Source: Sorangium aterium (lineage in GTDB: Bacteria; Myxococcota_A; Polyangia; Polyangiales; Polyangiaceae). From it: a DNA stretch of 64,000 nucleotides. The notes beneath the pieces are model-generated. The model was not told where the DNA came from. It did no database searches and was given only the letters and a program-made list of their open reading frames with translations. The DNA lies in NCBI RefSeq assembly GCF_028368935.1, contig NZ_JAQNDK010000004.1, positions 806,001-870,000 on the forward strand, read 5' to 3'. A program made the translations under genes and the position numbers. Below are positions 1-64,000 of this stretch, piece after piece; positions within the stretch are counted from its first letter, which is position 1, and each line of letters begins with the position of its first letter.

Positions 1-1
1 C

Positions 2-187
2 CGTCGGCGCCTCGAGGGCGTCGTCGCGGAGGTGGCCGAGCGCTTCGGCGGGAAAGGGCTCACCCGCGCGGCCCTGCTGGAACGGACGGAACAGACGAAA
101 CAGACGAAACAGACGGAACAGCCGCCCTCGGGCCAGCGGGGCGCGGCCCCGGGCGGGCGCGGGACCGCGCGAGAGAAGAAGATCTAG
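2..187 (+). CDS. C-terminal end of a possible DNA polymerase IV (DinB), cut by window start
   Basis: The last 61 codons of a gene that begins upstream of the window, ending with TAG at 185-187. The readable part, LEGVVAEVAERFGGKGLTRA and then ALLE, resembles the end of the little-finger domain of Y-family polymerases (an RFG..al.RAsLL pattern). The match is short, so the family call is weak. It is followed by a tail with a ninefold-periodic DNA repeat (acggaacag/acgaaacag, about 90-122) that encodes TEQ/TKQ triplets, and then a basic, glycine-rich end. The tail looks like a disordered extension. If the call is right, the protein would do translesion synthesis. Seeing the upstream catalytic palm residues would settle it. 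Confidence 0.45.
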   Translation, partial: RRRLEGVVAEVAERFGGKGLTRAALLERTEQTKQTKQTEQPPSGQRGAAPGGRGTAREKKI

Positions 188-402
188 GGCGGGAGGGCAG
201 GGGCCGTCCGCTGCAGTGGATCCAGCGGGGCAGCGCTGCGTCGCGGGGCGCGGGATGACAGCAGCCACGTTCCAGGGGGCAGCAGCGGTGTCCAAGAAGG
301 CCTGGCAAGGACTCCTATCCTGAGCGCAGAACGACGGCGCCGCCCGCTCCGAACGCGGTCAGGGCGCGCCGTCGCGGGCTCGCTGCTCAAGGAGAGAACA
401 CG

Positions 403-1314
403 ATGTCACGGAGCTTTGGAACAGCGCTGGTCGCCGCGGCTTTGCTCGCCGGAGGGTGCCTGGACGCAGAGGACGGCGCGACGGCGCCCGCGCCCGTCAT
501 CCATACGCAGAGCGCAGGGATGAACGGCATCTATGTGAACGCCTATCTGGTCGAGACGGAGCACGGGGTCGTCGCCGTCGACGCGATGCTCACCGTGTCC
601 GACGCCATCGCGCTGCGACAGAAGCTCGATGGGCTGGGTAAACCGCTCCTCGCCGTGCTCCTCACGCACGGCCACCCCGATCACTACAACGGCGTGACCG
701 AGCTCGTTCGCGGGCTCGACGCGCCCATCCTGGCGACGGCGGCCGTCGACCAGGTGATCCGGCGGGACGACGAGGCCAAGGCGGCGCAGTGGACCCCGGT
801 GTTCGGCGAGGAGTGGCCCGCAGCGCGCACCTTCCCGAGCCGGATCGTCGCGTCCGGAGAGACCGTCACGCTCGACGACGTCTCGTTCCAGGTCGAGGAT
901 CTCGGGCCCGGCGAGTCGCACGCGGACAGCATCTGGGTCATCAAGGCCGATCCGCCGATCGCCTTCATCGGCGATGCCGCCTTCAACGGCACGCACTCCT
1001 ACCTGTCGGACGGCCACTCGGGCGAGTGGCTCGGGAACCTCGACACGCTGGAACAGGCGCTCGGCCCGGACACCGTCGTGTACCCCGGCCACGGCGAGCA
1101 AGGCACCGTGGAACTGCTCGATCCACAGCGCGCCTATCTCCACCTCTACCGCGACACCGTGCGATCGCTGTCCGACGGCGAGAGCCTGACGCCCGAGGCC
1201 AAGGAGTCGCTCACAGGGGTGATGAAGGGCCACTTGCCGACAGACAAGCTGGAGTTCCTGATCCCGCTCGGCGCCGACCCGGTCGCGGCCGAGCTCGCCC
1301 GCGAGGCGGAATGA
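403..1314 (+). CDS. Metallo-beta-lactamase-fold hydrolase, lipoprotein
   Basis: 303 residues. The N-terminus is a lipoprotein signal (MSRSFGTALVAAALLAGGC), so the enzyme is probably anchored outside the cytoplasm. The zinc motif THGHPDH (His89, His91, Asp93, His94) is intact. Further expected ligands appear as His in GESHADS, Asp in IGDAAF and His in YPGHGEQ, so both metal sites look complete. The family hydrolyses esters, lactams or thioesters; the substrate cannot be read, and nothing specifically marks it as an antibiotic beta-lactamase. The start is supported by AAGGAGAG eight bases upstream of ATG. It is apparently monocistronic: the next gene begins 266 bases on, and that gap shows nothing distinctive. 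Confidence 0.88.
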   Translation: MSRSFGTALVAAALLAGGCLDAEDGATAPAPVIHTQSAGMNGIYVNAYLVETEHGVVAVDAMLTVSDAIALRQKLDGLGKPLLAVLLTHGHPDHYNGVTELVRGLDAPILATAAVDQVIRRDDEAKAAQWTPVFGEEWPAARTFPSRIVASGETVTLDDVSFQVEDLGPGESHADSIWVIKADPPIAFIGDAAFNGTHSYLSDGHSGEWLGNLDTLEQALGPDTVVYPGHGEQGTVELLDPQRAYLHLYRDTVRSLSDGESLTPEAKESLTGVMKGHLPTDKLEFLIPLGADPVAAELAREAE

Positions 1315-1580
1315 GCGCGAGCGCCTGACGCGCGCCTGCGACGCGCCCAGGCAGCGCGAGCGCGGGAACGAGGCGCGGCGATCGGAGGACCAGCGGGGCA
1401 CAGCGAGCCTGCGCGGTCGACGCGGGCCAGGGCTCGCGCTCCTCGTCGACCGCCGGGGAGACCGGGGATCGAGGGCGAGCGGCGCAGGGGGGCCCGCGAT
1501 CCGCGGCTCCGGTCAAGGCCCCGAGATCGCCGCGTCGAACGTGTTGCGAACCCGGCGAGCAGCTCGTGTAGAGTGGGACG

Positions 1581-2837
1581 ATGGCACGGATCGTCGATAC
1601 CAGGTGTCCGCGCTGCGGCGCCCCGCTGCCGATTCAGGCGGGGATGGATGCAGTCACCTGCCAGTACTGCGGCGCGCGGTCGCTCGTCGATCGCGGCAGG
1701 AAGCCGACCACCGCGCCGATCCCGCAAGGCATGCACGTCGTCCGGGTCGCCCCGCCGTCCAGCAACGCCGCGGGGGTCATCGTGATGTCGGTCGTCGTGG
1801 CCATGGTCGTGGTCGGCGCGGCCGCCGGCGCCTTCGTGATGAACGCGTCGGGGCCGTCCAGGGGCGGGTCGACGCCGCTCCTCGGCGTCGTAGCGAAAAC
1901 GTACTTCAGCGATCGGCCCATGCTCGCCGACGTGAACGGCGACGGCACGCCGGACGTGATCGGCAAGAGCAACGTCCCCGGCGGCGAGGAGTGGATCGCG
2001 GCCTACGACGGGCGCGACGGGAAGCCGATCTGGAAGACGGCGGCGCTCACCAAGGACGCGGCCAACCACGAGGCGCGGCGCGCGATCGTCTTCGATCGGA
2101 TGATCTCGATCGACGCGCTGGGCAAGGTGCAGGCCCATGATCTGCGCACCGGGACGCCGTCGTGGTCGGCGTTGCTCGGCGAGAAGGCGAGGCGGCTGTG
2201 CCAGGGCGACGGCGTGATCGTCGTCGAGACGGTCGACGACGCGAAGCACGGGCTCGAGCCGGCGACCGGGAAGCGGCGCGAGCTGGCGAAGGACGCGGCC
2301 TGCAAGACGGTTCCGAGCTCGATCCAGGAAGAGGCGCCCGGCTATCGGTTCGCCCGCTGGCACGAGTTCGACGAGCTCGGGCTGCCCGGGTCGCATGAGG
2401 TCGAGGGCATGTCGGTGAGCGGCGCGATCATCCCGAGCGGGCCCGGGCCGCGGTTCCTGCTCGGCGGCCGCAGCAAGGGCAGCCAGGTCGGCATGGTGGC
2501 CGCGGTGGACAACAAGAAGAAGGTGCTCTGGAAGACGGTGGTGCCCGGCGTCGACCCGCTGACCACGCGGGCCACGGGGGTGGAGGCGGGGGCCTATGAA
2601 GGCGGGTTCCTGGTCGTCCCCTATGACATGAAGGATCACAAAGACGGCACGCGCCTCGCCTGCTTCGAGGCGGCCACCGGCAAGCGGCTGTGGGACGTGC
2701 AGGTTCACAAGAAGTCGCAGGTCTCGTCCGGGATCTCGATCTCGGCGAACGACGTCTTCTTCGCCAGCTGGACGGCGCTTTATGTCTTCTCGCTGAAGAC
2801 GGGGCAACTCAGGTACATGATCGGAACCGAGTTCTAG
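1581..2837 (+). CDS. Zinc-ribbon, single-TM protein with PQQ-like beta-propeller domain
   Basis: 418 residues. The N-terminus carries a four-cysteine zinc ribbon (CPRCGAP...CQYCGAR, about residues 9-30). A hydrophobic helix follows (VIVMSVVVAMVVVGAAAGAF, about 69-88), and then a large domain with a short FG-GAP-like motif (ADVNGDGTPDVIG). Several AYDGRDGKPIWK / AFEAATGKRLWD-like blades are typical of PQQ/quinoprotein-like propellers. The likely topology is an internal ribbon and an external propeller. Such proteins have a binding or scaffold role; no catalytic residues are evident. Start is the ATG after a weak GTAGAGTGG. The function stays open. Confidence 0.75.
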   Translation: MARIVDTRCPRCGAPLPIQAGMDAVTCQYCGARSLVDRGRKPTTAPIPQGMHVVRVAPPSSNAAGVIVMSVVVAMVVVGAAAGAFVMNASGPSRGGSTPLLGVVAKTYFSDRPMLADVNGDGTPDVIGKSNVPGGEEWIAAYDGRDGKPIWKTAALTKDAANHEARRAIVFDRMISIDALGKVQAHDLRTGTPSWSALLGEKARRLCQGDGVIVVETVDDAKHGLEPATGKRRELAKDAACKTVPSSIQEEAPGYRFARWHEFDELGLPGSHEVEGMSVSGAIIPSGPGPRFLLGGRSKGSQVGMVAAVDNKKKVLWKTVVPGVDPLTTRATGVEAGAYEGGFLVVPYDMKDHKDGTRLACFEAATGKRLWDVQVHKKSQVSSGISISANDVFFASWTALYVFSLKTGQLRYMIGTEF

Positions 2838-2888
2838 ACGCGAGGCGGCGGCGCGCCCGCGGCGGCGTGAGCTCCCGGATCCCCTGTC

Positions 2889-4091
2889 ATGTCGTCCGTC
2901 CGGCAGAACCCCTGGCGCATCTGCGTCTACCACGGCGTTCAATCGCTGATGTTCCCGTCGGCCATCTTCCCGCTGTTCTGGACGCAGGACATCGGCATGA
3001 GCGTGGCCACGATGATGGCCGTGCAGGGCGCGTTCAGCCTGAGCATCGCGCTCTTCGAGTTCCCGTCCGGCTACGTCGCCGATCGCCTGGGCCACCGCCG
3101 CGCGCTCGTGATCGCCTCCTTTTGCATCCTGGCCGGCTGGGTCCTCTATGCGCTCGCGCGCGGGCTCTGGTCGGTGCTGCTCGCCGAGCTCGTGCTCGGC
3201 GTCGGGTTCTCCCTTGTCTCGGGGGCGGACTCCGCGCTCCTCTTCGACTCGCTGCGCGAGCTGGGCAAAGAGCACGAGTTCGCCCGCTGGTACGGCCGCA
3301 TGCGCACGATCGCGCAGATCGCCTCGGGGAGCGCCGCGCTCGCCGCGGGCTTCCTTTACGCGCGCTGGTCCCGCCTGCCGTTCGCGATGGAGGCCGCGGC
3401 CTGGGCGCTCGCGGCGGGGATCGCCCTCCGGTTCGGCGAGACCCGCCGCGCCGAGCCGAAGGTCGAGGACCACCTGGGCCGCATGCGCGCGATCGTGCGC
3501 GACGCGCTGCTCGAGCGCGCCGACTTCCGCGCGGTGCTGCTGCTCGGCGTCGTGCTCGCGCTCGCGTCGTACCTGCCGACCTGGCTCATGGCGCTGTACG
3601 CGACCGAGGCCGGCGCCCCGGTCGCGTGGATAGGCCCCATGTGGGCCGTCGCGAGCTTCACCACCGCGCTCGGCTCGATGCTGAGCGAGCGCGCCGGCCG
3701 CCGCCTCGGCATGACGGGGACGCTGCTCGTGTGCGTCGTCCTGGTGGCGGCCGGGTACCTCGGCCTCGCGCTCTCGCGCCACGTGCTCGGGGTCGCGTTC
3801 TATTTCCTGCTCACGCTCGTGCGCGGGCTGCACATGCCGCTGCTCCACCACGAGGAGCAGCGCCTCGCGCCCGACGGCGATCGCGCGAGCTGCGTCTCGC
3901 TCCGCAGCTTCCTCTTCCGCCTCGCCTTCGTGCTGCTCGGGCCCGTCGTCGGGATGGGCGTCGATCGCTATGGGCACCGCCCCGTGCTGTGGGCCTCGGG
4001 CGCGCTCCTCGTCGCGCTGACGTGCGCGGCGTTCGGCCTGTTCGTCGCGCGCGCGGCGGGACGTGATGAGGCGCGGGCGCCGGAGTGCTAG
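2889..4091 (+). CDS. MFS transporter
   Basis: 400 residues with about 12 hydrophobic helices in two six-helix halves. The MFS loop 2-3 signature is readable as GYVADRLGHRRAL near residue 60, and a similar loop, GMGVDRYGHRPVL, lies in the second half (~350). The protein sits in the inner membrane. The substrate is unknown; the sequence resembles the small-molecule efflux branch. There is no convincing ribosome-binding site before ATG 2889. The stop lies 10 bases before the ATG of the small membrane protein that follows, so the two are probably co-transcribed. Confidence 0.88.
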   Translation: MSSVRQNPWRICVYHGVQSLMFPSAIFPLFWTQDIGMSVATMMAVQGAFSLSIALFEFPSGYVADRLGHRRALVIASFCILAGWVLYALARGLWSVLLAELVLGVGFSLVSGADSALLFDSLRELGKEHEFARWYGRMRTIAQIASGSAALAAGFLYARWSRLPFAMEAAAWALAAGIALRFGETRRAEPKVEDHLGRMRAIVRDALLERADFRAVLLLGVVLALASYLPTWLMALYATEAGAPVAWIGPMWAVASFTTALGSMLSERAGRRLGMTGTLLVCVVLVAAGYLGLALSRHVLGVAFYFLLTLVRGLHMPLLHHEEQRLAPDGDRASCVSLRSFLFRLAFVLLGPVVGMGVDRYGHRPVLWASGALLVALTCAAFGLFVARAAGRDEARAPEC

Positions 4092-4101
4092 GGCGCCTGT
4101 C

Positions 4102-4572
4102 ATGAAGAAGATCGCGAGGGAGGAAGAGGTGGACCGGCTCGTCGAGCTCGTGGGCGCCGGGTCCTGGGATGCCCTCCACGGGATCCTGGAGCGGCAGTTC
4201 GCCGTCCTCCACAACCGGGCCCAGGTGCTCATCGGCCTCTGCGGCATCGTCATCACCACGACCGGCTTCTCGGGCCGCCTCATCGCCGGCACCAGCCCCC
4301 ACGCGCAGGGGCTGATCATCGCCGGCGTGGCGATCGTCCTGCTCTCCGCGACCCTGATCGTCTGGGGTGTGCAGCACATTCGCTGGCTCACCCAGCAACC
4401 GGGCGACGACCTGCGCGGCTGGCTCTTGGCCTCGCTCGCCTACCGCGATCGCAAGACCACGATCTACCGTGTCGCCATCGCGTTCCTCCTGGTCGGCCTC
4501 TCGTTTTATGTGGTCGCCATTGCCATGATGCTACTCCACCCCACCGCGGCCCCGTCATCGGGCGGGCGCTGA
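4102..4572 (+). CDS. Small membrane protein of unknown function
   Basis: 156 residues from ATG 4102. An earlier in-frame ATG at 4063 would overlap the transporter gene and adds only a basic non-conserved stretch, so the later start is preferred. An amphipathic N-terminal helix (EEEVDRLVELV) is followed by three hydrophobic segments (around VLIGLCGIVITTTGF, LIIAGVAIVLLSATLIVWG and VAIAFLLVGLSFYVVAIAM). The layout resembles small bacterial membrane proteins with a cytoplasmic N-terminus; no named family is recognised. It probably shares a transcript with the upstream MFS gene. Confidence 0.7.
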   Translation: MKKIAREEEVDRLVELVGAGSWDALHGILERQFAVLHNRAQVLIGLCGIVITTTGFSGRLIAGTSPHAQGLIIAGVAIVLLSATLIVWGVQHIRWLTQQPGDDLRGWLLASLAYRDRKTTIYRVAIAFLLVGLSFYVVAIAMMLLHPTAAPSSGGR

Positions 4573-4814
4573 GCCCGGCGCCCCGACGGCCGATGGCGCC
4601 GCGCTGCGGGCACCGCGCGCATCGCGCGCCGCCGTCGCCTCGACATCGCACCATGGCCGAGCAGCCAAGGGCGCTCAGCCGCTGCGCCGAGGGGCGCCCG
4701 CGCTCCGGACGCGACTTCGCAGGTGGCATGATGTGGCTTCTTCGCGCGCATTGGAGCCGGCGTCGGTGATCGCGTAATGCACTCAACTGTAACGACGGAT
4801 CCACACGTCCGTGT

Positions 4815-4953
4815 TGTTGAGAAGTTGCTCTGTCCAGGATAGTCTCGCCTCGTGCGGTTTGGCTCGGAGGAGCTCGGGAGCGGTCGGAGCCGCTGAAGGC
4901 GAACGGCGGCATCAGCCGCGGGGCCTCGCGGGATGGATCTAGGAGGGGCTAGG
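4815..4953 (+). promoter_or_regulatory. Conserved leader A of the glycine-rich lipoprotein family
   Basis: A 139-bp block directly before ATG 4954 that recurs before the paralogues at 6758 and 14209, at distances of 139, 140 and 136 bp. Shared blocks, in order: TGTTGAGAA, then TCTGYCCAGGRTAR, GGCTCGGARGAGCTC, GCGAACGG, a GCCTCG block, and an AGGAG ribosome-binding site. TTGAGA with GATAGT about 15 bases on (GATAAT in copy B) could be a -35/-10 pair with a short spacer. That reading is inference. The rest of the 4573-4953 gap shows weaker similarity to the region before the second paralogue. Confidence 0.65.
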
Positions 4954-6147
4954 ATGAGAACAGTTCGTTCTACGGCGGGGTGTTGGTTGCTGGTTGGCGC
5001 GTTCGCCGTGATGGGTTGCACGGACAACCCCGCGATCGAGGACGGCACGGGCGGGGGCTTCCCCTTCCCCCCGAGCACGTCGACGGGCTTCACGGGCGCG
5101 GCCAGCAGCTCGAGCAGCGCAGCAACTACCGGTGATAGCGGCGCAGGTGGTGGTGCCGCCAGCGGCGGTGTGGGTGGAGGCGTCGTTGATCCGGGCGATG
5201 GCTGCCCTGGCTGCGCGCGGCTCTCCGTGCCGCTCACGAGGGCGGGGCAGGCCACGCAGTTCATGATCTTCTTCCACGAGAAGGTCGACCTGACCGGCGC
5301 GACCGTCACGTTCCGCGTGAGGACCCGTGCCGGCACGAGCGGCGGTCTGCAGCCGTTCGTGCAGAACGGGGGTGAGCTCGGCTATGCGAACATCGGCTAC
5401 TCGTGGAACCCGCTTGCCGAGCTGGGACAGTGGAAGGAAATCAAGATCGATGTCGATGCGCTGGCTCCGACAAATGGAAGCTTCAAAAGCACCGTGGTGG
5501 AGATGATCGGGGTTCAGGTCACGGCGGGCAACACGGGGCCCTGGGTCAATCCTACCGTTGTCGATGTCGACTACGTCACGGTCACGAGACCCGGCACAGG
5601 CGAAGGGGCTCCGAGCAGCCAGCGCTTCTTCTTTGGCCGTAGCGGGGAGCGCGGCGATGGCGGCGCCGGGGGCGATGGCGGCGCCGGGGGTATGGGCGGC
5701 GCCGGGGGTATGGGCGGCGCCGGAGGCGCGGGCGGCACCAGCGGCGATGGCGGCGCGGGGGGTATGAGCGGCGCCGGCGGCGCGGGTGGGGTGGCCGGGG
5801 CCGGAGGCGAAGGCGGCGAAGGCGGCGGCAGCGCGAGCAGCAGCAGCGCGAGCAGCAGCAGCGCGAGCAGCAGCAGCGCGAGCAGCAGCAGCAGCGCGAG
5901 CAGCAGCAGCAGCGCGAGCAGCAGCAGTTCGAGCAGCAGCAGCTCGAGCGGCGGAGGCGGCGGAGGCGGCGGAGGCGGCGAAGGCGGCGGAGGCGGCGAA
6001 GGCGGCGGAGGCGGCGAAGGCGGCGGCTCCAGCGTCGATGTGATTCATGTGATGGGTCCGTACGAGTTCACGACGAGCGAGGAGCCGATGGTGGTCAACG
6101 ATTACCAGCCCGTGGAAGGCTCGACGGTGACCCACGTCGCCCCGTGA
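4954..6147 (+). CDS. Glycine/serine-rich lipoprotein with CBM-like domain, paralogue 1
   Basis: 397 residues from ATG 4954, with AGGAGG nine bases upstream; an earlier in-frame ATG at 4933 lies within the leader and is rejected. The lipoprotein signal ends at FAVMGC. The parts are: a Ser/Gly linker; a domain of about 130 residues (GCARLSVPL...DLTGATVTFRVRTRAG...QPFVQNGG...IGVQVTAGNTGPW...VDVDYVTVTR) resembling carbohydrate-binding jelly rolls; a long (GGAGG)n and poly-Ser/poly-Gly tract; and a conserved C-terminal piece (VIHVMGPYEF...DYQPVEGS). Likely a cell-surface binding or matrix protein. It has close paralogues at 6758 and 14209. The C-terminal piece looks like the first strands of the same fold, moved to the end. 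Confidence 0.8.
   Translation: MRTVRSTAGCWLLVGAFAVMGCTDNPAIEDGTGGGFPFPPSTSTGFTGAASSSSSAATTGDSGAGGGAASGGVGGGVVDPGDGCPGCARLSVPLTRAGQATQFMIFFHEKVDLTGATVTFRVRTRAGTSGGLQPFVQNGGELGYANIGYSWNPLAELGQWKEIKIDVDALAPTNGSFKSTVVEMIGVQVTAGNTGPWVNPTVVDVDYVTVTRPGTGEGAPSSQRFFFGRSGERGDGGAGGDGGAGGMGGAGGMGGAGGAGGTSGDGGAGGMSGAGGAGGVAGAGGEGGEGGGSASSSSASSSSASSSSASSSSSASSSSSASSSSSSSSSSSGGGGGGGGGGEGGGGGEGGGGGEGGGSSVDVIHVMGPYEFTTSEEPMVVNDYQPVEGSTVTHVAP
5827..6026 (+). repeat. AGC microsatellite and GGCGGAGGC repeats inside the lipoprotein gene
   Basis: About 120 bases of nearly uninterrupted (AGC)n with regular GCG interruptions, encoding poly-Ser with Ala. These are followed by about 75 bases of GGCGGAGGC/GGCGAAGGC units encoding poly-Gly with Glu. 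All repeat units are multiples of three, so slippage would change linker length and keep the frame. Confidence 0.85.
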
Positions 6148-6442
6148 CCCTGGCTATCCCGTGGCGCCTGCCGCTCCTCACCAGGGAAGCGCGAGAGACG
6201 CGCTACAGCATCAATCCGCTTGATTTGCGATGATCCCGGACGCGCCGATCGGGGGGCTCGGCGCGCTCGACGGGCCATGACCTCGTCCGCGTCCGGAGGT
6301 GGTTGGAAGGAACCAGTTTCGCCGCCGGCAAAGTCGTCGCGGCAGGGACGGTCGCTGAGGAAGCGATCGATACGCGACAGAGCGCTGTTCGGCTCTCTCG
6401 GGCTGCCGCGCCGCGCTCTCGACCGGGACCGCAGGTAATCCG

Positions 6443-6540
6443 ATGTGGCCGCCGCGCGGCGCTCCGGTCGACTTCATGGGTGGTTATGTGTAGCCGTCGC
6501 GCGGCGCTCCGGCTCGACTCCTCAGGTGGTCTGGTGTGGC
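6443..6540 (+). repeat. Imperfect direct repeats upstream of paralogue 2
   Basis: Two ~43-base units (6443-6485 and 6486-6529) share an ATGTGG/TAGCCG-CGCGCGGCGCTCCGG core, then TCGACTTC and a GGTGG block. A further partial unit begins near 6533. A related sequence lies near 4695-4740, before paralogue 1. The 6148-6757 gap holds these repeats and leader B, and no credible gene. Confidence 0.55.
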
Positions 6541-6617
6541 TGCCATGCTTGCAGCGTCGCCAGCGTCGATGAACGACAAACGCGTCGAGACCCGGTGACG
6601 GATTTCCCCGTCCGGGC

Positions 6618-6757
6618 TGTTGAGAAAGTCTTCTGTCCAGGATAATGTCGCGATGTGCGGGGCTGGCTCGGAAGAGCTCCAGTGCTGTAGGAGCCGCGGT
6701 GGCGAACGGCGACATCTGCCGCGCGGCCTCGCGGGGGTCTATCCAGGAGGGGTCCGA
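6618..6757 (+). promoter_or_regulatory. Conserved leader B of the glycine-rich lipoprotein family
   Basis: This 140-bp block before ATG 6758 matches leader A block by block. In this copy the -10-like hexamer reads GATAAT, about 15 bases after TTGAGA. The shared GGCTCGGARGAGCTC segment can form a small GCTC/GAGC stem in the transcript. Confidence 0.65.
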
Positions 6758-8032
6758 ATGAGATCGGTACTTTCTTTTGCTGCGTACGGGTTGCTGGTCG
6801 GCGCGTTCGCCTTGACGGGTTGCGGTGACGACGAGTCCACTGGCAGCGGCGGCGCTGGCGGGACGGGCGGAGACAGCTCATCCAACTCCAGCACGTCGTC
6901 GAACTCGACCAGCTCGGGCTCTGACGGCGGTGGCGGCTCGGGTGATGGCGGCTCGAACGCGGATGGCGGCGGCGGTTCGGGCGGCAGCGGATCGAGCGAC
7001 GGCGGCGGCGGTTCGGGTGACGGCGGCAGCGGCTCGAGCGACGGCGGCGGCGGTTCGGGTGATGGCGGCAGCAACCCAGGTGTCGGCGGCGGCAGCTCGG
7101 GTGAAGGCGGCGGCAGCTCGGGTGAAGGTGGCGGCAGCTCGGTCCCGGAGGAGCATTGCTCCGGTTGCGCGCGGCTGTCCGTTCCGTTCACGACCGCGAA
7201 TACGGCGACGCAGTTCTTCATCGAGTTCGCCTCGCCGGTCGATCTGACGGGGAGCACTGTCACGTTCCGCGTGAGATCGCACGCCGGCACCAACGGCGGC
7301 GTGCAGCCGTTCGTGCAAAACGGGGCGGACCTGTTCTATGCGAACATCGGCTATTCGTGGAATCCGATCGCCGGACTGGCAGACTGGCATGAGATCACGG
7401 TGGATGTCGACGCCTTGTCCTCATCGCGTCCCAACTTCCACCGCACCCAGGTGAAGTTGATTGGACTCCAGATCACGGCGGGCGGCACCGGGCCCTGGAC
7501 CAACCCGACCGTCATCTATGTCGACTCCATCACCGTAACGAAACCCGGCAGCTCGAGCGCCGCGCGGCGCGCCGGAGGCCCGAGCAGCGAGCGCGGCGAG
7601 GGGGAGGGCGGCGCCGGCGGTGCGGGCGGCGCCGGCGGGTGGAGCGGAGATGGTGGCGCCGGCGGCGAGAGCGGCGTGGGCGGCGCCGGTGGAACGAGCG
7701 GTGACGTCGGCGCCGGCGGTGAGAGCGGCGTGGGCGGCGCTGGTGGCGAAGGCGCCACGACCGGTGTCGGCGGCGCTGGTGGCGAAGGCGCCACGACCGG
7801 TGTTGGCGGCGCTGGTGGCGAAGGCGCCACGACCGGTGTCGGCGGCGCGGGCGGCGAAGGCGGCTCGGCCGGTGTCGGCGGCGCAGGCGGCGAAGGCGGC
7901 GAAGGCGGCGGCTCCGGTGGAGAGGTGATCCACGTGGTGGGTCCGTTCGAGTTCACGACCGGCGTGGAGCCGATGGTGGTCGGCAACTACATGCCGGTGG
8001 CCGGCTCGTTGCTGACCCACATCGCCGAGTGA
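6758..8032 (+). CDS. Glycine/serine-rich lipoprotein with CBM-like domain, paralogue 2
   Basis: 424 residues from ATG 6758, with CAGGAGGGG upstream; upstream in-frame codons lie inside the conserved leader and are rejected. The lipobox is FALTGC. The order is a Ser/Gly linker with GGGSGDGGS repeats, the shared ~130-residue jelly-roll-like domain (CSGCARLSVPFTT...DLTGSTVTFRVRSHAG...GLQITAGGTGPW...YVDSITVTKP), then GGAGG repeats with four 12-residue GVGGAGGEGATT units, and the conserved tail VIHVVGPFEFTTGVEPMVVG. Surface location is inferred from the lipobox and linkers. The ligand is unknown. Confidence 0.8.
   Translation: MRSVLSFAAYGLLVGAFALTGCGDDESTGSGGAGGTGGDSSSNSSTSSNSTSSGSDGGGGSGDGGSNADGGGGSGGSGSSDGGGGSGDGGSGSSDGGGGSGDGGSNPGVGGGSSGEGGGSSGEGGGSSVPEEHCSGCARLSVPFTTANTATQFFIEFASPVDLTGSTVTFRVRSHAGTNGGVQPFVQNGADLFYANIGYSWNPIAGLADWHEITVDVDALSSSRPNFHRTQVKLIGLQITAGGTGPWTNPTVIYVDSITVTKPGSSSAARRAGGPSSERGEGEGGAGGAGGAGGWSGDGGAGGESGVGGAGGTSGDVGAGGESGVGGAGGEGATTGVGGAGGEGATTGVGGAGGEGATTGVGGAGGEGGSAGVGGAGGEGGEGGGSGGEVIHVVGPFEFTTGVEPMVVGNYMPVAGSLLTHIAE
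7742..7885 (+). repeat. 36-bp tandem repeat, four units, inside paralogue 2
   Basis: Units start at 7742, 7778, 7814 and 7850. The first three differ by only one or two bases over 36 and the fourth has drifted. Each encodes 12 residues (GGEGATTGVGGA). The near-identity suggests recent expansion. Confidence 0.85.
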
Positions 8033-8202
8033 TCCCGGGCCAGCCGGGGAGCGCGCTGCACCTCGCGCAGCGAAACGCGCAAGGCGCGCCAGAACATCGA
8101 ACAGCCTGATCTCGTAACAACTCCAGCCGAGGGAGCGGGCATCCGGCCCACGTCACGGCTCACCGAGGCGAGCAAGCCGGCGATCCTGGCGCTGCTTGTG
8201 GG

Positions 8203-8763
8203 ATGTCGGCGGATCATGCTATAGCCCGCATGGTGTGGGTGGTCCTCCTGGGTGCGCTCCTCTTCGCGAGCGCGTGCGACAGCACCGTCATCGTTCCCGA
8301 AGACGGCCATGGCGCGAGCGACGGCGGCGGCGGCGGAACGTCAGCACCAGGCGCCGGAAGCAGCGACACCAGCAGCTCGTCCTCATCAGCCGTTTGGACG
8401 GTGCCGCCGGATCGGACCTACAGCCACATCGATTGCGGCGACGAGCTCGCCACCCCGACGCTCTTCGTGGAGATCTGGCCGGACGGCTCCGGCTGTCTGG
8501 CCCCGGCGAGCATCGAGGACGATGTGCTCGTGTTCGGGATCGTGAGGTGGGACGGGCAACCGGGAACGTTCACGCTCGGTGTCGAGACGCCGCACGGCGT
8601 GGCGCAGGCCGCCATGGGCTTGCAGCCCGATCCCATCACCGGGACGTTCACGGTCGAGCCATACGTCGGTGCGCCTTCGGCGATCGCGTGGAATCTATCC
8701 GTGGGCGCTGGCCGCACCGACCTGTCCATCTGCGGCCACTTCGACGGCTTCCCGTGCCGGTGA
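8203..8763 (+). CDS. Putative lipoprotein of unknown function
   Basis: 186 residues if started at ATG 8203, which follows a weak CTTGTGGG; ATG 8230 is an alternative that still keeps a full signal peptide. The signal MVWVVLLGALLFASAC is a good lipobox. It is followed by a G/S-rich linker (DGGGGGTSAPGAGSS and poly-Ser) and a compact domain of about 120 residues with several Cys (HIDCGDELATPTLFVEIWPDGSGCLAP ... ICGHFDGFPC). The domain is not recognised. It lies between the glycine-rich lipoproteins and the reductase gene, and so belongs to the accessory block. Confidence 0.65.
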   Translation: MSADHAIARMVWVVLLGALLFASACDSTVIVPEDGHGASDGGGGGTSAPGAGSSDTSSSSSSAVWTVPPDRTYSHIDCGDELATPTLFVEIWPDGSGCLAPASIEDDVLVFGIVRWDGQPGTFTLGVETPHGVAQAAMGLQPDPITGTFTVEPYVGAPSAIAWNLSVGAGRTDLSICGHFDGFPCR

Positions 8764-9000
8764 GCCTCACTCGCCTTTGACGCAGACGCGGCGGCGCTCG
8801 GGCGCACCTCTGCCTTCTTGCTCGCCCGAAGACGAACGGACCACGGGCAGCATGTCGGACCTCGCCTGGGGTCGTTTCTGTGTCGACTGGTTGCGCCGGC
8901 GCGAGCGTCGCGATGAGAATGGCCTCGACGCGCCGAGGCCCGGCGCTCTCGATGGACCGACCCACGGCGAGCTCAGGGCAGCGTCTCAGGGAGGATTCGA

Positions 9001-9546
9001 ATGAGAAAGATCGTCTATGACGTCGCGGTGACGGTCGACGGCTTCATCTCGCACGAGGACGGCTCGGTGGATGGCTTCGTGATGCAAGGAGAGCACGCCA
9101 GCGATTACGTCGAGCGCCTGAAGGGCTACGACACCGTCGTGATGGGGCGAAGGACGTACGAGTGGGGCTATCCCTTCGGGCTCGTCCCGGGGAAGCGAGC
9201 CTACCCGCACATGGCGCACTACATCTTCTCGAAGACCCTCCGCTTCGGCGAGGGCGCCGAGGTGGAGGTCGTGGGCCGTGACGAGATCGCGGCCCTGAAG
9301 CGGCTGAAGGAGGGCGACGGGGCCGATATCTATCTCTGCGGGGGCGGCGCCTTCGCCGGCTTCCTCCTCGAGCACGACCTCATCGATCGGCTCGTCCTCA
9401 AGGTGAATCCCATCGTCTTCGGGCACGGGATCCCGCTCTTCGGCGACAGCTCCACGAAGGTCGAGCTGGCGCTCCTCGGCGCGACGTCGTACGCGAGCGG
9501 CGTGTCGCTCCTCCGGTACGACGTGAAGCGCGGGAGCGCCGCGTAA
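9001..9546 (+). CDS. Dihydrofolate reductase family protein (RibD C-terminal fold)
   Basis: 181 residues, the usual length for small YwjB/YyaP-like members. Start ATG follows AGGGAGGATTCGA. It opens with RKIVYDVAVTVDGFISHEDGS and contains the typical VVMGRRTYE, IYLCGGGAFAGFLLEHDLIDRL and NPIVFGHGIPLFG blocks of the NADPH-binding fold. It is probably a cytoplasmic NAD(P)H-dependent reductase; the substrate is unknown. The last third of this gene plus about 100 downstream bases is duplicated as a truncated copy at 13717-14045. Confidence 0.88.
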   Translation: MRKIVYDVAVTVDGFISHEDGSVDGFVMQGEHASDYVERLKGYDTVVMGRRTYEWGYPFGLVPGKRAYPHMAHYIFSKTLRFGEGAEVEVVGRDEIAALKRLKEGDGADIYLCGGGAFAGFLLEHDLIDRLVLKVNPIVFGHGIPLFGDSSTKVELALLGATSYASGVSLLRYDVKRGSAA

Positions 9547-10138
9547 GGGGTCGCCCGCGGCGATCGCGTGCCGCTCGATTCCACTGCGGCGCGATCGTCG
9601 GCGGGCGCTGAGCGCCGCACCTCGACGGGGCTGAGCCTGTCGCCGGGGCGGACAATGCCAACGGGTTTGAGACAGGCCGCACGCCGCGTTCAACGACAAG
9701 GGCGGGACGCTCGTGTACATGCACGCTTAGCCTTCGTGCCGCTCTCGCGTGTCGAGCGCGTCAAGGACGCGTCTGGATGCGGTGCGCGTGGCGGCGTGCA
9801 CGGGGGCGCGAGCCTCTGGAGAGGCGACCTTTGCGTCTGTTCGCACCCGAAGCGCGCGGAGCGTCGCTCAACGTGGCGGAAATTTGAACTTGACCGCGAG
9901 AAGCGAATCGACCAAATGACGTGTGCTGACTTTCAGTTTTGTATAAACTTCTGATTTTTTGATCGAGAAGGGGGGCATCCGCGCCGGGGACGCGAGCCGT
10001 GATGGCGCATTTGGCCGGAAGTCGAGCTCTGCGTCCCCGTGTGCGGCGTGCGATCCCCGACCGCTCTCGATCGCAAGCCTCATCGTGCTCCAGACCATGG
10101 GGGCCTGATGGGCTTTTCTTCCTGCCAAGGGAGTATCC
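9547..10138. other. Intergenic region with an AT-rich pocket
   Basis: 592 bases with no credible gene. The first ~100 bases have a diverged copy downstream of the reductase fragment near 13936. Bases ~9880-9970 are strikingly AT-rich for this genome and contain TTGACC (9890) and TATAAA (9942). They may be the promoter region of the kelch gene, but no -35/-10 pair with ideal spacing could be fixed. Confidence 0.4.
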
Positions 10139-12895
10139 ATGACGCGTGTCCGTTTCGTGCTTCGGGGTTTACCTTTCGCATCATCCATATGGCTCACCGC
10201 GCTCCTCGTCGGAGCAATCTTCCTGAGCGGCCTCGGATGCGCGCTCGACGCCGGGCCGCCGGGGGGTGACGAGCTGCGTTTTCGCTTCCCTGGCCAGGCG
10301 GCACAGGTGCTCCTCGGCAACGAGGAGTTCGTCGCGGTCGACAAAGGCTTCGCGCTCGCCTCGACGGGCGGTTCGACCCGCGAGATCGAGGCTCTGTTCG
10401 AGCGCCGCGGCGGGCTGCACGCCGCGCTGCCTGCGAGCGGAGAAGGGAAGGTCCGCTTCCATCTGCCCGGCGGCTTCGAGATCGGCGTGCGCGAGATCGG
10501 CGCCGAGGGCGAGGGCGCGGTCGTCGAGCGCGCCGTGGCGTATCGGCGTCAGGGCGGGACGTCGTTCTGGTCTGCGGTCGACGCTGGTTACGAGGAGTGG
10601 CTGCTCCTCGATGCCGGCGTGGCGAACGGCGGTGCGCCGGTGGCGGCGTGGGAGGTCGACGGCGCGACGCTGCGACAGCAGGGCGACGCGGTCGAGGTCG
10701 TCGACGACGCGGGCGCGCCGCGACTGCGGGTGACGGCGCCGGCGGCGTACGCGAGCGGCGGTCGGCCGGTCGAGGCGCGGCTCGAGGTGCGCGGGGCGAC
10801 GATCGCGCTGTGGGTCGACGCGGGCGGCGAGGAGGTGCTGGTCGACCCGGTTTGGGCGCCGACAGGATCCATGAGCGCAGCACGCGCCGAGTACACGGCG
10901 ACGCCGCTTGGGAATGGCCAGGTGCTCGTCGTGGGCGGGTACCCTACGACTTCTGCGGCGGGGAGCGCCGAGCTGTACGATACGGTATCCAATACCTGGT
11001 GGTCGGCCGGAACGTTGGCCACGGCCCGCTACAATCATACGGCGACGCTGCTCGGCAACGGCAAGGTGCTGGTCGTGGGCGGGAAAGGCAGCGGCTCGGT
11101 GGTCCATACGAGCGCCGAGCTGTACGATCCGGCATCCAATACCTGGACGGCGACGGGCGCGCTGGCCGCGGGCCGCGTCGCCCACACCGCGACGCTGCTC
11201 GGGAACGGCAAGGTGCTGGTCGCCGGGGGGCATAACGGCTCCAGTGCGGCGTTGGCGACCGCCGAGCTGTACGAGCCGTCGACCGGCGTCTGGTCGCCCG
11301 CTTCAACGATGGGGGCGAGCCGCTCCTGGCACACCGCGACGCTGCTCGGGAACGGCAAGGTGCTGGTCGCCGGGGGGCATAACGGCTCCGGTGCGGCGTT
11401 GGCGACCGCCGAGCTGTACGAGCCGTCGACCGGCGCATGGTCGCCGACGGCCTCGATGACCGGGCCCCGCCAAAACGCCACCGCGACGCGGCTCGTGAGC
11501 GGCAAGGTGCTCGTCGCGGGTGGCTACGACATTTCTGCCGACTACCTGCAGAGCGTCGAGATCTACGACCCGTCCTCGTCGCCACCCGTCTGGACGACGG
11601 CGACGCCGATGAGCAGCAAGCGCGGCAACCATACCGCGACGCTGCTCCCGAACGGCAAGGTGCTCCTGACGGGCGGGTGGAGCGCCCCCATGGTCGTCAG
11701 TGCAAGCGCCGAGGTCTACGATCCGGGAACCAACTTCTGGGCAGCGGCCGGGTCGATGAGCACCGTCCGCACCAGTCATACTGCGACGCTGCTGGGCAAC
11801 GGCAAGGTGCTACTCGCGGGTGGGCTCAACTTTGGCATTCCATCCAGCACGTACTACTCGAGCGCCGAACTGTACGATCCGGCGGCCACGACGTGGGGGG
11901 CGGTCACGTCGATGTCTCACGCCCGCATTGCGCCGACCGCGACGCTGCTCAACGATGGCAGGGTGCTCGTGACGGGCGGTGACTCGTTGGGAACGAGGAC
12001 CGAGCTGTACAATCCGTCGACCGACACCTGGGCGGCGGGGCCATTGATGGGTGTGGGACGCCAGTATCATACGGCGACGCTGCTCGGCAACGGCAAGGTG
12101 CTGGTGGTGGGCATTCGGACCGTCGCGTCCCCCGCGAACGCCCAGCTGTTCGATCCCGCGACCGACACATGGTCGTCCGTAGGCTCGTCGACAAGCCCAG
12201 ACCTCAACCGCATGGGGCACACCGCGACGCTGCTCCAGAACGGCAAGGTGGTGGTGTACGGAGGGGTTAATCCCTCCGCCGCCCCCGACGAGTACCTGTA
12301 TTCCTCGGCGCTGTTCAATCCGGCGAACAACACCTGGTCGCCCGCCGACGACATGCCGATTGCCTATGCCTATTCTGCCACGACGCTGCTCCCGAACGGC
12401 AAGGTGCTCCTCGCGGGAGGTAGAAGCGAGTACGTAGAGCGGCACTCCGTTACCGGGCTCTACGAGCCGTGGAACGATTTCTGGTCGGGCGTAGTAGATC
12501 ACATGGCGTGGGGCCGCGCCTATCATACGTTGACGTTGCTGAACACCGGCGAGGTGCTGGCGGTGGGAGGAGGCCCCGCGAACGCGACCGTCGAGGTCTA
12601 TAACCCGACGTCCGATCTCTGGTCCTCCGGTACTGCGCAGTTCTCCCGTCGCTCGCATACCGCGACGCTGCTCAACAACGGCAAGGTGCTGCTCGCCGGG
12701 GGCATCGACAGCACAGGGAACGTGACCCGGAACGTCTACATCTACGATCCCGCGACAGGTGCCATGGCCCTGACCGGGCAGATGAACGATGCGCGGTACG
12801 CTCATGCAGCGGTCCGGCTCGGGAACGGAAAGGTGCTGGTCGTAGGCGGCAGCGACGGCTCCGCCCTGTCGACCGCCGAGATCTACACCCCCTGA
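10139..12895 (+). CDS. Large kelch-repeat beta-propeller lipoprotein
   Basis: 918 residues; ATG follows AAGGGAG. The signal segment ends at the lipobox LSGLGC. Residues ~35-235 form an N-terminal domain without a recognised name (GDELRFRFPGQAAQ ... GGEEVLVDPVW). The rest is about 14 consecutive kelch motifs of the form HTATLLGNGKVLVVGG with AELYDPATNTW, roughly 47 residues apart, enough for two seven-bladed propellers. Sorangium-type genomes carry many such proteins, thought to act in surface binding; no catalytic residues are visible. The strong DNA similarity between blades 3 and 4 (about 11205-11430) shows recent internal duplication. Confidence 0.88.
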   Translation: MTRVRFVLRGLPFASSIWLTALLVGAIFLSGLGCALDAGPPGGDELRFRFPGQAAQVLLGNEEFVAVDKGFALASTGGSTREIEALFERRGGLHAALPASGEGKVRFHLPGGFEIGVREIGAEGEGAVVERAVAYRRQGGTSFWSAVDAGYEEWLLLDAGVANGGAPVAAWEVDGATLRQQGDAVEVVDDAGAPRLRVTAPAAYASGGRPVEARLEVRGATIALWVDAGGEEVLVDPVWAPTGSMSAARAEYTATPLGNGQVLVVGGYPTTSAAGSAELYDTVSNTWWSAGTLATARYNHTATLLGNGKVLVVGGKGSGSVVHTSAELYDPASNTWTATGALAAGRVAHTATLLGNGKVLVAGGHNGSSAALATAELYEPSTGVWSPASTMGASRSWHTATLLGNGKVLVAGGHNGSGAALATAELYEPSTGAWSPTASMTGPRQNATATRLVSGKVLVAGGYDISADYLQSVEIYDPSSSPPVWTTATPMSSKRGNHTATLLPNGKVLLTGGWSAPMVVSASAEVYDPGTNFWAAAGSMSTVRTSHTATLLGNGKVLLAGGLNFGIPSSTYYSSAELYDPAATTWGAVTSMSHARIAPTATLLNDGRVLVTGGDSLGTRTELYNPSTDTWAAGPLMGVGRQYHTATLLGNGKVLVVGIRTVASPANAQLFDPATDTWSSVGSSTSPDLNRMGHTATLLQNGKVVVYGGVNPSAAPDEYLYSSALFNPANNTWSPADDMPIAYAYSATTLLPNGKVLLAGGRSEYVERHSVTGLYEPWNDFWSGVVDHMAWGRAYHTLTLLNTGEVLAVGGGPANATVEVYNPTSDLWSSGTAQFSRRSHTATLLNNGKVLLAGGIDSTGNVTRNVYIYDPATGAMALTGQMNDARYAHAAVRLGNGKVLVVGGSDGSALSTAEIYTP

Positions 12896-12958
12896 CGTCG
12901 TTGGGGCGCCCCGTCCACGGGCCAGCCCGTCCGCCGACGACGCGGCCGGCGCGGCGCA

Positions 12959-13338
12959 GGCGCTAGCAGCGCGCGCCGGCCGTCCGCTTCCGCAAACCAG
13001 CCAAGATCCCGCGTGCGGCAGCTGAACAACGCCGCCGCGCGGCGCTTCCGCCCGCGAGGCGCCGCGCGGGTTGTGGGCGGCCGCCGCCTTGCACTCGACG
13101 ATGATTCGACGATGACTCGATCGCCTACGAACAAGTCGAGGCGAAGGTCCGACGCAAGACGCTTTCCCTTGTACACGAGCGGTACGGCCTTCTGGCGCAC
13201 CACCGTGAGCCCTCGCGACTTGAGCTCGAAGGCAAGCACCTCTTCGTAGACTGTCTCGAGCAGCCCTGGAGCTCCAAGGGTACGATGCACCTCGATCGCT
13301 GCGTCGACGACGACCTTGGCTATTTCATTCTCGGTCAT
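12959..13338 (-). pseudogene. Broken GxxExxY-family PD-(D/E)XK nuclease-like gene
   Basis: Reads from ATG 13338 (GGAGAGA just upstream) as MTENEIAKVVVDAAIEVHRT and so on. It includes the signature GLLETVY (G-x-x-E-x-x-Y) and FVGDRVIVE, the start of the nuclease core. An 11-bp tandem duplication at 13095-13116 (tcgacgatgat/tcgacgatgac) then shifts the frame exactly before the ECK that should follow IVE. Past that point neither frame gives a normal family C-terminus. The gene runs towards the 3' end of the kelch gene. GxxExxY proteins are a widespread family of uncertain function. The upstream DNA carries a half-copy of the palindromic repeat seen elsewhere in the window. Confidence 0.75.
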
Positions 13339-13345
13339 TCTCTCC

Positions 13346-13380
13346 GCCTTTGGGCGCCTTGGCGCCTTGGCGTTAAAATC
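13346..13380 (-). repeat. Half-copy of the CGCCAAGG palindromic repeat before the GxxExxY gene
   Basis: On the minus strand it reads GATTTTAACGCCAAGG and then CGCCAAGGCGCC, ending 8 bases before the ATG of the broken nuclease gene. It matches one arm of the four full palindromes at 15.5, 21.3, 28.6 and 51.3 kb, including the TTTTAAC(C)GCC edge. Confidence 0.7.
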
Positions 13381-13429
13381 CGAGATTCTCGACGACGTCA
13401 GCTGCAGGCACGATGAGGCACCCGCGTGG

Positions 13430-13713
13430 GCTGGACGGTTCCTGGACGATTGGACACGTCTGGCCATGCGTTCCAGGATTCTGCCGTTCCAGAAGTTCGC
13501 ACGAACGCTCCGTGGTCATGGAGAGCTCCTCCTCAACTGGTTCCGGGCACGGAGCGCCTTCGCCCATGGCGCCACCGAGGGATTCAACAATAAAACGAGA
13601 ATTACGACCAGAAAAGCGTATGGGTTTCGGACCTACGAACACGCGGAGAACGCCCTCTACCGTGCGCTCGGGAACCTGCCGGCGCCCGAATGGCTCACCC
13701 ACAAATTATCTGA
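13430..13713 (+). pseudogene. C-terminal remnant of an ISL3-family transposase
   Basis: About 95 codons remain: GRFLDDWTRLAMRSRILPFQK through LLLNWFRARSAFAHGATEGFN, NKTRITTRKAYGFRTYEHAE and ALYRALGNLPAPEWLTHK. This is the characteristic C-terminal part of ISL3-type DDE transposases, including the catalytic-Glu region (ATEGFNNK). The N-terminal domains and inverted repeats are missing. The reading frame runs on without a stop into the reductase fragment, in a different frame from that gene. Confidence 0.8.
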
Positions 13714-13716
13714 GGC

Positions 13717-13935
13717 ATCTATCTTTGCGGGGGCGGCGCCTTCGCCGGCTTCCTGCTCGACCACGACCTCGTCGAACAGCTCGTCCTCAAGGTCAATCCC
13801 ATCGTCTTCGGGCACGGGATCCGGCTCTTCGGCGGCAGCACCAGGAAGGTCGAGCTGGCGCTCCTCAGCGCGATGTCGTACGCGAACGGCGTCTCGCTTC
13901 TCCGGTACGACGTGAAGCGCGGGGACGCGGCCTGA
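13717..13935 (+). pseudogene. Truncated second copy of the DHFR-family gene at 9001
   Basis: 72 codons matching residues ~110-181 of the intact reductase: IYLCGGGAFAGFLLDHDLVE, then NPIVFGHGIRLFGG and LLRYDVKRGDAA, with its own TGA. Homology starts abruptly at 13717, where the transposase remnant ends, and continues past the stop to about 14045 (ending in cctcgacgggg). It was therefore copied together with its 3' flank. No start codon or N-terminal half is present, so it is not expected to make a working enzyme. Confidence 0.88.
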
Positions 13936-14072
13936 GGGACGCCCGGCGAGGGCGTGCCGCACGATTCCGTCGCGACGCCGTCGTCGGGCCCGCCGCGGCG
14001 CTTTTGTCGGGCGGGCGCTGCGCGCCGCGCCTCGACGGGGTCCATCTGGTTGCCGGGCTCACACGTTTGGCC

Positions 14073-14208
14073 TGTTGAGAAAAATTTCTGCCCAGGGTAG
14101 CTTGCGCCACGCGGCTGGCTCGGAGGAGCTCGCGGGCGGTGGCAACCGCCATGGCGAACGGAGGCCCGGGCTGCGTGGCCTCGTGGTGCACATCAGGAGA
14201 GGGTCAGG
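14073..14208 (+). promoter_or_regulatory. Conserved leader C of the glycine-rich lipoprotein family
   Basis: A 136-bp block before ATG 14209 with the same blocks as leaders A and B (TGTTGAGAA, TCTGCCCAGGGTAG, GGCTCGGAGGAGCTC, GCGAACGG, AGGAGAGG). The -10-like hexamer is weaker here (GGTAGC). It lies immediately after the truncated reductase copy. Confidence 0.65.
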
Positions 14209-15327
14209 ATGAGATCAGTTCTTTCTTTGGCAATGTGCGGGATGTTGGTCGGCGCATTCGCCATGGCGGGTTGCGGTGATGACGAGACCACCGGCAGCGG
14301 CGGTGCGGGCGGTGGGACCGCCTCCAGCACGACGTCGAGCTCCAGCAGCAGCTCGGCGAGCACGGGCGGCGGCGAAGGCGGCGCGGGCGGCAGCGACGGT
14401 GGCGCCGGCGGCGAAGGCGGCGCGGGCGGCAGCGACGGTGGCGCCGGCGGCGAAGGCGGCGCGGGCGGCGACGGCGGCGCGGGCGGCGACGGCGGCGCGG
14501 GCGGCGGCGCCCCCGACATCGGTCCCGGTCCGGAGGAGAGCTGCTCGGGTTGCGCCCGGCTGGCTGTGCCGCTCACCATGGCTTCCACGGGGACGCTGTT
14601 CCAGTTCGACTTCTCTCAGCTGGTCGACCTGACCGGCGCTACCGTCACGTTCCGTGTAAAGGCTCAAGCGGCCACCGGCGGTGGTCTGCAGACGTTCGTA
14701 CAAAACGGAACTGCACGGAACGAAAATGAACAGAGCTGGGTGGGCGTCCCCTGGGCGTGGACGAGCTTCGGCGACCTGAAAGAGTGGACCGACCTCACCA
14801 TCGACGTCGATGCCGCTGATGCGGCCGATGCCGCTGCTGGCGGGAAATTCGAGAGCACCGCGGTGAGGCGCATCGGCGTCAAGGTCGACGCAGGCGCCGA
14901 GGGGCCCTGGGCCAACCCGACCATCGTCTATATCGACTCCATCACCGTCACGAGGCCTGCGAGCACGAGCGGTTCGGGTGGCGCTGGCGGCTCGGGCGGC
15001 GCTGGCGGCATGAGCGGCGAGGGCGGCTCGGGCGGCGCTGGCGGCACGAGCGGTGAGGGCGGCTCGGCGGGCGCCACCGGCGAGGGCGGCTCGGCGGGCG
15101 CCACCGGTGAGGGCGGCGCCGGCGGTATGAGCGGCGAGGGCGGCTCGGCGGGCGCCACCGGTGAGGGCGGCGCTGGCGGCGCTGGCGGCGAGGGCGGCGC
15201 CGGCGGCGCGAGCAGCGAGGTGGTTCATGTGATCGGTCCGTTCGAGTTCACGGACGACCTGCAGGGCTTCCTGCTCGGCGATTACCAGCCCGTGCTGGGC
15301 TCGAGGCTGGATCCCCTCGGCGAGTGA
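14209..15327 (+). CDS. Glycine-rich lipoprotein with CBM-like domain, paralogue 3
   Basis: 372 residues; ATG follows CAGGAGAGGGTCAGG. The lipobox is FAMAGC. The layout is that of the paralogues: a Gly/Ala/Asp-rich linker with 39-bp DNA repeats (14369-14470), the ~140-residue jelly-roll-like domain (SGCARLAVPLTMAS ... VDLTGATVTFRVKAQA ... IGVKVDAGAEGPW ... IVYIDSITVTRP), (GGAGG)n repeats, and the C-terminal segment VVHVIGPFEF...GDYQPVLGS. It has an insertion of DAADAADAA-type repeats not seen in the other two. It may bind glycans at the surface; that is inference. Confidence 0.8.
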   Translation: MRSVLSLAMCGMLVGAFAMAGCGDDETTGSGGAGGGTASSTTSSSSSSSASTGGGEGGAGGSDGGAGGEGGAGGSDGGAGGEGGAGGDGGAGGDGGAGGGAPDIGPGPEESCSGCARLAVPLTMASTGTLFQFDFSQLVDLTGATVTFRVKAQAATGGGLQTFVQNGTARNENEQSWVGVPWAWTSFGDLKEWTDLTIDVDAADAADAAAGGKFESTAVRRIGVKVDAGAEGPWANPTIVYIDSITVTRPASTSGSGGAGGSGGAGGMSGEGGSGGAGGTSGEGGSAGATGEGGSAGATGEGGAGGMSGEGGSAGATGEGGAGGAGGEGGAGGASSEVVHVIGPFEFTDDLQGFLLGDYQPVLGSRLDPLGE

Positions 15328-15474
15328 TCCACGAGGGCCTTCGGCGCTCGCTCTCGCGCTGCTGCGTGGAGCGAGCGCCCGGGCCGCCTCATCGATCATC
15401 GAGGGCGCGCTTCCCGGTGCGCTCCAGCTCGATCCGGCTCCCCCGTCTCACATGACGGCGGGGGTGAGGGCTCT

Positions 15475-15604
15475 GGCCGAAGGCGGGGTCTTTTGAACCG
15501 CCAAACGCGCCAAAGTCGCCAAAGACGCCAAGCAAAACACAAAAATCATGGCGTCTCATGGCGCCTTTGCGGTTCCATCCTTCCGGCAGGGTGGGGGAAC
15601 TCCC
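15475..15604. repeat. Palindromic CGCCAAGACGCC element, copy 2, with conserved flanks
   Basis: Left arm from 15496 (AACCGCCAAACGCGCCAAAG and on), right arm ending 15575 (GGCGCCTTTGCGGTTC), with an AT-rich loop. The flank GGCCGAAGG (15475-15483) and the flank CCATCCTTCCGGCAGG with GGAACTCCC (to 15604) both recur, in opposite orientation, around copy 3 at 21.3 kb. The element is therefore longer than the hairpin. It ends 25 bases before the HipA-like gene. Confidence 0.75.
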
Positions 15605-15629
15605 TCACCACCCGCTACGCTGCTGCGGC

Positions 15630-16490
15630 ATGATCCGAACCGTCCACACGACCCGCTACGTCACCCCGCTCCGCGAGGGCGGGTCGCTGCCGGCCCTCGT
15701 CGAGGCCGATGACGACGGGCTCTATGTCCTGAAGCTCCGCGGCGCCGGCCAGGGGCCGAAGGCGCTCATCGCGGAGCTCGTCGCCGGGGAGATCGGGCGC
15801 GCGCTGGGGCTGCCGGTGCCGGAGATCGTCTTCATGGAGCTCGACCCCGCCTTCGGGCGGGCCGAGCCGGATCCGGAGCTGTCCGACCTGCTCTCGGCGA
15901 GCGCCGGCCTGAACCTCGCCCTCGATTACCTGCCCGGGTCGCTCGCCTTCCAGCCGCTCGCCGGCCCGGCGATCGACCCGGGGCTTGCGGCCGCCGTCGT
16001 CTGGTTCGACGCCTTCACGAGCAACGTGGACCGGACGCCCAAGAATCCCAACCTGCTCCTGTGGCACCGCCGCCTCTGGCTGATCGACCACGGCGCGGCG
16101 CTCTATGTTCATCACGCCTGGACCGACGCGACCGACCCGCGCGCCGACGCCCACGACCGCTTCCCGCTCGTCAAGAGCCATGTCCTGCTCCCGTTCGCGG
16201 GCGATCTCGCCGCGGCCGACGCCGCGCTGAGCGCCCGGCTCACCCCCGAGCGCATCGCGGGGATCGTCGCGGCGATCCCGGACGCGTGGCTTGCCGATCA
16301 GGACCCCCCCGCCCGGTCGTCTGGCGAGCGGCGGTCCGCGTTCTCGCCCGACGCGGCCGAGGCGCCGCAGCCCGACGCCGCGCCGCTCGCGGCGCGCCGC
16401 GCGGCGTACGCCACTTACCTGACCCACCGCCTCGCGTCGCCGCGGGGCTTCGTCGAGGAGGCGCTCGATGCCGCCCGTGCCCGGCGGTAG
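15630..16490 (+). CDS. HipA-like kinase-fold protein
   Basis: 286 residues from ATG 15630; the longer in-frame start at 15558 lies in the palindromic repeat and is rejected. The kinase-fold signs are VLKLRGAGQGPKALIAELVA (lysine and glycine-rich region), DAFTSNVDRTPKNPNLLLW (catalytic Asp/Asn loop) and LWLIDHGAALY (metal-binding Asp, DFG-like). The family is the standalone HipA-like group that often pairs with DUF3037. The gene overlaps the DUF3037 gene by 23 bases, so the two are co-translated. No HipB-type HTH antitoxin is adjacent. Substrate and role are unknown. Confidence 0.8.
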   Translation: MIRTVHTTRYVTPLREGGSLPALVEADDDGLYVLKLRGAGQGPKALIAELVAGEIGRALGLPVPEIVFMELDPAFGRAEPDPELSDLLSASAGLNLALDYLPGSLAFQPLAGPAIDPGLAAAVVWFDAFTSNVDRTPKNPNLLLWHRRLWLIDHGAALYVHHAWTDATDPRADAHDRFPLVKSHVLLPFAGDLAAADAALSARLTPERIAGIVAAIPDAWLADQDPPARSSGERRSAFSPDAAEAPQPDAAPLAARRAAYATYLTHRLASPRGFVEEALDAARARR

Positions 16491-16905
16491 CCCTCCGGGC
16501 GCGCGCGACGTCGACGCCGCCGACCCGTTCGATTACGCCGTGCTGCGCGTGGTCCCGCGCGTGGAGCGCGGCGAGCGCGTCAACGTCGGGGTGGTCCTCT
16601 TCAGCCGCGCCCGGGGCTTCCTCGACGCGCGCTTCGAGCCCGACGAGCGGCGCCTGCTCGCCCTCTGGCCCGATCTCGACCTGGAGGCGGTCCGCGGCCA
16701 CCTCGACTTCATCCGCCGCGTCTGCGCCGGCGATCGGGCGTGCGGGTACGTCGCCGAGCTCCCCCAGGCCGAGCGCTTCGGCTGGGTGGTGTCCCCGGCG
16801 AGCACGGTCGTCCAGCCCTCGCGTGTCCACGCGGGCCTCGGCGCCGACCCGGCCGCGGCGCTCGATCGGCTGCTCGCGGCCCTTGTGCGGTCCGGACAGG
16901 GCTGA
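16468..16905 (+). CDS. DUF3037 family protein
   Basis: 145 residues. The family opening DPFDYAVLRVVPRVERGERV and the VNVGVVLFSRARGFLDARF block are clear. Its start lies inside the end of the HipA-like kinase gene, indicating a two-gene unit. DUF3037 proteins are commonly encoded next to HipA-like kinases; their function is not established. The chromosomal pairing and overlap suggest that they act together. Confidence 0.82.
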   Translation: MPPVPGGSPPGARDVDAADPFDYAVLRVVPRVERGERVNVGVVLFSRARGFLDARFEPDERRLLALWPDLDLEAVRGHLDFIRRVCAGDRACGYVAELPQAERFGWVVSPASTVVQPSRVHAGLGADPAAALDRLLAALVRSGQG

Positions 16906-16956
16906 TCGGCGCGGCGCGAGCCCGCGCTCCAGGCGGCGCAGGCTCGCGCTCCAGGG

Positions 16957-17880
16957 TCAGTCGCCGTCCTTCTCGCGCGTCATCGCCTGCTTCACCGCGG
17001 TCACGACGCCCAGCACGACCGCGCCGGCCGCGACGCCGACGACCATGTTGGCGAGCGACGGCACCACCGCGCCGAGCACGGCGCCGGCGCCCTGGGTCAT
17101 GTCCTCGATGTGGTGGTGCAGCCACGGCACGCCGTGCGTCAGGATGCCTCCGCCGACCAGGAACATCGCCGCGGTGCCGGCGACCGACAGGCCCTTCATC
17201 AGCCACGGCGCCGCCTTCAGGATGCCGCTGCCCAGCGACTGCTGCAGACCGCCGTCCTGGCGGCTCAGGTAGAGGCCGGCGTCGTCGAGCTTCACGATGC
17301 CGGCGACCAGGCCGTAGACGCCCACCGTCATCAGCACGGCGATGCCGCTCAGCACGGCGACCTGCGTGCTGAACGGCGACGCCGCCACGGTGCCGAGCGT
17401 GATCGCGATGATCTCGGCCGACAGGATGAAGTCGGTGCGCACCGCGCCCTTGATCTTGTCCCTCTCGAACTCCACGAGGTCGATCTTCGGATCGGAGAGC
17501 GCCTGCACGAGCTCGGCGCGGTGCGCCTCGTCCTCGTGCTTGCTGTGCAGCACCTTGTGGGCGACCTTCTCGAAGCCCTCGTAACAGAGGAAGGCGCCGC
17601 CGACCATCAGCAGGGGCGTGACGGCCCAGGGCGCGAAGGCGCTGATCGCCAGCGCCGCCGGCACCAGGATGGCCTTGTTGAGCAGCGAGCCCTTCGCCAC
17701 GGCCAGCACGACCGGCAGCTCGCGATCGGCGTTGACGCCCGTCACCTGCTGCGCGTTCAGCGCCAGATCGTCGCCCAGCACGCCGGCGGTCTTCTTGGCG
17801 GCCACCTTCGTCAGCACGGCAACGTCGTCCAGCACGGTGGCGATGTCGTCGATCAGGGCGAGCAGGCTGCTTCCGGCCAT
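16957..17880 (-). CDS. DUF808 (YedI-like) inner-membrane protein
   Basis: 307 residues, the normal length for the family. Family landmarks are the N-terminal [60 protein letters not shown] and [10 protein letters not shown]-like ([15 protein letters not shown]) segments. At least five hydrophobic stretches are present. The family is conserved in proteobacteria but its role is unknown. The gene is transcribed alone, with a 193-base gap upstream. Confidence 0.88.
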
Positions 17881-18073
17881 GGAGTGAGGTCCTCGTCGGG
17901 TGAATGGGTAGGGAGCGGGGGACGTGGGGAGCGGGGAGCGTGGCGAACGTCACCGGCGGCGCCGCACCGCAGCCGTCGCGTGGGCATCGTAGCGGGCGTC
18001 GGCGGCCTTCGGGTCGAAGATCCTGGGCGCCCACGTCGATCGGCCAGCCTGGCCGGCGACGCTGCGCCGCGGC

Positions 18074-18985
18074 TCACGCGCTCTCTTCGATCCCCGACGG
18101 CGACTCCAGCCCCGGCGGCTCTTCCAGGCTGATGCGCCCGAGCCGACCGGCGCGGAAGTCGTGGACGAGGATGTCCGACGCCTTGTGCAGGTCCACCGAC
18201 CCGCCGCTGCGCAGGCAGCCGCGGCGTCGGCCGATCTCCTCGATCAGCGCGGCGGCCGTCTCCGGCAGCTCCTTCAGCTTGTAGCGGGCGACGAGGAGCT
18301 CGGGGTAGCGCCGCAGGAAGTACCCCGCCGCGAACAGGGCGACGCTCTGGTAATCGATGGCCGTGTCGGGGATCGCCCCGCCCACGCCCAGGCGGAACGA
18401 GGCGGCCTCGTCGTCGATCTTGGGCCAGAGGATCCCCGGGTTGTCGGAGATGGCCATGCCGGTCTTCAGCGTGACGAGCTGCTGGCTCTTCGTGACCGCG
18501 GGCTCGTCGCCGACCTTGGCCACCTTGCGCTCCATGAGCGCGTTGATGAGCGTCGATTTGCCGACGTTGGGGATCCCCACGATCATGGCCCGCACCACCT
18601 TGCCGGGGCCGTTCTTGGGGGGCGCGAGGCGCTTGCAGAGCTCCGGGATCCGGCGCCGCGCCTCGGACGACTGGCTCGCAGAGATCGCGATCGCGAGCAC
18701 CTGGCCCCCCGGCGAGGCGCGGCGCTCCGCCTCGTCAAGAGGCGCGGCGCGCTCCGCCTCGAAGTAGCGGAGCCACGCCGTGGTGACGGCCGGGTCCGCC
18801 AGATCGCTCTTGTTCAGGACCTTGATGCACGGCTTCTGGCCGCGCAGCTCGGCCAGGACGGGGTTCTCGCTGGCCAGCGGCATCCGGGCGTCGAGCACCT
18901 CGATGACGACGTCCTGCGACGGCATCGACTCGGCGATCGTGCGCCGAGCCTTGGTCATGTGGCCTGGATACCATTGAATCGACAT
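18074..18985 (-). CDS. ylqF: Ribosome biogenesis GTPase YlqF/RbgA
   Basis: 303 residues with the circularly permuted GTPase order: G4 as NKSDLAD (~57), G5-like AISAS, G1 as GIPNVGKST (~164) and G3 as DNPGI (~207). It opens with IQWYPGHMTKARR, the hallmark of YlqF. It acts in the cytoplasm on late 50S subunit assembly. The alternative, another YRG/YawG GTPase, is unlikely given the opening motif. The DsbA-like gene upstream on the same strand is 30 bases away, which allows a shared transcript. Confidence 0.92.
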   Translation of the reverse strand: MSIQWYPGHMTKARRTIAESMPSQDVVIEVLDARMPLASENPVLAELRGQKPCIKVLNKSDLADPAVTTAWLRYFEAERAAPLDEAERRASPGGQVLAIAISASQSSEARRRIPELCKRLAPPKNGPGKVVRAMIVGIPNVGKSTLINALMERKVAKVGDEPAVTKSQQLVTLKTGMAISDNPGILWPKIDDEAASFRLGVGGAIPDTAIDYQSVALFAAGYFLRRYPELLVARYKLKELPETAAALIEEIGRRRGCLRSGGSVDLHKASDILVHDFRAGRLGRISLEEPPGLESPSGIEESA

Positions 18986-19015
18986 CCGCCGCGCAGCTCT
19001 ATCACGCCCGGCGGC

Positions 19016-19735
19016 TCATGCGCACCCGTCCGGTCCGCAGGCCGCCCCCTCGGCGAACGCCTGCTCGGGCGCGTCGGCCGCCTCGTCCCACGCCTTCTGG
19101 AGCACGCCGAGGAGGGCCTCGGCCGGCTGCGCGCCGGAGACGCCGTACCGCCCGCCGAACGCGAAGAAGGGGACGCCCGTGATGCCGATCGCGCGCGCCT
19201 CGGCCTCGTCGGCCCGCACCTCGCGCGCGTGGGCGTCGCTCGCGAGCGCCGCGCGGACCTCGTCCGGGTCGAGCCCCGCCTCGCCAGCGAGGCGCGCGAG
19301 CACCTCCGGCTCGCCGATCGCCTCGCCCTCGGTCATGTAGCCGCGGAGGAGCCGCTCCTTCACGGCGTCCTGCGCGCCGCGCTCGGCCGCGAGGTGGAGC
19401 ACGCGGTGCGCGTCGAAGGTGTTGCCGGGCCGGACCTTGTCGAAGCGGAGATCGAGGCCGTCCGCCGCGCCCACCTCGGTCATCTGCTGGATCATGGCCT
19501 CGGCCTTGGCGACGGGCACGCCGTACTTCCTCGCGAGGCGCCCGGCGTAGGAGACCTCGGTGTCGAGGACGCGCTTCGCCGAGGGGTCGAGCTCGAACGC
19601 GCGCCAGACGACCTCGACCGCATCCCGGCGCGGGAACCTGGCGAGCGCGGCCTCGAGCCGGCGCTTGCCCACGTAGCACCACGGGCACGCGATGTCGGAC
19701 CAGACATCGATACGGAGCTTCTTCATGGCGATCAA
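19016..19735 (-). CDS. DsbA-family (FrnE-like) oxidoreductase
   Basis: 239 residues. The active site CPWCYVGKRRLE sits near residue 18 in KLRIDVWSDIACPWC, with no signal peptide, so it is cytoplasmic. The helical insertion (YMTEGEAIGEPEVLARLAGEAGL) and the cis-Pro loop ITGVPFFAFGGRYGVSGAQP are typical of FrnE/HCCA-isomerase-like members. It likely performs thiol-disulphide or glutathione-dependent chemistry. The C-terminus ends in ACGPDGCA, an extra pair of cysteines that also occurs in some FrnE proteins. Confidence 0.88.
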   Translation of the reverse strand: MIAMKKLRIDVWSDIACPWCYVGKRRLEAALARFPRRDAVEVVWRAFELDPSAKRVLDTEVSYAGRLARKYGVPVAKAEAMIQQMTEVGAADGLDLRFDKVRPGNTFDAHRVLHLAAERGAQDAVKERLLRGYMTEGEAIGEPEVLARLAGEAGLDPDEVRAALASDAHAREVRADEAEARAIGITGVPFFAFGGRYGVSGAQPAEALLGVLQKAWDEAADAPEQAFAEGAACGPDGCA

Positions 19736-20216
19736 GGTAGGGCGCAGCGGAGCCTCCGGCCAGGCGGCCTGCGTTGCGGGCGGGAGGGGCGCCGGCGCGG
19801 CGGTCGGGGAGGGGTCGAGCTCGCCGGGGAGAGCTGAGCCCCCGTGTACGCCCGCCCGGGGGAGGCCGTCGCCTGCGCGGTGGCAGATTGCTCCGGGCAG
19901 TCACGCACAGGTCGACTGGATGAACCTGGCCGAAAGGTGTTGTGCACCCAGCCGGATCATGGCGCCGCATGTCCATAGCGGTGCTTGGCGAAGGGAATCG
20001 GATGTATTGCACTCGCGGCGAAAGCACGTTTCTGACGCGCCCCGCCCCCCTCCTGGAAAAATGACACTGCATCAACAACTTATCCATGCATTGAAGGAGC
20101 TGCCTTCTCCACAGCCTGCGGGAGCGCCACGCTGCGCTTGTGCGCCATGGAGCACTCTGGTTGAATGCCCCGACTATTCTCGAAGGCGGCAGGGTGTTCC
20201 GTCAGGAGTGGGGAAA
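19736..20216. other. Intergenic region before the DUF2167 gene
   Basis: Divergent gap of 481 bases between the DsbA-like gene and the DUF2167 gene. It must hold both promoters. An open frame runs through it in front of the DUF2167 gene, but its codon use is not coding-like and it has no start signal. A comparatively AT-rich stretch lies at 20060-20100. No clear -35/-10 pair was identified. Confidence 0.4.
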
Positions 20217-21224
20217 ATGTCCAATCGTCGACTCGCTTCGATTGCTTCGGTGGCCCTGGTGCTCGGCGCGAGCGCGCTCGCCGCGGCCGGGGACCCGAGC
20301 CCTGTCGCGCCCGCCGGGGCCGCGGCCGGAGCGGCGAGCGCCGTACCCGCGGGGGCCGCGCAGCCGGCTGCGGCGGAGCCATCCGGCGACGCAGCGCGGG
20401 AGCCGACGGCGGAGGAGATCGCTGCGGCGATGCAGAAGTTCGATGCCGAGCTGAAGCTCCAGAGCGGGAAGGTCACGGTCGGCGACAACCTGGCCGAGCT
20501 CGACGTGCCGGAGGCGTTCCGCTTCACGGGCCCGGAAGGCACCAGGAAGGTGCTCGAGGCCTGGGGCAATCCTCCGGGGTCCGAAGCGCTCGGCATGCTG
20601 TTCCCGGCCGGCCTGAGCCCGATCGCGGACGACTCGTGGGGGGTCGTGATCAGCTACGTGGAGGAGGGCCACGTCGACGACGATGACGCGAAGGACATCG
20701 ATTTCGGCGAGCTCCTGGCCGAGATGCAGAAGGACACCGGCGAGGGGAACCTGGAGCGCCAGAAGGCGGGCTTCCCCGCCGTGCGCCTGATCGGCTGGGC
20801 CGAGCCGCCTCACTACGATCCCGCGACGAAGAAGCTGTACTGGGCCAAGGAGCTCGAGTTCGTGGGCAACGAGCACCACACGCTCAACTACTCGATCCGC
20901 GTGCTCGGGCGCAAAGGCGTGCTCGAGCTGAACGCCGTCTCCGGCATGAAGCAGCTCGCGACCGTGCGGGGCGAGATGCAGAGCGTGCTGAAGTTCGTCG
21001 AGTTCAAGCCCGGCAACCGCTACGACGACTTCGACGAGAAGATCGACCAGGTAGCCGTGTACGGCATCGGCGCCCTGGTCGCGGGCAAGGTGGCGGCCAA
21101 GGCGGGGCTGTTCAAGGGGCTTTTCGCCCTGATGCTCGCCAGCAAGAAGCTCGTCGTCGCCGGCCTGGTGGCTGTCGCGGGCGGCGCCAAGGTGCTCTGG
21201 GAACGGATCCGCGGGCGCGCTTGA
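20217..21224 (+). CDS. DUF2167 family membrane-associated protein
   Basis: 335 residues from ATG 20217 (AGGAGT upstream). This start gives a clean signal peptide (ASVALVLGASALAAAG). After an Ala/Pro-rich linker, the family signature is readable: GKVTVGDNLAELDVPEAFRF, then VLEAWGNPPG and LGMLFPAG. Later come WGVVISYVEEGHVDDDDAKD and YWAKELEF. The C-terminus has hydrophobic helices (LFKGLFALMLASKKLVVAGL). The family is exported and found across proteobacteria; its function is unknown. Confidence 0.85.
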   Translation: MSNRRLASIASVALVLGASALAAAGDPSPVAPAGAAAGAASAVPAGAAQPAAAEPSGDAAREPTAEEIAAAMQKFDAELKLQSGKVTVGDNLAELDVPEAFRFTGPEGTRKVLEAWGNPPGSEALGMLFPAGLSPIADDSWGVVISYVEEGHVDDDDAKDIDFGELLAEMQKDTGEGNLERQKAGFPAVRLIGWAEPPHYDPATKKLYWAKELEFVGNEHHTLNYSIRVLGRKGVLELNAVSGMKQLATVRGEMQSVLKFVEFKPGNRYDDFDEKIDQVAVYGIGALVAGKVAAKAGLFKGLFALMLASKKLVVAGLVAVAGGAKVLWERIRGRA

Positions 21225-21284
21225 CCTTCGGGAAGTTCTTGAAAGGCTTGCGTCGTTCGAAGGCGCATACGAGCAGCTCCTTGA

Positions 21285-21411
21285 ACTTCGGGGGAATTCC
21301 CGCCCTCCTGGCGGAATGATGGAACCGCCAAGACGCCATAAGACGCCAAGATGATTATTGTTTTCTTGGCGTCTTATGGCGTCTTGGCGGTTAAAAGACA
21401 CACCTTCGGCC
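21285..21411. repeat. Palindromic CGCCAAGACGCC element, copy 3 (perfect 28-bp stem)
   Basis: Arms 21323-21350 and 21365-21392 are exact reverse complements over 28 bases, with a 14-base loop. Flanking GGGAATTCCC...GGCGGAATGATGG (left) and CCTTCGGCC (21403-21411, right) match the flanks of copy 2 in inverse orientation. It sits between convergent genes and could also act as a transcription terminator. Confidence 0.85.
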
Positions 21412-21470
21412 AAAGTACCCCACCACCGGGCGACGCGGCGCCGCCTCGCCCTCGCCCGGTCACCCCGCGA

Positions 21471-22181
21471 TTACCGCCGCTCCTCCGCGCCCATCAGCGC
21501 GGAGAGGCTCTGCCGCTGGCGGCCCGCGCCGTCGAAATTCGATGGATCGAGCCAGCGCTCGAACGCCGCCTTCGCCGCGGGCCACTCCTTGTCGATGATC
21601 GCGTGCCACGCGGTGTCGCGGGTGCGCCCCTTGACCACCGCGGCCTGCCGGAACACGCCTTCGAAGCGGAACCCGAGCCTCGTCGCCGCCGCCCGCGAGC
21701 CTGCGTTGAGCGCGTCGCACTTCCACTCGTAGCGCCGGTAGCCGAGCTCGTCGAACGCCCGCCGCATCATCAGGTACATCGCCTCCGTCGCCGCAGGCGT
21801 CCTCTGAAGGAGCGGTGAGTACCTGAGGTGTCCGACCTCGATGACCCCGCTCTTGGGGTCGATCCGCAGGTAGGCCGCGACGCCGATCGCCCGTCCTGTC
21901 GTCGCGTCGACGATCGCATGGAACAGCGGATCATCACCCAGGCACGTGGCGTCCATCCAGGCGCGGTAGTCCGAGAGGGTCGCGAAGGGCCCATAGGGCA
22001 GGTAGGTCCAGCCTCGCCCCTCCGCGTCCGTGAGGTTGGCCGCATGGAGGTCCGCCGCGTGCCTCTCGGGATCGATCGGCTCGAGTCGGCACGTGCGCCC
22101 GAGCAGGATCTCGCGCGGCGGCAGCGGCCGCGGCGTCCAGCCGGGGAGGGGGTGGCCGATCGGCTGCATCAGAGAATTCAT
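21471..22181 (-). CDS. GNAT acetyltransferase, RimJ/RimL type
   Basis: 236 residues from ATG 22181, which has GTGGAGC upstream; an earlier in-frame start at 22223 is possible. RimJ/RimL-like features: LLGRTCRLEPIDPERHAADL near the N-terminus, AIGVAAYLRIDPKSGVIEVG (strand 4 and acetyl-CoA loop area), YLMMRRAFDELGYRRYEWKC and NAGSRAAATRLGFRFEGVFR. It is cytoplasmic and transfers acetyl from acetyl-CoA to an amine, often a ribosomal-protein or small-molecule N-terminus. The acceptor cannot be predicted. Confidence 0.85.
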   Translation of the reverse strand: MNSLMQPIGHPLPGWTPRPLPPREILLGRTCRLEPIDPERHAADLHAANLTDAEGRGWTYLPYGPFATLSDYRAWMDATCLGDDPLFHAIVDATTGRAIGVAAYLRIDPKSGVIEVGHLRYSPLLQRTPAATEAMYLMMRRAFDELGYRRYEWKCDALNAGSRAAATRLGFRFEGVFRQAAVVKGRTRDTAWHAIIDKEWPAAKAAFERWLDPSNFDGAGRQRQSLSALMGAEERR

Positions 22182-22254
22182 GTGCTCCACGGGATCGCGA
22201 TCTCCGCAAGGTGGTTTGCTCACGGCGCCGGCCGCGGGCGCTACCAGCCGCGTA

Positions 22255-23952
22255 CTACTGCGCCCGGATCGTCGCCGCCACCTTGTCCTCGATCCCTTCC
22301 CACGTCGCCGGCCGATCCGCCGTCGAGTAGGCCTGGAGCATCACCTCGCGATCCCCGAGCACGACGACGTAGCTCACCATCTGCACCCCGTTCTTGAGCC
22401 CGTTCTTCACGCTCACCGCCGGCCGCCCGCCCAGCGTGACGCGCGTCGCCGGGCCCTTCGTGACGGTGTTCGCCGGCCGTTGCTCGTCGAGCACCTTGCG
22501 CTCCTGCTCGAGGAGGGCGTCCAGCTGCTCGGGCGGCACAGCGCCCTCGAGCGGGAAGACGGCGACCCGGAACACGACGGGCGTCCGGGGCAGCTTCCCG
22601 TACGCGTGGAAGCGGACGCCGGCCAGCTCCTCCACGGACGCGGCGCTCGCGAGCGCCTCCGGCAGGTCCAGGGCGACGCCCGTGTCCGCGACCGCGGTGC
22701 GCGCCAGCACCGGCGGCGCGCGGAGCTCCCACGGGCGGCCGGCGGCGAACGCTGTCGCCACGGACAGCGCCATCGCCGCGGCCGCCAGGGTGGCCGCCGC
22801 CGTGAGGAGGGGGCGCGGCCTCGGCTCGGCGTCCGCCGCGCGCTCGCGCTGGTCCACGGGCGTGAGGCCGCGGGGGAGGACCGTGACGACGAGCGCGAAG
22901 CCGACGACGCCGCCGCCCAGGTGCGCGAGCAGGTCGACGCCGGGCTGGAAGCTGTAGACGAGGTTGAGCCCGAGCGGCAGCCACGCGCGGCTGCGCATCT
23001 GCGCGATCATCGCGGGGGGCAGGAGCCCGTGCGGCCGGAGCGCGACGCCGATGCCGGCCGTCATGAGGCCCCAGATCGCGCCGGACGCGCCGACGCTCCA
23101 CCGGTCCTCCAGCATCGCGCTCGCGAGCGACCCGCCCAGCGCCGAGGCCCCGTAGAGCAGGAGGAAGCGCCGCGGGCCGAAGAGCGCCTCGAGCATCGGG
23201 CCGAACGACCAGAGCGCCAGCATGTTGACGAAGAGGTGCATCGGGTCGGCGTGCAGGAACGCCGAGGCGAGGAGCCGGTAGAGCTCCCCGCGGCGCACCG
23301 CCTCGCCGCTGTTGGCGCCCATGCGCCACAGCGCCGCCTCGTGGGTGCCCGAGCCGAAGGCGTAGCTCACGGCGAGGAGCGCGGCGCACGCGATCATGAG
23401 CGTCGCCGTGACGCGGCGGCTGCCCCTCAGCCGGTCGACGATCGCGCGCTCCTGCTGCGCCAGCGCGTGCCCCTCGGCGAGCGCCTCCGCGAGCGCGTCG
23501 GGCTCGATCGGACCCACCTCGGCGAGGCGCTCGTAGGCCCGCTCGAGGGCCGGCAGGGCCTGCCCCTTCACGCGCGCGAGCTCGCCCGCCGCGTCGAGGT
23601 GGTGGAAGCCCATCCGCACGAGCTGCACCAGCGGCGCCACCTTGGCGAGCGCGGCCCGGCCTGGGGCAGCGGCGCCGCCCACGAGCACGACGTGCGTGGG
23701 CGGCCCGCCGGGCTGCACCGCCTTCACGAGCGGCTCGAGCAGGGCGTGGATCTCGTCGGCCGAGAGATCCCCTGGCGCCGTGACGAGCGCGATCTGGAGG
23801 GGCGTCGCCCTGCCGGCGAGGAGCGCCAGCCTCGCGTCGCAGCGGAGCAGCACGAGGGCGTCCGGCCCGCGGAGCAGCGCGGCGAGCACGCGGTCGCGTC
23901 GAGCCGCCGCGTCGTCCCGGGGCGCACGGTCCATGATCGGCGGATCCACCAC
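22255..23952 (-). CDS. Rhomboid-family intramembrane serine protease with extra N- and C-terminal domains
   Basis: 565 residues, about twice a minimal rhomboid. Residues ~1-150 are a soluble domain with a VLVGGAAAPG segment. The rhomboid core spans ~165-360: HADPMHLFVNMLALWSFGPM (His-x-x-x-Asn loop 1 region), the catalytic serine in GASGAIWG, and the catalytic His in LAHLGGGVVGF. The ~190-residue C-terminus is extracytoplasmic in prediction (VRFHAYGKLPRTPVVFRVAV...KDKVAATIRAQ-like end) and resembles small DcrB/PsbP-like folds only loosely. The start is taken at GTG 23952; ATG 23934 is the alternative. Confidence 0.82.
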   Translation of the reverse strand: MVDPPIMDRAPRDDAAARRDRVLAALLRGPDALVLLRCDARLALLAGRATPLQIALVTAPGDLSADEIHALLEPLVKAVQPGGPPTHVVLVGGAAAPGRAALAKVAPLVQLVRMGFHHLDAAGELARVKGQALPALERAYERLAEVGPIEPDALAEALAEGHALAQQERAIVDRLRGSRRVTATLMIACAALLAVSYAFGSGTHEAALWRMGANSGEAVRRGELYRLLASAFLHADPMHLFVNMLALWSFGPMLEALFGPRRFLLLYGASALGGSLASAMLEDRWSVGASGAIWGLMTAGIGVALRPHGLLPPAMIAQMRSRAWLPLGLNLVYSFQPGVDLLAHLGGGVVGFALVVTVLPRGLTPVDQRERAADAEPRPRPLLTAAATLAAAAMALSVATAFAAGRPWELRAPPVLARTAVADTGVALDLPEALASAASVEELAGVRFHAYGKLPRTPVVFRVAVFPLEGAVPPEQLDALLEQERKVLDEQRPANTVTKGPATRVTLGGRPAVSVKNGLKNGVQMVSYVVVLGDREVMLQAYSTADRPATWEGIEDKVAATIRAQ

Positions 23953-24018
23953 GCTCGCTTCTCCTCCTGCTCCCTCCTGCGAGAGCTCGCGCGGCGAGCG
24001 TAGCCGAAAGGCGGCGCG

Positions 24019-24801
24019 TCAGGAGAGCTCGGCGATGACCGCGTGGTGGTCGGACGCGGCGCCGACGTCGATGACGTCGGCCTGCGCGAGCCGGCCGGCG
24101 AGCCGCGGCGACAGCAGCACGTAGTCGGTCCGCGTCTCCACCTGCGCGCCGTCGCGCCCGCGCAGCGCGGTGAACCAGCGCGAGGTGCGCGGCCTCTGGA
24201 GAAGGGCGTCGGCCCAGCCGAACGCCTCGATCGAATCCATCGTGTCGAACCGCGGCGGGCTGCCGTACTTCTCGATGCCGGCCGCCGCGAGGCGCGCGCC
24301 GAGGTCCGCGGGGTAGGGGTCGCGGCGCGACAGCGCGTTGAGGTCGCCCGCGAGCGCCCAGAGGCCCGCGGCGAACCGGGCGGGGGGCACGAGCGAGAGC
24401 AGCCAGCGCGCCTCGGTGAGCCGGCGATCCTCGCTGCCGGCGTTGAGGTGGGTGCCGAGCACCACGAGCGGCTCGCCGTCGAGCGAGAGCTCGACCTCCA
24501 CGAGGCAGTGGGCCAGCGTCTCGGGCGCGTGCACGCGCGCGCCGGCGAGCGGCGCCCGGCTGACGACGGCGACGTGGTTGCGCCTCCCGTTCGGCCGCGG
24601 GTTGGCGTTGCCCAGGACGGCGTGCCGCTCGCCGGCGGGCGCGCCGATCGCCTCGGCGACGGCCCGGAGCCGGGCGCCGTCCTCCCAGCCCACGCACTCC
24701 TGGAGCACGAGCAGATCCGGGCGCGCGGCGGCGACGATCGCGAGGATCGCCTCGAACCGATCCTCGCCGCCGAAGAGGATGTTGAAGGTCATGATCTTCA
24801 C
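24019..24801 (-). CDS. Endonuclease/exonuclease/phosphatase (EEP) family hydrolase
   Basis: 260 residues, no signal peptide. EEP landmarks in order: MKIMTFNILFGG (Asn), LLVLQECVGW (metal-binding Glu), VLGTHLNAGS (His), WALAGDLNALS (Asp-x-Asn) and ASDHHAVIAEL (catalytic Asp-His at the C-terminus). All catalytic residues are present, so it should be an active Mg-dependent phosphoesterase. The substrate (DNA, phosphatidyl or other) is not determined. It is divergent from the GNAT gene that follows. Confidence 0.9.
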   Translation of the reverse strand: MKIMTFNILFGGEDRFEAILAIVAAARPDLLVLQECVGWEDGARLRAVAEAIGAPAGERHAVLGNANPRPNGRRNHVAVVSRAPLAGARVHAPETLAHCLVEVELSLDGEPLVVLGTHLNAGSEDRRLTEARWLLSLVPPARFAAGLWALAGDLNALSRRDPYPADLGARLAAAGIEKYGSPPRFDTMDSIEAFGWADALLQRPRTSRWFTALRGRDGAQVETRTDYVLLSPRLAGRLAQADVIDVGAASDHHAVIAELS

Positions 24802-24907
24802 GGTCCGATCAGGCTAGCTCTTCCGAGGTCGGGGCGTCTGCGGAGAGCAGCCAAAAGGCGCGCTGAATCGGGTGGACGCGCCGCCAGGGACGGCGCACGA
24901 AGCGAAG

Positions 24908-25342
24908 ATGGCCGGCGACGTCCTCCCGATCCGCAGCGATTCGCCGCTCTACGCCGGCGCGCTCCGCCTCCGGCGCGAGGTCTTCGTCGTCGAGCAGTCC
25001 GTGCCCGAGGACATCGAGATCGACGAGCTCGACCCCGTCGCGCGGCACTTCGTGGTCCTCGACGGCGGCGAGGTCGTCGCGACGATGCGCGTCGTGCCGT
25101 ACGAGGGCGCGCTCAAGGTGGGCCGCGTGGCCGTCAGGAGAGACCTTCGCGGCGCGGGCCTCGGGCGGCGGCTGATGGAGGAGGCGATCCGCGTCGCCGG
25201 CGCAGAGGGCGCGCGCGCGCTGATCCTGAACGCCCAGGTCTCTGCAGCGGCGTTCTATCGCAAGCTCGGCTTCGTCGAGGAAGGGCCGATCTTCGACGAG
25301 GCGGGGATCCCGCACACGAAGATGGTCCGACGGATGGCCTGA
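24908..25342 (+). CDS. GNAT acetyltransferase, ElaA-like
   Basis: 144 residues from ATG 24908; GTG 24872 in frame is the alternative start. The text SPLYAGALRLRREVFVVEQS, then VGRVAVRRDLRGAGLGRRLM and NAQVSAAAFYRKLGFVEEGP matches the compact ElaA/YjcF-type GNATs, with an intact acetyl-CoA loop (RDLRGAGLG). Typical members act on small amines; the acceptor is unknown. The 270-base gap after it shows nothing notable. Confidence 0.85.
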   Translation: MAGDVLPIRSDSPLYAGALRLRREVFVVEQSVPEDIEIDELDPVARHFVVLDGGEVVATMRVVPYEGALKVGRVAVRRDLRGAGLGRRLMEEAIRVAGAEGARALILNAQVSAAAFYRKLGFVEEGPIFDEAGIPHTKMVRRMA

Positions 25343-25612
25343 GCCCGCGGGCGCTGGCGATAGAGGTCCGGCCGGGGAGGGCGACGGCCACCTGCGCGGT
25401 GCTCGGCGCGCCGCAGCAATACGCGACCTCTGCCGCTCCATCTGCAGCCGGACGGACACCGCCGTTTCACCAGGGCTGCCCCTGCGCAAATCGCAGACCC
25501 GATGATGCCAAAAAAACTCGTCGAGCGCGGCGCTGGGCGGCGTGACGAGAGGGCAGCGCGCGACTCCTCGCACGTTGCGCATCGCGGTGTTCGAAGACAA
25601 TCTACGTGATCG

Positions 25613-27334
25613 ATGACGTCGAAAGCGGGCGGGCGAAGCAGCGGACTGGACGAGCCTGGCTGCCCGCGCGCGCTTCCTGGTCCACCTCTGCTCGACTGGA
25701 TTGGGATCATCCCACGAGCCGCGAGCGCCCTCACCGTCGTGACCGCTGGGGCCGTCCTGGTGGGCTGGTGGCTCGATGTTCAGGTTCTCAAGAGTGTCCA
25801 CCCTACATTCGTGACCATGAAGGTGAACACGGCGCTGGCCTTCCTTGCCGCCGGCGCGTCGCTGTGGCTCTATCGCCGCGCGGGCTCGAGCTTGCGGACG
25901 CGCCGGCTCTCGTGGGCGTGCGCCGGCGGAGTCGCTCTCATCGGGCTGCTCACGTGCCTGGAATACGCGCTGAACCAGCCGCTCCATATCGATCAGATTC
26001 TCTTCCGGGAAGGGCCGGGCGCCGTCGGCACCCCTCACCTCGGCAGAATGGCTATCACGACGGCCCTCTGCTTTGTCCTCCTCGGCTCGGCGCTGTGTCT
26101 CCTCGACGCGAAGGCGCGGCGCGTGCGCCGGCTCTTCTTCGCGATGGTCGTGCTCATCGCGTTGCTCGGGCAGCTGGCGGTGCTCGGATATGTGCTCGGG
26201 GTCGGGTATCTTTATGGCGTCGGAGCGACGACCGAGATGGCGTTGCATACGGCGCTGCTCTTTCTGGTGCTGTCTGCGGGCGCCCTGTGCGCGCGGCCCG
26301 AGCTGAGCGGCGTCGAGCTGTTGAACAGCGCGGGGGCCGGCGGCGTGATGGCGCGCCGACTGCTTGTCGCCGCGTTCGGCGCGCCGTTCGTCCTCGGCTG
26401 GGCGATCGTGAAGGGGCGGGGGCTCGGCCTCTACGATTCGGCGTTCGAGTCGTCGCTCCTCGTCGTCGGCTGCATCGTCCTCATCGTGCGCCACATCTGG
26501 AAGAGCGCTGCCGCGCTGGAATGCATCGACCAGGATCGGGGGAGGGCCGTAGAAGATCGCGGCCGACTCGCTCTCCGTGAGGAGGCCGCCCAGGCTGCCG
26601 TCCGAGAGAGAGACGAGTTCCTCTCCATCGCGTCCCACGAGCTCCGAACGCCCATCGCCGCGCTCCAGCTCACGCTGCAGGCGCTGCAGCGCAAGCCTGG
26701 CGGCGGCGAGCCAGCGATTCTCCAGAACGACCGCGCCGCCCGAGCGGTGGAGGGGAGCCTTCGACAGGTCGCGCGGCTGACGCGGTTGGTCGATCAGCTG
26801 CTCGATCTGTCGCGCATCAAGGCGGGTCGCCTCGAGCTCGAGCCGGAGAGGGTCAATCTCGCCGAGGTGGTGCGCCAGGCCGTCGAGCCCCTCCAGGTGG
26901 TGCTGGCGCAGGCGGGCTGCTCGCTGTCTCTGCGCGTCGAGCGCGAGATCCTCGGTCGCTGGGATGCGCTGCGGATCGAGCAGGTCGTAACGAACCTCGT
27001 GTCCAACGCGCTGAAGTATGGCGCGAACGCCCCCGTCGAGATCAGCGTACAGCGGCGCGGGGACGCGGCCGTGATCGCGGTGCGCGATCACGGAATCGGC
27101 ATCGCCCCAGAGAACACGGCGCGGATCTTCGAGCGGTTCGAGCGCGCCGTGTCGTCGCGCGACTACGCCGGCGTGGGCATCGGTCTCTTCGTCGCCAGGC
27201 AGATCGTCGAGGCCCACGGCGGCTCGATCCGGGTCGAGAGCGCGCTCGGCGCGGGTTCGACTTTCTTCGTCGAGCTGCCCATCGAGCACGTGGTGAGCTG
27301 CGCCGTCCCCTTCCGTGGGATGATGGCGTCATGA
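25613..27334 (+). CDS. Membrane sensor histidine kinase
   Basis: 573 residues. The N-terminal ~280 residues form about eight hydrophobic helices without a separate periplasmic domain, so the stimulus may be in or at the membrane. HisKA follows with the phospho-acceptor box FLSIASHELRTPIAALQLTL (~345), then HATPase with N-box VTNLVSNALKYG, G1 VRDHGIGIAPENTARIFERF and G2 YAGVGIGLFVARQIVEAHGG. No receiver domain or adjacent response regulator is encoded. The stop overlaps the ATG of the DUF4185-like lipoprotein (ATGA), so expression of the two is coupled. Confidence 0.92.
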   Translation: MTSKAGGRSSGLDEPGCPRALPGPPLLDWIGIIPRAASALTVVTAGAVLVGWWLDVQVLKSVHPTFVTMKVNTALAFLAAGASLWLYRRAGSSLRTRRLSWACAGGVALIGLLTCLEYALNQPLHIDQILFREGPGAVGTPHLGRMAITTALCFVLLGSALCLLDAKARRVRRLFFAMVVLIALLGQLAVLGYVLGVGYLYGVGATTEMALHTALLFLVLSAGALCARPELSGVELLNSAGAGGVMARRLLVAAFGAPFVLGWAIVKGRGLGLYDSAFESSLLVVGCIVLIVRHIWKSAAALECIDQDRGRAVEDRGRLALREEAAQAAVRERDEFLSIASHELRTPIAALQLTLQALQRKPGGGEPAILQNDRAARAVEGSLRQVARLTRLVDQLLDLSRIKAGRLELEPERVNLAEVVRQAVEPLQVVLAQAGCSLSLRVEREILGRWDALRIEQVVTNLVSNALKYGANAPVEISVQRRGDAAVIAVRDHGIGIAPENTARIFERFERAVSSRDYAGVGIGLFVARQIVEAHGGSIRVESALGAGSTFFVELPIEHVVSCAVPFRGMMAS

Positions 27335-28449
27335 GCTCCCTGCGCCTATCCCTCACGCCCGCCCGCTCTGTCCCCATCGTCCTCGCGCATCTGGTCCTCG
27401 CGGCGTGCGGCGGGGAGCCGGGGCCAGGCGTCGAGTCTGCCGAGGAGATCGGCGTCGTCGAGAAGGGGGCGTGGATCGAAGGGCGCGACGGTGGAGACAG
27501 CGCTGTCGCGTGGGGCAAATCGGTCTGGGTCTATGGCGATACCGTTCTCACGCAGGCTGACGAGGCCGGGACGAACTGGCACCATAACTCGTTCGACATC
27601 TCGGACGATCTCGACGCGTCCGACGGCATCGGCGGCTTCTCCTCGCCGGCCGACAGCGTCGGGGCGCCGGGGTACTTCATCGCGCCCACCGCGGACGAGC
27701 AGGCGTTCAACGACGCTCACGCCGGCGACGACTGCGCCGAGGCGCCGTGCGGCGCCCGCTGGGCCGTGTGGCCCGGGGCGCCGGTGTTCGATGCGGCGCG
27801 CGACCGCGCTTTGATCCCGTATGGCCTCATCTATGCGGAGCCGGGCGACTTCAACTTCCGCGGCGTGGGCCAGTCGTTCGCGATCTGGGAGGGCCTCGAT
27901 GAGGCGCCGGAGCGGCCGATCGTGGACGCGAGCGCGGAGCACCCCGACCTGCTCTTCGGGGAAGGCGAGCCAGGCTGGGGGGCCGCGGTGGTCGCCCACG
28001 GCGACGATCTCTACACCTTCGCGTGCGACGGCGGCCTGTCCAAGCCGTGCAGCCTCGCGCGGGTCCCGCTCGAGACGCCCCTCGACCGGGGCGCTTTCCG
28101 TTACTTCGACGGCGACGGCTGGAGCGACGACGCCTCGGAGGCCGCCGAGCTGTTCGACGGCGCGCCCATCATGTCCGTCTCGTACTGTGAGCACCTCGGG
28201 GCGTGGCTCGCGGTCTACGCGCCCCCGTTCGACCACCGGATCGTGGCGCGCACCGCCCCGGACCTCGTCGGCCCTTGGTCGGAAGAGTCCACCCTGGTTA
28301 CGGCCCCCGAGGAGCACGCGCCCTACGACGCTGTCCACCACGTGGAGTACGAGGAGGACGGCGGCCGGGTGCAGTACATCACGTACTCGCGTCCGACGAG
28401 CGGCTGGTTCGGGTCGGAGTTTGCGCTCGTCCGCGTCGTGCTGAAGTGA
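27331..28449 (+). CDS. DUF4185-like propeller lipoprotein
   Basis: 372 residues. Lipobox LVLAAC near residue 25. The body resembles the DUF4185 / five-bladed glycosidase-like propellers: VWVYGDTVLT (~65), NFRGVGQSFAIWEG, WGAAVVAHGDDLYTFAC and GPWSEEST...YDAVHHVEY...ITYSRPTSGWFGSEFALVRV. Known relatives are secreted carbohydrate-active or binding proteins; catalysis is not shown here. It overlaps the preceding sensor kinase by four bases. A role in that kinase's sensing is possible but inferred. Confidence 0.72.
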   Translation: MSSLRLSLTPARSVPIVLAHLVLAACGGEPGPGVESAEEIGVVEKGAWIEGRDGGDSAVAWGKSVWVYGDTVLTQADEAGTNWHHNSFDISDDLDASDGIGGFSSPADSVGAPGYFIAPTADEQAFNDAHAGDDCAEAPCGARWAVWPGAPVFDAARDRALIPYGLIYAEPGDFNFRGVGQSFAIWEGLDEAPERPIVDASAEHPDLLFGEGEPGWGAAVVAHGDDLYTFACDGGLSKPCSLARVPLETPLDRGAFRYFDGDGWSDDASEAAELFDGAPIMSVSYCEHLGAWLAVYAPPFDHRIVARTAPDLVGPWSEESTLVTAPEEHAPYDAVHHVEYEEDGGRVQYITYSRPTSGWFGSEFALVRVVLK

Positions 28450-28580
28450 CGGGCGCGCGCTCGCCGCTGGCGGCCGAACGGGCGCGACATGCGTTCGACT
28501 GCCGTCTCAGGATGCTTCGTAGCTGCGATATCAGGTGCGGACCGAGGACGGGGCGAGTTTGTCAACACCGTGAAGTAAGT

Positions 28581-28760
28581 CGCTAGCTCTACTGCGGGAA
28601 GTTGCCCCGGATCAGAAGAAAAACCGCCAAGCCGCCAACGACGCCAAGGGGAGAAGAGGAAGGGGGCCGTCCGGGCATCCCCCCCTATTCCCCGGTTTTC
28701 TTGGCGCCCTTGGCGGCTTGGCGGTTCGCTTCCCCGGCCGACTTCCCAGTAGAGCTAGCG
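28581..28760. repeat. Nested palindromic element, copy 4
   Basis: The inner arms 28622-28649 (AACCGCCAAGCCGCCAACG and on) and 28700-28726 (CTTGGCGCCCTTGGCGGCTT and on) enclose a 50-base GC-rich centre. A second, outer inverted repeat surrounds them: CGCTAGCTCTACTG-CGGGAAG at 28581-28601 and its complement at 28742-28760, with one extra base. The gap 28450-28947 otherwise shows no gene. Confidence 0.8.
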
Positions 28761-28947
28761 CTCTCCAGCGTCGGATCGGAGTGGCAACGTCCTGGACGCC
28801 GCCTGCAGGGTGTTTGATGCACATGGCATCATGCATGTCAACGGGGAATGCGTGGAAGCGCGCTCCTGCCGCTCTGCATGACGAGGCTGGCAGCATCGTC
28901 TACGTTTGGTGCAGCGATCTACTTACCTACTCTCGGAGGAGACAGCG

Positions 28948-29502
28948 ATGAAGGCACGAGCTTGGCTGGTAACGCTCGCGATGTTCACGGCTGCGGGGTG
29001 CGGGAGTGACGGGGGAGAGACAGGGAGCGCGACGTGCACGGGTGCAGGATGTGCGTGCACCGGGTTCGACTGTGAGTGTGTGGCTGGCGCTGATTGTAAG
29101 ACATATTGCGGCTCGACGTCGTGCTCGCTCGACTGCACGGCGAACACCAAGTGTAACGGGAGCAGCGAAGGCGCGCTCACGCTCCAGTGTTTCGACACGA
29201 GCGAGTGCAAGGGGAACGGCGGCGACGGCAGCGTGATCTCGTGCACGGGGCAGTCGGACTGCGACCTGAAGGCAGACGCTGGATCCACGGCGGTCTGTGA
29301 AGACCAGGCCAAGTGCAAGTTCAACCTGGGCCCCGGCGCCACGATCCGGTGTGGGGACGAGAGTCACTGCGAGCTCAAGTGCGACGCGGATTGCGTCGCG
29401 ACGTGCGCCGAGACGGCGGAGTGCAAGGTGAGCTGCGGCGCTGACAGCACGCCCGGTGTGACGTGTCCAGACGGACGGCTGGTATGCGGCAAGGCGTGCT
29501 GA
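28948..29502 (+). CDS. Cysteine-rich lipoprotein of unknown function
   Basis: 184 residues from ATG 28948, with CGGAGGAGAC upstream; an earlier in-frame ATG at 28906 lacks such a site. Lipobox FTAAGC. The mature part has about 26 further cysteines at nearly regular intervals of 5-8 residues (CTGAGCACTGFDCECVAGAD and so on), interspersed with acidic and Gly residues. This suggests a disulphide-rich, possibly beta-solenoid fold outside the cytoplasm. No named family is recognised. Similar exported Cys-rich repeats are frequent in myxobacteria. Confidence 0.75.
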   Translation: MKARAWLVTLAMFTAAGCGSDGGETGSATCTGAGCACTGFDCECVAGADCKTYCGSTSCSLDCTANTKCNGSSEGALTLQCFDTSECKGNGGDGSVISCTGQSDCDLKADAGSTAVCEDQAKCKFNLGPGATIRCGDESHCELKCDADCVATCAETAECKVSCGADSTPGVTCPDGRLVCGKAC

Positions 29503-29593
29503 GGAGCATGCGCGCCGCTGGGCCGACGTCCTGGTGAGCGAGAGCGCGGGAGCCGCTTTCTCAGGGGGTGGACTGCCCTGCTCCTGCGAGAGC

Positions 29594-30169
29594 TCAGCGG
29601 GTGAAGCGGCGGATGGCGTGCCGGATCTGCTCGGGCGCCATGGGATCCGTCGATAGGGCGCTGTGCAGCACGAGGCCCTCGATCAGCGCGTCGAGCTCCC
29701 GCGCGGTCACCGGGTCGAAGTGGATCTCCAGCGCGCGCCGGCTCCGCAGCATCCAGGCCTGGGTGACGGCGCGCAGCGCGGGCCTCCGGGCGGCGGCGAC
29801 GTAGAGCTCGACGCTGAGCACCAGGTCGCGCTCCGAGCCGAGGAGGGCCGTGGTGAGGTGCTCGACGAGGTGCTCGACCGCGGCCTCGCGGTCGCACGCG
29901 GCGCGCATCTGCTCCTCGAAGCGGGTGGCCACGTCGTCCGCGTGCCGGGTGAACGCCGCGGCGAGCAGCTCGTCGATCGAGGCGAAGTGGTACGTGGTCG
30001 AGCCGAGCGGCACGTCGGCGGCCCGGGCGATCGAGCGGTGTGACGCGCCGGCGACGCCCTGCTCGGCGATCACGTCGAGCGCGGTCGCCACGAGCCGCTC
30101 CCGGCGCCCTGGGTCGTGGCGACGGGCCCGCCGCGCGGGGGCGGCGCGCCTCGCCCTGGCAGCGCTCAT
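29594..30169 (-). CDS. TetR/AcrR-family repressor
   Basis: 191 residues. The N-terminal HTH is complete: RRERLVATALDVIAEQGVAG then SHRSIARAADVPLGSTTYHF. The C-terminal ligand domain contains ALLGSERDLVLSVELYVAAA. It starts 10 bases after the stop of the acetyltransferase (GGAGG just upstream), so the two genes form one operon read from the promoter at ~30800. The two GTGTACAC boxes there are the probable operator, which implies autorepression. The inducer is unknown. Confidence 0.88.
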   Translation of the reverse strand: MSAARARRAAPARRARRHDPGRRERLVATALDVIAEQGVAGASHRSIARAADVPLGSTTYHFASIDELLAAAFTRHADDVATRFEEQMRAACDREAAVEHLVEHLTTALLGSERDLVLSVELYVAAARRPALRAVTQAWMLRSRRALEIHFDPVTARELDALIEGLVLHSALSTDPMAPEQIRHAIRRFTR

Positions 30170-30179
30170 CGCGCCTCCG

Positions 30180-30794
30180 TCACCCTCGCGCCTCGCCCGG
30201 CGCCGGCGCGGCGCCCGCGGCGTCGAGGGCGCGGACCACGCGGGCGGGGTTCCCGACCGCGACCACGTTGGCCGGCAGGTCGCGCGTCACGACGGAGCCC
30301 GCGCCCACCACGGTGTTGTCGCCGATCGTCACGCCCGGAAGCACGATGGCCCCGCCACCCAGCCACACGTTGTTCCCGATCGTGATGGGCTTCGCGGCCT
30401 CCCATTTCTGCCGCCGAGGCTCGGGCTCCACCGGGTGGGTCGGCGTGAGCAGCTGCACGTTCGGGCCGATCTGCACGTCGTCGCCGATCGTGATGGGCGC
30501 GACGTCGAGCGCGACCAGCCCGAAGTTCGCGAAGCAGCGCGCCCCGATGGTGATGCGCGAACCGTAGTCCACGTGGAACGGCGGGCGGATCTCGGTGCCC
30601 TCGCCGATCGCGCCGAGCAGCTGCTCCAGCAAGCGGCGGCGCAGCGGGCGCTGCCGTACCGACGTCGCGTTGTAGGCCGCCATGAGATCCAGCGCGGCCG
30701 CGCTCTGCTCGGCGATCTCGGGATCGTCGGCGATGTAGAGGTCGCCAGCGAGCATCCGCTCGCGCATGGACCGGGGATCGTGAGGGGTCGACAT
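30180..30794 (-). CDS. Sugar O-acetyltransferase, LacA/Maa/NodL type
   Basis: 204 residues from ATG 30794. The upstream frame continues to 30833 but would run through the operator and probable -10. Typical of the family: the N-terminal MRERMLAGDLYIADDPEI (Maa domain), then left-handed beta-helix hexapeptides (ITIGARCFANFGL, ITIGDDVQIGPNV, ITIGNNVWLGGGAIVLPGVT). The catalytic His is in LLTPTHPVEPEPR. It acetylates a sugar hydroxyl in the cytoplasm with acetyl-CoA. First gene of an operon with its own TetR repressor. Confidence 0.9.
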   Translation of the reverse strand: MSTPHDPRSMRERMLAGDLYIADDPEIAEQSAAALDLMAAYNATSVRQRPLRRRLLEQLLGAIGEGTEIRPPFHVDYGSRITIGARCFANFGLVALDVAPITIGDDVQIGPNVQLLTPTHPVEPEPRRQKWEAAKPITIGNNVWLGGGAIVLPGVTIGDNTVVGAGSVVTRDLPANVVAVGNPARVVRALDAAGAAPAPGEARG

Positions 30795-30798
30795 ATGG

Positions 30799-30831
30799 AC
30801 GAGTGTACACTCTATAGGAACGAGTGTACAC
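30799..30831 (-). promoter_or_regulatory. Double operator and promoter of the acetyltransferase-tetR operon
   Basis: Two copies of ACGAGTGTACAC lie at 30799-30810 and 30820-30831, exactly 21 bp apart (two helical turns). The first extends to a perfect 12-bp palindrome GAGTGTACACTC (30801-30812); the second has the perfect 8-bp core GTGTACAC. Between them on the minus strand is TATAGA, a good -10. Transcription would start close to the ATG at 30794, giving a very short leader. Binding by the TetR protein encoded downstream is inferred. Confidence 0.75.
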
Positions 30832-30944
30832 ATCGACGGGCGGGACGAGTTCGTCGGGGGCCATGCGCCGCCCGCGCCCCTGCGCCTCGAACTTCGCGGG
30901 CAGATCGGGCAAGGCTCCTCCTCGGCGAGTGGCGCGCGCGCCGA

Positions 30945-32612
30945 TCACCGCGTTCCTGCGCGCTGCTTTCGAGACGCCGCGGGCCAGATGCCCTGCTTGC
31001 CCGGCGACAGGATGCCGTTCGGGTCGAGCGCATCCTTCAGGGTCTCATTCAAGCGCCGGAGCGCGTGCTCGTTGAAGCTGAACTGATCGCCGATCAGGTC
31101 CATGAAGGCCAGGTGCGCCCGGTACCCGCCGATCCCCTGTCTCCCCATTTCCCTGATCAAGGTGTCGAGCAGCGCGGCGGCGCTGCTCGTCTGCTTCGCG
31201 TCGTGCTTCTCGTAGAGGATCGTGAAGACATGGTTCAGGTGGCGCACGCCGGCGGTGAAGCCGGCCAGGTAGTCGATCCCGTGCTCGCGGGCGCGCGCCT
31301 TCACGTGGTTGTAAACCCTCGCCGCCTCGCGCCCGCTGGACGCCACGATCGGAGAGAAGTCGAGGTGCCCACAGTCGTCGCCGCGGAACTTCAGCGCGTT
31401 CAAGGAGAAGAACCCCGGGACGCCCGCCAGCCGGCCGGCCGGTCCTTCGACCTCCCAGGCGTGGAGCCCATCCGAGCCCGAGGCGAGATGCTCATGCCCC
31501 GTGATCTCGGCGCCGGGGATCCTCGAGAATTCTCGCTGGACGATCCTGAACCGAGCGTCCCGCAGCTCCTTGTCGCCGTAGAGGCCGAAGCGCAGGATCC
31601 ACCACCATCCGATGCCCAGATCCCGGCGGACCTCGTCGAGCACCTCATCGGGCATGGCGCCGGGGCCGTCGTACCAGCGCGAGCGCGGATAGCGGTGCGC
31701 CACGTCGCGCAGGACATTGCCCAGCTGGGCGTTGCTCTGGATGATCTCCCGGCGGCGCAGCGACGCGAGCACATCGATGGCCGCCTCGAGGTCGGACTCC
31801 CTCTGAAAGTGCACGGTGCATGACATCATTCCGTCAGGCTGAGGCATCAACCAGAGCCCCAGCTTGGTCACTATCCCCAGGTTCGACTGCAGGAACAGCC
31901 CGTCCAGCGACGGGCCATACCCGCCCTTGTACATCTGCCAGGTGTTGGCGCCGGGCAACGCTCCCATGCCGGTGCGGACGACGTCGCCGTTCGCCAGGAC
32001 GACCTCCATCCCGCAGATCTGGGCGGCGTGATCGCCGTACGGGGTGTAGCCGATGCCCCGCTCCAGGGCATTGCCGAGGACGCTGCCCCAACCGAGCGAT
32101 GGCGCGGACATCCAGAGCTTCAGCCGATGCTCGCGGAGATGTTCATAGAGGTCCACGAATCTCACGCCGGGCTCGACGAGGGCGTAGGCATGCTCCTCGT
32201 CGACCTCCAGGATCCGGTTCATCCGCTGCATGTCGAGCACGATGGCCCCGCTCACCCGCGGCGCCGCGCCCCCGTACCCGAGGTTCCGTCCGGTGGATAC
32301 GGTCCAGATCGGAATGCCGTGCTGATTGGCTATGGCCAGGACGGCCTGTACCTCCTCCACCGATCTCGGAAGCACCGCCCCGGAGCACCGGAAGTCCTCG
32401 GAGCCGCCGAATGCATAGGGGTCCTCGTAGGCCGAGAGATCCGAGCCCGGGCCGAGCACCGCGTCGTCGCCGAGCGCCGCGGCGAGGCGCCCGTAGGCCG
32501 CGTCGATCCGCCCGGATGAACCGGATCGACGATATGCCTTGTCCGCCGCGTCCTGCCGGGGAAGGGGAGCCGCCCCCGGTGAGGAATGATGGCGTCGGGC
32601 AGCGCTCCTCAT
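30945..32612 (-). CDS. FAD-linked oxidase of the vanillyl-alcohol oxidase / 4-cresol dehydrogenase type
   Basis: 555 residues from ATG 32612, which overlaps the stop of the upstream partner gene (ATGA). The FAD-binding PCMH domain shows IWTVSTGRNLGYGGAAPRVS and GIGYTPYGDHAAQICGMEVV, then GPSLDGLFLQSNLGIVTKLG. The C-terminal DPNGILSPGKQGIWP is close to the VAO family end. Family members oxidise para-alkyl phenols. In this setting, coupled to an MNIO and Cys-rich peptides with one Tyr, a role in modifying the peptide, possibly its Tyr, is plausible but unproven. The covalent-flavin His could not be assigned with certainty. Confidence 0.85.
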   Translation of the reverse strand: MRSAARRHHSSPGAAPLPRQDAADKAYRRSGSSGRIDAAYGRLAAALGDDAVLGPGSDLSAYEDPYAFGGSEDFRCSGAVLPRSVEEVQAVLAIANQHGIPIWTVSTGRNLGYGGAAPRVSGAIVLDMQRMNRILEVDEEHAYALVEPGVRFVDLYEHLREHRLKLWMSAPSLGWGSVLGNALERGIGYTPYGDHAAQICGMEVVLANGDVVRTGMGALPGANTWQMYKGGYGPSLDGLFLQSNLGIVTKLGLWLMPQPDGMMSCTVHFQRESDLEAAIDVLASLRRREIIQSNAQLGNVLRDVAHRYPRSRWYDGPGAMPDEVLDEVRRDLGIGWWWILRFGLYGDKELRDARFRIVQREFSRIPGAEITGHEHLASGSDGLHAWEVEGPAGRLAGVPGFFSLNALKFRGDDCGHLDFSPIVASSGREAARVYNHVKARAREHGIDYLAGFTAGVRHLNHVFTILYEKHDAKQTSSAAALLDTLIREMGRQGIGGYRAHLAFMDLIGDQFSFNEHALRRLNETLKDALDPNGILSPGKQGIWPAASRKQRAGTR

Positions 32613-33607
32613 GCCCCGCTCCGCGGCCCCTCGCCGTCGCCTCTGCCGCGCGCGCCCGGCCCCACGCTCTCCTCGATCGTCACGAAGTTCAGCGCGTAGA
32701 GCTTCTGCAGCGTTCGACAGCAATCTCGCTCGACGGCGCGCCGCGCGGCGCTATCGGTCTGCGGCTCGATGATCTCCCCGAGGATCTCCCGGGTAGGCCT
32801 CCCGTCGACAGCGCGGGTAAGGAACGACCTTATCATCCCCCCCACGCGGGCCTTCTGCACCCGGTCGGTCACCGCGATCCTCCCGAACAGGAGCAGCGTC
32901 GGCGCGGGCTCCGGCTCGGGCGGCGCCTTGCCGTCGACGAGCGCCTGGATGAACGGCAACACGTCGCACGAGAACTCGCGCAGCGCGACGTGCCGGCCCG
33001 CGCGCACGGCGCCGTCGAGCAGCTCCTCCTCGGTGACGCTCGGCCTCGACGCGTTCCGCGACTTGAAATCGTTCGAGCTCTCGACGCACGCGGCGTCGGA
33101 CCACACAATGAACTCGGCGAGCTCGCAGCGCATCACGTCCATGAGGTAGGGGAGTCCGAGCTCCCCTTGGCCGACACGCCGCTCGATGAGCTCGGCGAAC
33201 CAGAGGGCGTCTCGAAACGCGCGGATCAGGTGCTCGGACCTGATGGGGCGGTAGGTGGCGATGAAGCTCCGCCCCACGCTCGACAGCGCCTTGTTGCGCC
33301 GGAGCAGCGCGAACGTGGCGGGGAAGTACGTCTCGACGAGGTAGAAGCGCTTGAGGCCCAGCGAGCCCGAGATCCAGCGCAGCCGGTCCCTGTCGAGCGA
33401 CTGGAGCGCGGACATCTGCCCGGCGCTCAGCGCGTTCTCCTCGGCGAAGCGCGCCGGATCATCGTAGAAGCGCTCGAACGCCTGAGGATCGGTGAGCAGC
33501 CGCGCGAACGCGGTCTGAAACGCCGATGTATCCGTGCCCGTCGCCCGCATCTCCGCTGCGCGCTCCATCGTCCGCCCCTTTGCTATGTGATTCATGACAC
33601 GTTCCAT
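32609..33607 (-). CDS. Putative MNIO partner protein of the peptide-modification cluster
   Basis: 332 residues, no signal peptide or membrane helix. The start at ATG 33607 has GGAGGGAGGA directly upstream; two further in-frame ATGs lie within 60 bases. The N-terminal ~100 residues are helical (FQTAFARLLTDPQAFERFYD, DPARFAEENALSAGQMSALQ) and are reminiscent of the helical N-termini of MNIO partner proteins (MbnC, TglI, BufC/DUF2063). Overall similarity is too weak to name a family. It lies 30 bases after the MNIO gene and overlaps the oxidase gene. It probably binds the precursor leader and presents it to the MNIO. Confidence 0.6.
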   Translation of the reverse strand: MERVMNHIAKGRTMERAAEMRATGTDTSAFQTAFARLLTDPQAFERFYDDPARFAEENALSAGQMSALQSLDRDRLRWISGSLGLKRFYLVETYFPATFALLRRNKALSSVGRSFIATYRPIRSEHLIRAFRDALWFAELIERRVGQGELGLPYLMDVMRCELAEFIVWSDAACVESSNDFKSRNASRPSVTEEELLDGAVRAGRHVALREFSCDVLPFIQALVDGKAPPEPEPAPTLLLFGRIAVTDRVQKARVGGMIRSFLTRAVDGRPTREILGEIIEPQTDSAARRAVERDCCRTLQKLYALNFVTIEESVGPGARGRGDGEGPRSGA

Positions 33608-33637
33608 GGTCCTCCCTCCAGCTGCGCGAGGAACGCC

Positions 33638-34474
33638 TCACGCCCAGATAGCCCTCGCGTGCTCGACCTCCGCCAGCATCTCGCCGAAGTCGTCCGGCGG
33701 ATTCGCGTCGCGCTCGATGAGGACGCCGCGCACGGGCGCTCTCCGGCAGAGGTAGTCGAGCAGGTCCCAGACCTCGGGATGGCTGTCGACAGGGTGGTCG
33801 TGCGTGTCGACCCACATCCCGTCCTCGTAAGTCCCGCCGGCCAGGTGGACCTGCACGACGCGCTCGAGCGGGATCTGGTCGATGAACTCATACGGATCAT
33901 AGCGGAGATTCCGGGCGTTGACGTAGAGGTTCGTGAGATCGAGCAAGATGCCGCAGTCGGCGTCGTTCACGACCTTGCTGAGGAACTCCGCCTCTGTCAT
34001 GGCGCCTCCGGGGATCCCCATGTAATAGGCGATGTTCTCGAGGAGCAGCGGGACCCCCAGCATGTCCTGGAACTGCCGGGCTTTCGCTGCGCAGCGCGAC
34101 GCGGTACGCTCGGTGAACGCGATCGGGGTGAGCTGGCCCAGCTCGATCCGGGAGACCTGCGTGAAGCAGAGGTGATCGCTGTACCAGGGGGCGCGGACCG
34201 CTCTCGCGAGCTGCGCGATATCACGGCAGTAATCCATGTCGAGCGGCGCGTCGGTGCCGATGGACAGCTCGAGGCCATGAGGTGCTATGGGCAGACGCTC
34301 GCTCAGCTCGACGGCGCGCGCGACCCTCCCCTCTGTTCGGTAGATGTAATGATCCGCGCAGATCTCGATCCAGTCGATCCGGTCGCGGTGTTGCTCGATC
34401 CCGCGGACGAACCAGGGGCGGTAGGCAAGCCCAACGCCGATGCGCGGCAGATCGAATCTCGACTTCGTAGACAT
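33638..34474 (-). CDS. MNIO-family (DUF692) multinuclear iron oxidase for peptide modification
   Basis: 278 residues, the usual MNIO length, with GAGGAGC before ATG 34474. DUF692 landmarks of the TIM barrel are all present: IGVGLAYRP, DWIEICADHYI, APHGLELSIG, WYSDHLCFT, LLLENIAYY, LLDLTNLYVNARN, VVQVHLAGG and DTHDHPVD. The His/Glu/Asp/Asn metal ligands expected from MbnB and TglH therefore look intact. Known MNIOs use iron and oxygen to rework Cys (or C-terminal) residues of ribosomal peptides in methanobactin, 3-thiaglutamate and bufferin pathways. The likely substrates are the two 39-residue peptides encoded just upstream. Confidence 0.92.
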   Translation of the reverse strand: MSTKSRFDLPRIGVGLAYRPWFVRGIEQHRDRIDWIEICADHYIYRTEGRVARAVELSERLPIAPHGLELSIGTDAPLDMDYCRDIAQLARAVRAPWYSDHLCFTQVSRIELGQLTPIAFTERTASRCAAKARQFQDMLGVPLLLENIAYYMGIPGGAMTEAEFLSKVVNDADCGILLDLTNLYVNARNLRYDPYEFIDQIPLERVVQVHLAGGTYEDGMWVDTHDHPVDSHPEVWDLLDYLCRRAPVRGVLIERDANPPDDFGEMLAEVEHARAIWA

Positions 34475-34504
34475 GAAAAGCTCCTCGCGCGCGGGTAAGG
34501 TGAA

Positions 34505-34539
34505 GCGCCGAGGCAGCGCGGCGAGCGCTGCCTCGGCGC
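34505..34539 (-). terminator. 15-bp perfect hairpin between precursor peptides and MNIO gene
   Basis: Arms 34505-34519 and 34525-34539 are exact reverse complements (GCGCCGAGGCAGCGC on the plus strand) with a 5-base loop. There is no U-tract afterwards, so it is more likely a partial terminator or an RNA-stabilising stem than a full stop. Such elements often raise precursor over enzyme expression in RiPP operons. Confidence 0.65.
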
Positions 34540-34573
34540 CGGCGGCGAGGGGCGCGCCCCCCCGCCGCTCATG

Positions 34574-34693
34574 TTACTCGTCGTTCACGTAGCCGCAGCA
34601 GTGGCAATGCAGCGCGACCTCTCTCACCTCGAGCTCGGTCGGGTCCTCGGGGGTGATCATCTCGAAATCGAATCCACTCTTGTCAGTATTCAT
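34574..34693 (-). CDS. RiPP precursor peptide, copy 1 (39 residues, HCHCCGYVNDE C-terminus)
   Basis: Reads MNTDKSGFDFEMITPEDPTE and continues to the end ALHCHCCGYVNDE, then TAA. AAGGAGA lies seven bases before the ATG. The N-terminal two thirds are acidic and leader-like. The C-terminus packs three Cys and two His into five positions (HCHCC), followed by GYVNDE. It is the gene nearest the MNIO, 99 bases upstream. It differs from copy 2 by one residue (Thr19 versus Ala). The expected products would have the Cys cluster oxidatively modified; metal binding is possible. Confidence 0.85.
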   Translation of the reverse strand: MNTDKSGFDFEMITPEDPTELEVREVALHCHCCGYVNDE

Positions 34694-34857
34694 CCTGTTT
34701 CTCCTTCATCGGAGGCAGCTTGGCCGCCTCGGTTGGTGACGCGTCGGCAGGCGTCTCATGCGGCGTGGTGTCCGCCGCGCCGCGCCCGCCGACCCGCCGT
34801 CTGCGCAAAGATCCAATCAAGAGCCGCGCCGCTCACGCGGTCGGCATACCAGGGTTG

Positions 34858-34977
34858 TCACTCGTCGTTCACGTAGCCGCAGCAATGGCAATGCAGCGCG
34901 ACTTCCCGTACCTCGAGCTCGGCCGGGTCCTCAGGGGTGATCATCTCGAAATCGAATCCACTCTTGTCGGTATTCAT
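34858..34977 (-). CDS. RiPP precursor peptide, copy 2 (39 residues, HCHCCGYVNDE C-terminus)
   Basis: Same length and almost the same sequence as copy 1, with Ala at position 19, the stop changed to TGA and many silent changes (for example TGC-CAT-TGC codons retained and GAG codons varied upstream). AAGGAGA precedes the ATG at 34977. Silent changes without amino-acid changes indicate selection on the peptide, which supports a real gene. It would be the first gene of the operon. Confidence 0.85.
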   Translation of the reverse strand: MNTDKSGFDFEMITPEDPAELEVREVALHCHCCGYVNDE

Positions 34978-35141
34978 CCCATTTCTCCTTCATCCGAGGC
35001 AGATTGGCCTCCTCGGTCATCGACGGATCGGCAGGCGTCTCATGCGGCGTGATGTCCGCCGCGTCGCGCCCACCGTTCCGTCCTCTGCGCACAGGCCTAA
35101 TCAAGGGCTGTGCCGCTCACGCGATCCGCATACCAGGCGTG

Positions 35142-35609
35142 CGCGCGGAGCCGCGAAGACGCCGCCCTGCTCGGCGGCTCACGCACGGCGGGGCGGCGGT
35201 GAAATGGCCGGGAAACCGCTGGATCGGCCGGGTTTCACTGGCTGAGCGCGCACGATCGACGCTCGGGCGGTGGTGCGGAGGTGACGAATGTCGCTGTGGC
35301 CCGCTCGCCCGTTGGGGCCCTGTGAGAAGCGCAACGACTTGCTCCGGAAGGCAAAACCCCGCTGGTGGAAGGTAACGTGTTGCTCTGTAAGGCCGGCTGA
35401 GCGTCGTCGTCGGGGTGATCACGCGGCCGCGCGCGCGCATGCGTCAGCCGGACCCGGCCGCGCGAGCGCCGAGCGCGCCCGCTGCGAGCGCGCGCAGGGG
35501 TCGCGCCCAGCGGAGCCCGGCGGCATGGGCGCGGCCCGCCCGGCCGCGCTTGCGGCCGGAGCAGCTCCACGTCGCCCCGCGGAGGTCGGGGCCCGCGTGG
35601 GAGCCGAAA
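35142..35609. other. Gap between the precursor cluster and the DUF58 operon
   Basis: 468 bases without a credible gene on either strand; open frames here have no start signal and end in compositionally biased runs. It contains the 3' end of the DUF58 gene's transcript region on one side and possibly upstream control of the peptide operon on the other. No clear promoter was read. Confidence 0.4.
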
Positions 35610-36905
35610 TCAAAGCAGATGGCGCGCTTTGATCTCGAGATACCGGTTGATGAGCTGCCCGGTGAGCTGGCCGGGCGCGACGTCGAGCACGAGCGCGCCG
35701 TGGTTCTTGAGGTCGCGCACGAGCCGGTCGCGGAAGCTCGAGAGCTCGGCGGCGGCGCCGCGCGTGTAGGGGTCGACGTCGCCGCCCTCGACAAGCGCGT
35801 CGATCTCCACGTCCCGCAGCAGCACCATGAGCGGCAGGTGGCGCGGCATCACCCCGCGCATCAGGCGGAGCAGCTCGCCCGCGGCGACGTCGTCGACGAC
35901 CTGCGTGAAGAGCACGATCAGGCTCCGCTTGCGCACGCGCAGGCCCACGTGCTGGAACGCCGCGCCGTAGTTGGTCTCGACGAGCTCGGGGTAGAGGTCA
36001 TACCCCGCGGAGAGCACGTGCTTGGCCGCGCCCGCGCCGCTCACCGGGGGCGCGTAGCTCTTGATGCCGTCGGCGAAGGCGAGCAGGCCCACGCGGTCGC
36101 CGCCGCGCGCGGCGACGTGAGAGAGCATCAAGCTGGCGTTGAGCGCGTGATCGAAGAGCGAGAGCCCCTGCGTCTGCGCGGTCATCAGGCGGCCCGCGTC
36201 GAGGAGGAAGAGGAGGTTCTGGTTGCTCTCGAGCTGGTACTCGCGGCTGATGATCTTCTTCTGCCGCGCGGTCGCCTTCCAGTCGATGGAGCGGAACTCG
36301 TCGCCGCGGCGGTACTCGCGCAGGCGCTCGAACTCGCTCTCGCCGCCGCGCTTGCGCGAGGCGCGCAGCGCCGCCGGATCGCGATCCTGGCGCGCCATGA
36401 GCTCGAAGGCGCGCACCGCTTGCACGTCGGGGTACACCTTGACCGGCGTCTCCGCCGGCACCGTGACCTGCCGGATCCAGAGGCCGAACGGGGAGAGGTA
36501 GCGCACGTGGTGATCGCCGATCGCGTGCGCGCCGCGGCGGGTGGGGCGCACGTGGTAGCGGGCGGCCGCGCGCTCCCTGGGCGGGAGCTCGAGCTTCACG
36601 GGCAGGTCGTCGCTCTCGGCGTGATCGAAGAGGTCGTCGGCGACCTCGATCGAGAGCTTGCGGCGGGAGAGCGAGCGGATCTCGAGCGTGATCAGGTTGG
36701 GGCGCCCGATGGAGAGCACCGCGGGCGCGTGGCGCTTCACCGTGACCAGCGGCCTCCGCGCGAGGAGCGCGTCGATCGCGGCCCAGAGCGCGATGCCCGC
36801 GTCCGCGGCGAGCATGGGCAGGAGCAGCGTGCGATCGACGAGCGTCGCCACCGCGAGCCCGAGGGGCACGATCGCGAGCAGGACGAGGGCGCGCGAGGGG
36901 ATCAT
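35610..36905 (-). CDS. DUF58 domain protein
   Basis: 431 residues. Two N-terminal hydrophobic helices (ALVLLAIVPLGLAVATLV) precede a beta-rich stretch. The DUF58 hallmark FERLREYRRGDEFRSIDWKA lies near 240, followed by a von Willebrand A-like fold (NLLFLLDAGRLM). It is the last gene of the operon, five bases after MoxR. MoxR-DUF58-transglutaminase/vWA operons are thought to assemble or chaperone large complexes at the membrane; the exact role is unknown. Confidence 0.9.
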   Translation of the reverse strand: MIPSRALVLLAIVPLGLAVATLVDRTLLLPMLAADAGIALWAAIDALLARRPLVTVKRHAPAVLSIGRPNLITLEIRSLSRRKLSIEVADDLFDHAESDDLPVKLELPPRERAAARYHVRPTRRGAHAIGDHHVRYLSPFGLWIRQVTVPAETPVKVYPDVQAVRAFELMARQDRDPAALRASRKRGGESEFERLREYRRGDEFRSIDWKATARQKKIISREYQLESNQNLLFLLDAGRLMTAQTQGLSLFDHALNASLMLSHVAARGGDRVGLLAFADGIKSYAPPVSGAGAAKHVLSAGYDLYPELVETNYGAAFQHVGLRVRKRSLIVLFTQVVDDVAAGELLRLMRGVMPRHLPLMVLLRDVEIDALVEGGDVDPYTRGAAAELSSFRDRLVRDLKNHGALVLDVAPGQLTGQLINRYLEIKARHLL

Positions 36906-36910
36906 CGCGC

Positions 36911-37876
36911 TCAGGCCGCCGTCTTCGGCACCTTGGCCTCGCGGAGGATGTCGTCGACGCAGTCGTCGGCGCTCACGCCCTCGATCTCGGCGTCGGGGTG
37001 CAGGATGAGCCGGTGGCGCAGGACCGCGGGCGCGAGCGCCTTCACGTCGTCGGGGATGACGTACTCGCGGCCCTCGCTCGCGGCCAGGGCGCGCGCGACC
37101 GCGAGCAGGCCGATCGACGCGCGCGGCGAGGCGCCGAGGTACACCGAGCGGTGCACGCGGCTCCGGCCGACGATGTCCGCGATGTACTCGATGATGCCAT
37201 CGTCCACGCGGATCCGCGCGAGCCCCTCGCGCATCTCCACGAGCTCCGCGGCGGTGGCGACGCGCTGGATCTCGAAGCGATCGAGGCGCGCCGCGTGGAA
37301 GCCGTTGACGTGGTTCTTGAGGATGAGCCTCTCGACCGCCTGCGAGGGGTGCGTGACGTTGACCTGGATCAAGAAGCGGTCGAGCTGCGCCTCGGGGAGC
37401 GGGTAGGTCCCCTGCGACTCGATGGGGTTCTGCGTGGCGATGACGAAGAACGGATCCGGCAGCGCGCGCGTGATGCCGTCGGAGGTGACCGCGAGATCCT
37501 GCATCGCCTCGAGCAGCGCGCTCTGCGTCTTGGCGGGCGCGCGGTTGACCTCGTCGGCGAGGAGGAGCTGCGTGAAGATCGGCCCCTCGTGGAAGACGAA
37601 GCGGTCTTCCTTCTGGTTGAAGACGTTGCCCCCGGTGACGTCGCTCGGCATCAGATCGGGCGTGAACTGGATGCGCTTGAAGGTGGCGCCGAGCACGTGC
37701 GCGAGGGTGCGCACGAGCAGCGTCTTGCCGAGGCCGGGCACGCCCTCGATGAGCACGTGACCGCCGGCGAGGACGGCGACGAGCGTGTGCAGGATGAGAT
37801 CGTCCTGGCCGAGGAGCACCTTGCCGGCCTCGCGGCGGAGGAGATCGAAGCGATCGCGGAATTCAATCGGGTTCAT
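36911..37876 (-). CDS. MoxR-family AAA+ ATPase
   Basis: 321 residues. Walker A GVPGLGKTLLVRTLAH (~43), Walker B LLLADEVNRAPAKTQSALLE (~110), sensor 1 FFVIATQNPIESQGTYPLPE and the C-terminal lid GASPRASIGLLAVARALAAS are all in place. It is a cytoplasmic chaperone-like ATPase acting with the DUF58 protein. The start overlaps the stop of the DUF4129/DUF4350 gene by four bases. Confidence 0.95.
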   Translation of the reverse strand: MNPIEFRDRFDLLRREAGKVLLGQDDLILHTLVAVLAGGHVLIEGVPGLGKTLLVRTLAHVLGATFKRIQFTPDLMPSDVTGGNVFNQKEDRFVFHEGPIFTQLLLADEVNRAPAKTQSALLEAMQDLAVTSDGITRALPDPFFVIATQNPIESQGTYPLPEAQLDRFLIQVNVTHPSQAVERLILKNHVNGFHAARLDRFEIQRVATAAELVEMREGLARIRVDDGIIEYIADIVGRSRVHRSVYLGASPRASIGLLAVARALAASEGREYVIPDDVKALAPAVLRHRLILHPDAEIEGVSADDCVDDILREAKVPKTAA

Positions 37877-39948
37877 GTCGTCTTTCGATCGGAGGTTCGC
37901 TGACCGGTCGCGTCGAGGAAGCCCTGGAGCTCGCGCACGAGCTCGAGATCGGCGGCGGCGCCGTCGCGCGGGCGGGGCGAGGGCCGCGCGCCGCGCGAGC
38001 TCTGCGGCGCGCGGAGCGAGGAGGCGGGCGCGGCCTCGTCGCGGGCGCCGGAGGCCTCGACCAGCACGCGCATCACCTCAGGCTCGGAGCGGCCGGTGCG
38101 CGCGGCGATCGCCTCGGCGAGCGGGATGAGGCCCCGCCGGCCGGACCGGTGCACGCGCTCGCGCAGGCGGTCGAGCGCCCAGCTCGCGTAGAGGCCCGCG
38201 GCGTGGCGCGAGGCGCGCGCGCGCCGGTAGGCGAGGCCGAGCGCGCGCGCGTGATCGGCGAAGGCGCGGCGGCCCGCGGCGGGCGGATCGCGGAGGCGCG
38301 CGAAGGCGCTGCCCTTCCAGAGGTAGAGCAGCGCGAGGAGCAGGAAGAGCTGCGCGATCAAGGGCCAGAGGTACGCCTCGCGCACGGCCGCGAAGGGCGT
38401 CTCGGCGCCGACGCCGGTCCACTCATCGACGATCTCGACCTCGGTCGCGGGGGGCGTGAACCGGAGCAGATCGAGGAAGAGCTGCGCGTTGTCGGGGGCC
38501 GCGAGCGAGACGTTCGACACGAGGCGATCATCCGCGACGACGACGACCTTGCCCTGGCCGAGGCGGCGGACGATGCCCGCGGTCGAGGACGATTCGCCCC
38601 GGAGGATCATGAAGGAATCGTCGGGGTCGTCGCCGTACAGGTCGACGAGGCGCTTGCCGGGCGGGAGCGAGGCGCGGAGCCCGCGTGACCAGTCCGCGGC
38701 GAGCGCCGTCGACGTCTCGGCGTCCTGGGCCACGCGCAGGCCGAGCCCGACCTCGTCGGGCAGGCGCGGGAGCCCGGCGAGGAAGAGCGTGCCGCCCTTG
38801 TCGCTCACCCACGCGAAGAGGTCCTTCCACGTCGCGTCGTCGATCGTCGCGCCCGGCAGGACCACCAGCGCGAGCGCGCGATCGGGCGCCGCGAGCGCCT
38901 CGCCGCGGCGCCGCGCCTTGAAGCCCTGGTCCTTGAGCACCTCGAGCACCGCCTGGGTGCCCGAGGGCGAGCGGTCGCCGCCGCCCTCGTCGCCGCCCGC
39001 GTGCGGCGTACAGGACAGCGCGGCGGAGAGGCCGAAGGCGACGAGCGCGAGCGCGAGCGCGCGGCTCACGAGCGGGACGACGCGATCCATCACCGCGCGG
39101 AAGATCGGCTCGGAGGGCGGCGTGACGCCGAACTGCACGCCCTCCACGTCGCGCACGATCGATCGCATCGCGCCCTTGAGATCGGGCCGTTCGCGCAGGC
39201 TGCGCACGTAATCGCCGTTGGTGCGAGAGGGGTGGATCTCGATGAGACCATCCCCGTCGAGGCGGCGCAGGAGCGCGGCGTACGCGTCGTCGATCGCGCG
39301 AGCATAGTCGCCGCGCCCCGCGTGGCTGCGCGCGCGCGCGAGCAGGCGCTGCACGTCGGTCTCGACCTCGCGCTTCGCCGCCTCCTCGGGCGTGGGGCCG
39401 CGCGCGGGCGCCTTCTCCTCCTTGGCCTCGGCGGCGGGGGCGCGATCGCGGAGCAGGTTCTTCAGCAGCGCGTGGATCACCCCTCCGAAGAAGACAACGA
39501 GCAGGCCGATGAAGAGCACCGACGCGACGACGCTCATCCCCGAGAGATCGACGCGCCTCTCGGATCCGGGGCGGCGGCGCTCGTCCTCGCTCGGGCCGCG
39601 ATCGGCCGGCTTGCCGCTGGCGGGATGGTTGCCGGACGCGTCGCGACCGCCGCGGCCGCCGCGGCGGGACACGACCGATCGCGAGAGCTCGACGGCGGGC
39701 AGCTTGCACGCGGCGGGGAGCTGCGGGCACACGTCGCTCGATCCGGCGATGATCGGGCACCACGCGTGCTCCTCGGGGGTGAGCGGGTAGTCGTCCTCGT
39801 GGCAGAAGCGGTAGCGATCGTCCTCGAGGACCTCGCGCACGCTCCAGTGGACGTTCCTTTGCGCGTCCTCCGCCCGGGCGTCCCGCGCGAGCGGCGCGCC
39901 CGCGGAGAGCGCGAAGAGGGCGAGGAAGAGGCGCCTGCGGCGGCTCAC
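37873..39948 (-). CDS. DUF4129/DUF4350 membrane protein
   Basis: 691 residues from GTG 39948, whose four-base overlap (GTGA) with the upstream stop fixes the start; the frame stays open much further upstream only by chance. It has a signal-like N-terminus (LFLALFALSAGAPLA), a membrane helix (VVASVLFIGLLVVFFGGVIH), a DUF4129-like cytoplasmic piece (ALLRRLDGDGLIEIHPSRTN then GDYVRSLR), a second helix ending CTPHAGG, a DUF4350-like extracytoplasmic domain (LVVLPGATIDDATWKDLFAW, WVSDKGGTLFLAG) and a last helix (LWPLIAQLFLLLALLYLWKG). It looks like two operon components fused into one chain. Confidence 0.82.
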   Translation of the reverse strand: MSRRRRLFLALFALSAGAPLARDARAEDAQRNVHWSVREVLEDDRYRFCHEDDYPLTPEEHAWCPIIAGSSDVCPQLPAACKLPAVELSRSVVSRRGGRGGRDASGNHPASGKPADRGPSEDERRRPGSERRVDLSGMSVVASVLFIGLLVVFFGGVIHALLKNLLRDRAPAAEAKEEKAPARGPTPEEAAKREVETDVQRLLARARSHAGRGDYARAIDDAYAALLRRLDGDGLIEIHPSRTNGDYVRSLRERPDLKGAMRSIVRDVEGVQFGVTPPSEPIFRAVMDRVVPLVSRALALALVAFGLSAALSCTPHAGGDEGGGDRSPSGTQAVLEVLKDQGFKARRRGEALAAPDRALALVVLPGATIDDATWKDLFAWVSDKGGTLFLAGLPRLPDEVGLGLRVAQDAETSTALAADWSRGLRASLPPGKRLVDLYGDDPDDSFMILRGESSSTAGIVRRLGQGKVVVVADDRLVSNVSLAAPDNAQLFLDLLRFTPPATEVEIVDEWTGVGAETPFAAVREAYLWPLIAQLFLLLALLYLWKGSAFARLRDPPAAGRRAFADHARALGLAYRRARASRHAAGLYASWALDRLRERVHRSGRRGLIPLAEAIAARTGRSEPEVMRVLVEASGARDEAAPASSLRAPQSSRGARPSPRPRDGAAADLELVRELQGFLDATGQRTSDRKTT

Positions 39949-40742
39949 GCGGCGGCCCTCCTCTCGCCTTCGCGCGCGGCGATCGCGAGGAAGCGGAGCT
40001 GGATGTCCCAGCCGTCGGCGCGCGTGCGCGCGTCGATGTAGTGGAGGAAGCGCGCGGTCGCGACGTACGGGATGCCGGCGAAGAAGCCCGCGAGCGCGAA
40101 GGGCGAGCCGCCGTCGTCGAGGAGCGCGCCGAACGGCTGGCCGAGCTGGAGGATCGCGTCGACGATCGACTGGCCGAGCAGCTCCAGCACGAGCGCGATG
40201 CCGGCCTGCGCGAGGAGAAGCGCGATCAGCGCGCCGAGGACGGCGGCGACGCGGCCCGCGACGAAGCGGCTGCTGCGCTGGATGGCGTCGCCGGCGCGCG
40301 CGGCTTCGAGCAAGCTGGCCTCGTGGACGAAGACGAGGCGCGGCCAGGCGAGGGGGAGGCCGAGGAGCAGCGGGAGCGCGGCCGCGATGAGCAGGAGGCG
40401 GCTCAGGAAGAGCATCCACAGGTACGACGCCAGGCGCTTTCCGAAGAGGCGGAGCACCTGGCCTGCGCCGAGCTCCTCCGAGAAGAGGAGGCGCCCCACC
40501 GCGACGGTGAACACGCCCTGCGCGACGCCGCCGAGCGCGATCGCGGCGCCCCACACCGCGGGCCACGACCAGCCCGCCGCGTACCGCAGCGCGAGGCAGC
40601 CGGCGAGCATCGGGAGGAAGAGGATCGCCGAGAGCCGCGCGTAGAGGCCGAACGCGATCGACATGCAGAGGCGGCAGGCGAGATCGAGGATCTCGGAGAG
40701 CGGGCGCGGGCGCAGCACGATCGCGGAGGCGTCGAGGTTCAT
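39945..40742 (-). CDS. Multi-pass membrane protein of the MoxR/DUF58 operon
   Basis: 265 residues from ATG 40742, which overlaps the SpoIIM-type gene's stop (ATGA). About five to six hydrophobic helices, for example LSAILFLPMLAGCLALRYAA, LLLIAAALPLLLGLPLAWPR and VAAVLGALIALLLAQAGIAL. It opens with LRPRPLSEILDLACRLCMSI, typical of the DUF4013-like/unnamed membrane subunit found in these operons. No enzymatic motif is seen. Confidence 0.8.
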   Translation of the reverse strand: MNLDASAIVLRPRPLSEILDLACRLCMSIAFGLYARLSAILFLPMLAGCLALRYAAGWSWPAVWGAAIALGGVAQGVFTVAVGRLLFSEELGAGQVLRLFGKRLASYLWMLFLSRLLLIAAALPLLLGLPLAWPRLVFVHEASLLEAARAGDAIQRSSRFVAGRVAAVLGALIALLLAQAGIALVLELLGQSIVDAILQLGQPFGALLDDGGSPFALAGFFAGIPYVATARFLHYIDARTRADGWDIQLRFLAIAAREGERRAAA

Positions 40743-41719
40743 CGCGGCGCCTCCTCGGCGGAGCGACCCGCGAGCGCGAGGTAGAGGACGATGAGCAGCG
40801 AGAAGACGCCCGAGGCCGCCCACTTCACCGGCGGGGGGAGCCCCGAGGGGGACCAGAAGCCCTCGATCCCCGCGGCGATCAGCAGCATCGCCGCCGCGCC
40901 GAGGACCTGGCGCACGATGGACGGCGCCGCGCGGCGCAGGGAGCCGATGCGCGTGCGGCCGCGCGTCTCGACGAGCGCGTAGCCCATCTCGAGCCCCGCG
41001 CCGCCGGCGATCACGATCGCGGTGAGCTCGAAGGGCGCGTGGCTGCACATGAACGTCCAGATATTGCCGCCGTGGCCCACGCTCATCACGTGGCCGACGA
41101 CGGTGCCGGTGAAGAGGCCGTTGTAGATGAGGAAGAAGATGCTGCCCGCGCCGAAGAGCACGCCGGTGGCGAAGCAGCGGAAGGCGATGCCGACGTTGTT
41201 GAAGACATAGAACCCAGCCATGCCGGTGTCGGTGCCCGCGTCGCGCCCGCTGAGGCCCTCGCTGTACATCTGGGCCATGCCCTGGAGCACCGAGCTCGGG
41301 AGCACGTGGGCGGCGAACTCATCGGAGGCGAGCGCGCCCGCGATGCCGACGAGCGAGGGGAGGAAGAAGAGGGCGCAGGCGATCGCGAAGAAGCGGGCGT
41401 TCTGGCGCAACGCGCGCGGGAAATCGCGGGTGAAGAAGGAGACCACGTCCGGCAGGCGGAAGGGCTCCGCGCCGTAGAGCGTCGCGTGCGCGCGCGCGGC
41501 GAGCGCGTCGAGGTACGCGGTGAGATCGGGCGTGTAGCGCGCCGCGCGCGCGCGCATCAGATCGGTGCAGAGCGAGCGGTAGAGCGCGGCCAGGCGCGAG
41601 ATGGCTGCGCCGTCCTTCTTCGCGAGCGACTCGCCGCCCTCGAGGAGGATGTGATCGAGCTCCTGCCAGTCCTGCCTGCGGGCCGCGACGAACTCGTCCT
41701 GGGAGCGGGCGCCGATCAC
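40739..41719 (-). CDS. SpoIIM/DUF95 family membrane protein
   Basis: 326 residues. N-terminal cytoplasmic helices (FVAARRQDWQELDHILLEGG) precede the SpoIIM-like membrane region: FFAIACALFFLPSLVGIAGA, then GFYVFNNVGIAFRCFATGVL (the family's NN.. motif) and ICSHAPFELTAIVIAGGAGL-like (MCSHAPFELTAIVIAGGAGL). DUF95/SpoIIM proteins outside sporulators accompany RDD and MoxR genes, as here. The stop and start overlap the neighbouring genes by four bases each. Confidence 0.88.
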   Translation of the reverse strand: MIGARSQDEFVAARRQDWQELDHILLEGGESLAKKDGAAISRLAALYRSLCTDLMRARAARYTPDLTAYLDALAARAHATLYGAEPFRLPDVVSFFTRDFPRALRQNARFFAIACALFFLPSLVGIAGALASDEFAAHVLPSSVLQGMAQMYSEGLSGRDAGTDTGMAGFYVFNNVGIAFRCFATGVLFGAGSIFFLIYNGLFTGTVVGHVMSVGHGGNIWTFMCSHAPFELTAIVIAGGAGLEMGYALVETRGRTRIGSLRRAAPSIVRQVLGAAAMLLIAAGIEGFWSPSGLPPPVKWAASGVFSLLIVLYLALAGRSAEEAPR

Positions 41720-42567
41720 GCGCTCACCTCCTTCTTGCGGCGGGGCTTGGGGCCGCTCGCGGCCCCCTCCTGACCGCGGTGCGCGTGCGCGCGGTAGTGG
41801 AGGACGCCGAGGAAGCGCGTCGCGTCCTTGTAGCGGACGCCCATGCGCCGCGCGAACACGGGCGCGGTCATCTCGGCGAGCTCGTTGGCGCGCGCGGGCG
41901 AGAGGCGATCGAGGCGGCGGAGGAAGAGCTCGATGGCGTCGAGCTCCTCGCCGGAGAGCGGGAGGCGCGCGGGCAGGCTCGCGAGCTCCGCGGGGCGCGG
42001 CGCAGGGCGGAGGGCGAACCGGCCGGCGACGGTGTGGCGCTCCTCGACGATCACGAGGGTGCCGCCCACGAGATCGCCGAGGCGGCGGAAGCGCGGATCA
42101 CGGCCCATGACGGCGAGGCCGACCGCGTACGTGCCGAGGAACGAGAGCGGCTCGATGAACGGGGGGAGCAGATCCGCGGCGCGCAGCAGGTTGCGCAGCA
42201 GGCTGTCCCCGAAGCGGAGCGGCTGGCCGCCGTCGGTGACGACGCGCAGCGAGAGAGCGCGCTTGCCGGGCGTGCGGCCGCTCCAGAGGGTCTCGAAGAA
42301 GACGTAATACCCCCACTCGATCGCGAAGAGGACCAGCAGCACGAAGCCCGTCGACGCGCCGCGCAGCGCCGGCCCCACGGCGATGCCGCCGATCGCGGCG
42401 AGCATCCCGACCGCGAAGACGATGACGCCGCGCACCACCAGATCGATGAGGTACGCGAGCGCGCGCCGCGCGGGGCCCGCGATCTGGTGGCGGAACCGCA
42501 CGTGCTCCGGCGTCTCGATCTCGGCGCTCGTGTCGAGCGGCTCGCGGAGCGTTTCGCGGTGGATCAT
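41716..42567 (-). CDS. RDD family membrane protein
   Basis: 283 residues. The RDD core spans ~25-175: RFRHQIAGPARRALAYLIDL (the R..A..ID motif), two hydrophobic helices, GRTPGKRALSLRVVTDGGQP and FRRLGDLVGGTLVIVEERHT. A C-terminal soluble tail of ~100 residues follows (LSGEELDAIELFLRRLDRLS). The role in this operon may be transport or membrane organisation. It is the first complete gene of the MoxR/DUF58 operon. Confidence 0.88.
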   Translation of the reverse strand: MIHRETLREPLDTSAEIETPEHVRFRHQIAGPARRALAYLIDLVVRGVIVFAVGMLAAIGGIAVGPALRGASTGFVLLVLFAIEWGYYVFFETLWSGRTPGKRALSLRVVTDGGQPLRFGDSLLRNLLRAADLLPPFIEPLSFLGTYAVGLAVMGRDPRFRRLGDLVGGTLVIVEERHTVAGRFALRPAPRPAELASLPARLPLSGEELDAIELFLRRLDRLSPARANELAEMTAPVFARRMGVRYKDATRFLGVLHYRAHAHRGQEGAASGPKPRRKKEVSA

Positions 42568-42582
42568 GCGGCGAGAGGGCGA

Positions 42583-42774
42583 TCAGGGGCCCGCCTTGGG
42601 CGGGGCGAGGACGACCTTGGTGCCGGCGATGCGATCGTGCAGGCAGCGGCGGTCATCGCTGCCGCGCTCGGCGAGGATGTGCTCATCCGGCTGGTCCTCG
42701 CCATGGGAGCGCGCGTCGTCGGTCGTCGGCGCGGCGTATGGGTTGTACTCGTGCCTGGCATCGTCGAGCTGCAT
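42583..42774 (-). pseudogene. Internally deleted RDD-family remnant
   Basis: 63 codons from ATG 42774, with GAGGAGGGG upstream. The N-terminus YNPYAAPTTDD and ILAERGS resemble the opening of RDD-family proteins, and the C-terminus RRCLHDRIAGTKVVLAPP is the family's usual end. The ~120 residues of membrane core in between are missing, joined in frame. It ends 15 bases before the intact RDD gene, so it heads the operon's transcript. It could still be translated as a small soluble peptide; whether that matters is unknown. Confidence 0.6.
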
Positions 42775-43126
42775 GTCCCCTCCTCCTCGTGGGAATTGCA
42801 TCACCCGAGCGACAGCGCGTCAATTGGCCGAGCCGCTCAGCCCCCATGGCGCGCCCGCGGCGGCGCTCTGCCAGGGCTCCCCTGAAAGACGAGCACGGAT
42901 CGGCGATCCGCGAGCCGTCCCCCCGGCGGTCACCGTGCGCGACCTCCTGACTCCGCCGCGCGTGGCCACGTGTTCAGATCGTCGACGAGTCCAAGGGTCG
43001 TCGGTCGGCCCCGCCGGCTGGGGGACTCAATGGCTCATGCAACCACGGAGTGCCTCGCGTGGAACTCCGTGCCATGGCCTCGGGAGCCCACGCGGGTCGC
43101 TGCGTGCGACTTGCGTTCTGCGCCTG
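42775..43126. other. Gap upstream of the RDD/MoxR operon
   Basis: 352 bases without a credible gene. It should hold the operon promoter on the minus strand. An 8-bp inverted repeat CACGGAGT/ACTCCGTG (43044-43071, 12-base loop) lies downstream of the convergent-side lipoprotein stop and might be a weak terminator; no U-tract follows. Confidence 0.4.
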
Positions 43127-43861
43127 CTAGGGCGGATATCGGTCGGGAGCGCGGGGGAGCGAGAAGGTGCCGCGGATCCGCTCGGACGGGCGGTTCAGCC
43201 GCGCGCTCATGGTCGCCTCGAAGGTGCCCTTCACCGGCGCTCCGACGCTCGTGAACTCGGTGACCTTGAGCTTCGCGGTGTCCGAGGTCCACTCCGACCC
43301 TGTCTTCGGATCCAGGAAGCGCACCCGGATCACCTCGAGCTCTCCCGGCAGCTTGAGGCCGGTGGCGACGATATCGAAGTGCGTGCCTCCTGCGCCGCAC
43401 GAATCGAGGATGAGCCGCGGCGCCTTCGCGTCGGGATCGAGGATCTCCGCGTAGGGCCCGGGCATGGGGTCAGCCGCCTCGTAGGTGGACTGGCACGGAC
43501 CGTCGAGCCGACGCACGCTCCCGCCCTGCTCGATCTCGATGCGGCCGTCGCCGCCGATGCGCGACCCGCGCCTCTGCGGAGCGGCGCCCGGCTCGGCGCT
43601 CGGGGCAGACGGCGCTTCGGCCTTCGGCAGCGCCGAGACGGGGGGCTCGGACGACGCGGGGGCGCGGGCGGGCGAGGCGAGCGGCGCCGCCGCTGGCGCG
43701 GACGGCGCCGGTTCTGCGGTGTTGCGGTCCCGCTCGGGCGAAGACGGACAGGCAACGAGCTGCGACGCCACGAGGGCGGCCGCGCCGAGCTGGCCGGCCG
43801 CCCGCCTGCGCGCGCCGCTCAGCGCCGCCTCTCCTGTCCGCTCACCCCTTGCTCCGCCCAC
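43127..43861 (-). CDS. Putative lipoprotein with C-terminal beta domain
   Basis: 244 residues from GTG 43861. The start overlaps the end of the PPK2 gene by 20 bases, so the exact codon is uncertain. Lipobox SQLVAC (~38). A Pro/Ala/Ser linker of ~60 residues leads to a domain of about 140 residues (GSRIGGDGRIEIEQGGSVRR ... LILDSCGAGGTHFDIVATGL ... VKGTFEATMSARL). No family was recognised. Translational overlap suggests co-expression with PPK2, but a functional link is not evident. Confidence 0.65.
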   Translation of the reverse strand: MGGARGERTGEAALSGARRRAAGQLGAAALVASQLVACPSSPERDRNTAEPAPSAPAAAPLASPARAPASSEPPVSALPKAEAPSAPSAEPGAAPQRRGSRIGGDGRIEIEQGGSVRRLDGPCQSTYEAADPMPGPYAEILDPDAKAPRLILDSCGAGGTHFDIVATGLKLPGELEVIRVRFLDPKTGSEWTSDTAKLKVTEFTSVGAPVKGTFEATMSARLNRPSERIRGTFSLPRAPDRYPP

Positions 43862-44687
43862 CCCGCGACCTCCGGTACTCGTCGAGCTCCTCGCGGCCCG
43901 CCTTCCCGTTCCGCTCGAGCGTCTTCAGCCAGCCGTCGCGGTATTCCCGCATCGTCTCGGTCACGGTCTCGGCGACGACGAGGTTGCGGTACCACTTTGC
44001 GTCGGCCGGCACGATGTACCAGGGCGCGTGCTTGGACGAGCAGCGCCGGAAGACCTCGTCGTAAGCCTCGGTGTACTCGTCCCAGCGCTCTCGCTCTTTC
44101 CAGTCGTTCACGTTGAGCTTCCACGCGGTCGACGGGTTCTCCTCGCGCTCCAGCAGCCGCTCCTCCTGCTCCTTCTTGCTGATGTGCAGGAAGAACTTGA
44201 TCACGATGGTCCCGTGCTCGGCGAGCAGCTCCTCGAAGTCGTTGATGTGATCGTAGCGCTCCCCCCACAGCGACTTGGGCGCGAGATCGTGCACGCGCAC
44301 GACGAGCACATCCTCGTAGTGAGAGCGGTTGAAGATGGCAAACTCCCCCGCGCGCGGCGCCTGCCGGTGGATACGCCACAAGAAGTCGTGCTCCCGCTCC
44401 TCCTTCGTCGGCACGCCGAACGAGCTCACCGCGACGCCGCGCGGGTTCAGCGCGCCGACGACGTTCTTGATCGCCCCGTCCTTGCCGGCCGCGTCGCGGC
44501 CCTGAAGGACGATGAGGACGCTGTGCGTCCTCGCTCCCCACATGAGCTCCTGCAGCTCGAGCAGCTCGCCCCCGAGCTCCTTGAGCCGCTCCGCAGCCTC
44601 CTGCTTCGTCGCGTCCCGAGGCGGATCGGTCGAGACGTCATCGAGGCGAAACTTCGAATCAGGCTTCGTGAGTCGCGTGATGGGCAT
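43842..44687 (-). CDS. Polyphosphate kinase 2 (PPK2) family phosphotransferase
   Basis: 281 residues. Walker A appears as VLQGRDAAGKDGAIKNVVGA (~62), the aspartate/arginine lid region as GEFAIFNRSHYEDVLVVRVH, and KFFLHISKKEQEERLLEREE and APWYIVPADAKWYRN are family hallmarks. PPK2 enzymes move phosphate between polyphosphate and nucleotides (AMP/ADP/GDP). The single-domain length fits class I or III; nucleotide preference cannot be read. Cytoplasmic. The last 20 bases overlap the lipoprotein gene downstream. Confidence 0.93.
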   Translation of the reverse strand: MPITRLTKPDSKFRLDDVSTDPPRDATKQEAAERLKELGGELLELQELMWGARTHSVLIVLQGRDAAGKDGAIKNVVGALNPRGVAVSSFGVPTKEEREHDFLWRIHRQAPRAGEFAIFNRSHYEDVLVVRVHDLAPKSLWGERYDHINDFEELLAEHGTIVIKFFLHISKKEQEERLLEREENPSTAWKLNVNDWKERERWDEYTEAYDEVFRRCSSKHAPWYIVPADAKWYRNLVVAETVTETMREYRDGWLKTLERNGKAGREELDEYRRSRGGRSKG

Positions 44688-45042
44688 GCCCGCGAGCCTA
44701 CACGATCCCGTAGAGCCGCCGTCCCCGGAGTGACGCGCGACGTCATGGCGCCGCGGCGCGTGGACCCGTTGACGCGTGGACCTGTTGACGCATGGATCCG
44801 TTGCCGTTGACGCGACAAGCAGACAGCCACATCGGCGGCGGGCGAGGAGAATCCTGTTGCAGAAATGAAATGAACTACGTACCGTCGAGGTCGGAAGGGC
44901 ATCGCCGTGCGCCTGTCCTCGCCCCCTCGGGTGCCTCCGATGGTGCGCCTGGCGAAGCTTCTGCCGTGGAGGGGGCGCGGATGACGCACGCTCTTGGATT
45001 CGACCATTTCTTGGCTCGGATACGGCCTGCCGCGCCGAGCGC
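44688..45042. other. Divergent intergenic region with a 16-bp direct repeat
   Basis: 355 bases between PPK2 (minus) and the CheA-like kinase (plus). At 44757-44815 a 16-bp unit of the form GACGCGTGGACCTGTT occurs about three times in tandem with small changes, and GTTGACGCG recurs once more. These are candidate binding sites for a regulator. No gene is supported here. Confidence 0.5.
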
Positions 45043-47271
45043 GTGATGCTGGTCTCTGCCCCTGGTCCCCGGCCCCGAGCGGCTCACCGGCCGCGCTCTG
45101 GCGTTCACCTCGGCATCGGCGTCAAGCTCGCTGCAGCGACCGTGGTGGTCCTCACCAGCGTTACCGTGCTGGTCGCCAATCAGGTGATCCAGAAGACACG
45201 GGATGACCTCGTGTCGGCGAAGGCGAACGCCGCATCGATGATGGCGGATCTGCTCTCAGGGTCCCTGACCGCGCCGCTCGACTTCGGCGATCGCGACACG
45301 GCGCAAGGCGACCTCGACCAGCTCCGGTCGAACCGCGCGCTCATCGCGGCGGTTGCGTGGGGCAGCGACGCCGAGCCCGTCGCCAAGATCGGTCAGCCGG
45401 AAGGCGGCCTGTCGGCGTTCACCGCGCGGGGCGCCGAGAACCAGGTCCTGGAGCGCGAGATACGCGTCGCCCGCCCGATCTTGCGCGACGACGGGCGGCG
45501 CCTCGGGACGCTCGTCCTCGTCTTCTCGCTCGAGCCCGAGAACGCCGCGTTCGCCGCGGCGCGCCGCAACATCCTCGCGTTCGCGGGCATCGTCGGCGCG
45601 ATGACGGCCTTCCTGCTCCTCGCGTTCGCGAGGTGGCAGATCGTGCATCCGCTCTCGCGGCTCGTCGACGCCGCGCGGCGCGTCGGGGAGGGGGACCGCG
45701 CCGTCCGCGTGAACGTCCGCAGGAACGACGAGCTCGGCCGGCTCGCCGACGTCTTCAACGCGATGAGCTCGGCCATCCTCGAGCGCGAGGGCAAGCTCGA
45801 GATGGCCACGAAGAGCCTCCGCGAGCTCTTCGACAACATGCGCGAGGCCATCGTGGCCTTCGGCCCCGACGGGCGCCTGGGCAGCGAGGCCTCGAAGGAG
45901 GCCAGGCAGCTCTTCGGCGACCGCGCCGCGGAGGGCAACCACGTCGCGGAGCTCCTCTACCGCGGCGGGCCGCTCTGCGTCGAGAGCCAGGCGCTCCGGC
46001 AGTGGGTCGACGCGGCGTTCGACGCGGAGGTCGACGCCTTCCCGGAGATCGCCGAGCTCGCCCCGCGCGAGGTGTGGTTCGAGCGCGCGCCGGGCGACCG
46101 CAGGTTCCTGCGGATCGAGCTCTGCCCCATCGTCTCCGGCCAGAAGATCGCGCGCATCATGCTGCTCGCGACCGACCAGACCGAGCTCAGGCGCCTCGCG
46201 GAGAGCGTCAAGACCAAGGACGAGGAGCACGCGCGCCAGATCGCCGCCATGCGCCGCCTCATCGCCGGCGGCGGCCAGGTCTTCGTCCGCTTCATCGAGA
46301 TCTCGCGCGAGCGCGTGGCCCGGTGCAGCGAGATCCTGAAGCCCGGCGGGGAGCTCTGCCCCGCGGACGTCGACGAGCTCCTGCAGCAGCTGCACACCAT
46401 GAAGGGCGAGGCCCGGTCGTTCGACCTGGAGCGCCTCGCGGACGAGATCATGGCGCTCGAGGACGAGCTCTCCATGGTCCAGGCGCGGGCGCGCTCGGAG
46501 GACAGGCCCTCGGTCGAGGGGCGCTCGGCGTCGTGGCGGTCGCGGCTCACCCGCGTCGCGGACGAGCTCACGCGCGCGCAGGAGACGTTCGTCGACGCCT
46601 CGCCCGTGGGCAGCGCGATCCTCGATCAGATCACGGTCCGCCGCACCGACGTCACCCGGCTCGGCGAGCTCGTGGGCCCGCAGGGCGGCGAGGCCGCCGA
46701 GATCGTCCGCCGCCTCGCGGCCCGGCCGTTCGGCGAGGTGCTCGCGCCGCTCGTCGAGCGCGTCCCCCGCTGGGCCGAGCGGGAGGGCAAGCGCGCCCGC
46801 CTCGAGATCGACGGCCGCGAGGCCTCCATTCCCTCGGATCTCGCCCGCCTGCTGCCGGGCGTGCTCCTCCACCTCGTGCGGAACGCGATCGCCCACGGCA
46901 TCGAGCCCCCCGACGCGCGCGTCCGGGTGGGCAAGCCCGAGGTCGGCGTGATCCGCGCCAGCTGCATCGAGGATCGGCCGCTGCCCACCCTCCTCGTCGA
47001 GGACGACGGCCAGGGCATCGACTTCGACGCCCTCGCCACGCGCGCCGGCGTCGATCCGAAGGATCAGCGCCGGACTCGCGAGCTCCTGTTCACCCCCGGC
47101 GTGAGCACGAAGGGCGACGTGAGCGACCTCGCGGGCCGCGGCGTCGGCCTCTCCGCGGTCCGCGCCGATCTCCTCTCGGTCGGCTGGCTCATCGAGGTGG
47201 ACGCGTCGCGCCGGACCGGCGCGGCGTTCGTGATCCGCCCCCAGGCTGCCCCTCTCAGCAACGGAGAATGA
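45043..47271 (+). CDS. CheA-like membrane histidine kinase with HAMP and internal Hpt domain
   Basis: 742 residues. TM1 near residue 25-45 (LAAATVVVLTSVTVLVANQV), an extracytoplasmic loop of ~120 residues, TM2 (ILAFAGIVGAMTAFLLLAF), then HAMP (VHPLSRLVDAARRVGEGDRA). A PAS-like region precedes an Hpt-type helix with the phospho-acceptor His451 in LLQQLHTMKGEARSF, as in CheA P1. The ATPase shows LVRNAIAHGIEPPDARVRVG, VEDDGQGIDF and LAGRGVGLSAV. The CheW-like domain of CheA is missing. The partner is the response regulator five bases downstream. Confidence 0.9.
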   Translation: MMLVSAPGPRPRAAHRPRSGVHLGIGVKLAAATVVVLTSVTVLVANQVIQKTRDDLVSAKANAASMMADLLSGSLTAPLDFGDRDTAQGDLDQLRSNRALIAAVAWGSDAEPVAKIGQPEGGLSAFTARGAENQVLEREIRVARPILRDDGRRLGTLVLVFSLEPENAAFAAARRNILAFAGIVGAMTAFLLLAFARWQIVHPLSRLVDAARRVGEGDRAVRVNVRRNDELGRLADVFNAMSSAILEREGKLEMATKSLRELFDNMREAIVAFGPDGRLGSEASKEARQLFGDRAAEGNHVAELLYRGGPLCVESQALRQWVDAAFDAEVDAFPEIAELAPREVWFERAPGDRRFLRIELCPIVSGQKIARIMLLATDQTELRRLAESVKTKDEEHARQIAAMRRLIAGGGQVFVRFIEISRERVARCSEILKPGGELCPADVDELLQQLHTMKGEARSFDLERLADEIMALEDELSMVQARARSEDRPSVEGRSASWRSRLTRVADELTRAQETFVDASPVGSAILDQITVRRTDVTRLGELVGPQGGEAAEIVRRLAARPFGEVLAPLVERVPRWAEREGKRARLEIDGREASIPSDLARLLPGVLLHLVRNAIAHGIEPPDARVRVGKPEVGVIRASCIEDRPLPTLLVEDDGQGIDFDALATRAGVDPKDQRRTRELLFTPGVSTKGDVSDLAGRGVGLSAVRADLLSVGWLIEVDASRRTGAAFVIRPQAAPLSNGE

Positions 47272-47275
47272 CTCG

Positions 47276-47686
47276 ATGTCACAAGGCGGACGCATCCTGG
47301 TGATCGATGACAGCGAGATCGTGCTGATGCGGATCCGCGTCGAGCTGGCGAGCGCCGGCTACGAGGTGGTCACGACGACGCAGCTCGTGGGCACGGCCCG
47401 CCACCTGCGCGGCTGCGATCTCGTCATCGTCGACTTCTTCATGCCGGGCCTCGACGGCGCCGCCGTCCTCCGCTCGCTCAAGGCCGCGGTGCCCGAGGGC
47501 GACAAGCCGCCGCTCTTCTACCTCTACACAACGGACGCCGAGGCCGGATCGCGGTACGCGGAGCTCGGCTTCGACGGCGTCTTCAGCAGGAAAGGCGATC
47601 TCCTCGCCCTCACCCCGCAGGTGCAAGCCGCGCTCCGCATCCGCAAGCTCGCCGGCCTGTCGCGCGGCAAGGAACGCAGGACATGA
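47276..47686 (+). CDS. Single-domain response regulator
   Basis: 136 residues, a receiver domain only. Acidic pocket IDDSE (~11), phospho-acceptor Asp53 in LVIVDFFMPGLDG, Thr in YLYTTDAEAG and Lys in VFSRKGD. There is no output domain, so it probably passes phosphate on or acts by protein contact. It follows the kinase by four bases and overlaps the YfiR-like gene (ATGA). Confidence 0.9.
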   Translation: MSQGGRILVIDDSEIVLMRIRVELASAGYEVVTTTQLVGTARHLRGCDLVIVDFFMPGLDGAAVLRSLKAAVPEGDKPPLFYLYTTDAEAGSRYAELGFDGVFSRKGDLLALTPQVQAALRIRKLAGLSRGKERRT

Positions 47687-48258
47687 CGCCTCGCCGGCGC
47701 GCCCTCGTGCTCGGCCTCTTCGTCGCCGCCGCCCTCGTCCCGTTCCATGTCATGGCGGAGCCGGCGACGGCGCCCTTCGCCGTGCAAGCGGAGATCGTCA
47801 CGCGCATCCTGCCGTACGACAGGGGCTTTCCCGAGCGGGTGAAAGGACAGGTCTCTTTCCTTTTGCTCTCCCGGGCGGGCGACGCGGACTCGGCGAGCGC
47901 CGCGCTCCAGATGAGGAGGGCGCTGAACGACATCGGCAAGGTCCGTGACAAACCGATCCGCGTGGAGAGCGCCGAGTACTCGAGCGCGTCCGAGCTCGCC
48001 GCGGCGTGTCGCGCGCACGACATCAACGTCGTCTACATCTCCTCGGGGCTCGGCAGGGAGGTCGCCGCGATACGCGGCGCGCTCACGGACACTGGCATCC
48101 TGAGCTTCGCGGCCGTGGAGCCCTACGTGTCGCAGGGGGCCGTGCTCGGCGTCGACGTCGCGGACGGCAAGCCGCGCATGAGCATCAACCTCGCGCAGGC
48201 CCGGGCCCAGCACATCGACTTCCCCGCTCCCATCCTCAAACTGGCAAGGATCTATTGA
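47683..48258 (+). CDS. YfiR-like (DUF4154) periplasmic protein
   Basis: 191 residues with a signal sequence (ALVLGLFVAAALVPFHVMAE). The body fits DUF4154: VQAEIVTRILPYDRGFPERV, VYISSGLGREVAAIRGALTD, ILSFAAVEPYVSQGAVLGVD and RMSINLAQARAQHIDF. YfiR itself is a periplasmic repressor of a cyclase in Pseudomonas. Here the partners are a kinase and a TonB receptor, and the role may be to relay receptor state; that is inference. Confidence 0.82.
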   Translation: MTPRRRALVLGLFVAAALVPFHVMAEPATAPFAVQAEIVTRILPYDRGFPERVKGQVSFLLLSRAGDADSASAALQMRRALNDIGKVRDKPIRVESAEYSSASELAAACRAHDINVVYISSGLGREVAAIRGALTDTGILSFAAVEPYVSQGAVLGVDVADGKPRMSINLAQARAQHIDFPAPILKLARIY

Positions 48259-48259
48259 C

Positions 48260-50689
48260 GTGAGCTCGACCCGTCTCGCACTGCTCTGCGCCGCGTCGAT
48301 CGCGTGGTCGACCACCTCCTCGCGGGAGGCGCGGGCCGAGGACGTCAGCTCGCTCCTCGAGATCCTCGAAGAGAACGTCGTGTCCGGCGCCTCGCGCTCC
48401 GCGGAGCGCGAGAGCGACGCGCCCGCCATGTCGTCGGTGATCACGGGCGCGCAGCTCAAGCTCTTCGGCATACGGCGCCTCGCCGACGCGCTCACCTTCC
48501 TCGCGAGCGGCGTTTTCGCGCACGACCGCATGTCGGTCCCGGAGGTCGGCGCGCGCGGCGTCGCCCTGACCCGGGACTCGAACAGCCACGTGCTGATCGT
48601 GCTCGACGGCATGGTCGTGAACGAGCAGGGCGGCGGCGCCGTCTTCCTGCACGATATCCCGATCGAGATCGTCGACCACATCGAGGTGGTCCTGGGCCCT
48701 GGCTCCGTGCTCTACGGCGCGCAGGCCATGCTGGGGGTCATCAACGTCGTCACGAAGAAGGCCGCCGATCACCAGGGCCTCCGCGCCTCCCTGACGCTCG
48801 GGGCGTCGCCGCCTCTCGACGAATCGGGCAACATCAGGGCGCCGAACGTCGAGGGCATCGGGGGCGAGGGCACGGCGGCGCTCGGCTTCGGGCGCCGCTT
48901 CACGCTGCTCGGACAGCCCGCGGGCGTGGTGGCGGCTGTCGACATGCACCGCTTCGAGGGGCCCGAGGTGAGCTTCCCGAAGCAGCGGCTCCCGGTCCTG
49001 GCGGACGGCGTGTCCGTCATGGATCTCGGCTCGCACGCCGAGCCCGGCTTCTGGGGCGGCACGGTGGAAGAGCAGTGGTTCCGCCGCAAGGCGGGCGCCT
49101 TCGTGCGCCTCGACGCCGGCGACCTGAGCGCCGTCGCGCAGGCGACGCGCTCGTCGTGGGCCGCGCCCTTCATGGATCTCCACGAGAACCGCGTCGGGGC
49201 CTTCGACGACGCGCGCAACGACAACACGCAGACGCTCGTCCTGACCAGCGTGCGTTATCGCGCCCGCCTGAGCGAGCGGCTCGAGGGCGTGGCGCGCGGG
49301 TACTTCGGCTTCAGCCGGATCGAGCGCTCGCGCTACGTGGTGGGCCACGACCCGCTCGTGCCGCACGTCCCGATCGACGTGCTCGATCCCGAGCAGTGCC
49401 CGCGCGGCCCGTCCGGGCCCTGCCGGAAGGACGCGCTGTTCCTCTCCCGCTGGGTCGGGCTGGAGCTCCAGGCGCGGTACGACTGGGCGGGCGACGGCGC
49501 CTCCACGACCATGGCGGGCGTCGATGGGCGCCTCCGCACCTCGGCCTTCGAGTTCGTCGCGTTCGACGAGCTCACGGGGAAGAGTTATGGCTCCGACCCG
49601 GCGCGCACGCGCTGGCACGGCGGCGGATACCGCCTCGAGGACGAGGCCGCCCTCGGGGCCTACGTGCAGCAGACGCTCCGCCTGTTCCGGCCCCTCTCGC
49701 TCAACGCCGGGATCCGGGTCGACCTCGACTCGCGTATCCCGCTCGAGTACGTGGCGAACGCGATCTCGCCGCGCGCCGCGCTGATCCTCACCCCGGATGA
49801 GCGCGTGTCGCTCAAGCTCATCTACTCGAGCGCGTTCCGCGCCCCCAGCTTCGTCGAGCTCTACACCGTGAGCGGCAGGCTCCTGCCGAACCCGGACGGC
49901 CTCAAGCCGGAGAAGGTCTCCTCCCTGGAGGCGGTCTCGTCGTTCAGGAGCGGCGCGTACTCCTTCACGGCCGGCGGCTTCTACTCGGACTGGCGGGACG
50001 TCATCGAGCTCCAGCTCCTGAGGGCCAAGGCGCCCAGCGTCTCGAGGTACAACAACGTGCCAGGCATCGAGAACTACGGCGCGAACCTCGGCTTCGAGAC
50101 GAGCTTCCTCGAGCGGAAGCTGCGCGTCGGCGTGAACTCCACGTTCGCCGCGACGCGACGCCGCATGTCCGAGCAGCAGATCACCCGGAACGCGCGCTTC
50201 GGCACCGGCGACGACGTCCCCATCACGGTCGCGCCGCAGGTGTACGGCAACGCCCGTGTATCGTACGAGGTCGGCTCAGGGGCCGTGTCCCTGGCGGCCG
50301 CTTACATGGGCCGGCGGATCGCCGACCAGGCGTACTATGGCGGCGATCCGTCGAACATCGCCCCTCGCCCCGAGGTGCCGCCGCAGGTCGAGCTCCGCGC
50401 GGCGGTGACGGGCGCGATACCCGGGGTGAAGGGCGCCGGGTACACGCTCGGCGGGCAATACGCGTTCTCGGGCCATGAGCCCTACGTCGTCGGGCCCAAC
50501 CAGGGGCAGCCGCGCTACCTCGTCGAGAGCGGCCCGACCGCGGATTTCGCGCTAAAAAACCGCCTCACGCTCTTCGCCGGGATCGAGCTCCACCTCGACG
50601 ACGACGCCGCCGCAGGCAGCCCGGCCGCGGCGGCCAGGCCCTCCTCCATCGCGACCGTCGGGCGCGCGAGCCACGGAGCTTCACCGTGA
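48260..50689 (+). CDS. TonB-dependent outer-membrane receptor
   Basis: 809 residues from GTG 48260, one base after the YfiR-like stop. A signal peptide (LALLCAASIAWSTTSSREARA) leads to a plug domain (MSSVITGAQLKLFGIRRLAD ... RDSNSHVLIVLDGMVVNEQG ... IEVVLGPGSVLYGAQAMLGV) and a ~650-residue barrel (RVSLKLIYSSAFRAPSFVEL, the family's region near the second half). The N-terminal signalling or TonB-box region is short and no DUF is added. The ligand is unknown (siderophore, vitamin, glycan). The C-terminus is Ala-rich without an obvious aromatic last residue. Confidence 0.88.
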   Translation: MSSTRLALLCAASIAWSTTSSREARAEDVSSLLEILEENVVSGASRSAERESDAPAMSSVITGAQLKLFGIRRLADALTFLASGVFAHDRMSVPEVGARGVALTRDSNSHVLIVLDGMVVNEQGGGAVFLHDIPIEIVDHIEVVLGPGSVLYGAQAMLGVINVVTKKAADHQGLRASLTLGASPPLDESGNIRAPNVEGIGGEGTAALGFGRRFTLLGQPAGVVAAVDMHRFEGPEVSFPKQRLPVLADGVSVMDLGSHAEPGFWGGTVEEQWFRRKAGAFVRLDAGDLSAVAQATRSSWAAPFMDLHENRVGAFDDARNDNTQTLVLTSVRYRARLSERLEGVARGYFGFSRIERSRYVVGHDPLVPHVPIDVLDPEQCPRGPSGPCRKDALFLSRWVGLELQARYDWAGDGASTTMAGVDGRLRTSAFEFVAFDELTGKSYGSDPARTRWHGGGYRLEDEAALGAYVQQTLRLFRPLSLNAGIRVDLDSRIPLEYVANAISPRAALILTPDERVSLKLIYSSAFRAPSFVELYTVSGRLLPNPDGLKPEKVSSLEAVSSFRSGAYSFTAGGFYSDWRDVIELQLLRAKAPSVSRYNNVPGIENYGANLGFETSFLERKLRVGVNSTFAATRRRMSEQQITRNARFGTGDDVPITVAPQVYGNARVSYEVGSGAVSLAAAYMGRRIADQAYYGGDPSNIAPRPEVPPQVELRAAVTGAIPGVKGAGYTLGGQYAFSGHEPYVVGPNQGQPRYLVESGPTADFALKNRLTLFAGIELHLDDDAAAGSPAAAARPSSIATVGRASHGASP

Positions 50690-51012
50690 AGAGCACACGT
50701 TTTCCTGCGCTCCTCCTCCGCTTGTCGGCCACGACAGGCCTCCTGGCGGGGGGCTGCGTCGAGGTCGGCCACCCCATCGAGGTGGGCTGCTTCGTCGAGG
50801 CCGACAACCCGAACTGCTTCGACACGGGCGTCTCCGCGAGCTCTTCTCAGGCGAGCGGAGCCTCCTCGACCGGCGGAGGCGGCGTGAGCGCCGATGCCGG
50901 AGGCGGCGCAGGCGCGAGCGCCGATGGCGGAGGCGGCGCAGGCGGTGACGGCGGCTCCGCGGGCTCAGGCGGCGCGGGCGGCGCTGGCGGCGCGGGCGGC
51001 GCAGGGCCGTGA
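50686..51012 (+). CDS. Small glycine-rich lipoprotein, last gene of the receptor operon
   Basis: 108 residues from GTG 50686, which overlaps the receptor's stop (GTGA). Signal/lipobox LLAGGC (~22), a short Cys-containing segment (VGHPIEVGCFVEADNPNCFD), then Ser-rich and GGAGADGGGGAGG repeats to the end. Possibly a small surface lipoprotein with a disordered tail. Function unknown. Confidence 0.7.
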   Translation: MKSTRFPALLLRLSATTGLLAGGCVEVGHPIEVGCFVEADNPNCFDTGVSASSSQASGASSTGGGGVSADAGGGAGASADGGGGAGGDGGSAGSGGAGGAGGAGGAGP

Positions 51013-51523
51013 TCACGGGCGTTCTCTCGCTCCATGGCGCTCGATCGCGTCAGCCCGTCCGCCAGATGAGGGGCCGAATGGTCCACCCTGGAGTCATCTC
51101 CGACGGTATCCTACTGGTGATTGGCATGCTCTCCTGCGGGAACTGCCACGGTCGGCATCGTAATGAGCGAGGACGGAAAAGGCATTGACAGCCGATTTGG
51201 GTTCACTTAGTCGTAATAATGAAGCCGAGCTGGAGCGCCGATCAGGCTGGAACCAGAGAAGTGAACCACCAAGGCGCCAAAAGACGTCAACAGACGTCAA
51301 CAGACGCCAAGATTTTATGTTTTTCTTGGCGTCTTTTGGCGCCTTGGCGGTTCAATTTCTTGCCGTCTTGCATGCGGTTTCAACCCGTTTGTCGCTCTAG
51401 ACCGTTGTAGCGCCATCATGGAGGGGGATCGTGCGCTATCGAGATTCGTCTGATGGCATTCAGGACGACCGGACGCCTCTGACGAAGTGCGACCTCTTGC
51501 CCTGACCGGGCCGAAAGCGCTCG
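51013..51523. other. Intergenic region with palindromic element copy 5
   Basis: 511 bases between the receptor operon and the PAS/STAS gene. It contains the repeat at 51263-51353 and no supported gene. An AT-rich stretch near 51310-51325 is the loop of that repeat. Confidence 0.5.
51263..51353. repeat. Palindromic CGCCAAGACGCC element, copy 5
   Basis: Left arm GAACCACCAAGGCGCCAAAA from 51263, right arm ending 51353 (GGCGCCTTGGCGGTTC). The left arm has a 10-bp tandem insertion (ACGTCAACAG twice, about 51284-51303) absent from the right arm. The loop is AT-rich (ATTTTATGTTTTT). Flanks match copies 2 and 3 only weakly. Confidence 0.75.
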
Positions 51524-52804
51524 ATGGAAGTTCCTGTGAAGCCCGTGATGAAGGATACCGAGGCCAGCCGGACGCAGGGCGCGACGATCTCGCGAGCCCA
51601 GCGGATACTCGACGCTTTGCCGGCGATGGTGTGTGTCCTGGACCTCGCGGGACCGCGGCTCACCGGGCACAACGCCGCGCTCGTCCGGGCGCTCGGCTGC
51701 ACGGGAGAAGAGCTCCTCTCGCGGGGCGTCGAGGCGCTCTCGGCGCGCATTCACCCCGACGATCTCGCCGGCCTCGCCGCGCGCGCGGCCGAGCTCGCCG
51801 CGGCGCGCGACGGCGGGGTCGTCGAAGGCGAGCTGCGGGCGCGGACCGTCGAGGGAGGGCAAGAGGAGCGACTCTTCGCCGTGCGCGCGGAGGTCTTCAC
51901 GCGAGGGGACGACGGCGCCGTGCGCGAGGTCGTCGTCTTCGCCGAGGACGTGACAGCGCGAAAGCGCCGCGAGCAGGGCGGTCCCAGGAGAGATGCGGTG
52001 CTCGCGGCGCTCTGCGACCGCGCCCCTGTCATCATGTTCGCGAAGGACCGTGACGGCGCCTTCCTCCTGGCGAGCCGCTCGATGGAGGATCTCGTCGGGG
52101 CGACCCCGGGCAGCATGCTCGGAAAGACCGATGGCGACTTCTGTCCGCCGGAGGTTGCTTCTATTTACAAAGATGTCGAACACCTGGTGCGCAGGACCGG
52201 CGCCCCGTTCGAGGCCGAGGAGATCGTCCCGCAGGCCCAGGGCGATCGGACCCTGTACACGATCAAGTTCCCCCTCCGTGGCGAGGGCGTCCCGGAGGGC
52301 GCGGTCGCCGGCATCTCGGTGGACATCACGCGGGTCAAGGCGGCGGAGCGCGAGCGGGAGGCGGCGCGGGACGAGCTGCTCGCGGCGCAGCAGGACACGA
52401 TACGTGAGCTGGTGACGCCGCTGTTGCCGATCGCCGAGGGGGTGCTGGTGATGCCGCTCATCGGCTTCTTCGACAGCGCGCGGGCGAGCCGGATCATCGA
52501 GACGCTGCTGCAGGGCGTGGCGAGGCACTCGGCCCGCATCGCGATCATCGATATCACCGGGGTCAAGGCGGTGGACGTCCAGGTGGCCGAGATGCTCGTG
52601 CACGCCGCGCGCGCCGTCGAGCTGCTCGGTGCGCAGGTGGTGCTCACCGGCATCCAGCCGGCGATCGCGCAGACGCTCATCGAGCTCGACGTCGACCTGC
52701 GGGGCCTGGTCACGGCGGGGACGCTGCGGAGCGGCATCGCGTATGCGTATCCGGTCGGGCAAGCGCGCGGTGGACAGGAGCCGCGCCACGTGCGCCGTGA
52801 ATGA
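51524..52804 (+). CDS. PAS-PAS-STAS protein (RsbR-like), copy 1
   Basis: 426 residues. PAS 1 (~25-135: ILDALPAMVCVLDLAGPRLT), PAS 2 (~155-265: PVIMFAKDRDGAFLLASRSM), a helical linker (AAEREREAARDELLAAQQDT), then a C-terminal RsbR-type module with TPLLPIAEGVLVMPLIGFFD, ARIAIIDITGVKAVDVQVAE and VVLTGIQPAIAQTLIELDVD. RsbR-like co-antagonists form stressosomes and control a switch kinase; no RsbS/RsbT gene is adjacent. The last 20 residues after GSGIA differ from copy 2 (YAYPVGQARGG...), probably by a small insertion. Start ATG has no strong ribosome-binding site. Confidence 0.88.
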   Translation: MEVPVKPVMKDTEASRTQGATISRAQRILDALPAMVCVLDLAGPRLTGHNAALVRALGCTGEELLSRGVEALSARIHPDDLAGLAARAAELAAARDGGVVEGELRARTVEGGQEERLFAVRAEVFTRGDDGAVREVVVFAEDVTARKRREQGGPRRDAVLAALCDRAPVIMFAKDRDGAFLLASRSMEDLVGATPGSMLGKTDGDFCPPEVASIYKDVEHLVRRTGAPFEAEEIVPQAQGDRTLYTIKFPLRGEGVPEGAVAGISVDITRVKAAEREREAARDELLAAQQDTIRELVTPLLPIAEGVLVMPLIGFFDSARASRIIETLLQGVARHSARIAIIDITGVKAVDVQVAEMLVHAARAVELLGAQVVLTGIQPAIAQTLIELDVDLRGLVTAGTLRSGIAYAYPVGQARGGQEPRHVRRE

Positions 52805-52928
52805 GGGCGAGGCGCGCCGAGCGCGCGCCATCGCAGGGTGGTCCCGGACGTCGGCGCGCGCACAGGCGCGCTGAACCGTCAGGGGACGGTGAAACGGATC
52901 GAGCTAGTTCGAGAAGAGGAGGGGATTC

Positions 52929-54035
52929 ATGGTCCATCGCGCCATCTTGGGGGGCATCCTTCTGGCGACCAGCGTGCTTGCCTGCAGCTCCAGCGAGAGC
53001 ACGACGGAAGCGCCGCTGACCATCGCTTACATCACGCACAACAAGTGCAATAGGTTCCACGATCTGGGTCGCGCGGGCGCCGCGCAGGCGCAGAGCGAGC
53101 TGTCGACGACGAGCACGCGGCCGGTCAACGTGATGATCCTGGACCCTGAATGCCCGGAGCTCACCGAAGACGGCAAGCCGCTGGACCCCGACGACGCCTG
53201 CTACCTCTCCCGGCCTCAGATGGCGGTGCTGCAAGAGGTCATCGACATGAAGGTGGACGCGATATCCATCGATGTCTTCAGCGGGGACTGCGAGACCGAC
53301 CTCGTCAACAAGGCCGTGGACGCCGGCATCAAGGTCGTCACGTACGGCGGCGACGCTCCCGCGAGCAAGCGCCACACCTACTACGGCATGGACAACAAGG
53401 CCGCTGCCTCGTTCCTCATGGATGCGCTCGCGACCATCAACGGCAAGACCGGCAAGATCGCCTTGCAGACGATGATGGATGATGACGGTAATGGAGTCTA
53501 CACCCCCACGCCCGCGGGGACCTTCATCGACCGGCTCGCCGGCTTCTCCGAGACGCTGAAGAAGTACCCGGACATGACGAACGCGGTGAGCCTCCCTTGC
53601 GTGTGCTGCGATTACGCGGTCCCCTTCTGCGCGGAGACCGCGGAGGAGGCCCTGGAGAAGGACCCGGAGATCACGGGCTTCTTCTTCTCCTACAGCAAGC
53701 TCCTCGGCGAGCCCGACCTCGCGGCGAACGCGCCGATGCTCACCGCGAGAGCGAAGGAGAAGACCATTCACTCGGTGGCGTTCGATACGCTGCCGGAGTA
53801 CATGGATCGCATGCGCGCGGGGTACGTGGACGTGCTCCTCGGTCAGAAGCTGTTCGGCTGGGGCTACGATACCGTCATGCTCGCGTACGATCTGGCTACC
53901 ACCGATCGCCAAGTGAGCGCCTTCACCGACGCTGGCTGGTACGTCGTCTGTCCGAACAACCTGGAGGAGTTCGAGCGCAACACCCAGGCCATGGACTACC
54001 GGACGCCCCTGTCGCAGTGCAGCTTGCTCCCCTGA
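52929..54035 (+). CDS. Periplasmic sugar-binding lipoprotein (LacI-type substrate-binding fold)
   Basis: 368 residues; GAGGAGGGG before ATG. Lipobox SVLAC (~20). The type-1 periplasmic-binding pattern is clear: LTIAYITHNKCNRFHDLGRA, MKVDAISIDVFSGDCETDLV, AVDAGIKVVTYGGDAPASKR, YYGMDNKAAASFLM and KLFGWGYDTVMLAYDL. Two extra Cys-rich patches (CVCCDYAVPFC) are unusual for the family. No ABC permease or ATPase is encoded nearby; the gene is flanked by two PAS-STAS genes. It may act as a sensing component rather than in uptake. Confidence 0.82.
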   Translation: MVHRAILGGILLATSVLACSSSESTTEAPLTIAYITHNKCNRFHDLGRAGAAQAQSELSTTSTRPVNVMILDPECPELTEDGKPLDPDDACYLSRPQMAVLQEVIDMKVDAISIDVFSGDCETDLVNKAVDAGIKVVTYGGDAPASKRHTYYGMDNKAAASFLMDALATINGKTGKIALQTMMDDDGNGVYTPTPAGTFIDRLAGFSETLKKYPDMTNAVSLPCVCCDYAVPFCAETAEEALEKDPEITGFFFSYSKLLGEPDLAANAPMLTARAKEKTIHSVAFDTLPEYMDRMRAGYVDVLLGQKLFGWGYDTVMLAYDLATTDRQVSAFTDAGWYVVCPNNLEEFERNTQAMDYRTPLSQCSLLP

Positions 54036-54266
54036 GCCCAGCGTCGCTCAGCCTGGCAGGCCGCATGGCGTGACGCGCGCCGCGATCGTCGCATGGGCAG
54101 GTAGGCCAGGCTACGGCGCCCCGCCGGGCGGCCGCGACAGGGTGGCGACGCCGCGTCTTCGATTTCGCCGCGCGCGCGCCGTGCGTATGTATCATGGATC
54201 GAGCTCTGGCCCGCGCGTCCGCCGCCCGGGCCTGGAAGGAGCCGCCATGAGGAGAGGCCTGCCGCG

Positions 54267-55475
54267 ATGAAGGAGACCACGGCCAAGGAGCAGCAGGACG
54301 TGCTCGGCGCGCGAGCCCGGAGGATGCTCGACGCGGCGCCGACGATCCTGTGTGTCGTGGGCCTCGACGAGCGGCGGCTCATCGAACACAACGCCGCCCT
54401 CGCTCGCTCGCTCGGCTGTACGGAGGAAGAGCTCTCGACACGCGGCGTCGAGGCGCTCTCGGATCGGATCCACCCGGGCGACATGGCCGGCCTCGCCGCG
54501 AGCGCGGAGCGGCTGAAGGGGGCGCGGGACGGCGAGGTGATCGAGGGCGAGCTCCGGGCGCGAGGCCGCGAGGGAGACGAGCGCATCTTCGCGGTGCGCG
54601 CGGAGGTCTTCGCGCGAAGCGAGGATGGATCCGCGCGCGAGATCTTCCTCTCGGCCGAGGACGTGACAGAGCGAAAGCGCCGTGAGCAGCGCCTCCACAG
54701 GAGCGAGGCGCTGCTCGCGACGTTCTGTGATCACGCGCCGGTCCTCCTGTATGCGAAGGACCGGGAAGGAGCCTTTCTCCTTGTGAGCCGCTCGGTGGAA
54801 GAGCTCGTCGGGGCGACCCCGGGCAGCATGCTTGGAAAGACCGACAGCGACTTCTTTCCATCGGAAGTTGCGTCTATTTACAATGACGTCGATGACCTGG
54901 TGCGCAGGAACGGCGCCCCGTTCGAGGCCGAGGATCCCGTCCCTCACGCCCAAGGCGAGAAGACGTTCTACTCGATCAAGTTCCCCCTCCGCGGCGAGGG
55001 CATCCCGGAGGGGTCGGTCGCCGGCATCTCGGTGGACATCACGCGGGTCAAGGCGGCGGAGCGCGAGCGGGAGGCGGCGCGGGACGAGCTGATCGCGGCG
55101 CAGCAGGACACGATACGTGAGCTGGTGACGCCGCTGTTGCCGATTGCCGAGGGGGTGCTGGTGATGCCGCTCATCGGCTTCTTCGACAGCGCGCGGGCGA
55201 GCCGGATCATCGAGACGCTGCTGCAGGGCGTGGCGAGGCACTCGGCCCGCATCGCGATCATCGATATCACCGGGGTCAAGGCGGTGGACGTCCAGGTGGC
55301 CGAGATGCTCGTGCACGCCGCGCGCGCCGTCGGGCTGCTCGGCGCCCAGGTGGTGCTCACCGGCATCCAGCCGGCGATCGCGCAGACGCTCATCGAGCTC
55401 GACGTCGACCTGCGGGGCCTGGTCACGGCGGGGACGCTGCGGAGCGGCATCGCGCACGCGCTGAAGCGGACGTGA
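54267..55475 (+). CDS. PAS-PAS-STAS protein (RsbR-like), copy 2
   Basis: 402 residues. Same order as copy 1: PAS 1 (MLDAAPTILCVVGLDERRLI), PAS 2 (PVLLYAKDREGAFLLVSRSV), linker, RsbR/STAS module. The N-terminal ~230 residues differ at many positions. From about 55020 to 55455 the DNA is almost the same as 52318-52745, with only about five to seven base differences seen, including at silent sites. It ends with HALKRT instead of the longer tail in copy 1. The phospho-acceptor Ser/Thr of the STAS domain (DITG..AVDVQV) lies in the shared part. Confidence 0.88.
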   Translation: MKETTAKEQQDVLGARARRMLDAAPTILCVVGLDERRLIEHNAALARSLGCTEEELSTRGVEALSDRIHPGDMAGLAASAERLKGARDGEVIEGELRARGREGDERIFAVRAEVFARSEDGSAREIFLSAEDVTERKRREQRLHRSEALLATFCDHAPVLLYAKDREGAFLLVSRSVEELVGATPGSMLGKTDSDFFPSEVASIYNDVDDLVRRNGAPFEAEDPVPHAQGEKTFYSIKFPLRGEGIPEGSVAGISVDITRVKAAEREREAARDELIAAQQDTIRELVTPLLPIAEGVLVMPLIGFFDSARASRIIETLLQGVARHSARIAIIDITGVKAVDVQVAEMLVHAARAVGLLGAQVVLTGIQPAIAQTLIELDVDLRGLVTAGTLRSGIAHALKRT

Positions 55476-55569
55476 CAGCAGGCCGCCCCGCGCCCGCAGG
55501 CGCGTCGCCCCGCTGCGCGGGCGCCTGCGGCGGGCTGGATCCGCGCTGCGCGCGAATCGAGCCGCGCGG

Positions 55570-55616
55570 CCGACGCGTCGGATTTTGTTGACGCGTCGGA
55601 GGTTTCCGACATATTA
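55570..55616 (+). promoter_or_regulatory. Promoter and operator of the arsR-SRPBCC operon
   Basis: TTGACG (55588-55593), a 17-base spacer, and ATATTA (55611-55616) form a good promoter. The spacer contains GTCGGA-GGTT-TCCGAC (55595-55610), a perfect 6-bp inverted repeat, and just upstream is the perfect 12-bp palindrome CCGACGCGTCGG (55570-55581). The predicted start of transcription is at or beside the ATG (55622), so the message would be nearly leaderless. Repressor binding would block the polymerase. Confidence 0.75.
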
Positions 55617-55621
55617 AGGAC

Positions 55622-55939
55622 ATGGCTGAAGTCGACGTGTTCTCGGCGCTCGCCAACCCGGTGCGGCGCGAGATCCTGATGCAGCTCCGCATGGGACCTC
55701 GCGCCGTGAACGACCTCGCGCGCGGCTTCGACCTGGGCCGCCCCGCGGTGTCTGAGCACCTGCAGGTGCTCCGCAAAGCGCGCCTCGTGCGCGAGGAGCC
55801 GCGCGGACGCGAGCGCTATTACCACCTCGATCCGCGCCCGCTGAGCGAGGTCGACGAATGGCTCGACACGTTCACTCAGTACTGGAAGACGCGGCTCACC
55901 GCCCTCGAAGATCTCCTCGACGAAGAAGGAAAAAAATGA
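55622..55939 (+). CDS. ArsR-family HTH repressor
   Basis: 105 residues. Winged-helix DNA-binding sequence: VFSALANPVRREILMQLRMG, PRAVNDLARGFDLGRPAVSE and HLQVLRKARLVREEPRGRER. No metal-binding Cys motif of classical ArsR (ELCVCDL) is present, so it belongs to the subgroup coupled with AHSA1/SRPBCC proteins. It overlaps the next gene by four bases (ATGA). The operator in its own promoter spacer suggests autoregulation. Confidence 0.92.
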   Translation: MAEVDVFSALANPVRREILMQLRMGPRAVNDLARGFDLGRPAVSEHLQVLRKARLVREEPRGRERYYHLDPRPLSEVDEWLDTFTQYWKTRLTALEDLLDEEGKK

Positions 55940-56334
55940 ACGCCCCTGCAGTCATCCACCTCGAACATCGTTACACAGCGCCTCCGTCCGCCGTCTGGCG
56001 GGCGCTCACGGATCCGGAGCTGCACGCGCGCTGGTGGGCTCCGGGTGACGTCAAAGCCGTCGTTGGGCACCGCTTCGAGCTCGACATGGGGCCCTGGGGC
56101 AAGCAGGCTTGCGAGGTGCTCGCCGTCGAAGCGGAGCGGCTCTTCTCGTACCGCTTTGCGATTGGCCAGCTCGACACCATCATCACCTGGCGCCTCACGC
56201 CCGAAGGGGCGGGGACGCTCCTCACGCTCACGCACGAGGGCTTCAACCTCGACTCGCCGATGGGCAAGACCGCTTTCGAAGGCATGAAGCCCGGGTGGCC
56301 CAAGCTGCTGGAGAGGCTCGGAAGGACGCTCTGA
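55936..56334 (+). CDS. SRPBCC/AHSA1-family protein
   Basis: 132 residues from ATG 55936; the overlap with arsR fixes the start. SRPBCC pattern: IHLEHRYTAPPSAVWRALTD, HARWWAPGDVKAVVGHRFEL and TIITWRLTPEGAGTLLTLTH. These small single-domain proteins bind hydrophobic ligands and are typically paired with ArsR-type repressors; the ligand is unknown. Cytoplasmic. Confidence 0.92.
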   Translation: MNAPAVIHLEHRYTAPPSAVWRALTDPELHARWWAPGDVKAVVGHRFELDMGPWGKQACEVLAVEAERLFSYRFAIGQLDTIITWRLTPEGAGTLLTLTHEGFNLDSPMGKTAFEGMKPGWPKLLERLGRTL

Positions 56335-56385
56335 GCCTCGGCTTGGGCACCTGAGTCGCCCCAGCTGGCCGCGCCGGTCGGCGCG

Positions 56386-57726
56386 TCATTGCAGCGTGCA
56401 GATGAGCCGCTGACCGCGCACGGAGTAGGCGCCCTCGCGTTGCTCGATCCAGGCGACGAGCAGCTTGACGCCGAGCTGCGCGACGGTCGAGCCGAGGATC
56501 TGCGCGCTGCTGCCGTCCGGAAGGGAGAAGATGAGCTGGTTGGGGAGCACGTTCTCACCTGTCCGCGTGAACCAGCCCAGGTTCACGCTCTTTCCAGGCG
56601 GCGGCACCAACGCCAAATACACGTTTTCGCCGTCGCTCGCGACGGGGCCCGGGGGGTTGTACTGGTTCACATTCTGGAGCTTGAAGACAGGGGTAAAGCC
56701 GGGCGGGGGAACCTGTCCGAGCGACAAAAAGTCCTTCACGACGCCCACCTCCGCCGAGAGGGTGAGCCTCGGCGGAGGGACGAGGTGCACCATCAAGAGC
56801 GTGACGCCATCCCCCTCGGGCAGCGGGAACGCCCCGAAGAAGGACTCCACCTCGTCAGGAGACGGGCTGAACTGGATCCGGTGCGCCGCGCCGAGATCGG
56901 CGCGCGAGGCGCCCGTTCTGAAGAACGCTTCTCCGGTCGCGTTGTCATCCAACAAGAGGAGGTGCCGGCCGTTCGTGACGGTGTAGTAGTGAACGTTGAG
57001 CGAGGCATCGGTGCGTGGGCCCTGGGCCACGAGGGTCGGCGCAGGCTCGGCCGATCCACCGACGACGAGCGCTCGCGTCGAGCCGCCGGGCGCCGCGCAG
57101 GTCGCGGCATAAAGGGTGCTGTCGCCCGCCTGGACGAACGCCATCGACGTTGCCACGCTGGGGCTCGAGCACTCCGGTGCGAGGGCGGGGAACCGGTGGA
57201 ACGTCCCCCTGGACGAGACGCCGTCGGCGGTCGCGGGGAAGACGAGCTGCCCGATCTCGTACCCCACCCTGCCCTGGAGGATGACTTGCCCTCCCGTTTC
57301 GCGGCCGGTGACGAAGGCCGCGCCGTCGGTGAAGGGGAACTCCGCCTTCGACCCGGCCGGCTCCCCGATCTCGTGCACCGTCCCGATCACGAGCCGGCTG
57401 GCCGCCTTGTCGACCACCGAGACGAATACGCGATCGGGTCCGCTCGCCAGCACGAGCGAGGAGGTGTCGACCTCATGGCCGCCGAGGTCTCCGGACGTGA
57501 GGATGTCGAACGGCTCGAGATCGAGCGCGCACTTCGCCTCGGCCGGCTTGCAGATGCCGTCCTGACAGACGCCGCTCTGGCACTCGGGAGAAGCGCTGCA
57601 CGCCTGGCCGCCGTTGCCTCCTTGGTTCAGCTCCGCGTCGGCGCGCACACCCGCGATGATCTGGCAGCCGGCGACGAGCAATGCGCCCCCGGCGATGACG
57701 AGCCTCCAGGGTCGCATCGGGTGCAT
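56386..57726 (-). CDS. Propeller-like lipoprotein, last gene of the kinase-PEGA operon
   Basis: 446 residues. GAGGTAGC before ATG 57726. Lipobox LLVAGC, then a Cys-rich EGF-like piece (CSASPECQSGVCQDGICKPA ... CALDLEPFDI) common in myxobacterial lipoproteins, followed by ~360 residues of beta-rich sequence without a clear repeat (VLASGPDRVFVSVVDKAASR, TLYAATCAAPGGSTRALVVG). It starts one base after the PEGA gene's stop, so the two are coupled. Function unknown; possibly a surface binding protein. Confidence 0.75.
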   Translation of the reverse strand: MHPMRPWRLVIAGGALLVAGCQIIAGVRADAELNQGGNGGQACSASPECQSGVCQDGICKPAEAKCALDLEPFDILTSGDLGGHEVDTSSLVLASGPDRVFVSVVDKAASRLVIGTVHEIGEPAGSKAEFPFTDGAAFVTGRETGGQVILQGRVGYEIGQLVFPATADGVSSRGTFHRFPALAPECSSPSVATSMAFVQAGDSTLYAATCAAPGGSTRALVVGGSAEPAPTLVAQGPRTDASLNVHYYTVTNGRHLLLLDDNATGEAFFRTGASRADLGAAHRIQFSPSPDEVESFFGAFPLPEGDGVTLLMVHLVPPPRLTLSAEVGVVKDFLSLGQVPPPGFTPVFKLQNVNQYNPPGPVASDGENVYLALVPPPGKSVNLGWFTRTGENVLPNQLIFSLPDGSSAQILGSTVAQLGVKLLVAWIEQREGAYSVRGQRLICTLQ

Positions 57727-57727
57727 G

Positions 57728-58747
57728 TCAAAAGCTACCTCGCAACGACAGCCCCGCTGCTACCGCCCGGGCCGGAGGCTCCAGGCGCACCTCCAGCACC
57801 GTCGACGGCACGGCGTCGCTCGACGGCGCGGTCAGGAACACGACGAGGCCTGTGACGAGCGCCGCGCCTCCCGCCGCGAACGCTACATTCGAGATGTTGG
57901 CGGTCGTGTTCGCGTCCTGATGGAGCTTGACCCCCTCGGCGTCACAACGGGGAGGGTCGTCGTTGGTACACCCGTGCTGGTTGCGCGCCTCGCTCATCTT
58001 CGAGAGCGTCTCGAGACCGAACACAGCGCCTACCGCGATCCCGGCCAAGCTCACCCCGCCCAGCACGAGCCCAACGGTCCGCTGCGCGCTCCACGAGCTC
58101 GCCGGGGGCGCGGCGCTCGTGGCCACAGGCGCGCGCGCTGCCCGCCCTGGCGCGGGCGCGTCCTCGAGCAGAGGGACGCGCACCGTCTTCTGCCCTGGCT
58201 TCGGCTCGACGACCACCTTCGTGCTCCATGCCTTTTTGCCAGGCGCCGCCGCCTCGATCGTATGCTCGCCCGGATCGACCGGGATCGCCGAGCCGAACAT
58301 CGCCGCATCGAGCGGCCTCGCGTTGCGCCGCACCTCGATCCCCTCGACCCGGGCCTCCGGCGCCACCTCGATGACGAGCCTCGAGAGCTGCGGCTCGAGC
58401 AGGCCCGCCCGCCGCCCCGCTTCCTTCGAGCGCCGCCCATCGCCCGCTTTGCGCGCCGTTGCCTCGGCGTCGTTGAAGGTCGCCCAGGCGCTCGCCGTCG
58501 CGCCATCGAGCTCGTAGCAATCCGCCAGGGCGAGCAGCGTCCCGGCCATCGGGTCCAGCTTCTGGCTGGCGAGGAGCTTCGAGCACCCCAGGGCGTAGCT
58601 GCCCTGCTTGACGAACGCGCGCCCCTCGCGGAAGAGCACATCGGCGGCCGCCCGGTCCTCGGCGGTCGGGTCCGCGAGGACGCGCGGCGCGACCGATAAC
58701 GACAGGATCAGCGCACCCGCAGCGGCGACGCTGCGCTTCACACGCAT
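57728..58747 (-). CDS. PEGA-like membrane protein beside a Ser/Thr kinase
   Basis: 339 residues from ATG 58747, which gives a clean signal peptide (AAAGALILSLSVAPRVLADP); upstream frame is not coding. It has a TPR-like helical part (ADVLFREGRAFVKQGSYALG, LLALADCYELDGATASAWAT), a PEGA-like strand region (VEGIEVRRNARPLDAAMFGS then IPVDPGEHTIEAAAPGKKAW), and two hydrophobic helices (VGLVLGGVSLAGIAVGAVFG; VAFAAGGAALVTGLVVFLTA). The arrangement is characteristic of polyangial kinase operons and suggests it transmits a periplasmic cue to the kinase. Function not proven. Confidence 0.82.
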   Translation of the reverse strand: MRVKRSVAAAGALILSLSVAPRVLADPTAEDRAAADVLFREGRAFVKQGSYALGCSKLLASQKLDPMAGTLLALADCYELDGATASAWATFNDAEATARKAGDGRRSKEAGRRAGLLEPQLSRLVIEVAPEARVEGIEVRRNARPLDAAMFGSAIPVDPGEHTIEAAAPGKKAWSTKVVVEPKPGQKTVRVPLLEDAPAPGRAARAPVATSAAPPASSWSAQRTVGLVLGGVSLAGIAVGAVFGLETLSKMSEARNQHGCTNDDPPRCDAEGVKLHQDANTTANISNVAFAAGGAALVTGLVVFLTAPSSDAVPSTVLEVRLEPPARAVAAGLSLRGSF

Positions 58748-58805
58748 CGGTCCTGGGCCACGCACCGATCCCATTCTATGGGCACCCATCGCCGTTGTCC
58801 CAGGA

Positions 58806-60251
58806 TTAGCGACGCTCGTCGTACGAGAACGCCGGCTCAGGCTTCGGGGTAAGAAGGTTTTTGGCCGGAGGCTTTGCCCGCAGGGAGGGCTTCGTCGCCT
58901 TCGGCGTGTCCGTCGCCGCCGGCGAAGGCGAGGTGGGCTCCGCCTGCGCTTTCGCGCTCGCGTCGGGAGGGGCGGGCGCGGAGGGGGGCGCTCGGGGTTC
59001 GACGGGCGCGGACGGGGCCGCATTAGGCGCCTCGAAGGAGGCCGCCGCCCGGCCTGTCGGTGCCGGGGATCGCGCCCCCTCCTGTCCCCCCCAGGCGATC
59101 ACCGCCAGCGCAGCGCCCGCGACGAACGCACCGCCGAGGAGAAGGGGAGCCCAATAGCGGGGCTTCGACAGCAGCACTCCGAAGGACGATAGGGCTCCAT
59201 GGGGCCAGGACGCGGTGGGCGCCGTGTCCGCCATGGCGTCCGGCGGGCGCGGCGCGATCGACCCTGCTGCCCCGGCGCTGGCCGGCGGCGAGGAGGCCGC
59301 CGCGCGGCGCGGCTCCGGCGCGCCTCTGGCTCCCGGCGAAGACGACCGCGACAGGTTGAGCACCCGCCAAACCCGCTCCGGATAGCCCCGCGCTCGCGCG
59401 GGCGCGTGAGGCGCGAGGGCGCCGGCGAACGCCGCCACGTCATTCCAGCGCTGCTCTCGATCGTGCATCATGCATCGCCGGATCACCGCGTCGATCTCCG
59501 GGGGCACGTCGCTCCGGCGCTCGTGGAGCGGCGTCGGCTTCGCCGCGAGCATGCGCCCATAGAACTCCGCCAAGGTCTCCGCGTGAAACGGCGTCTGCCC
59601 GGCGATGAGCTCATACAAGAGGACGCCGAGCGCCCAGAGGTCGCTGCGCGCGTCGACGTCCTTCGGCGAGCTCATCTGCTCGGGCGACATGTAGTAGGGG
59701 GTGCCAAGCTGCTGGTCGTCGTCCGTGAGGGCGAGCTCCGCGCCGCTGATCTTCGAGATCCCGAAGTCGAGGACCTTGATGCACGGCGCGCCGCTGACGT
59801 CCTGCGTGACGAAGAGATTCGCCGGCTTCAGGTCGCGGTGCACAATGCCGGCGGCGTGCGCCTCGCCGACGGCTTCACACGTCTGGAGAACGTACTCCAC
59901 GGCGTCGTCGAGCGAGAGACACCCACTCTCCTTGAGCAACGCGGCGAGATCGCGCCCTTCGAGGAATTCCATGACGATGTACGGCGCGCCGCCTTCGAGG
60001 GTGCCGACGTCGAACGCGCGGGCGACGTGCTGGCTGCGCAGCCGTACCGCCGCGCGCGCCTCGCGCAAGAAGCGCTCGCGCGCGTCGGCGGAGACGTGGT
60101 GGGCCGAGCGCATGAACTTGACGGCGACGCGCTGGCCGAGCTCGACGTGGACCGCCGCGACGACGACCCCCACGGCCCCCGCGCCGAGCAGACGCTCGAC
60201 GCGGTACTTGCCCGCCACGACGTCGCCGGGCCGGACCGGGGCGTTGATCAT
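58806..60251 (-). CDS. PknB-type Ser/Thr protein kinase with single TM
   Basis: 481 residues. All kinase motifs are present: glycine loop GAGAVG (~23-28), Lys45 in RVAVKFM, catalytic Asp140 in VHRDLKPAN, DFGISK, SPEQMSS and the ALGVLLYELIAGQTPF region. The C-terminal third is Pro/Ala-rich around one TM helix (WAPLLLGGAFVAGAALAVIA, ~370-390), leaving a short outside tail rich in Ala/Pro. Expected to phosphorylate Ser/Thr in the cytoplasm. First gene of a three-gene operon with a PEGA-like protein and a lipoprotein. Confidence 0.94.
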   Translation of the reverse strand: MINAPVRPGDVVAGKYRVERLLGAGAVGVVVAAVHVELGQRVAVKFMRSAHHVSADARERFLREARAAVRLRSQHVARAFDVGTLEGGAPYIVMEFLEGRDLAALLKESGCLSLDDAVEYVLQTCEAVGEAHAAGIVHRDLKPANLFVTQDVSGAPCIKVLDFGISKISGAELALTDDDQQLGTPYYMSPEQMSSPKDVDARSDLWALGVLLYELIAGQTPFHAETLAEFYGRMLAAKPTPLHERRSDVPPEIDAVIRRCMMHDREQRWNDVAAFAGALAPHAPARARGYPERVWRVLNLSRSSSPGARGAPEPRRAAASSPPASAGAAGSIAPRPPDAMADTAPTASWPHGALSSFGVLLSKPRYWAPLLLGGAFVAGAALAVIAWGGQEGARSPAPTGRAAASFEAPNAAPSAPVEPRAPPSAPAPPDASAKAQAEPTSPSPAATDTPKATKPSLRAKPPAKNLLTPKPEPAFSYDERR

Positions 60252-60425
60252 GGCATGCCATGTGGTCTCAGCGGCTCCGGGAGGTCAAGCGTCGCTTTGA
60301 TGGGCTCGCACGCGTGCCGCCGCCCTATCATGAATGCTCGCTGGCGACCCCCGGCGGGCCCAGCGCGCCGCGGCGCGCTCGCTCCCGGGCCCTTCCCGTC
60401 AACCGAGCTGCGGCGTGGCTCCGCG

Positions 60426-61559
60426 TCAGCGAGGCGAAGATCGCAGGATGAGAAGGCGGCCGTCTTCCTTCCCACCTGCGCCAGCGTCGTCGAACTCGGT
60501 GAGGAGCAGCGTCTCTCCATGGCGCCAGGCGTCGTGCGGCGACCGCACCCCATCGGGGGGAGAGAGGATCGCGCGGATGGTCAGGTTCTCCGGGTCGAGC
60601 AGCCACGTGCGGCCCGATTCACCCACGGCGATGACGTCGTCGCCCATCTGCCGCAGCACAGAGACGGTCTCGCCCAGCGCGACCTCGCTCGTGGCTCTGC
60701 CGCTCATCGGATCCAGGCGGGCGACGCCGGAGCGCACGTCCGTGAAGATCGCGCCCGGGCCGGCGGCGATGCGTCGGTGGAGGTCGCCGATGTGGAGCTC
60801 GTCGCGCGGCTCCAGCGAGGTCTGGTCGACGACGCTCACCTTGCCATTGCCGTGCGCCACCCAGATCCGGCCGTGCCCGACGGCGAGCGCGAACGCGTCC
60901 CGGCCGAGCGCTGGCGAGCGGCGTTGACCTCCCGTGGCCGGATCGATCCGCACGACCGAGGAGTTTGCGGAGCTCCCCTTGCTCCAGAGCAGCACCCAGA
61001 GCGCGCCGTCCGCAACCACCATGTCCTGGGGGGAATCGGGCAAGCGCGCCAGCGCGCGGGCGCGCGCCGTCTGCCCGTCGATGGCCCAGATCGCCCGATC
61101 GGTGTGCGCCAGCGTGTAGATCGCCCCCTCGGGTGAGGCGACGACCTGCACCGGGAGCCGGCCGACCGCCACGCGCGACACCACCTCTCCGCGCTTCAGG
61201 TCGACGCGCGCGACGCGCCGGTTGCCGCTCTCGGCGACCCACGCCGTGTCGCCGACCACGGCGATCCCTTCAGGCCACTTGCCGATGGTGATCGCTTTAT
61301 CGATCGTGAGCTGCGCGGCGGCGTGCGCCGCTGCGCGCGGCGGCTCCTCCGGGGCGGCGGCGGACGCGCCCGGCGCCGCGGTGGGCGCCTGCGCGATCGC
61401 CGGGGCCGCCGGCGGCTGGGCCTCCTGGGATGCAGCAGACGGGGGCGGAGGCGCTGTCGCGGGCGGCGCGCCCGAGCAGCCTACCAGCGTCACGACGGTG
61501 ATCGCGAGGGCCCCCGGCCATCGGTGCAATGGGCGGTGAGCCGCGCGTGTACGATCCAT
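60426..61559 (-). CDS. YVTN/NHL-type beta-propeller lipoprotein
   Basis: 377 residues from ATG 61559 (GGAGAG upstream); an earlier in-frame start at 61631 adds a non-signal stretch. Lipobox VTLVGC followed by a Pro/Ala linker of ~70 residues. The propeller part has regular blades: WPEGIAVVGDTAWVAESGNR, GRLPVQVVASPEGAIYTLAH, PQDMVVADGALWVLLWSKGS and HGRIWVAHGNGKVSVVDQTS. These are surface-binding or scaffold folds; no enzyme motif seen. Confidence 0.82.
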   Translation of the reverse strand: MDRTRAAHRPLHRWPGALAITVVTLVGCSGAPPATAPPPPSAASQEAQPPAAPAIAQAPTAAPGASAAAPEEPPRAAAHAAAQLTIDKAITIGKWPEGIAVVGDTAWVAESGNRRVARVDLKRGEVVSRVAVGRLPVQVVASPEGAIYTLAHTDRAIWAIDGQTARARALARLPDSPQDMVVADGALWVLLWSKGSSANSSVVRIDPATGGQRRSPALGRDAFALAVGHGRIWVAHGNGKVSVVDQTSLEPRDELHIGDLHRRIAAGPGAIFTDVRSGVARLDPMSGRATSEVALGETVSVLRQMGDDVIAVGESGRTWLLDPENLTIRAILSPPDGVRSPHDAWRHGETLLLTEFDDAGAGGKEDGRLLILRSSPR

Positions 61560-61716
61560 GGGTTGACGCTCTCCTTTTCTTTGCGTCGACAATCGGGCGT
61601 CAGTCCATGCCAGAACTCTCGCCTGTGTCAAAGGTGTTTCCTATCGAGCGGCGCGCGCAGCAAGGAGGGGCCGCTCTGGCAGCTTCCATCCTGTGGAACG
61701 CCGCGCCGGACGCGGT

Positions 61717-62550
61717 TCATTCCGTCGTGAACTCGCCGCAGCGGCCGCTCCCGCGGCAGACGCCGCTCGCGCAGCTCTCGTCTCGATGACACCGCCGGCC
61801 GGGCGCCAGCTTGCAAGCGCCCATGCCGTCACAGACCTCGTGATCCAGCACGCAGTCCGGCTCGTCCTCGACTCCGGGGCCGAGGGGCGAGCACGTGCCG
61901 ACCGACCGCTCGACGTTGCAGGCCATGCAGGTCTCGTCGCAGGCCGTGTCGCAGCAGACGCCGTCGACGCATTTCCTGCTCGCGCAGTCCCCCGGACCGG
62001 CGCACGCCCGACCGTTCGCGCCCTTGCATGCGCCCGCTGCATCGCAGACGAGGCCCTGGCCGCACGGCGAACCTGCAGCCACGACGTGCGTGGCGACCCC
62101 GCGTCGACACGCGTCGCTCGTGCATGGGTCGCCGTCGTCCTCGGCGTCAGCGTCGTCTGGCGCAGGATACGGCTGGCCCGCAGCGCAGGTGAGGATCTGG
62201 CAGTCGCCCGCGATCTGCCCGGACGGCAGCGCCGGTACGCCGTCGAGCGGGACGTTGACGCATGCGCCTCCGGTGCACGCGTCCGCGGTGCATGGATTGC
62301 CATCGTCGCAGTCGGCCGCCTGCGTCTCGGCCGCGCACGCAGGGGCCTCTCCGTCCCAGCCAGCGCCGGGGTCACCCGCCCCGACCCCCTGATCCCCGTC
62401 GCCGCCGGCGCTCACGGCGCCCGAGCCCTGGAAGCTGCGGGCCTTGGGCGAACAGCCCGCCAGCGCGACGACGAGGCACAGCGGCACCGAGGTCGCCTGC
62501 ACGCGGCTCGTGCGGCGGAGCGGAAATGCTGAGATGTGAAATGTCCACAT
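61717..62550 (-). CDS. Cysteine-rich EGF-like lipoprotein
   Basis: 277 residues from ATG 62550 (62580 is an alternative start). Lipobox VALAGC, then a Gly/Asp-rich linker. The body has more than 25 Cys in CDDGNPCTADACTGGACVNV- and CVDGVCCDTACDETCMACNV-type blocks, the Dickkopf/MYXO-CTERM-type repeats common in myxobacterial surface proteins. No sorting tail (MYXO-CTERM) is visible before the stop. Likely anchored outside by its lipid. Confidence 0.78.
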   Translation of the reverse strand: MWTFHISAFPLRRTSRVQATSVPLCLVVALAGCSPKARSFQGSGAVSAGGDGDQGVGAGDPGAGWDGEAPACAAETQAADCDDGNPCTADACTGGACVNVPLDGVPALPSGQIAGDCQILTCAAGQPYPAPDDADAEDDGDPCTSDACRRGVATHVVAAGSPCGQGLVCDAAGACKGANGRACAGPGDCASRKCVDGVCCDTACDETCMACNVERSVGTCSPLGPGVEDEPDCVLDHEVCDGMGACKLAPGRRCHRDESCASGVCRGSGRCGEFTTE

Positions 62551-62813
62551 GCGCCGAACTCTACTGTCGGTCCAGCTCACCCGCTAATCAGACTTCATCT
62601 TTCGAGCGGTCATGGACGAACGGCGCGCTCGGTTTGCTGGCGGCGGATACCCTAGGTGGACTCACGCTCCGTTCGAGGCGAGACACCGCCGTCCGGCGCA
62701 CCACCCCACCGCATCTGCCCGCCGTACACCCGCGCTCCGCGCGCTGCGCGCGCAACACCGCTTCTCCTGATCTTCTCTCCGACGTACGAGAACGGAGAGC
62801 TTGGTTAAGGCCC

Positions 62814-63620
62814 TCAGGCCAGGCGCGGCGCCTCGCCGATCACGCCGCCGCGCCGCGCCGCGAGCGCCTCGAGGAACGCGATCCACGCCTTGGGCCCATC
62901 GAGCGTCAGGTCGGGCTCGACCGCGGTGTCGGGCCGCTCGGACGAGGCGATGTAGACGCCCACGCCGCCGATCGCCCGGGCATGGGCGATCGCCGGCTCG
63001 TCCGTCGTGTCGTCGCCCGCATAGACCACCAGCGTCCCCGGCGGCAGCCGCGCCAGCAGGAACGCGAGGGCGCGGCCCTTGTCATGCGCGGCGTCCCGGG
63101 CCTCGTGGATGCTGCGCCCCCTCATGACCACGAACCCCCGCCGCGCCGCCGCGTCCTCCCACGCCCCGAGCGCGTCGAACGCCGCCGGCCGAGCCTCCGC
63201 CGGGACGAGCCGCCAGTGGAGCGCGATCGAGCAGCGCTTGCGCTCGATCCCGAGCGCAGGGACCCGCCGCACCGCCTCCTCCGCCTCGCGCTCCAGGGCG
63301 TCGAGCGCCTCGGTCGGGGCGTCCGCCAGGTACACGAGCTCCCCGCCCGGCGCCGCGATCTCCGTCCCGTGCTCGCCCACGCGCCACACCGCGCCACACC
63401 GCGCCGTGCGCGCCGCGACGTCGTGGATCGTCCTCCCCGTGACGATCGCCACGGTCGTGCCAGGCGCCCGCGAGAGCGCCCCCAGCGCCCCGAGGGCGCC
63501 CGGCGCCGCCACCGCCCCGCCCGAGACCGCGGTGATCTCGGAGATTGTCCCGTCGAAGTCCGTCGCGAGCAGCAATGACGGCGCGGCCGCCGCACGCTCG
63601 ACCCATTGAAGAACGTCCAT
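62814..63620 (-). CDS. otsB: Trehalose-phosphatase (OtsB-like)
   Basis: 268 residues, normal length. HAD motif I is LLLATDFDGTISEIT (nucleophile and general-acid Asp), motif II IVTGRTIHDVAART, the cap contains the CSIALHWR segment, and motif III/IV appear as KGRALAFLL and VVYAGDDTTDEPAIAHA. All catalytic residues seem intact, so it should dephosphorylate trehalose-6-phosphate. No trehalose-phosphate synthase (otsA) is in the window. Confidence 0.9.
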   Translation of the reverse strand: MDVLQWVERAAAAPSLLLATDFDGTISEITAVSGGAVAAPGALGALGALSRAPGTTVAIVTGRTIHDVAARTARCGAVWRVGEHGTEIAAPGGELVYLADAPTEALDALEREAEEAVRRVPALGIERKRCSIALHWRLVPAEARPAAFDALGAWEDAAARRGFVVMRGRSIHEARDAAHDKGRALAFLLARLPPGTLVVYAGDDTTDEPAIAHARAIGGVGVYIASSERPDTAVEPDLTLDGPKAWIAFLEALAARRGGVIGEAPRLA

Positions 63621-63747
63621 GCTGCACCAGATCTACCACTGGGCAGGCCAAGAGCACGCTGTCAAAGCCGGCGCGACCGGGAGCGACCCTGTGGCCGGCT
63701 CTGCTGCTCCAAGGCGGACAGGTCGCCGCCGCGCGCGGAGACGCGCG

Positions 63748-64000
63748 TCAGAACCGGATGATCACCTCGTGGACGCGGCGCCCCTCGGTCTTGCCCTCGG
63801 TGGCCTCGGCGGGCGCGGCGTCGCCCGCGGGCGCCCCCTCCGCGGCGGCCGCCGGCTCGTCCTTCTTGCACTCGTACTTCACGCGCCACTCGGTCTTCTG
63901 CACCGTGTGCGTGCTCTCCTGCTTCCGCTTCTTCGGCCCGAAGAAATCCTTCTCGCGGCGCTCGCTGGCCTCGGACACGGTGTCTTCCCCGACCACGGTC
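63748..64000 (-). CDS. C-terminal part of a charged hypothetical protein, cut by window end
   Basis: About 83 codons ending at 63748; the true start probably lies beyond the window, although a GTG at 63996 is possible. It reads DTVSEASERREKDFFGPKKR, then KTEWRVKYECKKDE, an Ala/Glu/Gly-rich low-complexity stretch, and RRVHEVIIRF at the end. The strong charge and the C-terminal strand-like end are the only features. No family is recognised. Confidence 0.55.
   Translation of the reverse strand, partial: TVVGEDTVSEASERREKDFFGPKKRKQESTHTVQKTEWRVKYECKKDEPAAAAEGAPAGDAAPAEATEGKTEGRRVHEVIIRF

Follow-up and report, generated by a model that had tools for sequence, protein, structure and literature searches.

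A probable RiPP cassette with a minimal cysteine core in Sorangium, and the flavoprotein gene that adjoins it

A 64,000-nt stretch of DNA from the soil myxobacterium Sorangium aterium (the window; all coordinates are window positions) carries, on its minus strand, two short ORFs with Cys/His-rich ends followed by genes for an MNIO, a putative partner protein and a vanillyl-alcohol-oxidase (VAO)-type flavoprotein. This arrangement raises the question of whether these genes form a RiPP pathway and, if so, whether the flavoprotein is its second enzyme, as a preliminary description of the locus had proposed. We conclude that the precursor, MNIO and partner genes very probably constitute a real RiPP pathway in which, judging from sequence, the iron enzyme and its helper protein very probably rebuild peptide cysteines. 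Membership of the flavin enzyme is doubtful; it is probably not a fixed component but a neighbour that varies.

The two precursor ORFs (copy A, 34858..34977; copy B, 34574..34693; both minus strand) are supported as genes by their reading frames, Shine-Dalgarno sites, selection and orthologs. As had been reported, each encodes 39 residues ending in the core HCHCCGYVNDE, and each has an AAGGAGA ribosome-binding site (34984..34990 for copy A, 34700..34706 for copy B, minus strand). The leader preceding this Cys/His core reads MNTDKSGFDFEMITPEDPxELEVREVAL, with A19T distinguishing copy B from copy A. Both ORFs lie within a 285-bp unit, made up of 5' flank and precursor ORF, that is duplicated in tandem (34574..35142, minus strand) with 246/285 aligned sites identical; the 39 sites that differ fall in the upstream part (30/165) and in the ORF including its stop codon (9/120; Fisher p 0.014). 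The differences between the ORFs had been described as mainly silent, and we counted 7 synonymous changes (22.3 sites) but a single nonsynonymous one (94.7 sites; p 2.4e-5, Fisher test on rounded counts), a pattern which indicates that purifying selection acts between the copies. When the leader of copy B was compared with that of Sorangium So0157-2, the corresponding values were 9.5 synonymous changes over 17.8 sites and 5.5 nonsynonymous changes over 66.2 sites. By reading, the leader contains no hydrophobic N-terminal stretch or signal peptide, and the only Pfam match of the precursor was to NarE at 12.9 bits, below the cut-off of 27.

The gene after the ORF pair (33638..34474, minus strand, 278 aa) encodes an MNIO, as proposed: it matches PF05114 (formerly DUF692) with an E-value of 1.7e-82 and 277.1 bits (cut-off 25), and its solved relatives are 3bww, TglH and MbnB. 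Its best NCBIfam scores, for BufB (226.6 of 310 bits) and HvfB (215.8 of 360 bits), are below the cut-offs, and it likewise fails the equivalog cut-offs for the enzymes of methanobactin (MbnB, 48.5 of 325 bits), aminopyruvatide (ApyH, 137.2 of 400 bits) and chryseobasin (ChrH, 64.3 of 600 bits). Residues H66, D100, H101, E146, N147, D179, H210, D223, H225, E254 and D256 are invariant in 5/5 aligned MNIOs, and we take these to be candidate metal-ligand or catalytic residues, relying for their roles partly on general knowledge. According to passages of PMC13097082, captophorin MNIOs use a catalytic Asp to convert Cys into 5-thiooxazoles; we take D256, part of an ERD motif, as the probable equivalent of that Asp. 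In a tree from 46 loci, for which the program flagged several long branches, the window MNIO falls outside a set of 35 that contains the bufferin-like loci. Two loci with no complete matching ORF (L058, L073) were left out of this tree, and four (L038, L039, L040, L065) were replaced by identical proteins from the G genomes. The genome from which the window comes contains six other MNIO genes, none with a Cys-rich ORF (25-260 aa, at least 4 Cys in the last 60 residues) within 1.5 kb upstream on the MNIO strand; four downstream ORFs near these genes passed the Cys filter.

The next gene (32609..33607, minus strand, 332 aa) had been described as an unrecognised helical protein; the gene is indeed present, and its product can be named by a predicted fold resembling that of TglI, the partner of the MNIO TglH. 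Foldseek returned 8hi7_A (E 1.5e-4), and comparison with the TglI entries 8hi7 and 8hci gave Z 13.6 over 241-243 residues, the next different fold reaching 7.8. The predicted layout comprises an N-terminal part resembling NHLP/Os1348 proteins and an RRE-like C-terminal part, and the protein matches NCBIfam NF038399 (Os1348/NHLP domain) with an E-value of 7.5e-5 at 22.7 bits, short of the cut-off of 40. A Pfam search gave no match at E 1, and hence no DUF2063. Because a TglI-like fold is combined with the lack of a DUF2063 match, we assign the partner to PME-type 2 as that term is used in the relevant part of PMC12452194.

The preliminary description had stated that the proposal would fall if no relatives of the ORFs lay near other MNIO genes. 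Such relatives were found upstream of the MNIO gene in Sorangium So0157-2 and So0008-312, which carry the same precursor-MNIO-partner cassette. This outcome favours the proposal, and the three genes form a conserved RiPP-type cassette in three genomes. The MNIOs of these strains are 88% and 77% identical to that of the window and the partners 79% and 59%, respectively, and the So0157-2 cassette sits at the syntenic place. Counting the window's own, an orthologous MNIO (at least 77% identity) is present in 3/6 genomes of the genus. Precursors of this family have 36-40 residues and conserved leaders, followed by cores that contain HCHCC in the window, CCRCC in So0157-2 and CCHCC, within HCCHCC, in So0008-312, giving the common pattern (H/C)C(H/R)CC. 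The remainder of the core varies between strains, and the three have no core feature in common other than Cys-x-Cys-Cys: the C-terminal ends are VNDE, VSDE and HH, respectively, and a core Tyr occurs in both window copies and in So0157-2 and is missing from So0008-312. We conclude that these peptides very probably form a new precursor family, served by an MNIO outside the captophorin and bufferin models and by a type-2 partner.

The spacer between precursor B and the MNIO gene contains an attenuator- or terminator-like stem-loop (34504..34540, minus strand). Its stem can be aligned across the three genomes; at two pairs both partners have changed, and two inner pairs fail in So0008-312. A U run follows this stem in So0008-312 and is poor in the window. 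The spacer folds with z-scores of -3.24 in the window, -3.61 in So0157-2 and -3.13 in So0008-312, and a second stem-loop (34542..34568, minus strand) pairs well in the first two and is partly broken in the third. A consensus terminator scan did not list the conserved hairpin and reported one distinct site (34824-34840; shuffle mean 1.5), a scan for sigma-70-type promoters found no site, and an Rfam scan of 29000-36000 gave no match at gathering thresholds.

We consider one account likely as a whole. The stem-loop would terminate a share of the transcripts beyond the precursors, leaving substrate in excess of enzyme, and the RRE-like C-terminal domain of the partner would bind the leader and offer the core to the iron enzyme. 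The MNIO would then use iron and O2 to oxidise at least one core Cys, most probably by a four-electron oxidation (-4 Da per Cys) to a thiooxazole-type or related heterocycle, and the resulting His/Cys peptide would most probably bind a soft metal such as copper. Leader removal and export would fall to genes located elsewhere or to strain-specific ones, for example the ABC transporter of So0008-312. The slot behind the partner would be variable, and the VAO-type gene that occupies it here would most likely serve small-phenol oxidation independent of the peptide. We infer this chemistry and product function from sequence, and the thiooxazole step in particular is extrapolated because the cores contain neither EGKCG nor Cys-Lys, DUF2063 was not matched by the partner, and in the tree the MNIO does not group with the 35 that include the bufferin-like loci. 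Passages of PMC12257519 state that MNIO outcomes are not predictable unless the enzyme is highly homologous to studied ones.

The claim that the flavoprotein carries out a defined second step did less well. By homology, its product (30945..32612, minus strand, 555 aa) is, as had been claimed, a genuine VAO/eugenol-oxidase relative, with FAD_binding_4 and FAD-oxidase_C domains and full-length similarity to solved 8s7n (E 3.4e-148 over residues 72-586), as well as to 5fxd and 1vao. We rejected TTG 32723 as its start in favour of ATG 32612, the likeliest, which gives the 555-aa protein and places an ATGA overlap at the partner stop, again as had been described. Shared strand, this overlap, a complete VAO-type sequence and a Tyr in both window cores speak for a dedicated oxidase that would act on the peptide after the MNIO, for instance at the benzylic position of that Tyr. 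In So0008-312, too, the partner stop overlaps by ATGA with the next gene, here for an ABC transporter that may well handle the peptide; the earlier remark that no exporter is visible stands for the window genes scanned (39 chosen ORFs in the Pfam scan) and not for this relative. However, neither orthologous cassette is adjoined by a VAO-type gene: the slot in So0157-2 is taken by an unrelated convergent gene, so that this strain has the Tyr without an adjacent flavoenzyme, and So0008-312 lacks the Tyr, which leaves a flavin step on this residue unsupported. A search with the flavoprotein against ORFs of at least 90 aa in the 46 MNIO loci, those of So0157-2 and So0008-312 included, gave one match (E <=1e-5), in the Eremiobacterota locus L067; we rejected it as a parallel, as by our reading of the ORFs the gene is glcD-like and followed by glcE/glcF-like genes, and the MNIO that it lies behind has a different gene upstream. 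The VAO relatives characterised so far are known for activity on small free phenols. The genes that follow the flavoprotein gene encode a maltose-acetyltransferase-like protein and a TetR protein, and may be a separate cassette. We regard a dedicated flavoenzyme as unlikely. Its strain-specific form, in which the MNIO converts core Cys and the VAO-type enzyme then oxidises the Tyr here at its benzylic position while related strains fill the slot with other accessory genes, is unlikely too; the open-licence literature searched yielded no description of such a flavin-plus-multi-iron RiPP pathway. The case cautions that a translationally overlapping neighbour is not to be equated with a pathway enzyme until orthologs are checked.

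It is similarly improbable that the MNIO acts on a residue other than Cys, such as Asn-Asp or Ser-Asp next to the C-terminal Glu, with the Cys residues only binding metal. MNIOs that target Asp or Asn are described in parts of PMC13174530 and PMC12257519 and would suit the VNDE and VSDE ends, but the precursor of So0008-312 has HH at its end instead, and Cys-x-Cys-Cys alone is kept throughout. Least probable is that the 39-aa ORFs, which are short, are unmodified small metal-binding peptides or unexpressed and that the MNIO has another substrate, given the purifying selection, two strong ribosome-binding sites, retention beside the MNIO in three genomes and absence of any other Cys candidate (at least 3 Cys in the last 45 residues) within 700 bases upstream on the MNIO strand in So0157-2 and So0008-312.

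The closest known systems share some features with the cassette and differ from it in others. In the 3-thiaglutamate (pearlin) pathway of Pseudomonas syringae, the C-terminal Cys of the precursor is the substrate. Like TglHI, the cassette combines an MNIO with a partner predicted to fold in the same way, but its MNIO is only distantly related and its precursors carry a Cys/His cluster and end in DE or HH, not Cys. Captophorins and bufferins (BufB, HvfB, FonB) resemble it in their Cys-rich substrates and in giving the best equivalog scores; they differ in that the precursor here has one Cys cluster in 39 aa without DUF2282, and no DUF2063 (PME1) partner accompanies it. As described in parts of PMC13097082 and PMC12452194, these are the largest MNIO groups described; their partners are of the DUF2063 type and most of their precursors are exported. 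The present locus adds a compact family from myxobacteria in which the partner is TglI-like, the precursors are short and a minimal core varies around three fixed Cys. Because nature supplies three cores for one leader and enzyme set, the family lends itself to testing which Cys the enzyme modifies, what the chemistry is, and whether copper or another metal is bound. The flavoprotein, for its part, is homologous to vanillyl-alcohol and eugenol oxidases but sits behind a RiPP cassette.

Among 289 genomes of the class, the partner was found in 4 with a single sequence and in 19, at 20 places, with a profile. Eleven of these places were fetched with added flank, and those of the window, So0157-2, Plesiocystis (C147) and G167 (the same as L018) were also read. 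None of the 11 had a (H/C)C(H/R)CC precursor or a relative of the flavoprotein, and 1 lacked an MNIO match. Precursor candidates were picked by a coarse filter, which required an ORF of 20-260 aa whose last 45 residues include at least 3 Cys and which lies upstream of the MNIO at a distance of -60 to 600 bases; by eye, they were chance matches, apart from a different, repeat-type precursor at locus L114. Searching a wider genome-contig collection with the partner sequence gave 23 stretches, none confirmed; this reflects a limit of the method, because the collection holds the So0157-2 ortholog, which was found via its MNIO. A precursor search in plasmids gave no match. The nearest comparable clusters are those of Plesiocystis pacifica SIR-1 and Sorangium So ce26, with MNIOs 50% and 46% identical to that of the window and partners 26% and 25%. 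As here, a Cys-rich precursor lies upstream, with 5 and 7 Cys, respectively; unlike here, a glycosyltransferase gene and an asparagine-synthetase-type gene (the latter family-scanned in So ce26 only) come next. The Plesiocystis glycosyltransferase has a C-terminal PqqD match.

The cassette lies on the minus strand, where precursor copy A (34858-34977) comes first in transcription order, followed by precursor copy B (34574-34693), the MNIO gene (33638-34474), the gene for a 332-residue partner protein (32609-33607) and that for a VAO-type flavoprotein (30945-32612). Both precursor ORFs are contained in a tandem duplication with a 285-bp unit. Its two copies show 30 differences over the 165 sites upstream of the ORF versus 9 over the 120 of the ORF with its stop codon (Fisher p 0.014). 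Between the codons of copies A and B there are 7 changes over 22.3 synonymous sites and 1 over 94.7 nonsynonymous sites (p 2.4e-5, rounded counts). Relative to its Sorangium So0157-2 ortholog, the copy B leader has changed at 9.5 synonymous sites out of 17.8 and at 5.5 nonsynonymous sites out of 66.2; the comparison with So0008-312 covers the first 13 codons and holds too few sites for much (synonymous 4/6.3, nonsynonymous 7/32.7). This excess of synonymous over nonsynonymous change indicates, at the level of sequence, that the 39-residue ORFs are translated peptides under selection.

Using the window MNIO as a query against six genomes of the genus, we found matches (E 1e-40 or better) in 6/6 and orthologs with at least 77% identity in 3/6, window genome included. 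The preliminary description had expected precursor relatives near other MNIO genes, and these are present: a precursor and a partner adjoin the orthologous MNIO in both So0157-2 (MNIO 88%, partner 79% identical to the window proteins) and So0008-312 (77% and 59%). Across four aligned precursors the leader residues M, N, GFD, E, I, LE and E are invariant, as is C-x-C-C in the core, which reads HCHCC-GYVNDE in the window, CCRCCYGRVSDE in So0157-2 and HCCHCCHH in So0008-312. From this adjacency and invariance, we infer that MNIO, partner and precursor are co-inherited and that three Cys positions stay constant as the rest of the core diverges.

The MNIO matches PF05114 with 277 bits, and its candidate ligand residues are invariant in 5/5 aligned sequences; its scores are below the cut-offs of all five NCBIfam MNIO models matched. 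In a tree of 45 sequences from the loci gathered in this analysis, the two Sorangium orthologs join it first (100/100) and Plesiocystis next, with weak support (81/53). It is placed apart from a set of 35 that has good support (100/99); in several loci of that set the upstream ORFs resemble, by eye, bufferin-type signal-peptide precursors. The partner was modeled from six sequences (mean pLDDT 72.4, pTM 0.64), and the top Foldseek match was 8hi7_A (E 1.5e-4); in the TglHI entries, chain A is assigned to TglI, the partner, from its length and because the other chain is the MNIO. VIA-align placed the model on TglI with Z 13.6 over 241-243 residues; one end of the model matched Os1348 (Z 7.8) and the other TbiB1, an RRE protein (Z 3.2). 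By the tool's own warning, helical models may reach a Z of up to ~13 without much significance, and 13.6 is barely above this, but it clearly exceeds the score of the next fold and the match spans most of the protein. On this predicted fold, the partner is a PME-type 2 protein in the terms of PMC12452194, which reports such partners as accompanying precursors without a signal peptide.

Together, the partner would bind the leader and the MNIO would oxidize core Cys, a heterocycle would form on the core, and the modified peptide may bind metal. The nearest scored families, BufB/HvfB, and PMC13097082 suggest a thiooxazole, a possible but rather doubtful product because core context and partner type differ from those of BufB/HvfB systems. 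An MNIO RiPP is a known kind of pathway; within the scope searched, the precursor family and lineage are new. The Sorangium precursors have 36-40 residues, in contrast to the 119-146 given for the CxxCC family adjamnio-IV in PMC12452194, and the open-licence literature searched returned no matching report of a Sorangium DUF692, a Myxococcota MNIO, or a vanillyl alcohol oxidase paired with an MNIO or a RiPP.

Two related MNIO clusters, in Plesiocystis pacifica SIR-1 (L017:7562-14459) and Sorangium So ce26 (L035:7528-13183), encode a Cys-rich precursor (5 and 7 Cys, respectively), an MNIO, a partner relative, a glycosyltransferase, which in Plesiocystis matches PqqD at its C-terminus, and an asparagine-synthetase-type protein. 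Their product looks like an undescribed MNIO peptide, glycosylated or cyclized, and these clusters may be more unusual than that of the window. The window genome (13.47 Mb, 7 contigs) has seven PF05114 matches; upstream of the six genes beyond the cassette MNIO (C1, C2, C3, C4, C5; L001-L003, L005-L007), our ORF filter returned no same-strand Cys-rich ORF within 1.5 kb.

Two stem-loops separate precursor B from the MNIO gene. For the one at 34504-34540, the three genomes give a consensus stem of 14 pairs. Both bases have changed in two of these pairs (C-G/G-C, A-U/G-C), and two inner pairs do not form in So0008-312. Folding z values against shuffles were -3.24 (window), -3.61 (So0157-2), -3.13 (So0008-312 spacer) and -4.05 (So0008-312 hairpin alone), with 0, 1, 1 and 0 of 200 shuffles equally good. 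Terminator function is best supported in So0008-312, since a U run follows the hairpin there and that of the window is poor; the window hairpin is not among the sites of a consensus terminator scan. The three sequences compared are suggestive of a conserved regulatory hairpin. Acting as a partial terminator downstream of the precursors and ahead of the enzyme genes, it would make substrate outnumber enzyme, as is common in RiPP pathways.

The flavoprotein is a nearly full-length relative of VAO and eugenol oxidase (8s7n, E 3.4e-148), and alignment to VAO relatives recovers TGRNLGYGG, YTPYGDH, GHLDFSP and YRAH, among which we place the VAO residues that bind the phenol and link the flavin. It had been proposed as a second oxidation step, perhaps on the core Tyr. 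This proposal lost ground: no VAO-type gene lies beside the So0157-2 or So0008-312 cassettes, no VAO-type match came from 46 MNIO loci (at most 7 kb of flank on each side, less near the end of a contig) or from 11 further partner places, and the Tyr is not conserved among precursor cores. Overlap with the partner gene is thus the sole tie of the flavoenzyme to the peptide. The one flavoprotein match in the 46 loci was glcD-like rather than VAO-type.

The surroundings are common to the window and So0157-2: one flank carries genes of rhomboid, endonuclease/phosphatase-family and GNAT type, the other PPK2 and trehalose-phosphatase genes. The GNAT gene is ~7.3 kb from the partner in the window, an interval that includes VAO, acetyltransferase-like and TetR genes, none of which matches the DNA of the So0157-2 locus, versus ~1.1 kb in So0157-2, with an NmrA-like gene inside. 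In So0008-312, an ABC transporter gene overlaps the partner stop by ATGA, like the partner-VAO junction of the window. Because its occupants differ among the three genomes, the slot behind the partner is variable.

In the So0008-312 locus (L034:9875-13546), this transporter is followed by a 477-residue ORF (12113-13546) with no Pfam match and a Cys-rich repetitive stretch close to its C-terminus. A Cys-rich 198-residue ORF, without a Pfam match at 1e-5, lies on the plus strand of the window at 28906-29502. Window positions 17189-63637 align with the So0157-2 locus in syntenic blocks, and the unmatched stretches at 19.8-22.3, 25.3-32.6, 35.5-43.8 and 44.7-62.8 kb indicate strain-specific gene gain or loss flanking the conserved, probable RiPP cassette.
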